Below are positions 1 through 64,000 of a stretch of 64,000 nt of DNA, in pieces. Numbering within the stretch: the stretch's first letter is position 1; each line of letters opens with the position of its first letter. The translations under genes were made by a program, and so were the position numbers. The stretch is from Diadophis punctatus similis. Its lineage: Eukaryota; Chordata; Lepidosauria; Squamata; Dipsadidae. Under the pieces are notes generated by a model that ran no database searches, was not told where the DNA came from, and saw only the letters and a list, made by a program, of their open reading frames with translations. Location: NCBI GenBank assembly GCA_023053685.1, contig JALIGW010000143.1:50001-114000 (forward strand), read 5' to 3'.

Positions 1-335
1 ATCAGACTCCAGACACTTGGCAACTGACTGATATTTATGACGGTTGCAGTATCCCCATGGTCACATGATTTACATTCGGATGCTTGACAACTCGTTCATA
101 TTTATGATGGTCGCCATGTCCCGGGGTCACGTGATTTCCCCCTTTGCGACCTTCCGACACGCAAAGTCCAACGGGGAAGCCGGATTCACTGACCAACCGA
201 GTTACCAACTCAGCAACCGCAGCGATTCACCGTGGCGAGAAAGGTCGTAAAATGGGACAGAATCCACTTTAACAGCTGTCTCGCTTAGCTGCAGAAACTT
301 CGGGCTCGATTGTGGTCGTAAGTCAAAGACTACTG
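1..335. mobile_element. Tigger-like (Tc1/mariner) MITE, cut by window start
   Basis: The stretch carries the phrases that recur in about ten places in this window (cacatgatttacattcgg, gattcactgacc, ggtcgtaagtcaaagac) and ends in ...ctactg followed by TA. Better copies start CAGGTAGTCCTCGACTTAC and end in its reverse complement, flanked by TA, which is the Tc1/mariner signature. The left terminus lies outside the window. It has no coding capacity. Placement in the Tigger group is inferred from the terminal sequence. Confidence 0.7.
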
Positions 336-394
336 TAGTGGATTTTTAAAAGAGGGATCCTGTCAAATTCGCCGGCCGACATTTCGGCCTAGTT

Positions 395-878
395 CAGGGG
401 TGGGCAAACTATGGCTCTTTGAGGACCTGTGGACTTCAACTCCCAGAATTCCTGAGCCAGCCATGCATGCATTGTTAGCGGGGAGGAATGAATCCTCCGG
501 AGGTCGATGGATCTTTGCTCCTTTGAAATCATTCTTACTTAGAAAATAAAACCGAGATTCAAATCTAAGTAACAAAATATTTATTTCATTAGAAAATAAT
601 AAAAAGAATCCTTATTAAGCTACATCTTATCGGCTAATGAATAAATCACTTCTACCCTCGGCAGAAATGGCGGAAGAGAAGGAAGGAGTTGACTTCAGGA
701 ATGCAGACATGCGTAATAGAATATATCATACGTCTGCTTGACCATAAATACAAGAAACAGTAGAAAACATAGAGATGCACAAACTGACAATATTCACATC
801 GTGACATGCATGGCTGGCTCAGGAATTCTGGGAGTTGAAGTCCACAGGTCCTCAAAGAGCCATAGTTTGCCCACCCCG
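395..878. mobile_element. hAT-type non-autonomous transposon, 484 bp, 8-bp TSD
   Basis: The flanking duplication gcctagtt (387-394 and 879-886) is perfect. Termini are CAGGGGTGGGCAAAC and GTTTGCCCACCCCG, and the inverted arms extend about 75 bp (ggacttcaactcccagaatt on one side, its complement on the other). The AT-rich interior, about 480-800, has no transposase. The arm motif is shared with the 135-bp palindromic MITEs elsewhere in the window, so this looks like a longer relative. Confidence 0.85.
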
Positions 879-886
879 GCCTAGTT

Positions 887-1676
887 GAACTGCCGGTATT
901 TTAGCCCAGCAGCCTTGGCCCGTGGTGAATCGGCGAGCAGAGGCCGAAGGCAGCCCGGCCTATTGCAAAAGGCGTTTATGTCCACTCGCAGCTGGAGTTT
1001 GGGCAAAGTGCCGTTCCTGCTGTTAAACACAGCGACCCTGTAGCCTGTGATTTACTGACTGATTCTCAAACACTTCCTCACTCTGTGAGGTTTAATAGAC
1101 TCTCCTTAACATTTTGGCAGGCGCTCCCGCCCAAAGTTTAGCAGATCTTTAAAAAAAAGAATTCTTGCCAACAGAACATGTCTCCTCTTCTGGATTTTTA
1201 TTTTAATATCAACACTATTTTTTGCGGGGGGGAAGTTTGTTTGAGGAAACAAATATTGGAGTATGTGGTATCCCGACACAGCCCAGCTCCTTTTGCTAAA
1301 AATAAAAGTCCGGGTCGTGTGAACCGGTGCCAAAATAGGGAGACTCACGTTCTTTTTAAAGGACCTTCATATTTGCGAGTTGGTTTTTTTTTTCCTTCCC
1401 ATAATATTCCAGGGCTGGGGTTTTTTTTTGTTTTTGTTTTTCTCGCTCCCTCTCTCAGTGTTTTCTTCCCACATTGGCGTCTCTATACTAGAATGTGAAA
1501 AACAGGAAGCTGGTTTTTTTTTAAAAAAAAAAAAATCACATATCAGCATTAAAAATAACTCTCATCTTTTGCCCAGGAATGGGTTTTCATTTTTTGCAAA
1601 AAAAAAATTTTTTTTAAAGAGTTCATACAAAAATTATATTCAGGATTAATGACTGCAGAAGGGGCTTAAAAAATCC
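887..1676. other. Unique-looking non-coding DNA
   Basis: No repeat family, splice-bounded open frame or RNA gene was recognised. Several short homopolymer runs of A and T occur around 1380-1620. The open frames here are short and low in complexity. Confidence 0.5.
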
Positions 1677-1723
1677 CCAAGATGATGGATGGATGGAAGG
1701 AAGGATGGATGGATGGAGGGAGG

Positions 1724-1784
<61 letters not shown>

Positions 1785-1835
1785 GATAAAGAAGTGAGAG
1801 TGAGAGAAAGAGTAGATAGAGATAGAGATATACAG

Positions 1836-1926
<91 letters not shown>

Positions 1927-2028
1927 CAGAGACAGAGACAGAGACAGAGACAGAGACAGAGACAGAGACAGAGACAGAGACAGACAGACAGACAGTAGAT
2001 AGAGAGATAGAGAGATAGAGAGACAGAC

Positions 2029-2063
<35 letters not shown>

Positions 2064-2082
2064 CAGAGACAGAGACAGACAG

Positions 2083-2170
<88 letters not shown>

Positions 2171-2239
2171 CAGAGACAGAGAGAGAGACAGAGACAGAGA
2201 CAGAGACAGAGACAGACAGACAGACAGTAGATAGATAGA

Positions 2240-2273
<34 letters not shown>

Positions 2274-2280
2274 CAGACAG

Positions 2281-2365
<85 letters not shown>

Positions 2366-2368
2366 TCT

Positions 2369-2442
<74 letters not shown>

Positions 2443-2520
2443 CAGAGACAGAGACAGAGACAGAGACAGAGACAGAGACAGACAGAGACAGAGACAGAGA
2501 CAGACAGACAGTAGATAGAT

Positions 2521-2555
<35 letters not shown>

Positions 2556-2569
2556 CAGACAGACAGTAG

Positions 2570-2600
<31 letters not shown>

Positions 2601-2622
2601 GATAGATAGATAGATAGATTCT

Positions 2623-2696
<74 letters not shown>

Positions 2697-2783
2697 CAGA
2701 GACAGAGACAGAGACAGAGACAGAGACAGAGACAGAGACAGAGACAGAGACAGAGACAGAGACAGACAGACAGACAGTAGATA

Positions 2784-2819
<36 letters not shown>

Positions 2820-2830
2820 CAGACAGACAG

Positions 2831-2899
<69 letters not shown>

Positions 2900-2902
2900 T
2901 CT

Positions 2903-2964
<62 letters not shown>

Positions 2965-3048
2965 CAGAGACAGAGACAGAGACAGAGACAGAGACAGAGA
3001 CAGAGACAGAGACAGAGACAGAGACAGACAGACAGACAGTAGATAGGT
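1677..3048. repeat. Bkm-type GATA/GACA compound satellite
   Basis: The block runs GGAT, GA, then long (GATA)n tracts alternating with (GACAGA)n and (GACA)n. Junction words recur (gacagtagatag at several points; attctgatag at about 2366, 2618 and 2899), so the array has a higher-order structure of GATA tract, GACAGA tract, GACA/GTAGATAG junction, GA tract, GACAGA tract. GATA/GACA repeats are known as Bkm (banded krait minor) satellite, enriched on snake W chromosomes. The long open frame on the minus strand is a by-product of the 4-bp and 6-bp periods. Confidence 0.95.
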
Positions 3049-3269
3049 AATAGATTAAACAAACTTATGTAGCTGCCCAAGTCACATATAGGTGACACTC
3101 TGGTGGGCTTAAGTTTTTTTTTAAATAAATCCACCATATAATAAAAACTGACAAAACACACACCCCAACCTCCATGGCAGCAACAACACAATCAAATCAG
3201 CCTATTGATTGGCTCCATCCACATTCGGGGTTCCTGCTTACAAAACTTCATTTTACAGGCCTTTCAGGG

Positions 3270-3450
3270 AAGCAACAGGCAAGGTAGGGACCAGCCATAC
3301 CTCAGGAGGAATGATGTTCCACAGAGAAGGGGCCACCACTGAGAAGGCCCTTTTTCGTGGTCCCTCCAGATGACAGTCCCTAATTGCTGGGACCCATAAT
3401 ATGCTCTGCCTTCACATTTTGCTGGAAGGGGCGATAAAATATCTGGTCAA
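3270..3450 (-). mobile_element. Old L2-clade LINE C-terminal fragment
   Basis: Read on the minus strand, the segment resembles the C-terminal end of the L2-type protein seen better at 46.1-46.9 kb: a broken match to the pattern around 'PLLWN..PPE'. On the plus strand this shows as 'ttccacagagaaggggccacc', which parallels 'ccacagagaaggctctcccc' near 46,210. It is heavily decayed. Confidence 0.4.
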
Positions 3451-3544
3451 GGAGCTAAATACCATCAGTGTGTTGGTGTGACACTCAGTTGTGCATCTAT
3501 ACCTCAGATAGCCAAGTGATTTCTCAACGCCTGGAGATTATGTG

Positions 3545-3850
3545 GGCCTAATGTGGAGGAGAAATTGACTTTGGCTCAATCCTGACAAGACTCATTGGGG
3601 GTGGGTTTACCTCTCTCTAGTAATTTTCCATCATTGATTCTGAATGGGGGTAACATTCCCCAGTGCTTCGGTCCCCCCTAGTTATGTGGCTTCCGCTCAA
3701 GGACACTTTGCCCATGGACCTTTGGTAGGTCAGTGGCATCCATTTGTAGATCACGAAGCAAGGGTCACGGTCACTCATGTATTAGTCACCTCTAGTTTGG
3801 ACTACCAAGCAATGTGCTGTCTGTGAGGCTGCCCTTGAAGAATATTTGGA
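3545..3850 (+). mobile_element. Old L2-clade LINE reverse transcriptase fragment
   Basis: The plus strand encodes a degenerate piece with 'VTVTHVLVTSSLDY', which matches 'LLTVTHALVTSRLDYCNALYMG' of the L2-type copies at 27.7 and 46.5 kb. Upstream 'LTLAQS' positions and the remains of an NPDKT-like motif are also visible. Stops and frameshifts make it non-functional. It is opposite in orientation to the fragment just upstream. Confidence 0.5.
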
Positions 3851-4390
3851 TTGCATGTAGATAATGTTTATTTCTTTGTGCCTGTTGATATTAATCTTGT
3901 TAATACTATCCAGCCAGAAAATGTTTCTGACCAGGAGGTGTTTTCGCTTTTTGATTGTCTCTTTTCAATGGTATGTAGATGTTGTTTATCTATTTGTGCC
4001 TGTTGATGGTATTAATCTTGGTGTTAATACCATCCCGCCTGGAGGTGTTTTAGCTTTTCCGACCAAGAGGTGTTTCCTCCTTTTTGATTGTCTCTTTCCA
4101 ATGGCATGTAGATGTTGTTTATCTCTGTGTGCCCGTTGATGGCAAATTTGTCTGAGTGCTAGGCTTCCGGGAATTCTTTTGCGTTTTTGGACGTGGCTTG
4201 GTCTAGGATGCTCACGTTTTTCCGCAGTTCAAACTACGGCTCAGTCTGTCCATGTGTTGTGCAATTAAGATGTTTTGCAAAAGTGGCGAATATCCGTAGC
4301 TCCGGTGTAGGATGAGGGTGATTAATTTAAGACGTTTTCATCGCGGCTGCTAGTTGGTGTTCATGGATGTGCTCTGCTAGTTCTCTGCCC
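3850..4390 (-). mobile_element. Penelope-like element fragment (GIY-YIG end)
   Basis: The segment 4130-4390 parallels 58,110-58,340, whose minus strand reads as a GIY-YIG-like domain (C-YV-QTGRKLAEHINEHQ). Here the same order survives, including the 'ctctgctagttctctgccc' block, but with many changes. The 3850-4130 part contains three partial repeats of 'atgtagatgttgtttatct...tgcctgttgatg', so this region was locally duplicated. No hammerhead-like motif remains next to it. Confidence 0.55.
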
Positions 4391-5336
4391 ATTCGTCCCT
4401 TTTGTTTCTGTTTTTGTTTTGAGAAAGAAGGTGAATTGCATCCTTTGGTTGCATTCTCCCCCCTCTCTGGCTTTCAACCCTAGCCCCGTTTTGAAACGCA
4501 GGATCCTCGACTCGGCTGTTTCTAGGAGGAATTTAATCAGGGGGTTGTCACAATGAGGAAATTCAGCCGCTCTTTTGATGGCTGTTCCAGGGCCCTGTCT
4601 TTGTGAGCAGACAGGAAGCAGATGACAGTCCTTCAATCCAGTTAGTGGCCTTTGGGAGAGGCAAGCCGTTCAACCCAGCATAGAGGCTACATTATGTCGG
4701 CCGTCCGCAGCCAGCCCAAGAAGTGATTAAGATGCTGGCACTAAATAAAAACTGGCCATTGAGGAGCCCCTGCCCCGAGGACTTAATTCCAGATCAAATT
4801 TTGCTGCCCTGCACAGGAACAATGGCGGCCCAGTGCTTTCCTGTCTCCTTTTTGTCACGTTGCACAAAGGCTGCCCCTGAACGGCTCTTCCCAAGAACAA
4901 CGGGGGCCCTCTCGATGCCCTGGCAGGCCCGAAGAGAGACAAGGAAAGCCATACAAAAAAAAACACATTTTAAAAATACATTTTACACCGCCCTTGACAT
5001 TTGGAAGAAAAAGAAGAAAACCTGTGGAAATTCCATCTGCCCTTCGGCCATCGAGAGTTCCTGGTTCGGTTGGGCCACCTCCGTTCCTTTCCTCTCCCCC
5101 CCCCCCTTCTCTCTCCCCTCCCCATCTTGATCTTTGACATTCCGGCCCTTAGGGAAAAAAAGCCAAATTTGGAAGAACCAGGGGGAGGAGGGAAGAGAGG
5201 AAAAGTTAAAGAAAGAGCAAGGCTCGATCACGCTTGGCGAGTGGCTGCAGACGAAAAGTAGAGTTGCATTTGGACAAACTGTTGGACTAGGAGGTGAACG
5301 TTTGGATTAGGAGCAGGCAGACCCAGATCGACCAAT
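4391..5336. other. Unique-looking non-coding DNA
   Basis: No repeat family or convincing coding region was found. There is a C-rich/T-rich stretch near 5090-5125 and several A-runs. Frames here overlap on both strands without conserved protein features. Confidence 0.5.
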
Positions 5337-5369
5337 CAGTCTGTTTGTTTGTTTGTTTGTTTGTCGGTC

Positions 5370-5427
<58 letters not shown>

Positions 5428-5741
5428 ATGTATGTCTATCTCTGTTTCTATCTCTCTATATCTATGTCTGTATGTCTGTCCGTCCATTCATCCATCTATT
5501 GTTTATCATCTATATATCTGTCATGTATCTATCATTTATTATCTATATCTATATCTGACTCTATCTATCTATCTATCCATACATACATACATACATACAT
5601 ACATACATACATCTATTATCATCTATCTATATCTATCTATCTGTCATTTATCTATCATTTATTATCTCTATCTCTATCTGACTATATCATCTATCATCTA
5701 TATCTATCATTTATCTATCATTTATCATCTCTATCTCTGAC

Positions 5742-5813
<72 letters not shown>

Positions 5814-5861
5814 CCTACCTACCTACCTACCTACCTACCTACCTACCTACTTATCTATCTA

Positions 5862-5924
<63 letters not shown>

Positions 5925-6138
5925 TGTCTATCATCTATATCTATCATTTATTATCTCTATCTATCGCTGACTGACTTTCTATCATCTATCTACATCTATT
6001 ATCTCTATCTATCTATCTATCCATCCATCCATCCATCCATCCATCCATCCATCCATCTATTGTTTATCATCTATCTATATCTATCTATCTGTCATTTATC
6101 TATCATTTATCATCTCTATCTCTGACTCTCTCTCTGAC

Positions 6139-6202
<64 letters not shown>

Positions 6203-6347
6203 CATCTATCATCTATATCTATCTATCATCTCTCTGTCTATCTATCTATGTCTGTCTGTCTGTCTGTCTGTTTGTCTACCTACCTACCTACCTACCTACC
6301 TACCTACCTACCTACCTACCTATCATGCCTGTCTGTCTGTCTGTCAA
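5337..6347. repeat. Compound microsatellite block (TTTG, CA, CTAT, CATA, CTAC, CCAT, CTGT)
   Basis: In order: (TTTG)n at 5340-5363, (CA)n at 5373-5425, then interrupted (CTAT)n, (CATA)n at 5578-5610, long (CTAT)n at 5742-5811, (CTAC)n at 5812-5850, more (CTAT)n, (CCAT)n at about 6020-6056, (CTAT)n at 6140-6200, (CTGT)n and (CTAC)n at 6278-6321. The CTAT tracts are the opposite strand of the GATA motif at 1.7-3.0 kb. Confidence 0.95.
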
Positions 6348-6349
6348 AA

Positions 6350-6727
6350 TTCACCAAGATTGAGGCCAAATTTTCTGTTGTGAAACAAGACAGTTGTCAA
6401 GTGAATTTTGCCCCATTTTACAACCTTTCTTGCCACAGTTGTTAAGTGCATCACTGCAGTTGATAAGTTAGTAACCTGGTTGTTAAAGTGAATCTGGCTT
6501 CCCCATTGACTTTGCTTGTCAGAAGGTCATCAAAGATTATCACATGACCCTGGGACACTCCAACCGTCATAAATAGGAGTCACTTGCCAAGCGCCTGAAT
6601 TTTGACCACATGACCATGGGAATCGGGCAACAGTCGTAAGTGTGAAAAATGGTCATGTCACTTTTTTCAGTGCTGTTGTAATGTTGAACGGTCACTCAAT
6701 GAACTGTTATAAGTCAAGAACTACCTG
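6350..6727. mobile_element. Tigger-like MITE
   Basis: The usual family phrases are present (gccccattttacaacc, gccacagttgttaag, cagaaggtcatcaaag, aaaaatggtcatgtcac) and the right end is aagtcaagaactacctg followed by TA. The left end merges into the preceding CTGT repeat, so the left terminus is lost. No coding capacity. Confidence 0.8.
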
Positions 6728-6784
6728 TATTGGGCTTGATATGTTTCCAATTTCTTTGAAATGCCACCAGGGCCAAATATCAGA

Positions 6785-7694
6785 ATTATATTTCCAGGAA
6801 ACAAAGAAAAGGAAGAAAGGGTGGGAGGGAGGGAGGGAAGGAAGGAGGTAAAGAGGAAGGGAGGGAGGGAGGAAAGGAAGGAGGAAAGGAAAGAGGAAGG
6901 AAGGATGGAAGGAGAATGGGGAGAGACGAAGGAAGGAAAAAACGAAGGAAGGAAAGAAGGATGGAAGGAAGGATTGGATAGAGGGAGGGAAGGATTGGAT
7001 AGGGAGGAAAGGAAAGAGGGAGAGAGGAAGGAAGGAAGGAAGGATTGGATAGAGGGAGGGAAGGATTGGATAGGGAGGGAGGGAGGGTGGAAAGGAAAGA
7101 GGAAGGAAGGAAGGATTGGATAGAGGGAAGGAGTGGATAGGGAGGGAGGAAAGGAGGAAAGGAAAGAGGGAGGGAGGAAGGAAGGATTGGATAGAGGGAA
7201 GGATTGGATAGGGAGGGAGGAAAGGAGGAAAGGAAAGAGGGAGGGAGGAAGGAAGGAAGGATTGGATAGAGGGAAGGATTGGATAGGGAGGGAGGAAAGG
7301 AAGAAAGGAAAGAGGAAGGAAGGAAGGAAGGAAGATTGGATAGGGAGGGAGGGAGGTGGAAAGGAAGGAAGGAAGGAAGGATTGGATAGAGGGAAGGATT
7401 GAATAGGGAGGGAGGAAAGGAGGAAAGGAAAGAGGGAGGAAGGAAGGATTGGATAGAGGGAAGGATTGGATAGGGAGGGAGGAAAGGAAGAAAGGAAAGA
7501 GGGAGGAAGGAAGGAAGGAAGATTGGATAGGGAGGGAGGGAGGGTGGAAAGGAAGGAAGGAAGGATTGGATAGAGGGAGGGAGGGTGGAAAGGAAAGAAG
7601 AAGGAAGGAAGGATTGGATAGAGGGAGTGAAGGATTGGATTGGGAGGGAGGGAAGGAAGGAAGGAAAGAAGGTAGGAGGGAGGGAGGGAGGGAG
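6785..7694. repeat. GGAA-rich minisatellite with embedded ggattggataga units
   Basis: A purine-only array on the plus strand. The word ggattggatagaggga recurs at intervals of about 67-122 bp (for example 7187, 7259, 7381, 7448), each followed by aaggattggatagggaggg and a GGAAA/GGGA tract. This higher-order structure differs from a simple (GGAA)n tract. All forward frames are open only because the array lacks stop triplets. Confidence 0.9.
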
Positions 7695-8395
7695 CTATAT
7701 AATACTATAAAGTGCAGGAGACAAATGGATGACCTTCCAAATGAAAAAAAGGGGGGAAGATTTTGGAAGAGAAGCTCCTGGGCTCAAGACAGCCCCCTCA
7801 GCAGGCAATGTCCTCATTGTAGCCACCGACCAGCCTTTCCATGCCACCCGCAGCCCCGTCCACCACCCAATTCATCAGGGTCGCATTTTGCAGGCCCTCC
7901 TCGCCTCTGTTGCTCTTCGTCTACGGAAGGCAACAACGTCACGTTACTTGTTCCCTGTTTGCTTTCCCCCGCACGGATCCAAAATAAAAGTGGACCCAAC
8001 AGAGAGAGAGGTTAACATATTCCGGGGCTCGAGAGCACAGCTTTTTCATTCAGGGCCCGCTGTGGTTGTGTGGGCATGGCCCCGATGTGGGAAACTCTTC
8101 TCATTGAAGAATCCGAATATTGTCGAAGGGAATGAATAATTGCGACTGTGCTTCATTGGGGCGCTGGGCAAGAGAACAAGCGGCCCATTCTTAGGGGGGA
8201 AACTGAAATGCCATTGTTGCCCGGCGTCGTACAGAAACTCTACACAGAACAAGAGGGAGGGAGGGGGGGGGAATATTCCAAACTTGACAGATTTGTATCC
8301 TAAATAGTCCTGCGCGCCTTTCATGGAGCACGGGGAGAGTTTGGGCCAGCAGAAGTCCGTTTCAAAGGCTGCCAGCTCTTCCAATGTGGCTGGGG
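7695..8395. other. Unique-looking non-coding DNA
   Basis: No repeat family recognised. Base composition is balanced with a G-run near 8263. No splice-consistent coding segment was evident. Confidence 0.5.
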
Positions 8396-8399
8396 GGGA

Positions 8400-9078
8400 A
8401 AGAGGGGGAAGGAAGGAAGGAAGGAAGGAACATTTTTGGTCTGTCCAGATTCAGAGGTCTGGAGATAAACTGGAAAAAATGAATCAAAGGGAGGGAGGAG
8501 AAAGAGAAAATGAGGGAGGGAGGGAAGGAAGGAAGGAAGGAACATTTTTGGCCTGTCCAGATTCAGAGGTCTGGAGATAAACTGGAAAAATGAATCAAAG
8601 GGAGGGAGAGAGGGAGGGAGGGAGGGAAGGAAGGAACGAAGGAAAGAAGGAAGGAATGAAGGAACGAACGAACAAACATTTTTTTGGCCTGTCCAGATTC
8701 AGAGGTCTGGAGATAAACTGGAAAAATGAATCAAAGGGAGGGAGGAGAAAGAGAAAATGAGGGAGGGAGGGAAGGAAGGAAGGAAGGAAGGAAGGAAGGA
8801 AGGAAGGAAGGAAGGAAGGAAGGAAGGAAGGAAGGAAGGAAGGAAGGAAGGAAGGAACATTTTTGGCCTGTCCAGATTCAGAGGTCTGGAGATAAACTGG
8901 AAAAATGAATCAAAGGGAGGGAGAGAGGGAGGGAGGGAGGGAGGGAGGAGAAAGAGAAAACAAGGAGGGAGGGAGGGAAGGAAGGAAGGAAGGAAGGAAG
9001 GAAGGAAGGAGTGGGAAGGAAAGAAGTGATAAAAGGAAAGGAAAGGAAAGGAAAGGAAAGGAAAGGAAAGGAAAGGGA
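8400..9078. repeat. Tandem repeat: ~65-bp core separated by expanding GGAA/GGGA tracts
   Basis: A core reading cctgtccagattcagaggtc then tggagataaactggaaaaa occurs four times (about 8431, 8545, 8686, 8867). Each is followed by atgaatcaaagggagggag and a purine tract of very different length: about 50 bp in the first copies and about 90 bp of (GGAA)n before the fourth. The array ends in (AAAGG)n at 9033-9075. It looks like a tandem duplication whose purine linkers then expanded independently. Confidence 0.9.
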
Positions 9079-9101
9079 TTAAAACTTATCCTCACCCGAT
9101 A

Positions 9102-9352
9102 ATAGGAGCTGAGATAGCGCAGTGGTTAAAAGCAGCACTGCAACCTTCAGCTGATTGCTAGTTCAGCAGTTCAGCTGTTCAAATCTCACCAGGCTCAAGG
9201 TTGACTCAGCCTTCCATCCTTCCGAGGTGGGTAAAATGAGGACCCAGATTGTTGGGGGCAATATGCTGAACTCTGTAAACCGCTTAGAGAGTGCTGTAAA
9301 GCACTATGAAGCGGTATATAAGAAAAGTGCTATTGCTATTGCTATTGCTAAT
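9102..9352 (+). mobile_element. Sauria-type tRNA SINE with BovB-like tail
   Basis: The 5' part is tRNA-derived: gatagcgcagtggtta serves as A box and gttcaaatctcacc as B box. The 3' part is the BovB-like tail (gtaaaatgaggacccagatt, gttgggggcaatatgctgaa, aagcggtatataag) and it ends in (TATTGC)n. This is the canonical order of Sauria SINEs, which are mobilised by BovB. It looks full length and fairly well preserved. Confidence 0.92.
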
Positions 9353-9632
9353 TGTCCCAAAGTCACCCAGATGTCTTTCATGCCAAAACGGGACTAGAAC
9401 TCTCACCCCAACATCTTTCATGCCTAAGTCGGGACTAGAACTCACCGTCTCCTGGTGATTGTCCCAAAGTCACCCAGACGTCTTTCATGCTTAAGGCAGA
9501 ACTAGAACTCACCGTCTCTTGGTTATTGGCCCAAAGTCACCCAGCTGGCTTTCATGGCTAAGGTGACACTAGAACTCCAGTCTCCTGGTTTCTAGCCTGG
9601 TGCCTTGATCACTAGACCAAAGTGGGTCTCAA
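9353..9632 (-). mobile_element. tRNA SINE (second family) with internal unit repeated
   Basis: On the minus strand it begins with a tRNA-like head (gagacccactttggtctagt, then gatcaaggcaccaggctaga) and continues with repeated units of about 65 bp ending in 'gtgagttctagtcc...ggcatgaaag...gggtgactttgggaca'. About four partly decayed units are present. The same unit forms the 1.9-kb minisatellite at 61.6-63.5 kb. Confidence 0.75.
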
Positions 9633-9790
9633 TGTCTCATGTTGCCATCCAGCAGTGTTGTCTCCCTCATTTATTTATTTATTCCTTTGGGATTTTGATT
9701 GATTCACTGATTGCCATCCCGCTTTTCAACCCACACTGAATACTTAGTGTTTTAATTGTCCTACCTCCACGCCCAACCATTAAAGCCAGG

Positions 9791-10106
9791 CAGTGGTGGG
9801 ATCCTGCCGTGTTTAACAACCAGTTCAGTGATTATGCGTGCTTTGCACGCACGTGCACCAGACGCGTGCTGCGCGCATGTGCACAGTTTTACAAAAACTT
9901 ACCTTCCGCGTTACTGCTGGGGAGAAACACAGCTGAGGCGCGGCAATCCGCTCTGCTGGGCGAATTAGCTGAGTAGATATACTGTAGGTCAGTAAAGCGC
10001 AGGGGCGGGCCCACCGGATCATCGGAGCGAACCAGTTCGCTTCCAGCTGATCGTCGGAGCATCCGGTTCACCCAAATCGGTCCGAACCGGTAGAATCCCT
10101 TCTCTG
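9791..10106. mobile_element. hAT-like MITE (ACCGGT subfamily)
   Basis: It starts CAGTGGTGGGATCC and ends ggtagaatcccttctctg, an inverted pair shared with the elements at 28.5, 30.3, 39.6, 48.5, 49.9 and 57.6 kb, all rich in gaaccggt. I could not find an 8-bp target duplication here, so one edge is probably altered. Confidence 0.6.
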
Positions 10107-10380
10107 AGCGTAGACATCTTAAGAATAACTTCCTGGTTGGGTAAAGTTGGGTAAAAGTTCAAGAAAATAACCTTTGCTTCAAAGTTAAGAGCTTCAGAGG
10201 TAAATCCTAGGTGAGCTGAAAGCAGTAAGGACCATCCCCTGTGGGCATTTCTCAATTGGGAGGGACCATTTGGATGATGGTTTGACAAGCGTAACTAAAA
10301 AGTTGCGTTTGGTTTTAACTACGTCTTGATGCCTGGTTGATCGTTATTCCTGCATGGTCTCCCTGTAGTTGCAATATTGT

Positions 10381-10525
10381 GGAGTTCTTGGTGCTCTCTA
10401 AGCTTGGTGGTTTTCTTGTTTGTTTACCAAACTAGGTAACATTGTCAGTACTGGAATTGTGGCACTGATGGTGTTACCTAGTTTGGTAATGAAACCTCCG
10501 CAAGAAAACAACCAAGCTCAGTGTC
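10381..10525. mobile_element. Two PLE termini in inverted (head-to-head) arrangement
   Basis: The left half, on the minus strand, reads gagcaccaagaactcc backwards from ggtaacattgtcagtac. The right half, on the plus strand, reads cactgatggtgttacc...taatgaaacctccgcaag. Both are degenerate versions of the hammerhead-like PLE end. The right copy has CTGATGG in place of CTGATGA and the left has CTGACAA, so neither should self-cleave. Confidence 0.6.
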
Positions 10526-10900
10526 ACGCAGTGAATATTGCCAGTTGTATGTCTTATGCAGGGCGATGCATCCCTATCTAATATTATGGTACATTCCAAT
10601 ACAGGCAGAACACGTGATATGATGTTCATGTACGCATGTCTACATTCCTGATTCTCCATTAATCACTTTTGACTTTGACTCTGACTGGAACGGTCACGTT
10701 TATTAGCAAAGATGTAATTAATCAGGATTTATTGTTTTTGTAACGAAATAAATATTTTCTATTAGACTTTTAATTTCGGCTTTATTTCTAACTGTTTGAA
10801 TTCCAAAGAAAAGATCCAAATTGACTCTATGAGATTTATTCTCATTCTCCCGTGGTAGCATTCGGATGCATGCTTCCCTTGACACTCAGTGAGCACCAAG
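10526..10900. other. Non-coding stretch, no recognised feature
   Basis: The stretch is AT-rich around 10,670-10,830 and separates two PLE-terminal regions. It contains no recognised repeat or gene. It may be PLE-internal sequence too decayed to recognise. Confidence 0.4.
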
Positions 10901-11340
10901 GGCTTCACAGTCCGCTTCCTCCTCCTCATCTTCCTCCCCTTTTCCTCCTCCGCCTCCTCTTCACAAACCCCACTCCCTTCCAGCACTGATGATGTTACCT
11001 AGTTTGGTAATGAAACGTCCGCAAGAAAACAACCAAGCTCAGAGAGCACCAAAATCTTCACAGTCTTCCTTCTCCACCTCCTCTTCACACACCCCACTGC
11101 CTTCTAGCACTGATGATGTTACCTACTTTGGTAATGCAACATCTGCAAGAAAACCACCAAGCTCAGAGAGCACCAAGGACCCCCTCAGTTCAACCCTGAA
11201 CTACAAATATTCCCTTTTTGTCAGTAGTTACCATACTGTCAGATGTCCTTCCTTAAACACTTTGGGTACCAACGTCTTTAAGCAGCTAGCACACTTTCCT
11301 GATCAAAGTGCCCTGCAAGCTGGTTTAAATCCCTCTTCCT
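10901..11340 (+). mobile_element. PLE terminal tandem pair with hammerhead-like motifs
   Basis: Two copies of the PLE end lie head to tail. Motif 1 is at 10,984-11,021 (CTGATGA, stem II gttacc/ggtaat, GAAAC, GTC). Motif 2 is at 11,109-11,145 with GCAAC instead of GAAAC. Each is followed by caagaaaacaaccaagctca and a C/T-rich linker. The tail after the second (cccctcagttcaaccctgaa) recurs after the arrays at 29.3, 44.4 and 52.7 kb, so it is part of the element. Confidence 0.75.
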
Positions 11341-11524
11341 AAAGTTAACATGATTAATTTTACACATCCCCTGATCATGTTCTTTCCTAATCCATTCCAG
11401 AGCTTGATTTAATTTTCTCTTTCTGTGAAAGCTGAGATATACTTGATCAAAATTATTTCAGTGATTCGGTATATATGGGTCATTCCATTATTTATCCTTC
11501 TGTCCTCTCTTGATCCGTTAAGGG

Positions 11525-11526
<2 letters not shown>

Positions 11527-11560
<34 letters not shown>
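11527..11560. repeat. (TG)n microsatellite
   Basis: A TG run immediately precedes the first tRNA-headed repeat unit on the plus strand. Equivalent TG runs precede units two and three and follow unit three, so the dinucleotide belongs to the repeated unit. Confidence 0.95.
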
Positions 11561-11562
<2 letters not shown>

Positions 11563-11718
11563 CATTTTTTGCTGATAAATGAAAATGAAGAGACACTATT
11601 ATAGATCTATTTCGAGCTATTTAGCTCTCATCAGATAGCCATACCCTTACTGGGATTTGAACCTGGGCTGCCTGCTTTGTAAGGCAGCAGCTTAACCTCT
11701 AGGCCACAGGCTAGAGGT
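11559..11718 (-). mobile_element. tRNA-headed SINE-like repeat with hammerhead, copy 1
   Basis: Read on the minus strand: agcctgtggcctagaggtta (A box tggcctagagg), ctgctgccttacaaagcag, then aggttcaaatccc (B box ggttcaaatcc, an exact match to the polymerase III B-box pattern), gtaagggtatggctat, the hammerhead at 11,594-11,640, and a tail tcattttcatttatcagcaa. The T-stem is imperfect, so this is a tRNA-derived repeat and not a tRNA gene. I do not recognise the family. It is followed by two more copies in the same orientation. Confidence 0.75.
11594..11640 (-). ncRNA. Hammerhead ribozyme fold, type I (copy 1)
   Basis: On the minus strand, 5' to 3': stem I strand ggctat; CTGATGA (11,628-11,634); stem II gagct/agctc with aaat loop (11,614-11,627); GAAA (11,610-11,613); stem III ata/tat around gatc within a palindrome (11,601-11,610); cleavage-site A at 11,600; stem I return strand atagtg, pairing with the ctat part plus one G-U. 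All core positions match the hammerhead consensus, and the predicted cut is between 11,600 and 11,599. The short stem III could instead work as a dimer. Activity is inferred from the fold only. Confidence 0.75.
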
Positions 11719-11745
11719 TTTTTTGTTGCGTGTGTGTGTGTGTGT
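11719..11745. repeat. T-run and (TG)n linker between repeat units
   Basis: The linker gaggtttttttgttgcg followed by TG repeats is nearly identical to the one after copy 3 (caggtttttttgttacg plus TG). This shows that the repeated unit includes the linker and that the copies arose by tandem duplication. Confidence 0.85.
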
Positions 11746-11905
11746 AGCATTTTTTGCTGATAAATGAAAATAAAGGGAGACCATTATAGATCTATTTCGA
11801 GCTATTTAGCTCTCATCAGATAGCCATACCCTTACTGGGATTTGAACCTGGGCAGTTTGCCTGTAAGGCAGCAGCTTAACCTTTAGGCCACAGGCTCTCT
11901 ACTCT
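11746..11905 (-). mobile_element. tRNA-headed SINE-like repeat with hammerhead, copy 2
   Basis: Same order as copy 1: A-box region tggcctaaagg, B box ggttcaaatcc, hammerhead, tail. The anticodon-arm region differs (gccttacaggcaaactgccc). Most of the sequence is identical to copy 1, as expected of a fairly recent tandem copy. Confidence 0.75.
11779..11825 (-). ncRNA. Hammerhead ribozyme fold, type I (copy 2)
   Basis: The core is intact: CTGATGA, stem II gagct/agctc, GAAA, the atagatctat palindrome, site A. The stem I return strand is atggtc against ggctat, which pairs along all six positions if two G-U wobbles are allowed. The one change from copy 3 (A to G in stem I) keeps pairing, a compatible substitution. 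Confidence 0.75.
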
Positions 11906-11986
11906 TATCAGCTCTTCACCAGGAAAGGGTTATATATGTTTTTTCTGTCGAATCATCCTGGTGTATAGGAGTCATCGAATCATCCT

Positions 11987-12035
<49 letters not shown>

Positions 12036-12039
<4 letters not shown>

Positions 12040-12192
12040 CATTTTTTGCTGATAAATGAAAATAAAGCGAGACTATTATAGATCTATTTTGAGCTATTTA
12101 GCTCTCATCAGATAGCCATACCCCTACTGGGATTTGAACCTGGGCCACCTGCCTTGTAAGGCAGCTGCCTAGGGCACAGGCTACAGGTTTTT
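12036..12192 (-). mobile_element. tRNA-headed SINE-like repeat with hammerhead, copy 3
   Basis: Same layout, with a small deletion in the A-box area (tgtgccctaggcagctgcc). The B box ggttcaaatcc is exact. It is preceded on the plus strand by a 50-bp TG run and followed by the same T-run/TG linker as copy 1. About 130 bp of extra DNA, with cgaatcatcctggtgt duplicated, separates it from copy 2. Confidence 0.75.
12071..12117 (-). ncRNA. Hammerhead fold with mutated core (copy 3)
   Basis: CTGATGA, stem II and the stem III palindrome are intact, and stem I (ggctat with atagtc) is the best of the three, six pairs with one wobble. But GAAA reads AAAA: the invariant G12 has become A (plus-strand position 12,090), a typical CpG decay change. 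This copy should not cleave. Confidence 0.7.
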
Positions 12193-12198
12193 TTGTTA

Positions 12199-12225
12199 CG
12201 TGTGTGTGTGTGTGTGTGTGTGTAA
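12199..12225. repeat. (TG)n microsatellite
   Basis: A TG run closes the hammerhead-repeat cluster and abuts the AATTTA-rich start of the next CR1. Confidence 0.9.
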
Positions 12226-12261
12226 AATTTAACTTAATTTAATTTACTTTAATTTAATTTA

Positions 12262-12795
12262 ACAGAGTTGGAAGGGACCTTGGAGGTCTTCTAGTCCAAC
12301 CCCCTGCTCAAGCAGGAGACCCTATACCATTTCAGGCAAGTGGCTGTCCAGTCTCTTCTTACAAACCTGCAGTGATGGAGCACCCACAACTTCTGGTGGC
12401 AAGCTGTTCCACTGGTTAGTTGTCCTCACTGTTAGGAAATTTCTCTTTAATTCCAGGTTGCTTCTGTCCTTGATTAGTTTCCATCTGTTGCTTCTTGTCT
12501 TGCCTTCAGGTGCTTTGGAGAATAGCTTCACTCCCTCTTCTTTGTGGCAGCCCCTCAAATATTGGAACACTGCTATCATGTCTCCCCTGATCCTTCTTTT
12601 CACTAGACTAGACATCCCCAATTCCTGCAAGCATTTGTCACATGTTTTAGCCTCCAGTCCCCTAATCATCTTTGTTGCTCTTCTCTGCACTCTTTCTAGA
12701 GTCTCAACATCCTTTTTGTATCATGGCGACTAAAACTGAATGCAATATTCCAAGTATGGCCTTACCAAGGCATTATAAAGTGGTATTAAGATGTG
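12262..12795 (-). mobile_element. CR1 LINE 3' fragment
   Basis: The minus strand encodes the CR1 reverse transcriptase C-terminal tail: '[12 protein letters not shown]', 'CLQELGMSSLVKRRIRGDMI', '[18 protein letters not shown]', 'NQWNSLPPEVV'. The 3' UTR follows (gtccaaccccctgctcaagc region). The 3' end on this strand is at the cagagttggaaggg edge with an AATTTA-rich tail. 5' truncated, as most CR1 copies are. Confidence 0.92.
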
Positions 12796-13117
12796 GTATA
12801 TTTTAGAAATAATTTTACCTTCTGGGCCCGTCAAGAGTTTGTCTAATTGTTGAGTTTCTATTTCGATTCCAATTTCTTCACTCTCTTTTTTGTACCTTGA
12901 TTGGAGTTGGAGGTAAGGCCACCAATCTGTAGTTATACCTTGCTTTTCCAAATCCTCTCTGCTTTTTAATTTCCCAAATCCATCCAAAATATCTTTATAG
13001 TTAAGCATTCTAGTTGTAAGGGGACTAACCCCCTTTATTGTCCAACCTGTTTACTTGCTGGTGGGCCAACTCTATCCAGCACTCTCCCTTCTACAGTTCC
13101 AATAAAACTGGGGCGCA
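12796..13117. other. Non-coding stretch, no recognised feature
   Basis: The minus strand has a 92-codon open frame whose last residues (ALVRPYLEYCIQF) belong to the adjoining CR1. The rest (12,840-13,010) resembles no family I recognise. Confidence 0.4.
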
Positions 13118-13402
13118 TTTGTTTGTTTGTTTGTTTGTTTGTTTGTTTGTTTGTTTGTTTGTTTGTTTGCTTGTGAGATTTATATACCGCCTCACAGTGC
13201 AAGCACTCTCTAAGCGGTTTACACCAGTAAGCAATGTATATTTATATTGCCCCCAACAATCTGGGTCCTCATTTTACCTACCTCGGAAGGATGGAAGGCT
13301 GAATAAACCTTGAGCCGGTGAGATTTGAACCGTTGACCTGCGGATCACAGTCAGCTAAAGTGGCCTGCAGTACTGCCTCTAACCGCTGCGCCACCTCGGC
13401 TC
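13118..13402 (-). mobile_element. Sauria-type SINE with (GTTT)n tail
   Basis: Minus strand: tRNA head from gccgaggtggcgcagcggtt, B-box area gttcaaatctcacc, BovB-like tail ending at cggtatataaatctcac, then a (AAAC)n tail seen as (GTTT)n at 13,118-13,168 on the plus strand. Complete from head to tail. Confidence 0.9.
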
Positions 13403-13868
13403 ATGATCAGCAGGTAGACCTCAATTCCTGGTTAACATCCTTTTCTTCTTTTTATTTTCAAGGATAGGTTGTGAAACCTGTCTTTTCTTTTCTGAAAGAC
13501 CGGGCACATTTAGCAATGTTGGGGTTTTTTTAGAAGATTCTTTTCTTGTAAGTCTTTCTGCGTCAAGTAAACAGGAGGGGAGGCTTTCCTCACTTTTCCC
13601 CACCACGTTTCTATGATACATTGGCCCATTTTGCTGAATATTTCATCGGCCATCTGCCTGTCCTATCAAGCCTCTCCTGTCATACTCGGCTCTTCCTCTC
13701 TGGAGTTGCAATGTCGCTTCCCATTAAATCACTTGGAGCATAAAGTTCTTCCTTCCAGTTTCCTGCGGATCAACCTCATGGCCTCACCCGGAATGATCTC
13801 ACCTGGTGCTTGGTGAGACGGCCTGGAATTTGAGGAGCACGTCAGGCCCATGAGTTGACTTAAGATCC
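13403..13868. other. Unique-looking non-coding DNA
   Basis: No repeat or coding match. It borders a SINE and a Tigger-like fragment. Confidence 0.5.
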
Positions 13869-13869
13869 A

Positions 13870-13925
13870 GGTAGTCCCCGACTTACGAACGTTCGTTTAG
13901 CAACCATTCAAATTTATAGCAAAGA
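13870..13925. mobile_element. Tigger-like MITE, left-end fragment
   Basis: It begins ccaggtagtccccgacttac and continues with gttcgtttagcaaccatt, the standard left end of the family, then breaks off. Confidence 0.7.
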
Positions 13926-14125
13926 AAATGTATATTTGATTATCTGTGTAATAACTGCAGCTAGGATTGTATTTGCACAGCAGTGGAAAAGCGAAGAGAT
14001 CCCTACAGAGGAGTATGTGATTAGGAAAATATTAGAATGCGCAGAAATGAATAGGTTAACACTGGCAGTTAGAGAGAAAGAACAAACCGAATATTATATT
14101 ATGTGGGAGTTATTTTATCGATGGC

Positions 14126-14905
14126 TAGAGAACCTCTCTGGTCCTTGAACAGAGGGATACAATCAAGGACCAGAGAGGTACTAGTACAAACTGGGTGAAA
14201 CCACACTCAATAGCAGCGATTGCGAGAGGGATCTTGGAGTCTTGGTAGACAGCCAACTAAATATGAGCCAGCAGTGTGCAGCAGCAGCCAAAAAGGCCAA
14301 CGCAGTCCTGAGCTGCATAAATAGAGGGATACAATCAAGGACCAGAGAGGTACTAGTACCACTCTATAAAGCCTTGGTCAGACCACACCTAGAGTACTGC
14401 ATCCAGTTTTGGTCACCACACTACAAAAAAGACATTGAAACCCTAGAGAAAGTGCAGAAGAGAGCAACCAGGATGATAAAGGGTCTGGAAAATAAAACAT
14501 ACAAAGAGCGGTTGCAGGAACTGAGCTTGGCCAGTCTGGCGAAGAGAAAGACCAGGGGTGACAAGATAGCAGTGTTCCAATACTTGAGGGGATGCCACAG
14601 AGAGGAGGGGAGCAGGCTGTTCTCTATGGCACCAGAAAGCCAAACAAGGAATAATGGATGGAAGCTGACCAAGGAGAGATTCAACCTGGAAGTGAGGAGA
14701 AACTTTCTGACGGTGAGAGCGATCAACCAGTGGAACAGCTTGCCAGCGGAGGTCGTGAGAGCCCCAACACTTGCGACCTTCAAGGGGAGACTGGATTGCC
14801 ATCTGTCTCAAATGGTGTAGGAACTCCTGCTTGAGCAGGGGGTTGGACTAGATGACCTACAAGGTCCCTTCCAACTCTAATAATAAATCTAAAATCTAAA
14901 TATAA
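14126..14905 (+). mobile_element. CR1 LINE 3' half with rearranged 5' end
   Basis: The plus strand from 14,242 to 14,820 is open for 192 codons and carries the CR1 C-terminal block ('[13 protein letters not shown]', '[14 protein letters not shown]', '[11 protein letters not shown]'). It ends with a natural stop and the 3' UTR ggggttggactagatgacct. The 5' junction is unusual: 14,151-14,187 duplicates 14,323-14,359, and 14,133-14,147 is an inverted copy of 14,164-14,178. One of the better preserved CR1 tails here. Confidence 0.93.
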
Positions 14906-15230
14906 AAGTTAGAAATAAAAACAGATGAGTGAAATATAGAAAATGTTTTAATAGAGTTAATAGAGTTAACAGTGTTAAATAAATTAAGAAGAGGATTGTC
15001 TTAGTATTAAGATATTTAATGTATTGGTATTAAGCTGAGAATAGATTAAATAATGAATATGGCTGTAAACTTTAACTGTTACTGCACAAAACATTTGTAC
15101 CCAGACGACACACTGTTTAGTGAAAGATTGGATTGTTTGTATTAAAATAAAATTCAAAAAATTCAAAAAATAAAAGTTACAACAGCACTGGAAAAAGTGA
15201 ATCACGGACGGCCCTCACACTTACAGAATG
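14906..15230. other. AT-rich non-coding stretch
   Basis: AT-rich with no recognised repeat boundary or gene. Small fragments of the Tigger-like left arm (aaagttacaacagcactgga) lie near 15,173-15,200. Confidence 0.45.
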
Positions 15231-15233
15231 CAG

Positions 15234-15388
15234 AATAACAGAGTTGGAAGGGACATTGGAGGTCTTCTAGTCCAACCTCCTGCTTAGGCAGGAAACCCTA
15301 CACTACTTCAGAGAAATGGTTATCTAACATCTTCTTAAAAACTTCCAGTGTTGGAGCATTCACAACGTTGTAAGTACCAACAACAACC
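15234..15388 (-). mobile_element. CR1 LINE 3'-end fragment
   Basis: It shows the CR1 3' UTR signature on the minus strand (cagagttggaagggacattg, tccaacctcctgcttaggca) and stops in the C-terminal coding region at 'ttggagcattcacaac'. Confidence 0.88.
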
Positions 15389-15417
15389 GTGGAAAATCAT
15401 TTTTACAAAGCCATGTA

Positions 15418-15801
15418 CAGATTGTCCTCGACCTACGGCCACAATTATGGCCCAATGTTTCTGTTGTTAAGTGAAACATTAGTGAAGTGAGTTTTACAAG
15501 CTTTCTCGCCACAGTTGCTCAGGGAATATTGTTAACTGCAGATGTTAAGTTAGCGACACAGATGTGAAGCAAACCTGACTTTGCTCGTCAGAAGATCGCC
15601 AAAGGGGATCACGTGATCCGAGGACGCTGCAACCGCCATCAATGTGAGTCAGTTGTCAAGCATCCAAATGTAATTCACGTGACCCCGGGGATGCTTGCGA
15701 CGGTCGTAAGTGTGTGAAATGCGGTCATAAGACACTTTTTCCACTGCCGTTGTAACTTTGAACGGTCACTAAATGAACGGTTGTAAGTCGAGGACTACTA
15801 C
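15418..15801. mobile_element. Tigger-like MITE, nearly complete
   Basis: It starts cagattgtcctcgacctacg after TA and ends gttgtaagtcgaggactact. Interior phrases match the family throughout. It lies between two CR1 fragments that overlap each other, so it did not simply split one CR1. Confidence 0.8.
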
Positions 15802-15928
15802 GTCTGGATAAATGGCTGTCCGGGTCTCTTCTTGAAAATCTCCAGTGAGGGAGCACCCATTGCTTTTGAAAGCAAGCCGTTCCGCTGATTAATTGTCCTC
15901 GCTGTCAGGAAATTTCCCCTTAATTACG
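15802..15928 (-). mobile_element. CR1 LINE fragment
   Basis: Minus-strand CR1 C-terminal coding: the text gataaatggctgtccgggtc to gtcaggaaatttccccttaa matches the same segment of the other CR1 copies. Confidence 0.8.
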
Positions 15929-16040
15929 ACCGTAATTAACATCCCCACCATCATCTGATCCCAATTTGAGCCCTTGGCAAAAAACCGGCTTGCATTTACA
16001 ACGGCTGCAACGGTCCCGGCGTCATATGACCGAATGGCGA
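15929..16040. mobile_element. Tigger-like MITE remnant
   Basis: Short phrases from the family interior (gcccttggcaaaaaaccg, acaacggctgcaacggtccc, gtcatatgaccg) survive without termini. Confidence 0.45.
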
Positions 16041-16098
16041 TCCCTCTCACCCCGCGGGGTTATGCGTTGCCAACAGGAGAAGCAGAGAACGTGGCATG

Positions 16099-16099
<1 letters not shown>

Positions 16100-16173
<74 letters not shown>
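16100..16173. repeat. (CA)n microsatellite
   Basis: About 37 uninterrupted CA units. Confidence 0.97.
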
Positions 16174-16178
<5 letters not shown>

Positions 16179-16648
16179 CATTGTAGATCTCTGGAGTTTG
16201 CATTTGTAAAGGAATTTTGCTTTTTTGGGGTGCAAGAGGTCATGAATCACTTCTGGAGCAGAAGACCTTTCATCCCGTTTGGAACAAGGGGAGCCTTTCA
16301 AACTGCGGCTTCCGTTCACCAGGAAGTGGAGCATTGAGTACATTTTTGCCCTTGCAAGTATTTTTTGGAAACTGGAAAGCGCATGACTGGCCCTTCCCTG
16401 CATATGCACGGCCCAGAGGCCAATGTTACTCCCAGCGCCACCCACCACAGGCGTACAGCTTTACTCATTGTGTGGTCGTCGTTGCTGTGAAAGACCCTTC
16501 TCTTTTTGTAGCAATAACAAAAGGCCTTCCGCCTTCCTCCAACTTCTACCAGGTCAAGTCAGTTGGGTGATAATCGGACGTTAGGTTTTGCAGGTTTTTT
16601 TTTAAAACTTTCATGCCTTCGTCAAAATGTGGCAGCTAGTTTGATGGT
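16174..16648. other. Unique-looking non-coding DNA
   Basis: No repeat family or gene recognised. The 117-codon plus-strand frame across it begins inside the unique DNA and has no domain that I know. Confidence 0.5.
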
Positions 16649-16649
16649 T

Positions 16650-17168
16650 TAATAATAGCAATCGCGCTTAGACTTATATGGCACCAGAAAGCCAAACAAG
16701 GAATAACTGATGGAAGCTGACCAAGGAGAGATTCAACCTGGAAGTGAGGAGAAACTTTCTGACGGTGAGAGCGATCAACCAGTGGAACAGCTTGCCAGCG
16801 GAGGTTGTGAGAGCCCCAACACTTGCGACCTTCAAGGGGAGACTGGACTGCCATCTGTCTCAAATGGTGTAGGAACTCCTGCTTGAGCAGGGGGTTGGAC
16901 TAGATGACCTACAAGGTACCTCCCAACTCTAATAATAAATCTAAATTATATACTGCTTCACAGTGCTTTTACAGCCCTCTCTAAGCGGTTTACAGAGTCA
17001 GCATCTTGCCCCCAACAATTTGGGTCCTCATTTGACTGACCTTGGAAGGATGGAAAGCCGAGTCAACCTTAAGCCTGGTGAGATTCAAACTGCCAAATTG
17101 CAGGCAGCCGGCAGTCAGCAGAAGTAGCCTGCAGTACTGCACTCTAACCACTGCGCCACCGCGGCTCA
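16650..17168 (-). mobile_element. Sauria-type SINE split by a CR1
   Basis: The tail end (aatagcaatcgcgcttagac) lies at 16,650-16,677 and the remainder (ttatatactgcttcacagtg to ccaccgcggctcat) at 16,943-17,168, both on the minus strand. A CR1 occupies the gap. ttata repeated at both joints suggests a short target duplication. Confidence 0.88.
16678..16942 (+). mobile_element. CR1 LINE 3' end inserted in a SINE
   Basis: It begins tggcaccagaaagccaaaca and runs through the CR1 stop and 3' UTR to aataataaatctaa. It is nearly identical to 14,626-14,895, including the tail, so the two come from the same young CR1 subfamily. Heavily 5' truncated, as is typical. Confidence 0.9.
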
Positions 17169-17299
17169 TAATGAAATTATAATATGATTACTCACCACCG
17201 AATGCCAATAATCCAGAAAGAGTTCCGCTTGAGGACCTATCAGTCGTAAGCTTCATTTTCCTATTGCGTGAATCATTATGAAAGTGCTGGAGTTTTAAC

Positions 17300-17605
17300 A
17301 GAACAGTAGAGTTGGAAGGGACCTTAGAGGTCTTCTAGTCCAACCCCCTGCTCAGGCAGGAAACCCTGTACTATTTCAGACAAATAGTTTGTTCCAATGT
17401 CTTCTTAAAAACTTCCAATATGGGAGCATATCTAGAGGCAAGTCGTTCCACTGGTTAATTGTTCTAACTGTCAGAAAATTATTCCTTAATTCCAGGTTGC
17501 TTCTCTCCTTGGATAGTTTCCATCCATTGCTTCTTGTTTTACCTTCAGGTGCTTTGGAGAATAGTTTGACCCCCTCTTCTTTGTGGCAGTATCGGAACAC
17601 TGCTT
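17300..17605 (-). mobile_element. CR1 LINE 3' fragment
   Basis: The CR1 3' UTR and C-terminal coding (minus-strand 'EEGVKLFSKAPEGKTRSNG', 'NNFLTVRTINQWNDLP') are present. It breaks off after ttctttgtggcag. Confidence 0.9.
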
Positions 17606-17799
17606 TTAATTGCTGCTTGTTCCATCGTAGGTCATATTCAGAGATTTTACAAAGATGGAAAATTCTTAATATTTCTCTCGCTCCCTTACTTTTCCATCAG
17701 AACTTTATTCTATCTGTTTCCACACATCAGTTTTTTCCAATTTTAAAATAAGGAACATAGAAGAGAATTTTTGTAACTCAGGGCTGAACTGTGTGGCTC

Positions 17800-18030
17800 T
17801 TTGAGCTTGGTGGTTTTCTTGCAGACATTTCATGACCCAACTAGGTAACATCATCAGTGTTGGAAGGGAGTGGGGTTTGCTCTCTGTTTGTATGCAAATG
17901 GCTTGCCCTGTCTTTATTGATGGGAATGTTGGTTTCTAGCAGGATCCTTAGTGCTGTTTGAGCTTGGTTGTTGTTGTTGTTTTGCAGACATTTTGTTACC
18001 CAACTAGGTAACATAATCAGTGCATTTAAA
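17800..18030 (-). mobile_element. PLE terminal pair with hammerhead-like motifs
   Basis: Two minus-strand motifs lie at 17,821-17,858 (CTGATGA, stem gttacc, tcatGAAAT, GTC) and 17,984-18,022 (CTGATTA, CAAAA core, decayed). Between them is the PLE phrase gggagtggggtttgctctctg and ggcttgccctgtc, seen reversed at 52.2 kb. Confidence 0.7.
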
Positions 18031-18290
18031 ATAAGTGTCTCCGAGATTTTATATCTCTTTACATATTTTTCCCTAGTTTTCGTAATTATTATTCAATCTC
18101 TATCACCGCCCATCTCAATCAAGGTCTCTGGGCGCTTTACAATTCAAAAAATATATACAATAACAAAACACATTTAATTAAAACAAAATATTTATCCAAA
18201 ATGATGTTCATTCACTCATATCTGCATTTAGTCATATTTATTTAAAAGATCTGTCTGACTGCCTATCTTAGAGCACAACATACAAAATAC
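18031..18290. other. AT-rich stretch with possible LINE tail
   Basis: The phrase accgcccatctcaatcaagg followed by ctctgggcgctttacaattc resembles the hairpin-like tail of L2-type LINEs in the minus orientation (compare 27,170 and 43,040). The rest is unassigned. Confidence 0.35.
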
Positions 18291-18296
18291 TGTATA

Positions 18297-18799
18297 CAGG
18301 TAATTCTTGACTTACAACCATTTCTTCAGCCACCCTTCGAAGTTACAACAGCACCGAAAAAAGTAATTTATGACCGGTCCTCAGACTTACGACCGCTGCA
18401 GCATTTCCCCACAGTCACATGATCAAAATTGGCAATCAGCCTTGATTTAAAACAGTTTCATCATCCCAAGGTTTCGGGAATATTATTTGTGACCTTCCCA
18501 ACTGGTTTCCAACAAACAAAGTCCGTGGGAGAAGCCAGATTGACTTAACGATTGCATGATTCGCTTAATAACTGCAGCGGTTCACTTAACAACCCTGGAC
18601 CCCCCCAAAAAAGGTTTTTAAAATTGAGAATGAGTCACTTAATAACCACCTTGCTTCGTGACGCAGATATGAGTGAATGAACATTATTTTGGATAAATAT
18701 TTTGATTTAATTAACAGGGTTTTTTTTAATTGTTAATTTAACCTTGCTTAGCGACGCAAATTCTGGACACAGTTGTGGTTCTAAGTCAAGGAGTAGCTG
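18297..18799. mobile_element. Tigger-like MITE, full length with TA flanks
   Basis: TA precedes caggtaattcttgacttaca and TA follows ctaagtcaaggagtagctg. Interior is the standard family sequence with extra A/T runs near 18,600-18,740. Confidence 0.82.
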
Positions 18800-18801
18800 T
18801 A

Positions 18802-19041
18802 CCATGTTTATATCCATTTGATGACTAGATATATTTACTCCGAATGTATTCATTCTTGACCCTATCTCACACTTCTTCATTCTCCCGTTCCTGTTGCACA
18901 ATCTTTATCTTCCCGGACAAACATGCTTTCATGTTTCAGAGGATTGGGAAACATATTTTATTTTGCAGCTTTTAATAAACATGCATTCCTTGCAAAAGGA
19001 TCATATCCTGCCCTTTATCTCTTTCCCAACATTTGCATATA
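18802..19041. other. AT-rich non-coding spacer
   Basis: Short spacer between two Tigger-like elements. Nothing recognised. Confidence 0.4.
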
Positions 19042-19941
19042 CAGGTAGTCCTTGACTTACAACAGTTCGTTTAGTGACCGGAGGGAGGAAGGGACGAACG
19101 GAGGGAGGGAGAGAGAGAGGGTGGAAGGGAGGAAAGGAAATAGAGAGGGAGGAAAGGAGAAAAAGGAGGGGGGAGGGACAAAGGGAAGGAGGAAATGAGA
19201 GAGAGGAAGGAGAGAGGGAAAGGAGGAGGGAGGGACGGAGGGAAGGAGGAAATGAGAGAGAGAAGGGAGAGTGAGAAAGGAGGGAGGGAGAAAGGAGGGA
19301 GGGACAGAGGGAAGGAGGAAATGAGAAGAAGAAGGAGAAAGAGGGAAGGGAGAAGAGAAAGAGGGAGGGAGGGACCAGAGGGAAGGAGGAAATGAGAGAG
19401 AGGAAGGAGGGAGAGGGAAGGGAGAAGAGAGAGTGGGAAAGGAGGGAGGGAGGGAGAAAGGAGGGAGGGACAGAGGGAAGGCGGAAAGGAGGAAATGAGA
19501 CAGAAGAAGGAGAAAGAGGGAAGAGAGAAGAGAGAGTAGGAAAGAGGGAGGGAGGGACAGAGGAAAGGAGGGAAGGAGGAAATGAGAGAGAGGAAGGAGG
19601 GAGAGGGAAGGGAGAAGGGAGAGTGGGAAAGAGGGAGGGAGGGACAGAGGGAAGGAGGAAATGAGAGAGAGGAAGGAGGGAGATGGAAGGGAGAGTGGGA
19701 AAGAGTGAGGGAGGGAGATGTACAGAGGAAAGGAGAGACAGGGAAGGGGGAATAATTTTTGGATAGTTCCAAAAACTGAAGATGTGCTAACATCAAATGT
19801 GGTCCCTCTGTTACTAACTTAACAACTGCAGTGATTCGCTTAACAAGAAAGATCGTAAAACGGAGCAAAACTCACTTAACATATGTTTTGCTTAAGAGAA
19901 ATTTGGGGGATCAGTTGTGGTCATAAGTCGAGGATTCCCTG
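19042..19941. mobile_element. Tigger-like MITE interrupted by a 670-bp purine array
   Basis: TA precedes caggtagtccttgacttaca at 19,042 and TA follows aagtcgaggattccctg at 19,941. The family interior resumes at about 19,755. Between 19,079 and 19,750 a purine-only array of GGGA, GGAA and GAGA words has grown inside the element. Confidence 0.82.
19079..19750. repeat. Purine minisatellite (~60-bp units)
   Basis: Units of the type ggagggagggacagagggaa then ggaggaaatgagagagagga repeat at intervals of about 57-120 bp (atgagag words at 19,195, 19,252, 19,392, 19,583, 19,661). Strand asymmetry is essentially complete. Confidence 0.9.
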
Positions 19942-19944
19942 TAC

Positions 19945-20688
19945 TGAATCAAGATTTCTCCATCTGTTATTCTATAAAAGTATTAAAATTCACCCAGTGG
20001 CTGTAAAATCTTGCCAGGTGTGTCTACTTTGCAATACCTCACTCCTTATTTTCCCCGTCAAACACAATCACCTCGATGTACTCAGGTATTGTACCTGGGC
20101 CAGATAAAATGATAAATCAAGATTTTTGTGCTAGGCGGTGAGAATGGATACACCCAGATTCCTTCGGCTTTTTTCCCCCCCTTGCTACTTGAAAAATAAT
20201 TTAGTTTTTCTCATTAAAAAAAAATCCACACCGGGGTAAGTGCTTGGGAACACCCTACTCTCTGAAACTCCCAAATGAAATGAAAAAGCAATAAAACAAA
20301 ACAGGACAACAGCAACCACCCAAACCCAAAGGTCAGACGAGCCAAGTTTGCTAAATCCTGAGAAATTTGGGTGTTTCTGACCTATGAGATTGCGAGACAG
20401 GTTGGTGCAAGTTTCACACACACAAGACGACTGAAACCTCGTCAGGTTTGGCAATTTTCTGGCAAGTCTTTTGAAATTTGGGCCGTTTCTTCAACATCCT
20501 CTTGACTTGCGTACTCTAGTTTATGAGATCAGGAAATAAAATTAAAAAAATATCATCTCCAGGAACAACTTTTAAAAGGGTTTTCTTAGTAACGGAATTC
20601 CGTGCTTCGCGCAACTTCCTACCTGTGGTTCTCTTGCAATTTCTCAAATGGCGGGCTTACAACCTGTTTTTATACATTTATTTCTATC
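19945..20688. other. Unique-looking non-coding DNA
   Basis: No repeat or coding family recognised. T-run and A-run near 20,170-20,225. Confidence 0.5.
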
Positions 20689-20689
20689 C

Positions 20690-21835
20690 CACTTTTTTAT
20701 TTTGTATAAGGTGGCAAGCGTACCTAATGCTCCTTCCTTCTCCTGCTTTCCCCACAACCACCCTGTGAGGTGGGTTGGGCTGAGAGAGAGTGACTGGCCC
20801 AAGGTCATCCAGTTGGCTTTCATGCCTAAGGCAAGACTAGAACTCACCATTTCCTGGTGATTGGCCCAAAGTCACCCAGGCATCTTTTATGCCTGAGGCA
20901 GGACTAGAACTTACTGTCTCCTGGTGATTGACCCAAAGTCACCCAGCCAATTTTCATGTTTAAGGTGAGACTAGAATTCACCGTCTCCTGGTGATTGACC
21001 CAAACTCGCCCAGCTAGCTTTTATACCTAAGGCAAGACTAGAACTCTCCGTCTCCTGGTGATTGACCTCAAATCACCCAGCCGGCTTTCATGAGTAAGAT
21101 GGGCAGGGGTGGGCTGCTGGGGGTTCGCAGGGGTTCGGAAGAATCTTTAGCTAAGATTCTGTGCCATTCGGAGAACCCCCAAATCCCACTCCTGGCTGGC
21201 TCCTCCCACCCTGCCCCTCCCCTCCCAGGAGTCTCCACGAGGCCTGTTTTGGATGCAGGTAAGTGCAGTGCACGTGCGGAAGCTCGGGGAGGGCGAAAAA
21301 CGGGCCTACCGGAAGTTTGGGAAGGCCGGAGCTGACTGGTGCGTAGCTCCGGTAGGGAGCGGCCGATTGCGCAATTTGCGCACGACCGCTCCGGAGCCCT
21401 CTCTGCCGGTCCGTCACGCGTGTCGCTATCTTTTTATGTGAATTTTTGGGCAAAAATCGCACGAGGGGGCACGTGTGCGTAGCGAGCGCACACGCCCCCA
21501 AAACGTGGAGATGCGCGCACAGTGCACCGGCACCGGCAAGAAATCAACCCGCCACTGGGCTGGAAACAGGCCTCCGGAGCCTGGGGAGACCGTTTTCGTC
21601 CTCCCAGAGGCTCAAAGAAAGCCTTTGGAGCCCGGGTAGGGCAAAAACGCCCCACCCCCGCTGTGGTAGAGGATGCCGACTAGGCCATGCCCACCATGGC
21701 CACGCCCACCCAGCAACCGGGCAGAGATCCCCTTGCTTAAATTTTTGAAGCCCACCCCTGAAGGCGGGGCTAGAACTCACAGCCTCCTGGATTCTAGCCT
21801 GGCGCCTTGACCGCCAAACCAAACCAGCTCTCCTT
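20690..21835 (-). mobile_element. tRNA SINE (second family) with internal units, split by a hAT
   Basis: On the minus strand the tRNA-like head lies at 21,769-21,835 (gagagctggtttggtttggc, caaggcgccaggctagaat). The internal unit repeats about five times at 20,800-21,095. The 3' body lies at 20,690-20,800 (cccaacccacctcacagggt, ggaaagcaggagaaggaagg). A hAT element (21,104-21,760) splits the head from the units. Each unit contains the B-box-like gtgagttctagtc. Confidence 0.8.
21104..21760. mobile_element. hAT-like element, 657 bp, inserted in a SINE
   Basis: Termini CAGGGGTGGGCTGC and GAAGCCCACCCCTG are inverted. The target duplication is aagatggg (21,096-21,103) versus aaggcggg (21,761-21,768), 6 of 8 matching. 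GC-rich interior with many CpGs. No transposase recognised. Confidence 0.8.
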
Positions 21836-21943
21836 TCCTCCAAAAAGGACTCAAGTACCCTTAGAGGAAATGATGCATTGTGCTCCTTGTTTGGAGGAAA
21901 AGTCGCAAAAATCAGTGTCGAGAGTTTAAAAGCCACCCCTCAC

Positions 21944-22139
21944 CAATGTTCCCTATAAGCTGCGCGGCCGCGTGGCCGCGCCCGTAACGAGAGAACATCA
22001 CGCAGCAGTTTCCAACTGCCGTGTGCCGTTTTCTAATATCAGAGGCTGCGCGACTGCGCACCCGCGCACATGACTAGAGAACGGCACGCAGCAGTTTCCA
22101 AATGCCGCGCGCCGTTTTCTAACGTTAGAGGGACCATTG
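21944..22139. mobile_element. hAT-type MITE, 196 bp, perfect 8-bp TSD
   Basis: Flanked by cccctcac on both sides (21,936-21,943 and 22,140-22,147). Termini CAATGTTCCCTATAA and TTAGAGGGACCATTG are inverted with two mismatches. Inside are two tandem copies of an ~87-bp GC-rich unit containing cacgcagcagtttccaa, which is unusual for a MITE. Confidence 0.82.
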
Positions 22140-22147
22140 CCCCTCAC

Positions 22148-22832
22148 CATTCAGAGCCCAACACAACTTTTCTTCCCACACAACATCTGCTTGTAAACAG
22201 AGCGTGTCAGCTCAGACAGCTACAGTATGGAACGATTTCTGCTTGGCTCTACGTTTCTCCTTTCCTGAATTCACACCGCTGGCCTCTCATGTCATTCCCT
22301 TTATCCCCTGAAGCCAAACAGGTAGAAGAAACCGCCGTCTTTATCTTGCAGGGTTAGGAGAGAGCAAGGAGCGACGGAAATGAGTGCCCCGCACGCCAGT
22401 TTCCTTCTCTCTTTTCGCTGGGTGACACCTTGACCTTTGCCCCCACCCACCCCCGGATGCGGAAAGGGACACGTAGCCGAAGGTGCTCCCCGAGCAGCAG
22501 CAGCGCCGTGTGCAGTGGCACCGACGTGACGGGGACAAGTGAGAGCTCCCCGCAGAAAAGGTTGCGGTGCATTTACCCGTGTCTAAATCTTTGCACATTC
22601 AGGCGAAGACGTCTCGAGATCGCGAAACGTATAAAGGCCTCTTTGGGTGGCTGAAAGATATTCAAGTCTCGGCAGTGACCGAGGGCGGTCAAGAAGGGGA
22701 CATGATCTCTTGGTTTGAGGGGTGTTCGGCTCCTTTCCCTTGCAGGGTGAAACTCAAGGTTGTGAGTTTCAGCGGAGTAAGAAAAAGCATGCGCACCGCA
22801 CACACCCTCTGGAGAGCAGTTCTGTAGAAGCA
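22148..22832. other. Unique-looking non-coding DNA
   Basis: No repeat family or exon recognised. There is moderate CpG content around 22,480-22,640. Confidence 0.5.
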
Positions 22833-22910
22833 CAGTACAGACTAACAGAGTTGGAAGGGACTTTGGAGGTCTTCTAGTCTGACTCCCTGCTCGAGCAGGA
22901 GACCCTATAT

Positions 22911-23259
22911 CAGGGGTGTCAAACTCAAGGCCCGGGGGCCGGATCCGGCCCGTGTGGTGCTTAGATCTGGCCCACGGGGCCGCCCTAGAAACAGTTAAGG
23001 ACTGGCCTGTGATGCCTCTGCCAGTGAAAACGGAGCTTAGGAGGGCCACACACGGGTCCTCCCGAACTCTGTTTTCATTGGCAAAGGGTTGCAGGAGGCC
23101 GTCGCAGCCGAAAATGGAACTCGGTAGCCAGTTTTCTCTGGCAGAGTGCTCGGGCCGCCACAGGTGATGTCGAGCTGGCCGCGCTCACCCTGACCACGCC
23201 CACCCTGGCCAAACACAACCCTGATGCGGTCCTCAATGAAATCAAGTTTGACACCCCTG
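22911..23259. mobile_element. hAT-like MITE, 349 bp, in a CR1
   Basis: Termini CAGGGGTGTCAAACTC and AAGTTTGACACCCCTG. Target duplication ccctatat (22,903-22,910) versus ccctgtat (23,260-23,267), 7 of 8. GC-rich interior (ggcccgggggccggatccgg). It sits at the same CR1 site as the hATs at 31.5, 41.6 and 45.8 kb. Confidence 0.88.
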
Positions 23260-23297
23260 CCCTGTATCATTCCAGACAAATGATTGTCCCATCTAAG

Positions 23298-23507
23298 CGC
23301 CGTGGAGGCGCAGTGGTTAGAATGCAGTATTGCAGGCTGATGCCAGCAGTTCGATCCCCAACGGCTCAAGGTTGACTCCGCCTTCCATCCTTCCGAGGTC
23401 GGTAAAATGAGGACCCAGATTGTTGGGGGCGATAGGCTGACTCTGTAAACGGCTTAGAGAGGGCGGTAAAAGCACTGTGAAGCGGTATAGAAGTCTAATT
23501 GCTATCT
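23298..23507 (+). mobile_element. Sauria-type SINE in a CR1
   Basis: tRNA head gccgtggaggcgcagtggtt, B-box area agttcgatccccaacggctc, BovB-like tail to gcggtatagaagtctaattg. Opposite in orientation to its CR1 host. Confidence 0.9.
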
Positions 23508-23671
23508 TTTCTTGAAGACCTCCAGTGATGAAGCACCCACAACTTCTGAAGGCAAGCCATTCCACTGATGAATTGTTCTCGGTAAAAGGAAATTTCTCCT
23601 TAATTCTAGGTTGGATCTCTCTTTGATAAATTTCCATCTGTTACTTCTTGTCATGCCTTCAGGTGCTTTTG

Positions 23672-23806
23672 CAGGGGTCTTCAACCTTGGCAACTTTAAG
23701 CCTGGAGGACTTCAACTCCCAGAATTCCCCAGCCAGCAAAGCTGGCTGGGGAATTCTGGGAGTTGAAGTCCAACAGGCTTAAAGTTGCCAAGGTTGGAGA
23801 CCACTG
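23672..23806. mobile_element. Palindromic hAT MITE, 135 bp
   Basis: Starts caggggtcttcaaccttggc and ends gccaaggttggagaccactg. The two halves are near-perfect inverted copies meeting at ccagccagcaaagctggctgg. The flanking duplication is imperfect. Same family as the 135-bp elements at 32.35 and 41.2 kb. Confidence 0.85.
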
Positions 23807-23900
23807 CTTTAAGGAACAGGTTGAATCCCTTTCCTCTGTGACAACCCCTCAAGTATTGGAAGACTGCTATCATGCCACCCATAATCCTTTTCCTTGTTAT

Positions 23901-24285
23901 TAGAATAACAGAGTTGGAAGGGGCCTTGAAGGTCATCTAGTCCAATCCCCCTGCCCAAGCAGGAGACCCTACACCACTTCTGACAGATGGCAGTCCAGTC
24001 TCTTCACAAAAGCTTCCAGTGATGAAGCTCCCACGACTTCCGAAGGCAACTTCTGTTCCATTGGTTGATTGTTCTCACTGTCAGAAAATTCCTCCTTATT
24101 TCCAGGTTGAATCTCTCCTTGGTGAGTTTCTATTCATTATTCCTTGTTGGGCCTTCAGGTGCTTTGAAAAGTAGCTTGACCCCCTCCTCTCTGTGGCAGC
24201 CCCTCAAATATTGGAAGACTGCTATCATGTCTCCCCTGGTCCTTCTGTTCACTTAGACTAGCCATGCCCAGTTCCCGTAACTGGT
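23901..24285 (-). mobile_element. CR1 LINE 3' fragment
   Basis: 3' edge at tagaataacagagttggaag, standard 3' UTR and C-terminal coding through ccttctgttcacttagac. Abuts the preceding CR1 directly. Confidence 0.9.
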
Positions 24286-24712
24286 AAAGTAGAGTAGAGT
24301 AGAGTAGAGTAAAGTAGAGTGGAGTGGAGTGGAATGGAATGGAATGGAATGGAATGGAATGGAATGGAATGGAATAGAAATAGCAAATAGAATAGAATAG
24401 AATAGAAATAGCAATTAGAATAGAATAGAATAGAATAGAATGGAATGGAATGGAATGGAATGGAATGGAATGGAATAGAAATAGCAATTAGAATAGAATA
24501 GAATAGAATAGAATAGAATAGAATAGAATAGAATAGAATAGAATAGAATAGAATAGAATAGAATAGAATAGAAATTAAAATAGAAATTGGAGTAGAGTGG
24601 AGTGGAATAGAATAGAAATAGCAATTAGAATAGAATAGAATAGAATAGAATAGAATAGAATAGAATAGAATAGAATAGAATAGAATAGAATAGAATAGAA
24701 TAGAATAGAATA
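24286..24712. repeat. (GAATA)/(GAATG) pentanucleotide array grown from a CR1 tail
   Basis: Runs of gagta, ggaat, gaata and tagca words; the last 230 bp are almost pure (AATAG)n and run without a break into a CR1 3' end (aataacagagttgaaaggg). CR1 3' ends normally carry short ATTCTATT-type repeats, so the array is best read as an expanded CR1 tail. Confidence 0.9.
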
Positions 24713-25094
24713 ACAGAGTTGAAAGGGACCTTGGAGGTCTTCTAGTCCAACCCCCTGCTTAGGCAGGAAACCCTACACCACTTCAGACAAATGGTTTCCC
24801 AACATCTTCTTTAAAACTTCCAGTGTTGGAGCATTCACAATTTCTGGAGGCAAGTCGTTCCACGGATTAATTGTTCTAACCGTCAGGAAATTTCTCCTTA
24901 GTTCTAAGTTGCTTCTCTCCTTGATTAGTTTCCACCCATTGCTTCTTGTCCTGCCCTCTTGTTCTTCCTATGTTTTAGCCTCCAGCCCCCTGATCATCTC
25001 CGTTGCTCTTCTCTGCACTCTTTCTAGAGTCTCCACATCTTTTTTGTATCGTGGTGACCCAGAGCTGGATGCAGAGGTTTTAGGTGTGGTCTAA
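24713..25094 (-). mobile_element. CR1 LINE 3' fragment with internal deletion
   Basis: 3' UTR and C-terminal coding are present, but the text jumps from cttcttgtcctgccct to cttcctatgttttagcctcc, losing about 150 bp found in other copies. Confidence 0.9.
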
Positions 25095-25686
25095 AGTATC
25101 CTATCACTTCCCACTTGATGCTCTCCTGCTGTTGATGCAACCAAGTCCAAAATCACCGGAAGGCCCCAGTTTGCCTAACTGTGCCGTTGGTGATTCCTAT
25201 GCAAGTTTTTGTGCTCCCGTGAAGATGTCTGCCCTCATACCAAGAGGAAGGGCCCATTAAGTGCCTTGACACACAGGGCAAAACTTGGGCAACACAGGTA
25301 ATTCATTTATGGAGGTGACACGCCGTCTCTCCGGCTCCTTGGCATGCCAGGTTGCCAAGGAATTGGGATGCTGATTTATCGCCAGGCAGAGCTTCAGAAA
25401 AATATGTGTTTCAAATATGGATTTATAGCTCCGCTGTCACACCTCTGGCAGGTCTGAAAGGCTACATCCATGTGACTCAAAGATATATCACACTGAGAAC
25501 TGGAAGCAACAACAGTTGGCCTGACCTTTCGTACTCTGGTGCCGGGAATGAGATCTTTAATTGTTGGCTGGGATCCCGAGGTCAGGATCACAAGGGGTGG
25601 AGCTTCGAGGACAGGTAACTGAAGCATCCTGGTAAGATCAGCAATTCCAGAAGTCCCGTGATATGGCTAAGGTCTAAGTCAGGGGT
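25095..25686. other. Unique-looking non-coding DNA
   Basis: No repeat family recognised. An 88-codon frame (25,352-25,618) has no domain I can name. Confidence 0.5.
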
Positions 25687-25688
25687 AA

Positions 25689-25868
25689 CAGAGTAACAGA
25701 GTTGGAAGGGACCTTGTAGGTCATCTAGTCCAACCCCCCGCTCAAGCAGGAGTCCCTACACCATTTCCGACAAATGGCACTCCAATTTCCTCTTGAAAGT
25801 CTCAAGTGTTGGAGCTCTCACAACCTCCGAAGGCAACTTCTGTTCCACTGGTTGATCGCTCTCACTGT
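25689..25868 (-). mobile_element. CR1 LINE 3'-end fragment
   Basis: Begins taacagagtaacagagttgg and covers the 3' UTR plus the start of the C-terminal coding. Ends where a hAT arm begins. Confidence 0.9.
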
Positions 25869-25952
25869 CAGTGGCCAAGGTTGGGTGTCCAACCTTGGCC
25901 ACTTTTAAGACCTGTGGACTTCAACTCCCTGAATTCCCCAGACAACCATGCT
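25869..25952. mobile_element. Half of a palindromic hAT MITE
   Basis: Starts CAGTGG, carries the hairpin ccaaggttggg/ccaaccttgg, then gacctgtggacttcaactcc and an incomplete second arm. The right end is replaced by the SINE-derived repeats that follow. Confidence 0.65.
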
Positions 25953-26455
25953 GGTGATTTTGGGTCAAGAACCAGGAGACAGAGAGTTCTAGCCCGCCTT
26001 AGGCATGAAAGTCAGTTGGGTGATCTTGGGTCAATCACCAGGAGACGGTGAGTTCTAGTCCTGCCTTAGGCATGAAAGTCAGTTGGGTGGCTTTGAGCCA
26101 ATCATCAGGAGACGGAGAGTTCTAGTCCTGCCTTAGGCATGAAAGTCAGTTGGGTGATCTTGGGTCAATCACCAGGAGACGGTGAGTTCTAGTCCTGTCT
26201 CAGGCATTAAAAATATCTGGGTGACTTTGAGCCAGTCACCAGGAGACGGAGAGTTCTAGTTCTGCCTTAGGCATGAAAGTCAGTTGGGTGACTTTGAGCC
26301 AATCACCAGGAGACAGAGAGTTCTAGTCCCACCGTAGTCATGAAAGCCAGCTGGCTGACTTTGGGCCAATCACCAGGAGGCGGTGAGATCCAGTCTCGCC
26401 TTTGGTATGAAAGCTGGGTGACTTTGGGATAATCCCCAGGAGACAGTGAATTTTA
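25953..26455 (+). repeat. Minisatellite from a tRNA SINE internal unit (~65 bp)
   Basis: About seven units of the form gtgagttctagtcctgcctt, aggcatgaaagtcagttggg, tgatcttgggtcaatcacca. Same unit as at 9.4, 20.8, 50.5 and 61.6 kb but an independent expansion, judging from its own diagnostic bases (gtcagttgggtg). Confidence 0.9.
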
Positions 26456-26511
26456 GTTCCAATTTAGACCAATTGGTCTAAGATTTATGGCAAAGAAATG
26501 AATGTCAGATC

Positions 26512-26585
26512 CATTCCGCCCTGAGTCCTTCGGGAGTTGGGCGGCATATAAGAAAGCCGAATAAATAAATAAATAAATAAATAAA
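26512..26585 (+). mobile_element. L2-type LINE 3' tail with (AAAT)n
   Basis: The inverted words ccgccctgagtcc and gggcggcatataag, then (AATA)n, match the 3' tails of the L2-type LINEs at 27.0 and 43.0 kb. Confidence 0.65.
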
Positions 26586-27027
26586 TTCTCATCCATGGTG
26601 TGGAATTCTCTCCCAAAAACAGCACCCAGAACCTTCTTTCCCACGGTCTCTTCTGGCTGCTCCAAATCTAGTTGTCCGTTTCTCACCTTTCATCCAGAGG
26701 CAGTGGCCTCTGCAGTCTTCGCATTCTTTCCCACTGTTTTTCGACCTGAGAATCCTCCTTCCTCTCTCAGTGCTTCAGCGCATCAGGAGGCAGCCTCCGG
26801 GAGCAAAGGTCTGGGACGAAGGGTGCTCGGTGACGATGGTGTGTGGTGGAAGAGGCTGACTACGCAACGTATCTACAGGATGGAATCTGCTGGGGGTGGA
26901 AGGAGACATGGGACAAAAATTGCAAAGCATCAAGTTCAGAAGAACCCGAGCATGCAATTTCACTCCTTCGATGAATATGCTGGGATCTCGGAAGCCATCA
27001 ACAGACTATTTACAGCCGCAGAGAATT
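26586..27027 (+). other. Open frame of 144 codons, no recognised domain
   Basis: An ATG-started frame (26,595-27,029) ends with a stop at the edge of an L2 tail. The last third (for example FHSFDEYAGISEAIN) looks less repetitive than neighbouring frames. I recognise no family, see no convincing splice pattern, and the frame may be chance. I would not call it a gene without transcript support. Confidence 0.2.
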
Positions 27028-27081
27028 AGCCGCCCTGAGTCCCTAGGGAGTAGGGCGGCATATAAGAACAGCTAAATAAAT

Positions 27082-27165
<84 letters not shown>
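27028..27165 (+). repeat. L2-type LINE tail and (TTTA)n junction
   Basis: A plus-strand L2 tail (ccgccctgagtccctaggga, gggcggcatataagaa) meets a 90-bp (TTTA)n tract, which is the tail of the minus-strand L2 that follows. Two L2 copies are thus tail to tail. Confidence 0.8.
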
Positions 27166-27882
27166 ATAGATTTGTATGCCGCCCAACTCCCGGGGGACTC
27201 TGGGCGGCTCACAACATGTCAAATCCATTTATCAATATAAAAATCATAACAATTAAAAACTACAAAAGTTAAAAAACATCTAGCATTCATAACCAGGGCG
27301 GAGACCCATATATAGTCAGATTGGTCTCACTTTCACCCCGCCTGCCAGAACTGGCATTGCTTGGTCAATGGGACCTGGAGGAGACCAACTCTGTGGGCCC
27401 TAACCGGTCGTAGGGAGGTATGCGGCAGGATGCGGTCCCGAAGGTAACCTGGCCCTGAGCCATGTAGGGCTTTAAAGGTCAAAACCAACACCTTAAATTG
27501 GATCCGGAGACCGATGGGCAGCCAATGCAGCTGGCGGAGGATAGGTGTTACGTGGGTGTATCTAGGCACACCCACCACAGCTCGCGCAGCTGCATTTTGC
27601 ACCAATTACAGTCGCCGGACACGCTTCAAGGGTAGCCCCATGTAGAGCGCGTTGCAGTAATCCAGCCGGGAGGTGATGAGGGCATGAGTGACTGTGAGTA
27701 GTGCCTCCTTCTCCAAGTATCGCAATTGGTGCACCAGGCGAACCTGTGCAAAGGTCCCCCTAGCCACAGCTGAAAGATGTTGCTCCAATTTTAGCTGTGG
27801 ATCTAGGAGGACACCCAAATTGCGAACCTGTTCTGAGGGGGCTAATTTCCCCCCCCCCCAAGAACCAAGGAGGGACAGTTGA
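27166..27882 (-). mobile_element. L2-clade LINE, 3' part with RT C-terminus
   Basis: Minus-strand frames at 27,333-27,605 and 27,606-27,818 together cover 'LLTVTHALITSRLDYCNALY', 'QNAAARAVVGVPRYTHVTPI', 'LRQLHWLPIGLRIQFKVL', 'ALHGSGPGYLRDRI'. These motifs are typical of the L2 clade. A stop between the frames and loss of the C-terminal end show it is dead. 5' truncated at 27,882. Confidence 0.85.
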
Positions 27883-28009
27883 CCAAATCATATTGACCAA
27901 ATAAATAAATAGCGTAGCACACAGATCAACTAAAGCCCTCCAAAATAACCTGAGTAAACCAAAAGACCCAGCAGCCACAGAACAAAAAAAATAAAACCAG
28001 GAGTCAACT

Positions 28010-28320
28010 ACAACATGCAACGAAAGGACTGTAACAACAGCCACTATGCAGAACTGACAGGCAGAAGGCCAGCAGAGCGCATCCATGAACACCAACCAGC
28101 AGCCGGAAGACATGATGAAAACTGCTGAATTGCAACACAAAGTGGACAGACTCAAACACAGATTCAACTGGGAACTGTGAGCAACCTAGACCAAGCCAAG
28201 TCCCAAAACACTAGAGAATTCTTGGAAACCTGGCACTCAGCTATCAACAGGCCCATTGAGATAACCAACATCTACATACCGTTTAAAAGAAACAAGTCAA
28301 AAAAGAAAACAAAAACACCA
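28010..28320 (+). pseudogene. PLE GIY-YIG endonuclease-like domain remnant
   Basis: In known PLEs the C-terminal GIY-YIG domain nicks target DNA for priming. Here a Y-x(3)-TGRR-x(2)-ERIHEH motif (with A replacing the usual V or I) and a downstream FLETW...INRPIE motif are visible in one frame, broken by one stop (at 'ENC*IAT'). No reverse transcriptase part is present upstream, where an L2 begins. Non-functional. Confidence 0.7.
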
Positions 28321-28535
28321 CAACACCTCCCTACCATCAATCAACACCCGGATGAGCAGAGATTATCACTAAGATTAACATTAGACCAACAATCAAGAAG
28401 TAATGGTGATGATAATGATGTCATCCTTTCAATCTTGTCTGGCTCTTGGTGATTCTATGGGCCACATCTTCCAATCTCGCACTGTTCTTTGAGTTGCTCT
28501 ATACTCAGGCTGGTTCCAGTTTTGCTGGTGTCAAT

Positions 28536-28890
28536 CAGAGATGGATTCCTCCCGGCTCGCACCGGTTCTATAGAACCGGTAGCAAACCGCTGGTGATGTC
28601 ACAATGACATCACGGAACCGATTCTGTCGATGCTGGTCCGTGGATGCCGCCATCTTTTGGGGGGGGGATTTTTTTTATTTTTTATTTTATTTTTTCCCGG
28701 TGTCTTTTTTCTTCTGCGCATGCGCAGAAGCCAAGTTTCTGGCACTGTGAATGCGTCGCCATCTTGTTTTTGGCTTTTGGGGGGGATTTTTTTTTGGCAC
28801 TGTGCATGCATGCACGCGCAAAGCACGTGAACGCCCATGCAGCACGGGAGGAAGCGAACCGGCAGCGAGGCAAGTTAGAACCCACCCCTG
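28536..28890. mobile_element. hAT-like MITE, 355 bp, perfect 8-bp TSD, in a PLE
   Basis: Flanked by gtgtcaat (28,528-28,535 and 28,891-28,898). Starts CAGAGATGGATTCC and ends AACCCACCCCTG. Interior has the ACCGGT-rich subterminal words (caccggttctatagaaccgg) shared with the elements at 39.6 and 48.5 kb. Confidence 0.88.
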
Positions 28891-29290
28891 GTGTCAATAC
28901 CCCAATTGAGGAACTACTAATGTAGGCAAACAAGCTAAAAGTAGGCAATGGCCTAATCAAGGAACTCTCAAGACCGCTCCCTTCAACCCTGAGAGGACAA
29001 GCTACTGTATATAACTACTCCCTTCTAACATTGATAATATTGTCTAGTTTGGTAATGAAACATCTGCAAGAAAACCACCAAGCTCAGAGAGCACCAAGGA
29101 CCCCACAATTCTTTCTCCTCTTCTTCCTTTTTTTCCTCCTCCACCTCCACCATCACCACTCTGGAAACATCACTCCCTTCTCACACTGATGATGTTACTT
29201 ATTTGGGTCATGAAACGTCTGCAAGAAAACCACCAAGCTCAGAGATCTCCAAGGACCCCCTCATTCCAACCCCAAGCTAGCCATATTCTC

Positions 29291-30135
29291 TTCTAACACG
29301 AGGTTTGTCAACACGGTTCCTGAGTGTCCGTGACAAGGTGTGATCCAAAGTACTTCTGCATCAAGGGCTGACCCCTTGGAGTTGAGACACGGAAGCTCCT
29401 CGCCGCCGCTCTCCCATCGTCGCTCAGCACTGGACAAGCCCGGTGATTTTCCCCCTAAACAAAAACCAGGCCGAGAGGACATTTCCTCCGGACCTTGACG
29501 TGACAGCTGGTGCGGAATTTGCCCGCATCTCTGGTTTCTTCACAGCTCGAGAAGGTTATGAAATTTTGATGCCGGAATTAGGTTGTTGCTCATCCTGAGC
29601 AGCTGTGCTCGGAATATTGACAGTACCGTTCAACCGCTTCAGGCGGAGAGCATCTCACCAACGCTTCTTTGGCTCTTTCCGCTTTTCCATTGCTTGACAA
29701 CATCCGAAGTGTTTTAACAGGGTTTTAATGGGCAGACTCCGCGTCTCCTAAGAGAGCCGCTGTGAAAAGGTTGGGGCGGGAGGGGAGGGGATGGAGAGAA
29801 GAGAGGAGAGGACTAACCCCATTCGGACACAAGAAGATGGTTCTGGCCTCGTTTGCTCATGCAGAGGCTGCCGATAGAGACGCCTGCAACAGCAAACAGC
29901 AGAGGCCCAAGCTGCAGGCGCCACTGAGATTCCCCCGGGCGACAGACATGCCTCCGTGCCTCGAAAACACACAAAGTGTTGTGCAATTAAAAAAGGGGGA
30001 AAAAAGACAAGCAGGACTCAAAAAATCGTTGGCGAAGAGAATTGCCAGGAAACCCAAAATAGATGCGTTGGAGAAAATGCAAAGGACCTGCGGTGCTGTT
30101 CGCCTCGCAGGCAGAGGATGAGTGTGAACACGTGA
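29291..30135. other. Unique-looking non-coding DNA
   Basis: No repeat family recognised. A 119-codon plus-strand frame at 29,762-30,121 has basic, low-information content and no domain I know. Confidence 0.5.
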
Positions 30136-30632
30136 AGTGTTCGTAATTGCTTTATAAGGCCTTGGTAAAATCAAACTTGGAATACTGCGTCCAGTTTTGG
30201 TCGCCACAATGTAAAAAAAGATGTGGAGACTCTAGAAAGAGTGCAGAGAAGAGCAACAAAGATGATTAGGGGACTGGAGGCCAAAACCGATGAAGAACGG
30301 TTGCAGCAGAGGTGGGATTCAGCAGGTTCTGACCAGTTCTGGAGAACCGGTAGCGGAAACTTTGAGTAGTTCAGAGAACCGGTAAAGACCACCTCTGACT
30401 GGCCCCGTCCCCATCTATTCTCTGCCTCCCGAGTCCCAGCTGATCGAGAGGAAATGGGGATTTTGCAGTATCCTTCCCCTGGAGTGGGGAGGAAATGGGG
30501 ATTTTAGAGTATCCTTCCCCTGCTACGCCCACCAAGCCACACCACGCCCACCAAGCCACGCCCACAGAACCGGTAGTAAAAAAAATTGAATCCCACCACT
30601 GGCCGTTGCAGGAATTGGACATGTCTAGTTCA
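30136..30632 (+). mobile_element. CR1 LINE fragment split by a hAT
   Basis: Plus-strand CR1 C-terminal coding (the segment ttataaggccttggtaaaat to gaagaacggttgcag, and gaattggacatgtctagtt after the insert). Interrupted at 30,307-30,603. Confidence 0.88.
30307..30603. mobile_element. hAT-like MITE (ACCGGT subfamily) in a CR1
   Basis: Starts CAGAGGTGGGATTCAGCAGG and ends GAATCCCACCACTGG. Duplicated flank ggttgcag (30,299-30,306) versus cgttgcag (30,604-30,611), 7 of 8 if the element includes the extra GC at its right edge. Confidence 0.8.
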
Positions 30633-30735
30633 GTGGTGTCAAACTGGATTTCTTTGTGGGCTGGATCAGCACTGTAGTTCTCCGTGGGCCGGCCGGGGGA
30701 GGGCGGAGACAGGATGGACTCCCCCTGCACCCCCC
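30631..30735. mobile_element. hAT-like MITE, left part only
   Basis: Begins CAGTGGTGTCAAACTGG as in the element at 22.9 kb, continues with a 'gggctggatcagcac' interior, and then fades. No right terminus found. Confidence 0.6.
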
Positions 30736-31064
30736 TGCCGGATGGATGCATTATGTAGATTAGCCTGTTTGAGATATGTTGTTCAAAAATGGTTGCCCTA
30801 CGATGCCCCGTTTCGTCCAGTGAAACGTTACAAATAATCAAACAGAGACAAGAGTTTTATAGTATATGGATGTGACATACAAAGGATGATGCAGTCTATA
30901 ATCTAAAAGATGTTGGATGATGTTCTCCAGCACTGATTCTTTCTGCTTTGCCAACATGTGGTCCAGCCTTGGAAGCTATTGCCAATCAATCCCATGGGTC
31001 ACGGGATCAAAATTTGAACCCTTGGCAACAGTCACGTATGTAGAGCAATAGCATTTAGACTCAC
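30736..31064. other. Non-coding stretch, no recognised feature
   Basis: Mostly unique; the last ~70 bp (caattgccaatcaatccc, cccttggcaacagtc) hint at decayed Tigger-like sequence. Confidence 0.4.
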
Positions 31065-31065
31065 C

Positions 31066-31450
31066 CAGGTAGTCCTCAAATCACGACCACAATTGAGCCT
31101 AAAATCCATGTTGCTAAGTGGGACATTTGTTGTGAATTTTGCCCCATTTTACGACTTCCCTCGCCACCGTTGTTAAGCGAATCGTCGCATTTGTTAAGTT
31201 GGTAAAATGGTTGTTAAGTGAACCTGGACTCCCTATTGACTTTGCTGGTCAGAAGGTCGCAAAAGGGGATCACCTGAGCATGGGACACAGCAACAGATCA
31301 TAAATATGAACCAGTTGCCGAGCATCTGAATTTTGATCGCCTGATCACGGGCACTCTGCAAAGGTTGTAACTGTGAAAAAACGGTCATTTTCCATGCCGT
31401 CGTAACTCTGAACAGTCACTAAATGAACTGTTGTAAGTTGAGGACTACAA
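31066..31450. mobile_element. Tigger-like MITE
   Basis: Begins caggtagtcctcaaatcacg and ends gttgtaagttgaggactaca. Standard interior (gccccattttacgac, ttgttaagcgaatcg, cagaaggtcgcaaaag). Confidence 0.82.
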
Positions 31451-31524
31451 CAGTTGTAACAGAGTTGGAAGGGACCTCGGAGGTCTTTTAGTCTAAACCG
31501 CTGCTCAGGCAGGAGACCCTATAC

Positions 31525-31929
31525 CAGTGATGGCGAACCTTTGCCAAAAGGGTGTGTGTGCGCGCTAGTGTGCGCACGCACAGGCCCACACCCATGCCCT
31601 CCCCCCACGTATGTGCACAACCCCCCGTGCATGCGCACTCCCTTACCCACTGCCCCCAGCGCATGCGCACAGGCCTCACAACGGACTCCTGAAGCCTGAG
31701 GACAGCAAAAAACGCCCAGACAGGCCAACCGGAAGTTCGGAAACGAACTTCCGGTTGGCCCATTTTTCGCCGTCCCCCGGCTTCAGGAGGCTTCCCTGAA
31801 GCCTGGGGAGAGCGAAAACGGCCGAAAAAAAGGCCGAAAATCAGCTGACATAAGGCAACACCTAGCATGCCCACCGATATGGCTCCATGTGCCACCTGTG
31901 GCACGCGTGCCACAGGTTCGCCATCAGGG
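31525..31929. mobile_element. hAT-like MITE, 405 bp, in a CR1
   Basis: Termini CAGTGATGGCGAACCT and AGGTTCGCCATCAGGG. Left flank ccctatac (31,517-31,524), right flank ccctagat (31,930-31,937). GC-rich interior with an inverted ggaagttcg/cgaacttcc pair. Same family as the element that holds the L2 at 45.8-47.3 kb. Confidence 0.85.
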
Positions 31930-31937
31930 CCCTAGAT

Positions 31938-32072
31938 CAGGGGTAGGCAAAGTTGGCTCTTCTATGACTCGTGGACTTCAACTCCCAGAATTCCTAAGCT
32001 AGCATGATTGGCTCAGAAATTCTGGGAGTTGAAGTCCACAAGTCATAGAAGAGCCAACTTTGCCTACCCCTG
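31938..32072. mobile_element. Palindromic hAT MITE, 135 bp, adjoining another hAT
   Basis: Starts caggggtaggcaaagttggc, ends gccaactttgcctacccctg. Flanks ccctagat (31,930-31,937) and ccctagac (32,073-32,080). With the previous element this makes three copies of the same 8-bp site in a row, showing two successive insertions at one target. Confidence 0.88.
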
Positions 32073-32350
32073 CCCTAGACCATTTCAGAGAAATGACTGT
32101 CCAATCCCTTCTTAAAAGCCACCAGTGTTGGCGCACCCACAACCTTTGGTGGCAAGTAGTTCCACTGACTAACTGTTCTCATTGTCAGGAAATGTCTCCT
32201 TAGTTCTAGGTTGTTTCTCCCCATTCTTAGTTTCCATCCACCCATTGCTTCTTGTTCTGCCTTCAGGTGCTTTGGAGAATAGTTTGACTCCCTCTTCTTT
32301 GTGGCAACCCCTGAGATATTGGAAGACTGCTATCATGTCACCCGCTAGTT

Positions 32351-32485
32351 CAGTGTTTCTCAACCTTGGCAGTTTGAAGATGTGTGGACTTCAACTCCCA
32401 GAATTCCACAGCCAGCAACGCTGGCTGGGGAATTCTGGGAGTTGAAGTCCACACATCTTCAAACTGCCAAGGTTGAGAAACACTG
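32351..32485. mobile_element. Palindromic hAT MITE, 135 bp
   Basis: Starts cagtgtttctcaaccttggc, ends gccaaggttgagaaacactg. Flanks cgctagtt versus ccctagtc, 6 of 8. Almost identical to the element at 41,207-41,341. Confidence 0.88.
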
Positions 32486-32510
32486 CCCTAGTCCTTTTTT
32501 CCCAAGAACA

Positions 32511-33371
32511 AGAGAAGCGTTGTGTTGTTTTCACACAACGCACCCAGATTGCAGAACTGTTCCTCCTCCCTTCCCTCCTTCCCTCCCTTTTTTTCCTCTC
32601 TCTCTTTTTTTGGTGTATTTTTTTTCCAGACAAATTCTATTAAAGCTGCTGCCGGATGTGTGTCCGTCAGTCACCTCTTCCTCCTCTTCTCTCAAATCCC
32701 ATCATACATTAATGAGGATGGGAAGTAATCATTGTTGCACAGATGACTTTATCCCCCCCCTCCTCACCTACCCCCCTACACCCCCACCATACAGATGGCC
32801 CTCCTCGTGTTCTGGGAATCGGGCGGGGGGGGTGGGGGGGGTGGAAGGATCATCCACTTTCAATTTGCTTCTCTTCTTCCCCCCACCCCACCCCGGTCTC
32901 CCTCCCCCCCATCTCTGAGGTTTTTGGCAGCCTCCGACTTTGACAGTCGAGGCTATTTATGAAATGGAATAATTTTTCCCCCCTTCTCCTCCTCCTCCTC
33001 TCCTTGTATCGCTGGTGACAACTTGACAAGCTCTTTTGTGTTTCTGGATGGCAGGATCGGCTCCCGTCTCCTCCTCGCCTAGCCTCTTGCGTTTTTTGTC
33101 GTTGCCTTTTATGTTCATGTCGTGGGGCGGCTTGTGGAGCCACGGTGGTGCTTCCTAACCTGCCTTCGGTCCGTAAGGACGAGGGGTCGTCTGAAGGAGG
33201 AGTTGGTTCGGAGGGGGTGGGTGGGTTGGAGGTTGTTGTTGTAATAGTGGGGCCCGCAGGCCTACTCTTTGCTCCTGAGAATGTCCTGGCCGGGAATTTT
33301 CTGAGGTTGCCCAAATCCCAATTGGCCATCCACTGAGGGGCATCATCTCCCATTAAAATAACTGACTTAAT
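32511..33371. other. Unique-looking non-coding DNA, C- and T-rich in part
   Basis: No repeat family recognised. C-runs near 32,750 and 32,880, and G-runs near 32,824-32,841. Minus-strand frames here are proline-rich by composition and not convincing. Confidence 0.5.
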
Positions 33372-33990
33372 ACGGATGACGTTACCTAATCAGGTAATGA
33401 AAGGTCTGCAAAAAAACAGGGACATCACAAAGAGCAGCAAGAATCCCAGAATCCTTCTCAGTCACAATCCTCCTCCTCCTCCTCCCTGCGAAACGGCCTT
33501 CCTTGTAGCACTGATGACGTTACCTAGTCGGGTTTTGAAACGTCTGTAAGAAAACAATGAAATTTCAGAGAGAACCAAGAACTAACAGTCCCCCTCCTCC
33601 TCCTCCTCCTCCTCCTCCTCCTCCTCCTCCTCCTCCTCCTCCTCCTCCTCCTCCTCCCCTTCCCTGCAAACCTCACTTCCTTGTAGCACTGATGATGTTA
33701 CCTAGTCAGGTAATGAAACGTCTGCAAGAAAACAATGAAATTTCAGAGAGCACCAAGAACTAACAGTCGTCCTCCTCCTCCTCCATTCCTCCTCCTCCCT
33801 CTCTTCCTCCTCCTCCTGTCTGCAAACCTCACTTCCTTGTAGCACTGATGATGTTGCCTAGTTAGGTAATGAAACGTCTGCAAAAAAGCAATGAATTCTC
33901 AGAGAGCATCAAGAACCTGGTAGTCCTTCTCCCACCTCTTCTCTTTCTTCTCTACTCCTTAAGCCCCACTAGACTAGGACTTTCCTTCCA
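33372..33990 (+). mobile_element. PLE terminal array with four hammerhead-like motifs
   Basis: Head-to-tail motifs at 33,372-33,409 (AGGTC, core damaged), 33,509-33,547, 33,687-33,725 and 33,843-33,881, spaced 137-178 bp. The last three keep CTGATGA and GAAACGTC. Each is followed by gcaagaaaacaatg-type text, agagagcaccaagaacc and a CTC-rich linker, then cctcacttccttgtag before the next motif. Confidence 0.8.
33592..33658. repeat. (CTC)n trinucleotide tract inside a PLE array
   Basis: About 22 uninterrupted CTC units in the linker between two hammerhead-like motifs. The equivalent linker at 52,377-52,444 is expanded in the same way. Confidence 0.95.
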
Positions 33991-34383
33991 TTTCTTCTTA
34001 CCTTCAGAGGTTTCTTCTTCCAACTACCCTCATTCCCAAAAATGCCTTGGTTGGGCACTGTCAAGGTGGACTTCCGATCACCCATGGTAGAAGAAGACCA
34101 GTTGCAGAAAGGAGACTCAGACTCTCCCCTGAGGGGAGCGAATGAACTCTTCAGGGTTGTCCCATCTCAGTTGACCTTCTCGGGGGGATGCAGAAGACAT
34201 TTTTCCCTTTTGGCCTTGGGGTGTGTGTCAGTGGCTAGGGTTTTTTTTTGTTCTGACTGCCGTTCCTTTTTTGTGACTTTACTGGTTGCTGAGTCAGTAT
34301 ACCGGTGGCCAGTGGCTGCCTCGAAGGCTGGAAAAGTGGTAAATACATTATTTTAATTTGAAATACCAATACCTAAAGAAATA
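33991..34383. other. Unique-looking non-coding DNA
   Basis: No repeat or gene recognised. Confidence 0.45.
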
Positions 34384-34535
34384 CAGGCAGTCCCCGACTT
34401 ACAACGGTTTGTTTAGTGACTGTTCGAAGTTACAATAGCACTGAAAAAAGTAGCTGATGACGGTTTTTCACACTCTTACAACCGTTGCAGCAATCCCATG
34501 GTCCCACAACCAAAATTCAGACACTTGGCAACTGA

Positions 34536-34773
34536 CTCATATTGATAGCAATAGCAATAGCAATAGCACTTAGACTTATATACCGCTTCATAGTGCTTTA
34601 CAGCCCTCTCTAAGCGGTTTACAGAGTTCAGCATATTGCCCCCAACAATCTGGGTCCTCATTTTACCCACCTCGGAAGGATGGAAGGCTGAGTCAACCTT
34701 GAGCCGGTGAGATTTGAACAGCTGAACTGCAGTGCTGCAGTGCTGCACTTTAACCACTGCTCCACCTCGGCCC
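34536..34773 (-). mobile_element. Sauria-type SINE
   Basis: Minus-strand order: tRNA head (gccgaggtggagcagtggtt), BovB-like tail (gtaaaatgaggacccagatt, aagcggtatataagtctaag), then (TATTGC)n seen as atagca repeats at 34,544-34,568. Confidence 0.92.
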
Positions 34774-34802
34774 AGTTGATGACGGTTGCAGCGTCCCGGG
34801 GG

Positions 34803-35195
34803 TCGGGGTTCCAAGTAATACACCCATAGCAAGCAAAACTCCAAAACAGGTAGATTCCTCAAAGAACAGCTTTATTGGATAGATCATATTGGCACAGATC
34901 TGGTGAAAACCGACTCTGAAGGTTCCCGCGGTTTTCACCTAATCAAAAGTGAAACTTTCCCCCCTTTCCTCAAACAATCAGTCACATGGTCCAACCGAGG
35001 CGCCATCTGGTTGCCGGGCAACATCGCTCCTCCTCTCTCTGACCAGGTCTGAGAATGACCTTGGTTCCCAGGAGAAAGTATTTTGTTTTGGCTACAAAAC
35101 CCCATCTATCTCTATTCCCCCCTCCCTATCCCTCAGCTCCAGTCTGGCAACACTGAAGCCGCAAAATGGCTTCGGTCAGGTCAGCTTCAGGGTTG
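34803..35195. repeat. Unclassified interspersed segment
   Basis: The segment interrupts the Tigger-like element at a cccgggg word that appears on both sides. Part of it (agctttattggatagatc, ttggcacagatctggtgaaa) resembles 57,155-57,215 (aaactttattgagtatatc, tcggcacagatgagggcaaa), so it is a repeat. The minus strand has an AATAAAG word, as in a retroelement 3' end. The family is not identified. Confidence 0.45.
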
Positions 35196-35419
35196 ACCCC
35201 GGGGATCAGGTGATCCCCTTTTGTGACCTCCTGACAAACAAAGTCAAGGGGGAAACTGGATTCACTGAACAACCGTGTCACTTATTTAACAACTGCAGTC
35301 ATTCACTTATCAACTGTGGCAAGAAAGGTTGTCAAGTGGGGCAAAACTCACTTAACAACTGTCTCGCTTAGCGACAGAAATGTTGGGCTCAATTGCGGTC
35401 GTAAGTAGAGGACTTCCTG

Positions 35420-36192
35420 TATCATATTCCTTGGTATGTTCCCCCTCCTCTTCCAGAGTAAGAGGACCTGGCTGGAAGAACAGCCCCCTCCCCAATTCCC
35501 AAATCTTCTAGGCTTATAAATGCAATCCTTAAAACCTTTGTGTTGTCCCTTCCACATGCACCACTATTTATCATCCTGATTTAACGAGCGTTAAATGATT
35601 TAATTTTCCTACACTAGATTGGTGCTTAGGATCCCTCTCTGGAGTTAATGGTCAGTAAATGACTTGGAGTAAGAGGGAGGGAGTGACCCCCTTGTCAGTT
35701 TAATCTCCACAGTTTTAAGTTGTTCTATAAATATGTCTTTATGGATGGCGTTTGTCTAGCTTAAAAACATCTAATTGGGACCGGTTGCTTAAATCTCCCT
35801 GGATCAAGAAAGCTGTAATAAGCAAAGAGCAGATATCTTACCCTTCCAATCCAGAAACGCTTAGCAACTGGTCCCTCTGATGCATGTATAATCAGTTTAT
35901 TTTCAGTTCCCCGTTTCATCTTTTAAAAGAAGGAACCTTCGGCTTTCTCCGAGCGTGATCTAATGCTTCACTTTAAAGGCCGTGTTTTTGTCTTATCTTT
36001 AAGATTGTCAGCTTTGGAAATGACAATGTAAAAAGCGGAGGGGCTTAAGACGCTGAAAGGTTTAAAGAGCATCTTATTACGGGCTTAACAATTTCCTTTC
36101 AATCATAAACGCAGAAGGCGACGGGTCAAGCATCTTTTCCGATTCCTTCTCCACGTGACTCTTGCCGTTCCCACTGAGTTGAAGGGGTCTGT
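35420..36192. other. Unique-looking non-coding DNA
   Basis: No repeat family or exon recognised. Confidence 0.5.
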
Positions 36193-36346
36193 GACAATTC
36201 GCCATGGCCAACTTGCCACAGCCAACTCGCCACGGGTAACTCGCCACAGTCAACTTGCCACAGCCAACTCGCCATGGTCAGCTCACCACAGCCAACTTGC
36301 CACAGCCAACTCGCCACAGTCAACTTGCCACGGCCAACTCGTTGCG
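36193..36346. repeat. 14-bp minisatellite, inverted arm (~10 units)
   Basis: Units such as caactcgccacagc and caacttgccacggc repeat about ten times. These are the reverse complement of the long array downstream, so the two arrays face each other across about 180 bp. Confidence 0.9.
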
Positions 36347-36520
36347 GGACAAGAGTTACACCAATATCAAAGAAATGGTGAAATAGAATCGTTAAAGAAA
36401 GGATGCAAAAGGAGGGGCAGAATGAAACGTGAATGGCAAAAATGAAAATAATGTTTATTTATTTTAAATAATTAAATAGAATTGGTAAATTGTCCCGCTG
36501 CAAGTTTTCCCAGGGCGAGT
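36347..36520. other. Spacer between the inverted minisatellite arms
   Basis: A-rich spacer (gaaatggtgaaatagaatcg, aatgtttatttattttaaat). No gene. Confidence 0.5.
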
Positions 36521-38446
36521 TTTCCTGCAGCAAGTTGGTGTGGTGGGTTCTCCCACAGCAAGTTGGCTGTGGCAAGTTGACCATGGTGAGTTGACCATGG
36601 TGAGTTGGCCATGGTGAGTTGACCGTGGTGAGTTGGCTGTGGTGAATTTGTCATGGTGAGTTGACTGTGGTGAGTTTCATGGTGAGTTGACTGTGATGAG
36701 TTGGCCATGGTGAGTTGACTGTGGTGAGTTGACCGTGGTGAGTTGGCCATGGTGAGTTGGCCATGGTGAATTTGTCATGTGAGTTGGCTGTGGTGAGTTT
36801 CATGGTGAGTTGGCTGTGGTGAGTTGACCATGGTGAGTTGTCCGTGGTGAATTTGTCATGGTGAGTTAGCTGTGGTGAGTTTCATGGTGAGTTGGCTGTG
36901 GTGAGTTGACTGTGGTGAGTTGACCGTGGTGAATTGGCCATGGTGAATTGACTATGGTGAGTTGACCGTGGTGAGTTGGCCATGGTGAGTTGGCTGTGGT
37001 GAATTTGTCATGGTGAGTTGACCATGGTGAGTTGGCCTTGGTGAGTTGGCTGTGGTGAGTTGGCCGTGGTGAATTTGTCATGGTGAGTTGGCTGTGGTGA
37101 GTTTCATGGTGAGTTGACTGTGATGAGTTGGCCATGGTGAGTTGACTGTGGTGAGTTGATCGTGGTGAGTTGGCCATGGTGAGTTGGCCGTGGTGAATTT
37201 GTCATGGTGAGTTGGCTGTGGTGAGTTTCATGGTGAGTTGACTATGATGAGTTGGCCATGGTGAGTTGACTGTGGTGAGTTGACCGTGGTGAGTTGGCCA
37301 TGGTGAGTTGGCCATGGTGAATTTGTCATGTGAGTTGGCTGTGGTGAGTTTCATGGTGAGTTGGCTGTGGTGAGTTGACCATGGTGAGTTGTCCGTGGTG
37401 AATTTGTCATGGTGAGTTAGCTGTGGTGAGTTTCATGGTGAGTTGGCTGTGGTGAGTTTCATGGTGAGTTGACTGTGATGAGTTGGCCGTGGTGAATTGA
37501 CTATGGTGAGTTGACCGTGGTGAGTTGGCCATGGTGAGTTGGCTGTGGTGAATTTGTCATGGTGAGTTGACCATGGTGAGTTGGCCTTGGTGAGTTGGCT
37601 GTGGTGAGTTGGCCGTGGTGAATTTGTCATGGTGAGTTGGCTGTGGTGAGTTGGCTGTGGTGAGCTTCATGGTGAATTGACCGTGGTGAGTTGACCATGG
37701 TGAGTTGGCCTTGGTGAGTTGGCTGTGGTGAGTTTTATGGTGAGTTGGCCGTGGTGAATTTGTCATGGTGAGTTGGCTGTGGTGAGTTTCATGGTGAGTT
37801 TTATGGTGAGATGACCGTGGTGAGTTGGCTGTGGTGAGTTGGCTTGGTGAGTTGGCTGAGTTGAGTTGACCATGGTGAGTTGGCTGTGGTGAGTTTTATG
37901 GTGAGTTTTATGGTGAGATGAACGTGGTGAGTTGGCCGTGGTGAGTTGGCTGTGGTGAGTTTTATGGTGAGTTTTATGGTGAGATGACCGTGGTGAGTTG
38001 GCCATGGCGAGTTGACCATGGTGAGTTGGCCGTGGTGAATTTGTCATGGTGAGTTGGCTGTGGTGAGTTTCATGGTGAGTTTTATGGTGAGATTACCGTG
38101 GTGAGTTGGCCGTGGTGAGTTGGCTTGGTGAGTTGGCTGAGTTGAGTTGACCATGGTGAGTTGGCTGTGGTGAGTTTTATGGTGAGTTTTATGGTGAGAT
38201 GAACGTGGTGAGTTGGCCGTGGTGAGTTGGCTGTGGTGAGTTTTATGGTGAGTTTTATGGTGAGATGACCGTGGTGAGTTGGCCATGGCGAGTTGACCAT
38301 GGTGAGTTGGCCGTGGTGAATTTGTCATGGTGAATTGGCTGTGGTGAGTTTCATGGTGAGATGACCGTGGTGAGTTGGCCGTGGTGAGCTGGCCATGATG
38401 ATTTGGCCATGGCAAATTGGTCATGGTGAGTTGGCTATGGCAAGTT
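36521..38446. repeat. 14-bp minisatellite, main array (~135 units) with higher-order repeats
   Basis: Unit tggtgagttggccg and variants (gacc, gact, atgg), with 12-bp variants tggtgagtttca and tggtgagtttta. Two blocks of 281 bp (37,763-38,043 and 38,044-38,324) are nearly identical, and longer similarity links 36,640-36,860 with 37,080-37,400. All frames stay open because 14 bp times 3 gives a 14-codon period (such as ANSPWSTHHGQLTM). I regard this as non-coding. Confidence 0.95.
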
Positions 38447-38688
38447 GTCCCATTCCTAAGTTAAAACCCTCCACCCTAACTTAGAAGGAACTTTGCAACA
38501 GGCTTGAAAAACAACCACAAGGAATGCTGGTCCATGTTATTTTTATTTATTTGACTCCAGAAAATTTATATGGCCGCCCAGTTCACTGTCAGAGACTCAG
38601 AGGGGATTAGTAAGTCTAAAATTCCAATAGAAAAAAGCAATAATTTCCCACATTGTGGGCGACAACAATCAAAGAAGCCACTTGATGT
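38447..38688. other. Non-coding spacer
   Basis: Nothing recognised apart from a short tttatttttatttattt word. Confidence 0.4.
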
Positions 38689-38689
38689 C

Positions 38690-39400
38690 TGTGGAGATTC
38701 TCAGTCATTCAGGTCATGGTTGTCCCAAAGACAATTGGACTTTGTTTTCCCTTGAAGACATTTCGCTTCTCATCCAAGAAGCTTCTTCCATTCTGACTGA
38801 ATGGTGGAGAATGGAAGTATTTATATTCCTTGCAGTCATCTGGTTGTTAGCACTCTTTCAGAGGATCGTGGATCCTAAGATAAACTTGGAGGTTTATCTG
38901 TGTCCTCAGGGTCAACTGAATAGTGCAAATGGGTGTGGAGCCTTCTTGAAACTGATGAAAACACTGTGTTGTAAAGAGGAGATAGGTGGTGTCATACACC
39001 CATCCACCCCGTGTTGAGAGTGGGCTGTTCAATCTTAATGTGAATGGCCTTTTTGACCCCTCTTTCAAACCAGCAGTCCTCTCTGTCCAAAATGTGGACT
39101 TTGCTCTCTTCAAAAGAGTGGCTTTGTCTTTCAAATGCAGACGGACTGCTGAATCTGATCCTGGTGGGTTTGTTCTCCTGTGTTGTGCCATGCGTTTGTG
39201 AAGTGGCTGTTTTATTTCTCCAATGTACAGATCTGCACATGTCTCGTTGCAACGCAGAAAGACTCTCAGAGAGAGTGATAATGACCAGATGCGAGGAGTA
39301 TCAATCCTTCCATCCTCCACCATTCAGTCAGATCTGAAGAAGCTTCTTGGATGAGAAGCGAAATGTCTTCCAGGAAAAACAAAGTCCAGTTGCCTTTTGA
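38690..39400 (-). mobile_element. Second PLE type with inverted hammerhead-like ends
   Basis: The minus strand encodes a GIY-YIG-like end (see next entry). Both ends carry the same terminal sequence in opposite orientation: minus strand at 38,757-38,790 and plus strand at 39,334-39,367. The right one reads CTGAAGA, stem gcttct/agaagc with a ggatg-type loop, GAAA, TGTC, a hammerhead-like core; the left copy is decayed (GGAAGA). The element differs in sequence from the CTGATGA family. Confidence 0.75.
38860..39255 (-). pseudogene. PLE GIY-YIG endonuclease-like domain remnant (second type)
   Basis: One frame shows 'ADLYIGEIKQPLHKRMAQHRR', 'DSAVRLHLKDK'; a second frame shows 'KVHILDREDCWFERGVKKAIH' and 'LEQP'-like text. 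Together these match the C-terminal GIY-YIG region of the PLE branch often called Neptune. Two frameshifts are needed, and no reverse transcriptase domain remains. Confidence 0.75.
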
Positions 39401-39529
39401 AGAAAAAAAAAGCAACTTTGGGAGAGCTACATGATGGGCTTCACATCATTCTGGGGTCCCTGAGCCCCTTGGCAGGACCCTGTTTTGGGGGCCTCTGCCA
39501 GAATGATGATATTTGGAATATAGAACATA

Positions 39530-39571
39530 GACTAATAGGGTTGGAAGGGACCTTGAAGGTCTTCTAGTAAT
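39530..39571 (-). mobile_element. CR1 3'-terminal scrap
   Basis: Only agggttggaagggaccttga and aggtcttctagt of the CR1 3' end survive. Confidence 0.6.
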
Positions 39572-39629
39572 CTGTAGACTTGACCAAAAGTCATTGAAGG
39601 ACACCGTTCCCTCAGCCTGGTCTTTGCTC

Positions 39630-40265
39630 CAGAGGCGGGTTCCTAATTTTTTTACTACCACTCTGTAGGCGTGGCTTATTTTGTGGGTGTGGCTTGCCAG
39701 CCATGTGACCGGGTGGACGTGGGCCTCGGGAGCTTGGCAGCAGCCGGAAAAGCGGGGGGGCATTGCCCACCCGCAACGCAGCCCCCCACAGCAGGAGCAG
39801 CAAGACCGCGGCAGCGGTTCTTCTAGGAGGCTCCGTCCGGCCTGAATGCTTCTCCCCATTCGATGATCCTAGGCTCCTGCCGCCCGTTCCCCCTCCCCTC
39901 AGCAGCTCGAGAAGCCTCAAACGTGCAAAAATGCCTGGGATCATCACCGCGCGTTCGTGGCTTCTCGGACTGCTGAAGGGAGGGGAATGGAGATAGCTCC
40001 TGCCACTTGTTCTTTCAGCGTCTCACGCGCTTCCTCAGCCATCCTCCCCTGCTTGGACTCACTGTGGGGTAGGAAGGCAGCGCATGCGCAGTGCCGGAAG
40101 CTCGGCTGCTGAGCATGCGCAGAAGAAATTTTTTTAAAAAATGTAAAAAATTTTTTTAATGGCGGCGCCCAGGCACCGGCAACCGACTGCACCGGTACTG
40201 TGATGTCACCAGCAGGCCACTACCGGTGCTATAGAGTGGACCGCACTGGTAGGAACCCACCACTG
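39630..40265. mobile_element. hAT-like element, 636 bp, perfect 8-bp TSD
   Basis: Flanked by ctttgctc (39,622-39,629 and 40,266-40,273). Starts CAGAGGCGGGTTCC, ends GGAACCCACCACTG. GC-rich interior shared, in the other orientation, with 48,534-49,055 (ggcttctcggactgctgaag). No transposase seen. Confidence 0.9.
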
Positions 40266-40273
40266 CTTTGCTC

Positions 40274-41180
40274 CCCTAAACTAGTTGCCTGACTCCAGGT
40301 ATAAAGGAACATTCTGCCATCTCATTCTCTTTGGTGTCCATCCAACAGGCTGGAAGAGGCCAATTCTTGTCCTTTTGAACCACCAAAAACGTCTTCAATC
40401 AGCGTTTTTCCAGACTAATATCGAGACCAAAAGTGCACCTTTTCACCTTTCAAATGAGATATTGTTCTAATTTGGGTTAGACACGGAATTTGCCGGTAAA
40501 AAGGAAGGAGAGTGCCAACATGTTTCCCCCCCCCCCTTTCAAAGCGTAGCATCAGCAACAGCCCCATAAATTATGTAATTAAAAAGACAGGAAAATAAGG
40601 TACAAACCCAGTTGGCTAAGCCCCATCGAAAAAAAAGCACTCAAAACTGAACCCAAAAGCAAGAATTATTATTATTATTATTATTTTTAAACCAGATTAC
40701 GGGTCGCGTCCTGTTTTATTCCAGCCTTACATGTCATCGCCTGTCTGTTCAACAAAGCCGCGACACTCCAAAATTACGCAACCCTGAAAGGCCAAGGTAT
40801 AATTTAAAACAAGGGATTCCAGAGCTGTCTTGTCCCATTTGAAATATGCACTTAAAATAGCATTGTTTTACACGGGGGCCCATTAATCTCCAAAGATGCG
40901 TTTTTTTAAAAAAAGCCGTGACTGTATAAATTGGAGGGTGTAATAAATTTGGAGCTTATGTTTTGACATCTCACCTTCCGTGTAATGTGGGTCATGTACA
41001 GTTGGTGCCCTCTGTGAAACAGGGTTGACTACTCCTACCGAGGAGGTGAAGTCCTGGTGAAATTGGGTGTGGAGCTCTGGAATGCACTCTTTATTCATTC
41101 GTTCACTTACTCCTTCGTTGATTTATAGGGTTAAAGTACCCCTGCCTCCAAAATCTGAAAAACCATCTCACCACTATGGG
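40274..41180. other. Unique-looking non-coding DNA
   Basis: No repeat family recognised apart from an (ATT)n word near 40,666-40,684 and a C-run near 40,527. Confidence 0.5.
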
Positions 41181-41182
41181 AT

Positions 41183-41558
41183 TAGCAATAGCAATAGCAC
41201 TTAGACCAGTGTTTCTCAACCTTGGCAGTTTGAAGATGTGTGGACTTCAACTCCCAGAATTCCACAGCCAGCAACGCTGGCTGGGGAATTCTGGGAGTTG
41301 AAGTCCACACATCTTCAAACTGCCAAGGTTGAGAAACACTGACTTAGACTTATATACCGCTTCATAGTGCTTTACAGCCCTCTCTAAGCGGTTTACAGAG
41401 TTCAGCATATTGCCCCCAACAATCTGGGTCCTCATTTTACCCACCTCGGAAGGATGGAAGGCTGAGTCAACCTTGAGCCGGTGAGGTTTGAACAGCCGAA
41501 CTGCTGAACTAGCAGTAGCCTGCAGTGCTGCATTTAACCACTGCGCCACCTCTGCTCT
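41183..41558 (-). mobile_element. Sauria-type SINE split by a palindromic hAT MITE
   Basis: SINE tail at 41,183-41,206 (agcaatagcaatagcactta) and body from 41,342 to 41,558, ending at the tRNA head (gcagaggtggcgcagtggtt on the minus strand). The MITE inserted into the tail end. Confidence 0.92.
41207..41341. mobile_element. Palindromic hAT MITE, 135 bp, perfect 8-bp TSD
   Basis: Flanked by acttagac (41,199-41,206 and 41,342-41,349), which is SINE sequence. Starts cagtgtttctcaaccttggc, ends gccaaggttgagaaacactg, with the centre at cagcaacgctggctg. The clearest example in the window: the empty site can be read directly from other SINE copies. Confidence 0.95.
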
Positions 41559-41569
41559 ACAGATTAACA

Positions 41570-41641
41570 GAATAACAAGAGTTGGAAGGGACCTTGGAGG
41601 TCTTCTAGTCCAACCCCCTGCTCAAGCAGGAGACCCTGTAC
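41570..41641 (-). mobile_element. CR1 3' end, broken by a hAT
   Basis: Standard CR1 3' UTR (agagttggaagggaccttgg to agaccctgtac). The remainder of the CR1 is not found downstream. Confidence 0.85.
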
Positions 41642-41800
41642 CAGGGGTGTCAAACTTGATTTCATTAAGGGCCGCATCAGGGTTCTGTTTGACCTCGGGG
41701 GCCCAGGGGGGACTTGAGGACTGAGCGTGGTGGAAGTGGCCATGGTGGGCATGACACAGGACGCTTGGCAGGGGCACCTGTGGTGGCCAAGTGCTAATGC
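41642..41800. mobile_element. hAT-like MITE, left part
   Basis: Starts CAGGGGTGTCAAACTTGATTTC directly after ccctgtac (41,634-41,641), the same CR1 site used at 22.9 kb. The right terminus is missing, so the insert and the rest of the CR1 were lost together. Confidence 0.7.
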
Positions 41801-41837
41801 AGGACTTCCCTAAGACCCTCCCTCACTCTCATTATAA

Positions 41838-42078
41838 CCTTCCTTCCTTCCTTCCTTCCTTCCTTCCTTCCTTCCTCCCTCCCTCCTTCCTTCCTTCCTT
41901 CCTTCCTTCCTTCCTTCCTTCCTTCTCTCTCTTCTTTTTCCTTCCCTCTTCATTCTTCTTTCTTCTTCCTTCACCTTTCCATCTTTTTCTTTCCTTGCTC
42001 TCTTCCCATCTTCCCTTCTTTTCTTTTCTTTTTGACTTTCCTCTTTCTCCTTCCTTCCTTCCCTCCATCCCTCCCTCT
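41838..42078. repeat. (TTCC)n / CT-rich array
   Basis: Pyrimidine-only on the plus strand: (CTTC)n at 41,838-41,925, then irregular CT-rich text to 42,078. Confidence 0.95.
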
Positions 42079-42082
42079 GAAA

Positions 42083-42186
42083 AAATCGCACTTAAACTTA
42101 TATACCGCTTCATAGTGCTTTACAGCCCTCTCTAAGCGGTTTACAGAGTCAGCATCTTGCCCCCAACAATCTGGGTCTTCATTTTA
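42083..42186 (-). mobile_element. Sauria-type SINE, tail half
   Basis: BovB-like tail only: aatcgcacttaaacttatat, gctttacagccctctctaag, ccaacaatctgggtcttcat. The tRNA head is absent. Confidence 0.85.
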
Positions 42187-42295
42187 CAGGGATGCTGCAA
42201 CGGTCATAAGCGTGAAAAATGGTCGCTTTTATCAGTGCCGTCGTAACCTTCATGGGTCACTAAATGAACTGCCGTAAGTTGAGGACTACCTGTAT
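42187..42295. mobile_element. Tigger-like MITE, right-end fragment
   Basis: gatgctgcaacggtcataag to aagttgaggactacctg followed by TA. Confidence 0.78.
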
Positions 42296-42349
42296 TGTTG
42301 AGGGGTGATGTGGTGCGACAGTAATTTGTGAAAGACACATTGCATTTAG

Positions 42350-42489
42350 CAAGGGTGTCAATCTTGGGAACTAATAAGACTTGTGGACTTCAACTCCCAG
42401 AATTCCCCAGCCAGCATAGCATAGTTGGCTGGGGAATTCTGGGAGTTGAAGTCCACAGATCTTAAAATGGCCAAAGGTTAGACACCCCT
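42350..42489. mobile_element. Palindromic hAT MITE with 8-bp flank repeat
   Basis: Starts caagggtgtcaatcttggga, ends ggttagacacccct. gcatttag flanks both sides (42,342-42,349 and 42,490-42,497). Arms share ggacttcaactcccagaatt with the other palindromic MITEs; the centre contains an extra catagcatag. Confidence 0.85.
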
Positions 42490-42497
42490 GCATTTAG

Positions 42498-42859
42498 GAA
42501 ATTCCATCGGGCAAATTTAGTTCTAATCTCATTGGAATTGTTTTTGCATCCAGGTGGAGAGATTAGATCCCCTTTTATTCAAACAAGTATTTCACTGCTT
42601 ATACATAGGATAATCTTTGCCTGTAACCTTTCGGAGAATTGGGGGGAATAATCGGAACCCAACGACTGCCAGCAAAGATAAATAAATACAGCGCGGTTTA
42701 TATAACATAATTCCGATGAAAAATGTGGCTATTTTTGTTACAGCTCCCATTTGGCTTTGCTTGGGGTGGGTGGGAAAGTGGGCTTGCCTCAGTTTCCCCC
42801 GTGGATTTGTGCTAGGGTTGACAGGTCGTCTGAACCTGGCTAATTTTTGTTTTCATGTT

Positions 42860-42860
<1 letters not shown>
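42498..42860. other. Unique-looking non-coding DNA
   Basis: No repeat family or gene recognised. Confidence 0.5.
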
Positions 42861-42861
<1 letters not shown>

Positions 42862-42929
<68 letters not shown>

Positions 42930-42931
42930 TT

Positions 42932-43022
<91 letters not shown>

Positions 43023-43116
43023 TTATTGATTCTTCTATGCCGCCCTACTCCCGAGGGACTCAGGGCGGCGTACAGCAAATATAGATACATACATACATAC
43101 ATACATACATACATAC

Positions 43117-43198
<82 letters not shown>

Positions 43199-43247
43199 GA
43201 TGGAGAGAGAGATGATAGATAGATGATGGAGAGAGAGATGATAGATA

Positions 43248-43331
<84 letters not shown>

Positions 43332-43332
43332 T
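42862..43332. repeat. Microsatellite cluster (GATA, TTTA, CATA, GATA, GA) around an L2 tail
   Basis: (GATA)n at 42,862-42,928, (TTTA)n at 42,929-43,022, L2-type tail at 43,023-43,078, (CATA)n at 43,085-43,120, (GATA)n at 43,121-43,198, a gatggagagagagatgatag repeat, and (GA)n at 43,264-43,329. Confidence 0.95.
43023..43078 (-). mobile_element. L2-type LINE 3' tail
   Basis: ttctatgccgccctactccc and ggactcagggcggcgtaca form the inverted tail words, with (TTTA)n as the 3' repeat in the minus orientation. Confidence 0.7.
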
Positions 43333-43479
43333 TCTTTAATGGAGTTAAATTCCTACAAGCAGAAAATTGTGTAGTTTCTACGCAGCCAATACTTGTGCAG
43401 TTGAAAGCCAATGAGATTACTTAAATTCAGTTCACAAAGCCTGACAATTCCTGAGTTTCTAAGTCCGCCTGTAAAGGTA
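43333..43479. other. Short non-coding spacer
   Basis: Nothing recognised. Confidence 0.4.
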
Positions 43480-43840
43480 ATCCTTGATTTATATCCACAA
43501 TTGCACCCTAAATCTCTGTTGCTAAGCAAGGAAATTGAATTCTGCCCCATTTTACAACCTTTCTTGGGAAGGAAGGAAGGAGGAAGGAAGGAAGGAAGGA
43601 AGGAAGGAAGGAAGGAAGGAAGGAAGGAAGGAAGGAAGGAAAACTGTGCAGATAGTCCTTGACTTACAACAGTTCATTTACTGACTGAGGTTACAACAGC
43701 ACTGAAAAAAGTGACCTGACCGTTTTTCACACTTACGACCATTATAGCATCCCCGTGGTGATGTGATCAAAATTCGCACGCTTGGCAACTGACTCATACT
43801 TATGACAGGCTCAACTGTGGTCATAAGCCAACGACTACCT
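43480..43840. mobile_element. Tigger-like pieces around a (GGAA)n tract
   Basis: Left piece at 43,480-43,565 (aggtaatccttgatttatat, gccccattttacaacctttc), (GGAA)n at 43,566-43,640, second piece at 43,648-43,847 (gatagtccttgacttacaac to aacgactacctg, then TA). Two overlapping left arms show that two elements are involved. Confidence 0.75.
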
Positions 43841-43873
43841 GTAATGATTTGCAAGCAAAATAGGATGCAGCAC

Positions 43874-44232
43874 CTCCCTCCCTCCTTTCCTTCCTTCCTT
43901 CCTTCCTCCCTCCCTCCCTCCCTCCCTCCCTCCCTCTTCCTACCTCCCTCCCTCCTTTCCTTCCTTCCTTCCTTCCTCCTCCCTTCCTTCCTCTCCTTCC
44001 CTCTCTCCTTTCCTTTCTTCCTTCCTTCCTCCCTCTCCCTCCTTTCCTTCCTTCCTTCCTGTTCCTCCCTCCCTCCCATCCTCTCTCTCCCTCTCTCCTT
44101 TCCTTCCTTCCTTCCTCCCTCCCTTCCTCTCCTTCCCTCCCTCCTTTCCTTCCTTCCTTCCTTCCTGTTCCTCCCTCCCTCCCTCTCCCTCTCTCCTTTC
44201 CTTCCTTCCTTCCTTCCTTCCTTCCTTCCTCC
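43874..44232. repeat. CT-rich (TTCC/CCCT)n array
   Basis: Pyrimidine-only on the plus strand, with repeats such as ccctccctcctttccttcct and ccttcctgttcctccctccc at intervals of about 75-110 bp. Confidence 0.95.
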
Positions 44233-44470
44233 TCTACTCCCTTACTACCACTTATGTGGCTGCTGCTGCTGCTGTGGCTCCACCTCCTCCTCTTTCTCCT
44301 CCTCTCTGCAAACCCCACTCTCTTATAGCACTGATGATGTTACCTAGTTGGGTCATGAAACGTCTGCGAGAAAACACCAAGCTCAGAGAGCCCCCAAGGA
44401 GCCCACATTTGAACCCTGAGCTACAAATATCCCCTTCTGTCAGGTCTCCGTCTGCCAGTTTAAAAAGCCT
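44233..44470 (+). mobile_element. PLE terminus with one hammerhead-like motif
   Basis: Motif at 44,329-44,367: CTGATGA, stem gttacc/ggtcat, GAAACGTC, with gca/tgc closing stem I. Preceded by caaaccccactctcttatag and followed by the PLE tail (ttgaaccctgagctacaaat). Confidence 0.75.
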
Positions 44471-44710
44471 ATCCTCCAATCCTAAACTTTCCTGAGTCAG
44501 GCCTCATTGTCCTGCAGACTCCCATCTTGGGGTTTAAAGTGGAAAAATTGGACCACTTTAATATCATTACTTTTCCTGAGGAGCAGCTTCCTCAAGAGTA
44601 GGGGGAAAAAATCACATAAAACATTGGCATTTCCAACGTGTTTTTCAACGGTTGCGCAGAACGGGAACGCCGGCATAAGGATCACATCCTGTGGTTGCAT
44701 TTTAATAATA
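44471..44710. other. Non-coding spacer
   Basis: Nothing recognised. Confidence 0.4.
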
Positions 44711-44711
44711 A

Positions 44712-45041
44712 TAACAGAGTTGGAAGGGACCTTGGAGGTCTTCTAGTCCAACCCCCTGCTTAGGCAGGAAACCCTACACCACTTCAGACAAATGGTTGCC
44801 CAATCTCTTCTTAAAAACTTCCAGTGTTGGAGCATTCACAACTTCTAGAGGCAAGCAGTTCCACGGATTAATTGTTCCCGCTGTCAGGAAATTCCTCCTT
44901 AGTTCTAAGTTGCTTCTCTCCTTGTTTAGTTTCCACCCATTGCTTTTTGTCCTGCCTTCAGGTGCTTTGGAGAATAGCTTGACTCCCTCTTCTTTGGGGC
45001 ATCCCCTGAGATATTGGAACACTGCTATCATGTCTCCCCTG
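44712..45041 (-). mobile_element. CR1 LINE 3' fragment
   Basis: 3' edge taataacagagttggaaggg, 3' UTR, and C-terminal coding (minus strand 'YLRGCPKEEGVKLFSKAPEG', 'NPWNCLPLEVV'), ending at ctatcatgtctcccctgg. Confidence 0.92.
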
Positions 45042-45042
45042 G

Positions 45043-45078
45043 AAGAAGGCGGGGATATTTTGATATCCCCGCCTTCTT
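45043..45078. repeat. Perfect 16-bp inverted repeat with 4-nt loop
   Basis: Arms aagaaggcggggatat and atatccccgccttctt, loop tttg. It lies exactly at the CR1 boundary and is not part of the CR1 consensus. Confidence 0.9.
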
Positions 45079-45754
45079 TTACAACTCTTGAGACTTTTAA
45101 ATTAAGAAATAGTTGAGCTTTCCGGCAGAGCGGAGCAGGGTGGGGGGGGGGATGCCAAATTTGTTTCAGAATCTTTTTTTCTTTTTTTCCCCTTTTCTTT
45201 TCGGAAGACCACCCTGGCCCCCTCGTCTTAATTTTCTATCTTCCTTTCAACAGCCGGCTATGAAACCACCAGCCCTTTTCACCTTTCAACTTTGCTTGAA
45301 CTTGGAAAAAAGACTCGTGAATTATACAGTTGCTTGAGGAAGGGGGGGGCGATGGGGCTTCGGGGGGGGGTGTCAGGGGGGAGCGTAGAGTCCTGATTAT
45401 ACGTTACCATCGTAGCAATACCAGGAAAATAATCCTTCGCTTGTGGAGAAGGTTTTAAATACAGGAGTAATAAACTCATGTGACATGGCTCCCAGCTAAT
45501 GCTTGGCCAGGGTGATGGGCCATTGGGTGGTTGGTGTGTGTGTGTGTGTGTGTGTGTCCCCGCCGTTTCTCGTTCGTTCTGCCGCTCGGCCTGAAACAAA
45601 GGCCAATTATTCCAACGGGAATTTTGGACACAATGGACAGCCCAGTTTCAGAGATACTTTAGAGACCCTGCCACAGATGGATCCTTTGTTCGGCAGGGTG
45701 AGCGGCCAAAATTAATGATGCTTTCCTGTGCGTGCCTACCTTACAGTCGGAATA
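45079..45754. other. Unique-looking non-coding DNA with (TG)n
   Basis: A (TG)n tract at about 45,534-45,558 and G-runs near 45,340-45,385. No repeat family or exon recognised. Confidence 0.5.
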
Positions 45755-45906
45755 ACCGGGTTGGAAGGGACCTTGGAGGTCTTCTAGTCCAACCTCCCTG
45801 CTCAAACAGGAGACCCTATGCCAGTGATGGCGAACCTTTTCGGCACCGAGTGCTGAAAAGGGAGCGTGCAGGTGCGCGCGCAGCACTGAGTGCCAAAAAG
45901 GGAGCG

Positions 45907-46960
45907 CTTTATTTATTATTTATTTATTATAAGGTTCTTCTATGCCGCCCTACTCCCTAAGGACTCAGGGCGGCCTACAACATTTTAAAAGAACACTAAA
46001 CAATAAACATTCGTTTAAAAACAATTTTAAAACATTAAAAAAGTTAAAAGACGTCCAACAACATACATACTGGGGGAGATCTCGGATAAAGACTAGTCTC
46101 AAACCCCTGCCTGCAGGAAGAGCCATGTCTTGACAGCTTTCCGGAAGGCCAGCAGGGTGGGGATAATTTGGATCTCTGGGGGAAGTTGGTTCCAGAGCAC
46201 GGGGCCCTCCACAGAGAAGGCTCTCCCCCTAGGCCCCGCCAGCCGGCATTGTTTGGCTGACGGGACCTGGAGGAGACCCACTCTGTGGGACCTAACCGGT
46301 CGGAGGGAAGTATGAGGCAGAATGCGGTCCTGGAGGTAACCTGGTCCTAAGCCATGTAGGGCTTTAAAGATGATGATCAACACCTTGAATTGTACCCGGA
46401 GACCGATGGGCAGCCAATGCAGCTGGCGGAGTATGGGTGTTACGTGGGTGTATCTTGACACACCCACCACAGCACGCGCAGCCGCATTTTGCACCAGTTG
46501 AAGTCTCTGAATACTCTTCAAGGGTAGCCCCATGTAGAGCGCATTGCAGTAGTCCAGTCGAGAGGTGACAAGGGCATGAGTGACCGTGAGCAGAGCCTCC
46601 TTCTCCAAGTATGGTCGCAATTGGTGCACCAGGCGAACCTGTGCAAAAGCCCCCCAAGCCACAGCTGCAAGGTGTTGGTCTAATTTTAGCTGTGGATCTA
46701 GGAGGACCCCCAAATTGTGGACCTGTACGGAGGGAGTTAATTTTCCTCCCTCAAGAACCAAGGAGGGACAGTCGTCATAGTCCTTAGGAGGCAATATCCA
46801 GAGCCACTCAGTCTTGTCGGGGTTGAGCCTGAGTCTGTTTCTCCCCATCCAGATCCTAACGTCGTCCAGGCACCGGCACATCACATCAACCGCCTCCCTG
46901 CATTGAGACGGGATGGTGATGTACAGCTGGGTGTCTTCACGCACGCTCGTCTAGGCCACG
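45907..46960 (-). mobile_element. L2-clade LINE, 3' part with long open frame
   Basis: A minus-strand frame of 281 codons (46,099-46,944) begins at the RT catalytic region ('EDTQLY' after a lost ADD) and runs to the natural C-terminal end ('LWNQLPPEI', 'FRKAVKTWLF'). The NPDKTEWLW, SRLDYCNALYMG, QNAAARAV and LHWLPIGLR motifs are those of the L2 clade. The 3' tail is at 45,930-45,985 (atgccgccctactccc...cagggcggc). 5' truncated. The frame is uninterrupted, so the insertion is fairly young. Confidence 0.88.
46099..46944 (-). pseudogene. L2 reverse transcriptase C-terminal half
   Basis: 281 codons from within RT palm motif to stop. The catalytic aspartate pair is at the extreme N-terminal edge and the fingers and endonuclease are missing, so it cannot act alone. 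The listed start codon is internal to the original protein. Thumb and C-terminal region look intact. Confidence 0.8.
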
Positions 46961-47475
46961 ACCAGGAACAGGAGCTGCAAAGGGGGCATGCGCGTGCTGG
47001 AAAACGAAATTCTGGTTTCTGGCGTGTGCCTGCATGCCGGACGAAAAGTCTTCTGGGTTCTGGTGTGCATGTGCACACGCCGATCAGCTGGCCAGCACGC
47101 ATGCTCACACTGGAAAATGGAAGAAAACGCTCCGTTTCCAGCACTGCCACATGCCCAAAGGCCAGCTGATCATCGCATGCACATGCGCACCAGAACCCGG
47201 AAGAGGAACGGGCGATGCCGTGTGTGCCAGGCGAAATGGCTCAGCGTGCCACTTTGGGCACGCGTGCCATAGGTTCGCCATCATGGGCCTATACCATTCG
47301 AGACAAATGGTTGTCCGATCTCTTCTTAATAACCTCCAGTGTTGGAGCATTGACAACTTCTGGAGGCAAGTCGTTCCACTGATTAATTGCTCTAACTGTC
47401 AGGAAATTTCTCCTTAGTTCTAAGTTGCTTCTCTCCTTGATTGGTTTCCATCCATTGCTTCCTGTCCTGCCTTCT

Positions 47476-47547
47476 TTGAGAAAGAGAAGGGGAGGGGGAA
47501 GAGGAGAGGAGAGACGAAGAGAAGAGTGGGAAGGGAGGGGAGAGGAG
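47476..47547. repeat. GA-rich purine tract
   Basis: Irregular GAGAGGAGA words between two CR1 fragments. Confidence 0.85.
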
Positions 47548-47985
47548 AGTTGGAAGGGACCTTGGAGGTCTTCTAGCCCAACCCTCTGCTCAAGCAGGAG
47601 ACCCTGTACCATTTCAGAGAAGTGACTGTCCAACCTCTTCTTCAAAACCTCCAGTGATGGAACCTCCACAACTTCTGGAGGCAAGTAGTTCCACTGGTTA
47701 ATTGTTCAGGAAATTTCTCCTTAGTTCTAGGTTGCTTCTCTCCTTGATTAGTTTCCACCCATTGCTTCTTGTTCTACCCTCAGGTGCTTTGGAGAATAGT
47801 TTGACTCCCTCTTCTTTGGGGCAGCCCCTCAAATACTGGAACACTGCTATCATGCCACCCCTAGTCCTTCTTTTTGTTAAACTAGACATAGCCAATTCCA
47901 GCAACCGTTCTTCGTTTGCTTTAGCCTCCAGGCCCCCTCATCATCTTGATTAGGGACCTTGGAGGTCTTCTAGTCCAACCCCTGG
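47548..47985 (-). mobile_element. CR1 LINE 3' fragments
   Basis: Starts agagttggaagggaccttgg and runs through the 3' UTR and C-terminal coding ('LELAMSSLTKRRTRGGMIAV') to 47,945. A scrap of another CR1 3' end (gggaccttggaggtcttcta) follows at 47,952-47,982. Confidence 0.9.
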
Positions 47986-48525
47986 TGATGTTTTGGGGGT
48001 TGAGAGGACACAGATCATTCCCCCGATGGGGACACGTGTAGGTATCTCGGAAACTCTGCTTTTGAAAAAACTCACTTCTGATTAACGCAGAAGTGGGACA
48101 TTAAACATTCTCCGTGTTTCTTCCTAGCTTTCTCTCCCCTTCACCATGTTTTAAAGGCCCAGAGTAATGGACATCTGAAGAACTTGTCGGTTTATCTTGA
48201 TTGAAAATCTGTAATTTCCACACACACACACCCCCAAAAAAAACCCCCCGTCTTGGTTTTTAAACAGGAGGAGACTAATTTCCTGCCCATCTAAACAAGG
48301 ACCCCCAGAGTTGTACATTGAATTTCCTTCCAATCCCCTGATGCCTACAGACGCCTGGAGGGATTTTTAAGGCTCCTTTCATCTTCCCATCCACCCAGCA
48401 ATCGCTAAGAAGCGTCTAGACCAGGCCCGGCCAGGCTCTGCTTTTTCCCCAGCTGCGTTGACACAACACAACACATCTCTTTTGTGGCCTTTTTTTGAGG
48501 GCATTTGTCTTTTCTCTCAACCAGG
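47986..48525. other. Unique-looking non-coding DNA
   Basis: No repeat family or exon recognised. Confidence 0.5.
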
Positions 48526-48533
48526 GATAGATA

Positions 48534-49055
48534 CAGTGGTGGGTTCCTACCAGTGCGGTCCACTCTATAGCACCGGTAGCGGCCCACTGGTGATGTCACA
48601 GTACCGGTGCGGTCGGTTGCCAGTGCCTGGGCACCGCCATTTTTTTAAAAAAATATTTTTTTTAAAAAAATGTTCTTCTGCGCATGCCCAGAAGCCGAGT
48701 TTCCAGCACTGCTCATGCGCTGCCTTCCTACCCCACAGTGAGTCCAAGCAGGGGAGGATGGCTGAGGGAGCGCGTGAGACGCTGAAAGAATGGGTGGCAG
48801 GAGCTATCTCCATTCCCCTCCCTTCAGCAGTCCGAGAAGCCACGAACGCGCGGTGATGATCCTAGGCATTTTCGCACGTTTGAGGCTTCTCGAGCTGCTG
48901 AGGGGAGGGGGAACGGGTGGCAGGACCTATCTCAGTTCCCCTTCCTTCAGCAGTCCGAGAAGCCACGCCCACCCGGTCACATGGCCGGCAAGCCACACCC
49001 ACAAAATAAGCCACGCCCACAGAGTGGTAGTAAAAAAATTTGGAACCCGCCCCTG
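48534..49055. mobile_element. hAT-like element, 522 bp, perfect 8-bp TSD
   Basis: Flanked by gatagata (48,526-48,533 and 49,056-49,063). Starts CAGTGGTGGGTTCC, ends GGAACCCGCCCCTG. Interior matches 39,630-40,265 in reverse, with a duplicated ctatctccattcccctccct / ctatctcagttccccttcct segment. Confidence 0.92.
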
Positions 49056-49083
49056 GATAGATAGGCAGAGATGCAGAATGCAA

Positions 49084-49483
49084 GGTAGTCCTTGACTTAC
49101 ACCAGTTTGCTTAGTGACTTTTCGAGGTGACAACAGCCCTGGAAAAAGTGAACTTCATTTTACGACAATTTTTTTTCTCCACACAACGGTTGTGGCATCG
49201 TGGTCACGTGATCAATATTCAGACATTTGGCAACTGACTCCTATTTATGACAATGGCGGTGTCCCGGGGTCATGCGATCCCCTTTGGCGACCTTCTGACA
49301 AGCAGAGTCAACGGCGAAACCAGAGTCACTTAACAACCGCGTTCCTGACTGGACAAACGCAGTGATTCACTTAGCGACTGTGACAAGAAAAGTTGAAAAA
49401 TGGGGCCAAACTCACTTAAGAAATAGCTCACTTAGCAATGGAAGTTTTGGGTTCGATTGTGGCCGTGGACTGAGGGCTAACTC
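49084..49483. mobile_element. Tigger-like MITE
   Basis: aaggtagtccttgacttaca to ggactgagggctaactctac. Interior standard; right terminus degenerate. Confidence 0.78.
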
Positions 49484-49489
49484 TACAGA

Positions 49490-49672
49490 ATAAGACAGTT
49501 GGAAGGGACCTTGGAGGTCTTCTAGTCCAACCCCCCCTCCTCGAGCAGGAGACCCTACACAAACTCCAAACAAATGGCTGTCCAGTTTCTTATAAATTTC
49601 CAGTGATGGAAATGTATAACAACATCTGAAGGCAAGCTGTTCCACAGATTAATTGTCTTCGCTGTCAGGAAA
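49490..49672 (-). mobile_element. CR1 LINE 3'-end fragment
   Basis: aagacagttggaagggacct, 3' UTR and start of C-terminal coding to gctgtcaggaaattcc. Confidence 0.88.
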
Positions 49673-49910
49673 TTCCACGCCTCATAACGTTATACAAAGC
49701 TGACCCTCATCCTCTGCCACAATTGAAGTGTCGTGGCCTTGATGGAACCCAAAGGCCCATTTGTGGCTACCAAGGCACACTGTCCTTCATTTTTTTCAAG
49801 CTCTAGTGCTCTCTAGAAAATTCCAAGACAGGTGGTCCAACTGCCCCGTCTCCCTTTCCACATAATGCATCTAATCACAGTATGTAGAATCACGGTATAT
49901 TGAGTGTATC
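49673..49910. other. Non-coding spacer
   Basis: Nothing recognised. Confidence 0.4.
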
Positions 49911-50485
49911 CAGTGGTGAAATCCAAATCTTTTACTACCGGTTCTGTGGGCGTGGCTTGGTGGGCGTGGCAGGGGAAGGATACTGCAAAATCTCCATTCC
50001 CACCCCACCCTGGGGCCAGTCAGAGCAGGTGTTTACCGATTCTCCGAACTACTCAAAATTTCCGCTACCGGTTCTCCGAACTACTCAAAATTTCCGCTGC
50101 CGGTTCTCCGAACTACTCAAAATTTCCACTACCGGTTCTCCGAGCTACTCAAAATTTTCTCTACTGGTTCTCCGAGCTACTCAAAATTTTCTCTACTGGT
50201 TCTCCGAACTACTCAAAATTTTCGCTGCCGGTTCTCCGAACTACTCAAAATTTCCGCTGCCGGTTCTCCAAACTACTCAAAATTTCCGCTACCGGTTCTC
50301 TGAACTACTCAAAATTTTCGCTGCCTGTTTTCCGGACTACTCAAAATTTCTGCTACCGGTTCTCTGAGCTACTCAAAATTTTCGCTGCCTGTTTTCCGGA
50401 CTACTCAAAATTTCCGCTACTGGTTCTCTGAGCTACTCAAAATTTCCGCTACCGGTTCTCCAGAACCTGCTGGATTTCACCCCTG
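49911..50485. mobile_element. hAT-like MITE (ACCGGT subfamily) with internal minisatellite
   Basis: Starts CAGTGGTGAAATCCAA and ends GGATTTCACCCCTG. Flanks are imperfect (agtgtatc; actgtata one base further on). The subterminal segment is amplified into a 32-bp tandem array (next entry). Confidence 0.8.
50035..50470. repeat. 32-bp minisatellite inside a hAT MITE (~13 units)
   Basis: Unit ttctccgaactactcaaaat plus ttccgctaccgg, period 32 (for example 50,042, 50,074, 50,106). Variants ttttctctactgg and cctgttttccggac define sub-blocks. In family members at 30.3 and 57.6 kb the same unit is present once (accggtagcggaaactttga, tagttcagagaaccgg). Confidence 0.93.
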
Positions 50486-50504
50486 GACTGTATATTGAAT
50501 ATAG

Positions 50505-50852
50505 GGAGCCAGTTTGGCCTAATGCTGGCTGAGAAACCTGGAGACTGTGAGTTCTAGTCCCGCCCTAGGCATGAAAGCTGACTGGGTGAACTTGGGCTAA
50601 TCACCAGGAGACGGTGAGTTCTATTCCCCCCCTAGGCAAGAAAGCCAGCAGGGGGACTTTGGCCAATTACCAGGAGATCGTGAGTTCTAGTCCCATCTTA
50701 GGCAGGAAAGTATTCTGGGTGACTTTGGGCCAGTTACTCTTAGCCCAACTCACCTCAAAGGGTTGTTATGGGGAAAATAGGAGGAGGAAGGAAAATTATA
50801 GATATGTTCACCAGCTTGAGTTATTTGTAAAAGTAATAAAGGTGGGAAAAGA
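50505..50852 (+). mobile_element. tRNA SINE (second family), head-to-tail copy
   Basis: tRNA-like head gagccagtttggcctaatgc and gagaaacctggagactgtga; B-box-like gtgagttctagtcccgcc; three internal units; body with ctcacctcaaagggttgttatgg and ggaggaggaaggaaaattat; end near aaaagtaataaaggtgggaa. The best template for interpreting the minisatellite at 61.6 kb. Confidence 0.82.
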
Positions 50853-51110
50853 AGGGAGGGAGGGAGGGACGAAAGAGAAAGAAAGAAGGAAGGAAGGAAG
50901 GAAGGAAGGAAGGAGGGAGGGAGGGAGGGAGGGAGGGAAGGAAGGAAGGAAGGAAGGAAGGAAGGAAGGAAGGAAGGAAGGAAGGAAAGAAAGAAAACTG
51001 AAGGAGGGAAGGGAGGGAAGGGAGGAAGGAAGGAAGGAAGGAAAGAAAGAAAACTGAAGGAGGGAAGGAAGGAAGGAAGGAAAGAAGGAAGGAAGGAAGG
51101 AAGGAAAGAC
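50853..51110. repeat. (GGAA)n / GAAA array
   Basis: Purine-only on the plus strand with aagaaaactgaaggaggga repeated at about 50,990 and 51,046. Confidence 0.95.
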
Positions 51111-51590
51111 CATCTATTTTCCTATATGAATGGGTACCAAAGAATATTTTGGAGTGAGCTCATGAAAAAAAAAGGGCTAATATGAATCCTTTTCGTCAGC
51201 CTTAAATTCCTTAATTAAAAATATTGTTTTTCCTTTTTCTTAATGCCAGTTAAAAGCCTTTTTATGTGTTACCAGCACCACTGGTGACAATTTCCTATTT
51301 GGGTACACCTACTTTCTGCCAGGCTGAGGTAATAAAAAGAGTATTTTTTTTCAGTAAGAAATTTTCATTTAACGGCCCTCTTTCAAAGGTGGTCCGATCC
51401 TACCTGGAATCCCCATCAGGGGGCATCTTGACAGCCATAAAACCCAGAAAAGATGACCCACCTCAGACTGACTCTTTAACGCGAGACTGTAACTGGCTTG
51501 TTGACCAAAGGAACCTAACATTTTACAACCTCCTCTATTCAGATGTTTTGGAAAATCATCCCAGTGGCTAACAGGAAGCCAGTGAATTAT
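51111..51590. other. Unique-looking non-coding DNA
   Basis: No repeat family recognised. A 101-codon plus-strand frame at 51,266-51,571 has no domain I can name. Confidence 0.45.
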
Positions 51591-51599
51591 AGTTCAAAG

Positions 51600-51712
51600 A
51601 GGATTAGGGGACTGGAGGCTAAAATACGTGAAGGACGGTTGCAGGAATTGGGTATGTCTGATTTCATGTAAAGAAGGACCAGGGGTGACATGACAGCAGT
51701 CTTCCAATATCT
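51600..51712 (+). mobile_element. CR1 LINE internal fragment
   Basis: Plus-strand C-terminal coding region: gattaggggactggaggcta, ggacggttgcaggaattggg, ccaggggtgacatgacagca. Confidence 0.85.
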
Positions 51713-51929
51713 CTATCCTGGCCCTGTTTCTCCCACATTTTTACTCACTGTCAGCCAAGCGGTGGTATTGGCTTACCTTCCATACTGGTTCACAAATGTG
51801 AGCGCACGCGCACGCTCGCTTTGCTCGCACGTGCCACCTCCGCACTTCCACGCATGCGCTTTGCTCGCGCGCACGGCTTCAAATGTGCAGAAATAGGGAG
51901 TGGGGTGTGGGAGGAGGAGGAGGAGGAGG
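51713..51929. other. Non-coding spacer, part hAT-like
   Basis: Words such as gcgcacgcgcacgctcgctt at 51,800-51,880 resemble interiors of the GC-rich hAT-like MITEs, but no termini are seen. Confidence 0.35.
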
Positions 51930-51971
51930 ACTGTGAGGTCCTTGGTGCTCTCTGAGCTTGGTTGTTTTCTT

Positions 51972-52010
51972 GCAGACATTTCATAACCCAACTAGGTAAC
52001 ATCATCAGTG
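51972..52010 (-). ncRNA. PLE hammerhead-like motif with intact stem I
   Basis: Minus strand: stem I strand ttctAgca, CTGATGA, one extra T, stem II gttacc/ggttat, GAAA, T-G-TC, stem I return tgcAagaa. The gca/tgc and ttct/agaa pairs flank an A-A mismatch. Stem III is reduced to the 4-nt ATGT, so cleavage would need a dimer as in other minimal-stem-III hammerheads. Activity not established. Confidence 0.55.
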
Positions 52011-52376
52011 CTAGAAGGGAGTGGGGTATGTGAGGAGGACTTTGAGGTCCTTGGTGCTCTCTTGAACTGGGCTGTTTCCTTGCAGACGTTTCATGACCCA
52101 ACTAGGTAACATAACCAGTGCTAGAAGGGTGTGTGGTTCGCTCTCTGTTCACCTCAATCAAGGAATTACCAACTCAGACAAACAATCCAATTGTAAACAA
52201 CAGCCTAATCAAAGGAGCCAACCAGGAACACTCCCACTAACATTGACAGGGCAAGCCACTCAAACAGAGAGCAGACTCCACTCCCTTATAGCACTGATGA
52301 TGTAACCTAGTTGGGCCACGAAACGTCTGCAAGAAAACAACCACGCTCAGAGAGCACCAAGGAGCCCACAGTCCTT

Positions 52377-52444
52377 TTCCTCCTCCTCCTCCTCCTCCTC
52401 CTCCTCCTCCTCCTCCTCCTCCTCCTCCTCCTCCTCCTCCTCCT
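52377..52444. repeat. (CCT)n tract inside a PLE array
   Basis: About 22 units between hammerhead-like motifs, equivalent in position to 33,592-33,658. Confidence 0.95.
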
Positions 52445-52609
52445 CTCTGCAAACCCCACTCCCTTATAGCACTGATGATGTAACCTAGTTGGGCCACAAA
52501 ATGTCTGCAAGAAAACAACCAAGCTCAGAGAGCACCAAAGAGCCCACAGTCCTTTTCCTCCCCACCCCTTCTCCTCCTCCTCCTCTCTGCAAACCCCACT
52601 CCCTTCTAG

Positions 52610-52648
52610 CACTGATGATGCAACCTAGTTGGGCCACGAAACGTCTGC
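52610..52648 (+). ncRNA. PLE hammerhead-like motif with intact stem I
   Basis: Plus strand: ttctAgca, CTGATGA, then gcaacctagttgggccac, GAAA, CGTC, tgcAagaa. Stem I pairs as in the copy at 51,972. Stem II is weakened by ggcc in place of ggta. GAAACGTC leaves only the self-complementary ACGT as stem III. Confidence 0.5.
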
Positions 52649-52745
52649 AAGAAAACAACCAAGCTCAGAGAGCACCAAGGACCCCCTCACTTCAACCCTT
52701 GAGCTGCAAATATTCTCCTTTTATCGGTACCAATCCTCTCTACCA

Positions 52746-53448
52746 CACACAAAATTCATAGGAGGCCTTTCATCCCTCCAAGATCCAGGTCCAATTCCCT
52801 TTCTTGGCGGCCATCATCCTCACAGAAAAGAGCGTTAATTGTTTCCAAGAGCGAACGTTGACCACACAAGAAGATTGGGTGGTAATGACGGTCTGTGGCA
52901 TGGTTTGTTCTCCTCCCTCACTTCCCTTACTTTCTGGACAGAGATGAGGAAGCGTGACAACAGTGTCTTCTTTGTGTCGTGCCCTGATGGAATGCCTCCT
53001 CACAATCAAGGCTGACCACAATACCACCTACTGGTGAGAACGGAGCTGACCAGGGCCACTTTATTGCTGACCGCAGTTGCTTTCAACTCCTGCAGCTGTT
53101 TCTCCTTTCGGGCGAGACCATGGAAGTTTATTGAGCAGCTGGCCGCCAAAAGCTACACGTTGTTCTCCAACTTGCTGGAGCCATGTTGAATTATAGAGAG
53201 GGGATGCCCAGTGATGCTGTTGGCTCTTGTTCTCTTCCCCAATGTTCGTCTCTACCCGTCGCAAAGTTTGGGAGGATGGGAAGAGGCCAAAGCCAATAAC
53301 CCACGCTGGAGGCCAAGTGGAGGCTCAGTTCCAGATTTCAAAGTTTCTACAAATGATCTACCTCACAGAGAAAGCTCTCTCTTTTCTCCTCTGCAAGAGG
53401 TAGACAAGCAAGGAACATTTAGGATGGTTCCTGAGGACATGAGGCTTG
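52746..53448. other. Unique-looking non-coding DNA
   Basis: No repeat family or exon recognised. Confidence 0.5.
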
Positions 53449-53604
53449 GGTAACAGAGTAACAGAGTAACAGAGTTGGAAGGGACCTTGTAGGTCATCTA
53501 GTCCAACCCCCAACCCCCCCGCTCAAGCAGGAATCCCTACACCTACACCATTTCCGACAAATGGCAGTCCAATTTCCTCTTGAAAGTCTCAATTGTTGGA
53601 GCTC

Positions 53605-54101
53605 TCACAACCTCTGAAGGCAACTTCTGTTCCACTGGTTGATCGCTCTCACTGTCAGAAAATTTCTCCTTATTTCCAGGTTGAATCTCTCCTTGGTCAG
53701 TTTCCATCCATTATTCCTTGTCTGGCCTTCGGGTGCTTTGGAGAATAGCTTGACCCCCTCCTCTCTGTGGCAGCCCCTCAAATATTGGAACACTGTTATC
53801 ATATCTCCCCTGGTCCTTCTCTTCACTAGACTGGCCATGCCCAGTTCCTGCAACCGTTCTTCGTATGTTTTAGCCTCCAGTCCCCTAATCATCCTGGTTG
53901 CTCTACTCTGCACTTTCTCTAGAGTCTCGACGTCTTTTTTGTAGTGTGGTGCCAAAACTGGATGTAGTACTCTAGGTGTGGTATAACTAGGGCTTTATAG
54001 AGTGGTATTAGTACCTCCCTAGACCTAGATTGTATCCCTCTATTAATGCAGCTTAGGATTGTATTGGCTTTTTTGGCTGCAGCTGCACACTGCTGGCTCA
54101 T
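53605..54101 (-). pseudogene. CR1 ORF2 C-terminal region
   Basis: '[18 protein letters not shown]', 'REVLIPLYKALVIPHLEYY' and, in a second frame, '[20 protein letters not shown]', '[18 protein letters not shown]', '[12 protein letters not shown]'. A frameshift at about 53,920-53,955 separates the parts. Confidence 0.9.
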
Positions 54102-54299
54102 ATTTAGCTGGTTGTCTACTAATATTCCAAGATCCCTCTCTTAGTCACTGCTATTGAGTGTGGTTTCATCCAGTTTGTATATATATATTTGGTTTTTCTT
54201 ACCTAAGTGTAGGACTTTACTTTTCTCTGCATTGAATTTCATTTTATTAGATAGGGCCCAGTGTTCAAGTCTGTCAAGATCCATCTGGATCTTGAGCCT

Positions 54300-55292
54300 G
54301 TCCTCTATTAGCTATTAGGTGTTAGCTATTCCTGCCAGCTTAGTATCATCTGCAAATTTGGTTAGTTCCCCTTCTATTCCCTCATCTAGGTCATTTATGA
54401 AGATATTAAAGAGTACTGGGCCTAAGACGGAACCTTGTGGTACCCACTGCTTACTTCTCTCCATGTAGACTTAGACCCATTGAAGACTACTCGTTGAGTA
54501 CGGTTAGTCAGCCAGTTGTGAATCCATCTGGTTGTGTAGCTGTCTATCCCGCTTTTTTCTAGCTTATGAAGGAGTAGGTTGTTGTCTACTTTGTCAAATG
54601 CTTTGCTAAATTCTAGGTATATTATGTCTACTGCATTTCGCTGGTCTACTAATTTGGTCACAGTGTTGAAGAATGAAATGAGATTGGTTTGGCATGATTT
54701 GTTCTTAACAAACCCGTGTTGGCTGCTGGTTATTACTTTACATGTTTCTAGGTGATGGCAGATCTGTTTTTTAATTATCTTTTCCAGTATTTTCCTGGGT
54801 ATTGATGTTAGGCTGATTGGTCTGTAGTTTCCTGGGTCTGTTTTTTTTTCCTTTTTTGAAGATGGGAACCACATCAGCTCTTTTCCAGTCCTCAGATAGT
54901 TCCCCTGTGTTCCAGGATTTGTGGAAGATGTGGTGCAGTGGTTCTGAGATGACATCTGCTAGCTCCTTTAGGACTCTGGGATGTAATCCGTCTGGTCCTG
55001 GTGATTTGTATTCGTCAAGTTCAGACAGGTAATCGCTTACTGGTTTTTTGCTTATGTTAATTGTTGTTTCCAGTCTGTTTTTTGCAGTTGTGTTTCTGGT
55101 TAGTTGGGCGGCAGTTTCTTTCCGCGTGAAGACCGATGCAAAGAATGAGTTAAGCAACTCTGCCTTCTTTGTGTTGCTTGTTACTTCTTTGTTGTCTTCT
55201 CTCTTTAGTGGACCAACTGTTTTCTTGATTGTTTTCTTGTTATTTATGTGTTGGAAGAAACTTTTTTTTATTATCTTTGACTTTTGTTGCAA
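54300..55292 (-). pseudogene. CR1 ORF2 reverse transcriptase core (frameshifted)
   Basis: Motifs in order: 'KSPGPDGLHPRVLKELA', 'WKRADVVPIFKKGKK', 'NYRPISLTSIP', 'SSQHGFVKNKSCQTNLI', 'IIYLEFSKAFDKVDN', then PQGSVLGP- and [13 protein letters not shown] motifs (FADD at about 54,345-54,356) in other frames. Frame changes near 54,780-54,950 and 54,430 plus a TAA near 54,310 disable it. All catalytic aspartates are still encoded. Confidence 0.92.
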
Positions 55293-56282
55293 GTCTTTGT
55301 TCGTTCTGGGCCTTTCTTGTCCTGATTTTTTCTTTACAGATTCTGGCTATCTGTTGATACTCTGCCTTAGTTATGTGTCCCTCTTTCCATTTTTTGTATT
55401 TGTCCTTTTTTTCATTCAATTTGTCGATGAGGTCTTTGTGCAGCCATGCTGATTTCTTCTTGGATTTCTTGTTTTTCTTTCTCATCGGTATTGTGATGTT
55501 CTGGGCTTTTTTAATCGTGGTTTTCAGAGTTTCCCATGCTTCTTGAGTTGTTTTTCCCTTTAGGACTTTCATCCAAGGAATCTTTCCCAAGTTTTCTCTG
55601 AGTTTATTAAAATCAGCTTTTTTAAAATCTAAGACTTTGGTGTCGCTGTGTTGAATTGTTTGTGTTTGTGTTATGTTGAATTCTAGTATAACATGGTCAC
55701 TCTCACCCAATGTTCCTGCAGTTTCAACTCCTTCTATCACTTCTTCTCTGTTTGTAAGTGTTAAGTCCAGTATGGCTGTCCCTCTAGTTCCCTCCTCTAC
55801 CTTTTGGACAACAAAGTTGTCAGCAAGGTTGGTTATGAACCTATTTGATTTCTCACTTGGTGTAGGATTAGTTTTCCAGTTGATATTTGGGTAGTTGAAG
55901 TCCCCCATTATTACTGCAGTGTGTTTCCTACATATGTTCTTTAGTTGGTTGGCAAAAAGGATATCCATTTTTTCTGCTTGATTGGGTGGCCTATAGTACA
56001 CTCCTATTGTCATGTCATTTTTTTTTCTTTTATGTTGACCCATATGCATTCTAGGGGGTTTTCTTCTTTGGTTACATGTAGCTCTGTAGCAACATAGTGG
56101 TCCTTTACATACAGTGAAACTCCACCTCCTCTTTTATGTGTTCTGGTTTTTTTGAAGAGTTTGTATCCTTCTATCAGTATGTTGCAGTCGTGTGTTTCAT
56201 CCCACCAAGTTTCTGTTATTCCAACTATGTCATGTCTATCTTCATGCATTAATATTTCAAGTTCAAGTTCAAGGTTCCTCAA
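55240..56282 (-). pseudogene. CR1 ORF2 endonuclease domain (frameshifted)
   Basis: Motifs seen in order: 'DIVGITETWWDE' (catalytic Glu), 'RGGGVSLYVKD', 'IGVYYRPPNQ', 'VIMGDFNYPNINW' (catalytic Asp/Asn), 'LDLTLTNREEVI' and 'ESDHVILEFNI' (catalytic Asp-His). One frameshift lies near 56,010-56,050; otherwise the domain reads through. It would nick target DNA in an active element. Upstream ORF1 is absent. Confidence 0.92.
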
Positions 56283-56287
56283 AGGTA

Positions 56288-56867
56288 GTGTTGTGGTTCG
56301 CCCACAGCTTGTGCAGCCTGGGCCTTTGGAACCTTCAGTACCTCTTGGCAGTGCTGAGAAGGGAGGGGCTACTCCTTTCCTGAATGCAAGAGCACGCAGG
56401 GCTGCTAAGAGGCAGGAAGGTTTACTCCAGAGGAGGTCTACTCGGGAGTAAGGCTTGGGGCTAATTGGCCACTCCCCTAGTCTATTTAAGGTCATCAGTT
56501 GCAGCGAACAAGCTGCAGAGAACAACGTTTGAAAAAGAGACCTGTCTGATCATAGCTTGCTCCATGACTCTTCTTTTGGCATTCTCTGCATTGGCTTGGA
56601 TTATCAAGGACAAATTTCTAGGAACTTTGCCAACTCTTGGAAACCCCGTAAGATAAACAGACTCAATTGCTCGTCATTGTCTTCGAAGTCTTTGAACTGA
56701 TACCAGCTGTTAATGAAGATTAATTGATAGCTGGTCGCTTGCTGATATCGGTTTGTTTGTAAATTGGTGTGTGCATCTTGTTTACTACTAAGACGTTTTA
56801 TTAGTAGCCTTTGTTTCATTAAATCAGTGTGTATGAACTGCTTGTGTGGTTGTGTGCTTCGTGGGGA
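56288..56867 (+). repeat. LTR-like segment (candidate solo LTR)
   Basis: Begins TGTTGTGGTTCGCCC and ends GGGGACAGAACA, so TG...CA edges are present. It contains tctatttaaggtcatcagtt, a possible TATA-type promoter followed by a purine-rich leader, and tttcattaaatcagtg as a possible AATAAA variant. No clear target duplication, and no coding region next to it. Could instead be part of another retroelement. Confidence 0.4.
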
Positions 56868-57604
56868 CAGAACACGTGGAGCCTCTAACTAGTTGGGAGT
56901 GGTTTTCCAGGTTGACTCATTTTGACTGTTCTCCAGACAGTTTGGAGTGTTCTCCATTTAAGGTGATCATTTGGGCTTTCTGTGAGCTTGGGCTTTCTAT
57001 GAACAATGAGGTGCTGGCATGCTTTCGTTCTCTCCTTGGCTCTCTTCGGTTCTCAGCGCTGACTCCTGGCTTAACCTCTCAGAAGAACATTGTCAACGTT
57101 CCGACTGACAAACCCAACCAAAGCAAGCACGGCCGAGACGATCCAATCTCTTAATGCAAAACTTTATTGAGTATATCATTTCGGCACAGATGAGGGCAAA
57201 ACCAGATCTCACTAATTCCTGCACAAACCCACATATTTAAAGTATAGATTCTCCCTTCCCCTGTTAGACCAGGTCACCTTGTCCAATTAAGTCTCATTGT
57301 ATTGTTATGAGAAAAAGTCTTTGGCTCTGGCAAACACCTGCCAAAGTGTCCTTGGTTCTCATAGCTGTCTTCTTGATGTCTGGAGCCTATATTCCATCTC
57401 CCCTTTCCCTCTCCACTAGTTTGTTGGCAAGCTGAGAAGCTAAAACAGCTGCAACAGCAAAAGCTCACTTCAAAACTTGACAAATATCTTGTTCTGGACA
57501 ATCTAGTCTTTTCTATTGCTTAAAACTAGCCTGAAATAAGGCATTGTTTCCATGCTCTGCTGTTTCCGGATTTAATAGTTTTCACTTTTCAACAACCTCC
57601 CCAA
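56868..57604. repeat. Unclassified, partly repeated non-coding DNA
   Basis: 57,150-57,215 shares a motif with 34,860-34,915 (aacttta-ttga-ta-atcat...ggcacagat), so part of the stretch is an interspersed repeat, perhaps an LTR fragment given the AATAAAGTT word on the minus strand. The rest is unassigned. Confidence 0.4.
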
Positions 57605-58356
57605 GTGTTGGGTCCTTGGTGTTTTCTGAGCTTGGTTCAGGGGTGAAATTCAGCAGGTTCTGACAGGTTCTGGAGAACCGGTAGTGGAAATTTTGAGTAG
57701 TTCAGAGAACCGGCAAATACCACCTCTGGCTGGCCCCAGAGTGGGGTGTGAATGGAGATTTTGCAATATCCTTCCCCTGCCACGGCCACCAAGCCATGCC
57801 CACAGAACCGGTAGGGAAAATTTTTGAATTTCACCTCTGGCTTGGTTGTTTTCTTGTAGGTGTTTCATTACCCAACTAGGGAACATCATCAGTGCTAGAG
57901 AGAAGTGGTGTTACTCTCGGTTTATATACCTTATAAACTTGCCTTATCAATGTTGGTGGGACTGTTCTTGGTGGTTAGGCTATTGTTTACTATTTGATTA
58001 TTTGTCTAGTATTGATCTTGATATTCATTTTTGCTTATCTGGGTATTGACTGATGGCCAGGAGGTGTTTTACCTTTTTGATTGTCTCTTTTTAATGGTGT
58101 GTAGCTGTTGTTTATCTCAATGTGCCTGTTGATGGCCGATTTGTTTGAGTGCCAGGATTCCAGGAATTCTCTGTCGTTTTTTGACTTGGCTGGTCTAGGA
58201 TACTTACCATTTCGCAGTTGAAACTATGGTTGAATCTGTCCACATGTTGTACAGTTTTCATCATGTCTTCTGACTCCAATTGGTGTTCATTGATGTGTTC
58301 TGCTAGTTTTCTGCCTGTTTGTCGTACATAGCAGCCTTTGTAGTTTGTCCTAAATT
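57605..58356 (-). mobile_element. Penelope-like element with GIY-YIG end, split by a hAT
   Basis: Minus strand: GIY-YIG-like remnant at about 58,110-58,350 ('CYVRQTGRKLAEHINEHQ'-type text), spacer with gtgccaggattccaggaatt, then the hammerhead-like motif at 57,857-57,895 (CTGATGA, stem II gttccc/gggtaat, GAAAC, then ACC where GTC is expected). A hAT lies at 57,638-57,839 and a BovB breaks the 5' side. Coding end then motif, as at 28-29 kb. Confidence 0.78.
57638..57839. mobile_element. hAT-like MITE, 202 bp, perfect 8-bp TSD
   Basis: Flanked by gcttggtt (57,630-57,637 and 57,840-57,847), which is PLE sequence. Starts CAGGGGTGAAATTCA, ends TGAATTTCACCTCTG. Short version of the ACCGGT subfamily. 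Confidence 0.95.
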
Positions 58357-59156
58357 GTTGTTGTTGTCAATAGCGAAGTCATGTCCGACCCATTGCGACC
58401 CCAGGGACAACGTTCCTCCAGGCCTTCCTGTCCTCTACAATCCTCTGGAGTCCATTTAAGCTCACACTTCAGTGACTCCATCCATCCACCTCATTCTCTG
58501 CCGTCCCCTTCTTCTTTTGCCCTCAATCTTTCCCAGCCTTAGGCTCTTCTCCAGTGAGTCCTTCCTTCTCATTAGGTGGCCAAAGTATTTGAGTTTCATC
58601 TTCAGGATCTGGCCTTCTAAAGAGCAGTCAGGGTTGATCTCCTCAAGGACGGACCGGTTTGATCACCTTGCAGTCCAAGGGACTCGCGGGAGTCTTCTCC
58701 AGCACCAGAGTTCAAAGGCCTCCATTCTTTGGCGCTCAGCCTTCCTTATGGTCCAACTTTCACAGCCATACATTGCAACTGGGAAAACCATAGCTTTGAC
58801 TATACGCACTTTTGTTGGCAGGGTGATGTCTCTGCTTTTTAGTATGCTGTCTAGATTTGCAATGGCTTTCTTCCCCAGGAGCAAGCGTCTTTTAATTTCT
58901 TGGCTGCAGTCCCCATGATGATCTTGGAGCCCAGAAAAATAAAATCTGTCACTACCTCCATTTCTTCCCCATCTATTTGCCAGGAATTGAGAGAGCCGGA
59001 TGCCATGATCTTAGTTTTCTTAATGTTGAGTTTCAAGCCAACTTTTGCACTCTCCTTCTTCACCCGCATCAAGAGGTTCTTTAGTTCCTCTTCACTTTCT
59101 GCCATTAGAATGGTATCATCTGCATATCTGAGGTTGTTGATATTCTTTTGTTTTAC
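58357..59156 (-). mobile_element. BovB (RTE-clade) LINE 3' part with target duplication
   Basis: Plus-strand text includes catgtccgacccattgcgac and ctgtcctctacaatcctctg, hallmark BovB sequence. The minus strand encodes the RT palm ('NNLRYADDTILMAESEEELK', YADD at about 59,115-59,126), 'NIKKTKIMAS' and 'LPTKVRIVKAMVFPVAMYGCESW'. Flanks ttgtcctaaatt (58,345-58,356) and ttgccctaaatt (59,157-59,168) match at 11 of 12. 5' truncated just upstream of the YADD box. BovB is the presumed driver of the Sauria SINEs. Confidence 0.93.
58663..59156 (-). pseudogene. BovB reverse transcriptase C-terminal part
   Basis: Two overlapping minus-strand frames (58,851-59,156 and 58,663-58,884) carry the YADD catalytic box and the downstream thumb/connection region. 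A frameshift near 58,860-58,890 separates them; fingers and endonuclease are missing. Confidence 0.85.
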
Positions 59157-59168
59157 TTGCCCTAAATT

Positions 59169-59565
59169 AAGCAATTAAGCAATGTTACTCTCTGGAGCAG
59201 CAAATGATTAAAATCTTGAAAGATAAGATTATTATTTTTTAAATCTAAAAACCTGACCATATTGACAAATCTCCAGGGTGCTGACTGACAAGAACTAGGA
59301 AATATTCCTCATCAAAGAATACAATTTTGCATCATCAATTTCGCAGCTACTAAGATTGTTGGCCGAGCAGGTACAAAAACAACCGGGGAAATGATTGAAG
59401 CCTGGAAAACGGCCCCTCGTCAGTCAACAACTTATCAGATATTTGGGAGCCGAGGGTTGGCAGCACAAAGAAACAACAGCCAATCGCCAGCCATCAACAC
59501 ACCAATCAACCAATAAGAAGGCACCACATAAATACGATTCATGGAATAGTCCAAAGCACATATTC
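59169..59565. other. Unique-looking non-coding DNA
   Basis: No repeat family or gene recognised. PLE sequence expected after the BovB is not evident. Confidence 0.45.
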
Positions 59566-59566
59566 C

Positions 59567-60128
59567 TATACCATTCCAGACAAGTGACTGTCCAGTCTTT
59601 TCTTAAAAACTTCCAGTGTTGAAGCACCCACAGCTTCTGGTGGCAAGCTGTTCCACTGGTTAATTGTCCTCACTGTTAGGAAGTTTCTCTTTAATTCCAG
59701 GTTGCTTCTCTCCTTGGTTAGTTTCCACCCGTTGTTTCTCATCTTGCCTTCCGGTGCTTTGGAAAATAATTTGACCTCGTCTTCTTTGTGGCAACCCCTC
59801 AAATACTACCATCATGTCCCCCCTAGTCCTTCTTTTCTCTAGATTGGCCAAACCCAAATCCTGCAACCGTTCTTCATATGTTTTTGTCTCCGGGCCTTTA
59901 ATCCTCTTAGTTGCTCTTCTCTGCAAGTTTTTTTCCAAAGTCTCAACATCTTTCGTGTAATCGAAAACTGGATGCAGGATTCAGACATGGCCTCCCTTAC
60001 TAAGGCTTTATGAAACAGTACTAATACTTCACGTGATTTTGATTCTGTGCCTCTGTTTATACAACTAAGGATTGTATTCGGTTTCTTTGGCTGCTCCTGC
60101 ACACTGCTGGCTCATATTTAAGTGATTG
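59567..60128 (-). mobile_element. CR1 LINE fragment without its 3' terminus
   Basis: Minus strand 'NQWNSLPPEAVGASTLEVFK', 'RATKRIKGPETKTYEERLQD', 'NTILSCINRGTESKSREVL'. The 3' UTR edge normally found before ctataccattccagacaa is missing, and a short deletion occurs around 59,805. Confidence 0.9.

Positions 60129-60200
<72 letters not shown>
60129..60200. repeat. (ACTT)n microsatellite
   Basis: About 17 units directly abutting the CR1. Confidence 0.97.
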
Positions 60201-60201
<1 letters not shown>

Positions 60202-60405
60202 GTGAACTTGCCTTTGCTGATGATTGTTTCTTAGGATGCTCAGCTGCTATCTGTTTTTATTTTTATCTGCTGAATTTTTTATACTTTGTCTTTCATTGAT
60301 TTTATGGTAAGCTGCCTAGAGTCCTATATATGAGTCTGCATAAATCAAAGGAGTAAATACATTTGTCACCCTCTCCTCTGCAAACAGCCTCAATCCCTTT
60401 TCTTT
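60201..60405. other. Non-coding spacer
   Basis: Nothing recognised. The phrase gtaagctgcctagagtccta resembles common LINE tail text, too short to assign. Confidence 0.35.
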
Positions 60406-60560
60406 TCTTTTTTTTAAATAGTTTTTATTGAATTATTTACATTTTAAAAAGACATACAAAAGAAAAAATATATGACAATAACAAGTACATTACAAACATA
60501 TAAAAACATAAAAAGTGCATACAGCTATAAAACTTTCAATCTCTATAGTTATCTTGCGGC
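60406..60560 (-). mobile_element. Possible poly(A)-tailed LINE 3' end
   Basis: Plus-strand ttttctttttttt then aaatagtttttattgaatta: on the minus strand this is an AATAAAA word followed by a poly(A)-like run, the layout of an L1-type 3' end. The body is too AT-rich to place firmly. Confidence 0.35.
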
Positions 60561-60647
60561 AATTATATATTGGCAGTTTATTTCTATATAGTTTTCAATT
60601 CCTTATTTTATGTATTTCTGTAACATGTATTATATAGTAATAGTAAC

Positions 60648-60764
<117 letters not shown>

Positions 60765-60841
60765 AATGGTGGTAATAATAATAGTAAGTAATAATAATAG
60801 TAATACAGAGAAAAAATATTCTTTTTAGTATTGTAACATCG

Positions 60842-60915
<74 letters not shown>
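60842..60915. repeat. (TA)n tract
   Basis: About 37 TA units next to the PLE end that follows. Confidence 0.97.
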
Positions 60916-60918
<3 letters not shown>

Positions 60919-61060
60919 TTCTGAGGTTTTCGCGGGTGTTTGTATGTAGGTCTTTGGGTATTCGGGTTTTCTCCCGCGTGGAATTGGAAGTGTCTTGGCG
61001 ACGTTTCGATGAAGTCTCATTCATCATCTTCAGGCTGGTGTCTTCTGCTTCCTGCTTCTA
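60916..61060 (-). mobile_element. PLE end, third type, with hammerhead-like motif
   Basis: Minus strand at 61,000-61,033: CTGAAGA, one extra T, stem II gatgaa/ttcatc (6 bp perfect), GAAA, CGTC. Followed by gccaagacacttccaattcc and cgggagaaaacccgaatacc, phrases known to me from PLE-related repeats of vertebrates. Stem I pairing is weak here (only gc/gc), so cleavage is uncertain. Confidence 0.65.
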
Positions 61061-61595
61061 GGAGCCCAAATGCATATATATGCATTTGTATAATAAGACT
61101 AGTTTTCTCATAAGTTTCTTGGCCGTACTTATACATGTCTCATTTGATTTATATTTGCATTTATAAAGCCTCAATCCCTTTTCAAGAGCTTCCAAGGAAG
61201 AAAACTGGAAAAATTCTATAATCAAGTTTTCTTCAGCCACAATTTAGGAACAAAAATAAATAAATAAACTGGACAATATTTGAGCAGAGGGGGAAGTGAT
61301 GTTATTCAGCCCTTTTTCTTTGTTTTCGCATGTCTGTTCTACAAGACACTAGAAATGGGCTGTTTCTCTTCCTGGTACTCACTTTCACCAAGGGATAAAT
61401 TAATTGTTGCCTGGGCTGAAAATGCACCTCAAACACCCCCTTCAATTTGTGTTTAATTTATACTCCATCCTATCACTGCCTAGCACTTTGGGGCAGCTTC
61501 CAACACTCAAATCCCATCTTAAAATAAGTGAAAAGAGGTTTACAAATGAATTTGTAATTCGTTTTCCAATTTAAAACAGAAACTGGAATTATTTT
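61061..61595. other. Unique-looking non-coding DNA
   Basis: No repeat family or exon recognised. Confidence 0.5.
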
Positions 61596-61596
61596 T

Positions 61597-63493
61597 AATT
61601 CTTAGGCATGAAAGCCTCCTGGGTGGCCTTGGGCCAATCACCAGGAGTCTGTGAGTTCTAGTCCAGCCTTAGGCACGAAACCTGGCTGGGTGATATAGAG
61701 CCAATCACCAGGAGAATGTGAGTTCTAGTCCAGCCTTAGGCATGAAAGCTGGCTGGGTGATATAGAGCCAATCACCAGGAGAATGTGCGTTCTAGTCCAG
61801 CCTCAGGCATGAAAGCCGGCTGGGTGATATAGAGCCAATCACCAGGAGTCTGTGAGTTCTAGTCCAGCCTTAGGCATGAAAGCTGGCTGGGTGATATAGA
61901 GCCAATCACCAGGAGTCTGTGAGTTCTAGTCCAGCCTTAGGCATGAAAGCTGGCTGGGTGATATAGAGCCAATCACCAGGAGAATGTGAGTTCTAGTCCA
62001 GCCTTAGGCATGAAAGCCGGCTGGGTGATATAGAGCCAATCACCAGTAGAATGTGAGTTCTAGTCCAGCCTTAGGCACGAAACCTGGCTGGGTGATATAG
62101 AGCCAATCACCAGGAGAATGTGAGTTCTAGTCCAGCCTTAGGCATGAAAGCTGGCTGGGTGATATAGAGCCAATCACCAGGAGAATGTGAGTTCTAGTCC
62201 AGCCTTAGGCATGAAAGCCGGCTGGGTGATATAGAGCCAATCACCAGGAGTCTGTGAGTTCTAGTCCAGCCTTAGGCATGAAAGCTGGCTGGGTGATATA
62301 GAGCCAATCACCAGGAGTCTGTGAGTTCTAGTCCAGCCTTAGGCATGAAAGCTGGTTGGGTGATATAGAGCCAATCACCAGGAGAATGTGAGTTCTAGTC
62401 CAGCCTCAGGCATGAAAGCTGGCTGGGTGATATAGAGCCAATCACCAGGAGTCTGTGAGTTCTAGTCCAGCCTTAGGCATGAAAGCTGGCTGGGTGATAT
62501 AGAGCCAATCACCAGGAGTCTGTGAGTTCTAGTCCAGCCTTAGTCATGAAAGCTGGCTGGGTGATATAGAGCCAATCACCAGGAGTTTGTGAGTTCTAGT
62601 CCAGCCTTAGGCATGAAAGCTGGCTGGGTGATATAGAGCCAATCACCAGGAGTTTGTGAGTTCTAGTCCAGCCTTAGTCATGAAAGCTGGCTGGGTGATA
62701 TAGAGCCAATCACCAGGAGTTTGTGAGTTCTAGTCCAGCCTTAGGCATGAAAGCTGGCTGGGTGATATAGAGCCAATCACCAGGAGTTTGTGAGTTCTAG
62801 TCCAGCCTTAGTCATGAAAGCTGGCTGGGTGATATAGAGCCAATCACCAGGAGTTTGTGAGTTCTAGTCCAGCCTTAGTCATGAAAGCTGGCTGGGTGAT
62901 ATAGAGCCAATCACCAGGAGTTTGTGAGTTCTAGTCCAGCCTTAGGCATGAAAGCTGGCTGGGTGATATAGAGCCAATCACCAGGAGTCTGTGAGTTCTA
63001 GTCCAGCCTCAGGCATGAAAGCTGGCTGGGTGATATAGAGCCAATCACCAGGAGTCTGTGAGTTCTAGTCCAGCCTCAGGCATGAAAGCTGGCTGGGTGA
63101 AATAGAGCCAATCACCAGGAGTCTATGAGTTCTAGTCCAGCCTCAGGCATGAAAGCTGGCTGGGTGATATAGAGCCAATCACCAGGAGTCTGTGAGTTCT
63201 AGTCCAGCCTCAGGCATGAAAGCTGGCTGGGTGATATAGAGCCAATCACCAGGAGACTGTGAGTTCTAGTCCAGCCTCAGGCATGAAAGCTGGCTGGGTG
63301 ATATAGAGCCAATCACCAGGAGAATGTGAGTTCTAGTCCAGCCTCAGGCATGAAAGCTGGCTGGGTGATATAGAGCCAATCACCAGGAGAATGTGAGTTC
63401 TAGTCCAGCCTTAGGCATGAAAGCTGGCTGGGTGATATAGAGCCAATCACCAGTAGAATGTGAGTTCTAGTCCAGCCTTAGCCATGAAAGCCA
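61597..63493 (+). repeat. 67-bp minisatellite, about 29 units
   Basis: Unit: ggctgggtgatatagagcca, atcaccaggagtctgtgagt, tctagtccagccttaggcat, gaaagct; exact period 67. Variants fall into sub-blocks (agaatg, agtctg, agtttg; ttaggc, tcaggc, ttagtc), showing stepwise local amplification. Each unit contains a B-box-like gagttctagtcc. It is an internal piece of the tRNA SINE at 50.5 kb. Confidence 0.96.
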
Positions 63494-63635
63494 GCTGGGT
63501 GACTTTGGGCCAGTTCTTCTCTCTCAGCCCAGCCCACCTCACAGGGTTGTTGTAGTAAGGAAAACAGGAGGAAGAAGGAGCATTAGGTATGGGCATCGCC
63601 TTATTTATAGCCAATAATAAAGGCAGGATGAAAAT
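63494..63635 (+). mobile_element. tRNA SINE (second family), 3' body after the minisatellite
   Basis: ctgggtgactttgggccagt, cccagcccacctcacagggt, tgttgtagtaagg, ggaggaagaaggagcattag, then aataataaaggcaggatgaa: the same 3' body as at 50,720-50,850, in phase with the last minisatellite unit. The tRNA head is absent upstream. Confidence 0.85.
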
Positions 63636-64000
63636 AAATACCTAAATATCCCAACATTCACTGGACTTTTGCTGTACAGAAGGGAAATTCTTATAGAGTT
63701 TGGGAAATTAGCAAACTTTTTCAACAGAGATCGGATTCCAGTCTGGTCAGTCCTGGGTGAAAAGGAATGGGTGATGTATTTCCTCAACTTCAAGCCCATG
63801 TGCCAGACAATCTCTCAGCCATGCTTTGGGGTTTTATTTTTATTTTCCTTTGGCAGAATTGTTGCTTACAGCAAAGCAAAACTTTTCCAATTGGCTTAAG
63901 CCAAGCCCCCCCCCACCCCACAAATCCTGAGCTTAATTCAGTGGCAGGAATTGCATTTTTCATTTCCCTTAAACAAAAAAATATCCGCATAGTGGAAGCC
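63636..64000. other. Unique-looking non-coding DNA
   Basis: No repeat or exon recognised to the window end. Confidence 0.45.

Follow-up and report, generated by a model that had tools for sequence, protein, structure and literature searches.

A minus-strand cluster of tRNA-headed repeat units with a probable type I hammerhead and palindromic stem III in the snake Diadophis punctatus similis

Described hammerhead elements and their likeness to the cluster

A tRNA-derived SINE that carries a type I hammerhead is already known from schistosomes, in the form of Sm-alpha/Sj-alpha (PMC2770079 and PMC8490949, which, like the other papers below, are cited from parts of their text), and the Sm-alpha of Schistosoma mansoni is described as resembling tRNA-Gln-TTG (PMC2770079). 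The cluster described here lies in a 64-kb window, by which we mean the whole stretch of DNA that was analysed. It shares with Sm-alpha/Sj-alpha the tRNA-like head and the type I hammerhead, a likeness of description and not of sequence. It differs from them in a stem III palindrome that suggests dimer action, in the AC repeat at its 3' end, and in its vertebrate host. In addition, the Sm-alpha-like unit W36.2_W001 is given as 335 bp in the cited part of PMC8490949, against a spacing of 185 bp in the cluster.

The metazoan non-LTR retrozymes of cnidarians, mussel, and axolotl are described as short tandem non-coding units with type I hammerheads and RNAs of ~170–400 nt (PMC7229834), and a review likens them to SINEs (passages of PMC7761336). 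The vertebrate retrozymes need dimers for higher rates: single axolotl hammerheads are weakly active, and their cleavage improves greatly when they are placed in dimeric constructs; in one of the families, helix III is very weak and closed by a palindromic tetraloop (passages of PMC7229834). The 185-bp spacing of the two abutting copies in our cluster fits the reported RNA size, whereas the third copy lies 292 bp away and lacks G12, and the cluster comprises three units only. The cited passages of PMC7229834 use “tRNA” solely for tRNA processing and ligases, not for a promoter or head, and “SINE” is absent from the paper.

Within squamates, a hammerhead is described in the Penelope-like retroelement PAc/Poseidon of Anolis carolinensis (PMC11167929). 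According to the cited sections of that paper, reverse transcription by the Penelope-like protein begins within an AC-rich stem-loop and not at the RNA end, which bears a likeness to the AC-repeat ends of the cluster units. The same sections report that hammerhead mutants had no effect on insertion in vitro and that no RNA-seq reads began or ended at the cut site, and these results call for caution on whether cleavage matters for mobility. The ORF of the Penelope-like element is described as starting at stem II, whereas the ATG in the core of the cluster hammerhead (ATG AGA GCT AAA TAG) is followed by a stop after four codons; the 10-nt palindromic stem III is a further difference. Direct reading of the sequence gave no RT and GIY-YIG ORF starting at the cluster hammerhead, and no stop-to-stop ORF of at least 120 aa was found overlapping the cluster.

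The squamate SINEs Squam3 and Sauria SINE have tRNA-derived heads and simple-repeat tails (parts of PMC7983390 and PMC13295347). Compared by description, the tails given there are (TAAA)n, (CTT)n, (GTT)n, (ATT)n, poly(A), and (ACCTTT)n, in contrast to the (AC)n of the cluster. The word ribozyme is absent from PMC13295347, and ribozymes go unmentioned in the background and early results of PMC7983390. Besides the one in PAc/Poseidon (PMC11167929), amniote hammerheads are described as isolated intronic or 3'-UTR motifs, with intronic ones in reptiles (PMC6155905, in part). In the open-licence literature, we found no report of a squamate SINE with a hammerhead.

Units, hammerhead segments, and predicted folding

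As the preliminary description had stated, three related units lie on the same strand. This is the minus strand, and all three fall within one 0.7-kb cluster between 12.2 and 11.55 kb (Table 1). Read 5' to 3', a full unit begins with a linker GYAACAAAAAAACCTST and a tRNA-like head; the hammerhead segment comes next, and the AT-rich tail CATTTATCAGCAAAAAATGYT after it leads into an AC repeat. In shorthand, the linker is GYAACAAAAAAACC and the 3' end is CATTTATCAGCAAAAAATGCT(AC)n. The linker is confined to copies 1 and 3. Copy 2 is spaced 185 bp from copy 1 and copy 3 is spaced 292 bp from copy 2, so that only copies 2 and 1 abut, joined by an AC tract. The start of copy 2 is separated from the AC tract of copy 3 by ~90 bp of other sequence, and its 5' flank is unlike that of copies 1 and 3. 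When target-site duplications and dispersal were considered within the window, the copy ends were found to merge into TG tracts, with all three copies clustered. Between copies 2 and 3, at 11948–11991, a 17-nt sequence, TCGAATCATCCTGGTGT, occurs twice, 27 bp from start to start.

Table 1. Features of the cluster (positions in the window)
Feature	Position	Strand	Remark
Copy 1: linker GCAACAAAAAAACCTCT, tRNA-like head, hammerhead, AT-rich tail	11555..11729	-	
Copy 2: tRNA-like head from AGCCTGTG, hammerhead, tail	11740..11896	-	
Copy 3: linker GTAACAAAAAAACCTGT, head, hammerhead, tail	12032..12199	-	Head lacks 7 nt across the A box (deletion)
Copy 1 A box TGGCCTAGAGG	11696..11706	-	1 mismatch to the consensus TGGCNNAGTGG
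Copy 1 B box GGTTCAAATCC	11653..11663	-	1 mismatch to the consensus GGTTCGANTCC
Copy 2 A box TGGCCTAAAGG	11880..11890	-	2 mismatches
Copy 2 B box GGTTCAAATCC	11838..11848	-	
Copy 3 B box GGTTCAAATCC	12130..12140	-	
Copy 1 hammerhead, intact core, stem I 5 bp	11595..11640	-	Predicted cut between 11600 (A17) and 11599
Copy 2 hammerhead, intact core, stem I 6 bp	11779..11825	-	Predicted cut between 11785 (A17) and 11784
Copy 3 hammerhead fold	12071..12117	-	G12 to A at 12090
Copy 1 TTTT, possible pol III stop	11582..11585	-	Starts 15 nt past A17
Copy 1 3' tail CATTTATCAGCAAAAAATGTTACACAC, then AC repeat	11555..11581	-	Tail also at 11740-11766 and 12032-12058
TG/AC dinucleotide tract adjoining the tail of copy 3	11988..12037		
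Similar TG/AC tracts bounding other units	11528-11560, 11730-11745, 12200-12223		

The type I hammerhead consensus comprises the core CUGANGA and GAAA, an A15.1–U16.1 pair, and a residue other than G at position 17. Copies 1 and 2 agree with this core throughout, in the order CTGATGA, stem II, GAAA, ATAGATCTAT, A17, and the return strand of stem I, whereas copy 3 departs from it at G12. Both have three stems with an open stem I, of 5 or 6 bp (I), 5 bp (II), and, in single-strand form, 3 bp (III); in the two-strand, or dimer, form stem III reaches 10 bp. The palindrome and the 5-bp stem II with its AAAT loop are present in all three copies, as had been described, and the reported loss of G12 from copy 3, in an otherwise identical motif order, was borne out. 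Because of this change to A, the hammerhead of copy 3 is expected to be dead; the stem I of copy 1 lacks the outermost pair and is weaker. The motif CTGATGAGAGCTAAATAGCTCGAAA is found without change in copies 1 and 2 and with a single mismatch in copy 3; 100 shuffles gave 0 matches.

Stem I had been credited with differences that preserve pairing. One A-to-G change, which turns A-U into G-U in copy 2, is of this kind but is not covariation, and the 6-bp stem holds for copies 2 and 3 but not for copy 1, whose return strand reads ATAGTG. No compensatory changes were found in the hammerhead stems, for which there are three close copies only. Per copy pair, the hammerhead segment shows 3 differences (50 columns), the tail 0 or 2 (37 columns), and the part from the B box to the hammerhead 0 or 1 (25 columns). 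The head shows 12–22 differences per 57–58 columns, a figure that is overstated since the alignment did not place the deletion of copy 3. Judged from its sequence, the hammerhead fold on the minus strand is probably genuine.

The predicted folding depends on whether one strand or two are considered. For single strands, the hammerhead form has energies of −4.8, −5.7, and −6.1 kcal/mol in the three copies, against −9.4, −9.9, and −9.2 kcal/mol for the minimum-energy folds, and in the best single-strand fold the palindrome pairs with part of stem I and the core. The probability of the single-strand stem III is 0.0 for every copy in the stretches folded, single-copy (copies 1 and 2) and multi-copy alike, and the 45–47-nt stretches are no more stable than shuffles (z about −1.2, with single-strand folds as the only shuffled control). 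The earlier wording of a “textbook” hammerhead was thus too strong, as the single-strand form lies 3.1–4.6 kcal/mol above the minimum and Rfam scores it below its cut-off.

For two identical strands, in contrast, the minimum-energy structure of every copy is a double hammerhead joined by a 10-bp shared stem III (−25.8, −27.6, and −28.4 kcal/mol), and copy 3 with its changed G12 is no exception. The shared stem III has a probability of ~0.5 in the native stretch of copies 2 and 1, and of 0.7–0.8 between these two copies in the three-copy stretch; the palindrome of copy 3 pairs with the other copies with a probability of 0.01–0.03. The dimer stem I is mostly displaced in multi-copy stretches (probability at most 0.01 on one side and 0.2–0.4 on the other). 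Altogether, the palindrome favours a dimeric ribozyme and its surroundings partly oppose one, since the double hammerhead is the two-strand minimum while stem I is displaced in native stretches. Within these folding models, the palindromic stem III suggests dimeric action, as in amphibian retrozymes.

The consensus A and B boxes of pol III promoters are TGGCNNAGTGG and GGTTCGANTCC, respectively. The B box GGTTCAAATCC is identical in the three copies, as first noticed, with one consensus mismatch in each. The A box reported as shared, TGGCCTAGAGG, is exact only in copy 1; copy 2 has TGGCCTAAAGG in its place, and in copy 3 the 7-nt deletion has removed the A box. Mismatches to the A-box consensus amount to 1, 2, and 4 in copies 1, 2, and 3, with A-to-B spacers of 32, 31, and 25 nt. 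Judged by its boxes, a tRNA-like head is present but weaker than first described, with a good A box in two of the three copies and a B box in every one. ARAGORN found no tRNA, and the Rfam tRNA model gave 16.3 bits for copy 3 and 14.9 for copy 1 (cut-off 29), with copy 2 unlisted. The TTTT of copy 1 has counterparts from 11770 in copy 2 and from 12062 in copy 3, each likewise starting 15 nt past A17, and is the sole run of at least four Ts per unit as scanned. A pol III transcript that ended there would contain the whole hammerhead and no tail, which weakens a simple pol III-SINE picture.

Competing accounts of the cluster and other repeats in the window

The reading that we prefer, with a probability of roughly 0.55, is that of a small, tandem, non-coding, tRNA-headed retroelement with a genuine type I hammerhead whose palindromic stem III has it cut as a dimer, in the manner of a retrozyme or of Sm-alpha. 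The preliminary description had arrived at a retrozyme-like SINE. A fold too complete for chance, the tRNA-like head of copies 1 and 2, and the 185-bp spacing speak for that description, whereas the TTTT opposes a full-length pol III transcript.

The cluster could also derive from a linear tRNA-derived SINE of the ordinary kind, which a LINE would copy by way of the 3' hairpin and the AC-repeat tail, and in which an inherited hammerhead rides along as a near-idle passenger. The tRNA-like head, the AT-rich 3' segment, and the dinucleotide tail are all consistent with this account, as is the small 3' hairpin (AGCA/TGCT) predicted in folds of copy 2. Copy 3 has kept its 3' half well apart from the loss of G12, and an internal cut would presumably part the promoter from the tail. 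An idle passenger, however, would not lead one to expect every core residue in two of the three copies and the 10-nt palindrome in all of them, and the copies do not stand singly but form a cluster in which two abut. Moreover, the 27-nt tail (at most 3 mismatches) was found nowhere else in the window, so that no partner LINE is seen. We consider the linear SINE a doubtful, if still serious, candidate. LINE remains with RVT_1 reverse transcriptase and Exo_endo_phos_2 endonuclease pieces lie at 54422–56133 on the minus strand.

Under local tandem duplication, or a small satellite, slippage between TG tracts would have multiplied one degenerate, immobile element on the spot. In favour of this, the copies occupy no more than 0.7 kb and have TG/AC tracts at their borders, and window searches with three probes (the B-box region, the hammerhead core, and the tail, at most 3 mismatches) each returned the three places in the cluster and no further copy in the 64 kb. 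A simple tandem duplication does not predict the unequal spacings (185 and 292 bp) or the distinct 5' flank of copy 2, and we regard this explanation as unlikely. Tandem arrays of other kinds occur in the window: a 14-bp unit with ~137 copies (36575–38440), a 32-bp unit with 13.5 copies (50034–50466), and arrays of 66–67-bp units that by eye look related to one another (61601–63502, 9403–9589, 20790–21092, 25953–26444, and 50536–50737). The largest of the latter has 28.4 copies at 96%, and some hold GAGTTCTAGTCC, which resembles a B box.

The scores and counts bear on whether a repeat sequence might fit the hammerhead consensus by accident. Hammerhead_1 (RF00163) is the top-scoring Rfam family over the hammerhead segment of every copy, with 23.3 bits for copy 2, 19.7 for copy 1, and 17.6 for copy 3, all of them below the cut-off of 34. 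At the scale of the whole 64 kb, two copies were given E values of 0.38 and 5.7, the third was unlisted, and no Rfam family matched anywhere in the window at its own cut-off. We also used a strict descriptor of the type I hammerhead (the core, a stem II of 4–6 bp, and at least 3 bp in stem III and 4 bp in stem I) and a random sequence generated as a first-order Markov chain with the dinucleotide make-up of the window. The descriptor found two places in the window, namely copies 1 and 2. It had no match in a matched random sequence of 200 Mb, and over 12.14 Gb it had 3 with a stem I of at least 5 bp and 14 with at least 4 bp. This corresponds to ~3e-5 (at least 5 bp) to 1.5e-4 (at least 4 bp) chance matches expected per window on both strands, before the full palindrome and the fit to a dimeric ribozyme are counted. 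Chance is unlikely because two places in one window compare with 3 in 12.14 Gb, while the count alone is no proof, since about one random match is expected per vertebrate genome (several Gb, both strands). With the sub-threshold Rfam scores, this expectation, and a loose core (CTGANGA then GAAA) matching 20 times in the window against an expected mean of 7.67 on one side, and the rarity of strict matches on the other, we consider accidental resemblance very improbable. A pattern scan of viral contigs gave 0 matches for two patterns, and three bacterial or archaeal genome matches to a pattern of 18 specified bases were judged to be chance given the size of the collection.

The window also holds dispersed repeats at 10986, 29186, 33689, 44331, 52294, and 52612 on the plus strand and at 17857, 52008, and 57892 on the minus strand, which have CACTGATGATG..stem..GAAACGTCTGC in common and open a frame from an ATG (MMLPSWVMKRLREN at 44331). 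Their sequence resembles the hammerhead of a Penelope-like element together with the start of its ORF. Our alignment took 9 of 11 similar matches from a CTGANGA/GAAA scan, and core retention among the aligned copies is a selection effect, since the scan required both motifs; a further copy, at ~11111, is without GAAA. In the register chosen, an additional base separates A9 from stem II in these repeats. In the nine aligned copies, no stem pair is changed on both sides, so that there is no covariation, and 83.8% of cells pair, a value equal to that of shuffles, compared with 17–44% when the partners are slid. A derivation of the cluster hammerhead from these repeats was unsupported, as by eye there is no likeness beyond CTGATGA and GAAA, and it is also disfavoured by the extra base between A9 and stem II and, by eye, by the different sequence after the hammerhead.

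Further features of the window include an inverted end pair, 38751–38789 (minus) and 39334–39370 (plus), with GAAGAAGCTTCTTGGATGAGAAGCGAAATGTCTTC in common, that flanks a minus-strand ORF piece at 38847–39323. This piece resembles a Penelope-type GIY-YIG endonuclease by eye and was given no family by Pfam; a hammerhead-like CTGA occurs only in the plus-strand end of the pair. Five stretches (23698–23780, 31964–32046, 32377–32459, 41233–41315, and 42376–42463) match Rfam mir-5408 on both strands with 55–68 bits (cut-off 90) and probably belong to a dispersed repeat that is palindromic and akin to this microRNA entry.

Proposed processing and its implications

If the cluster represents a tandem element cut as a dimer, a transcript of adjacent copies would fold pairwise into a double hammerhead that shares the 10-nt palindrome as stem III. 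One cut would then be expected after A17 of each copy, and cleavage of the tandem would free units of ~185 nt with the tail first and the head last. These units could be ligated into circles and then reverse transcribed, as has been proposed for metazoan retrozymes (following the retrozyme literature, parts of PMC7229834). We infer the transcription, cleavage, ligation, and mobility of the element in this way from its architecture.

A bolder version would make the cluster a squamate self-cleaving SINE, with transcription by pol III from the tRNA head, a double-hammerhead cut, circles of ~185 nt, and copying by a Penelope-like element, with reverse transcription begun internally within the AC-rich segment, which would yield tandem insertions. 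We hold this version to be improbable as a whole, and the Penelope-like copying in it is put forward as a proposal because we found no sequence tie to a Penelope-like element. If true, a single amniote element would unite features of SINEs, retrozymes, and Penelope-like elements.

For the preferred reading of a tRNA-headed element with a dimer-type hammerhead, the implication is that the Sm-alpha kind would extend from flukes to land vertebrates. Such an amniote element would permit a direct test of self-cleaving SINE-like mobility, including the mobilisation of retrozymes by Penelope-like elements that is suggested in the cited part of PMC7229834.
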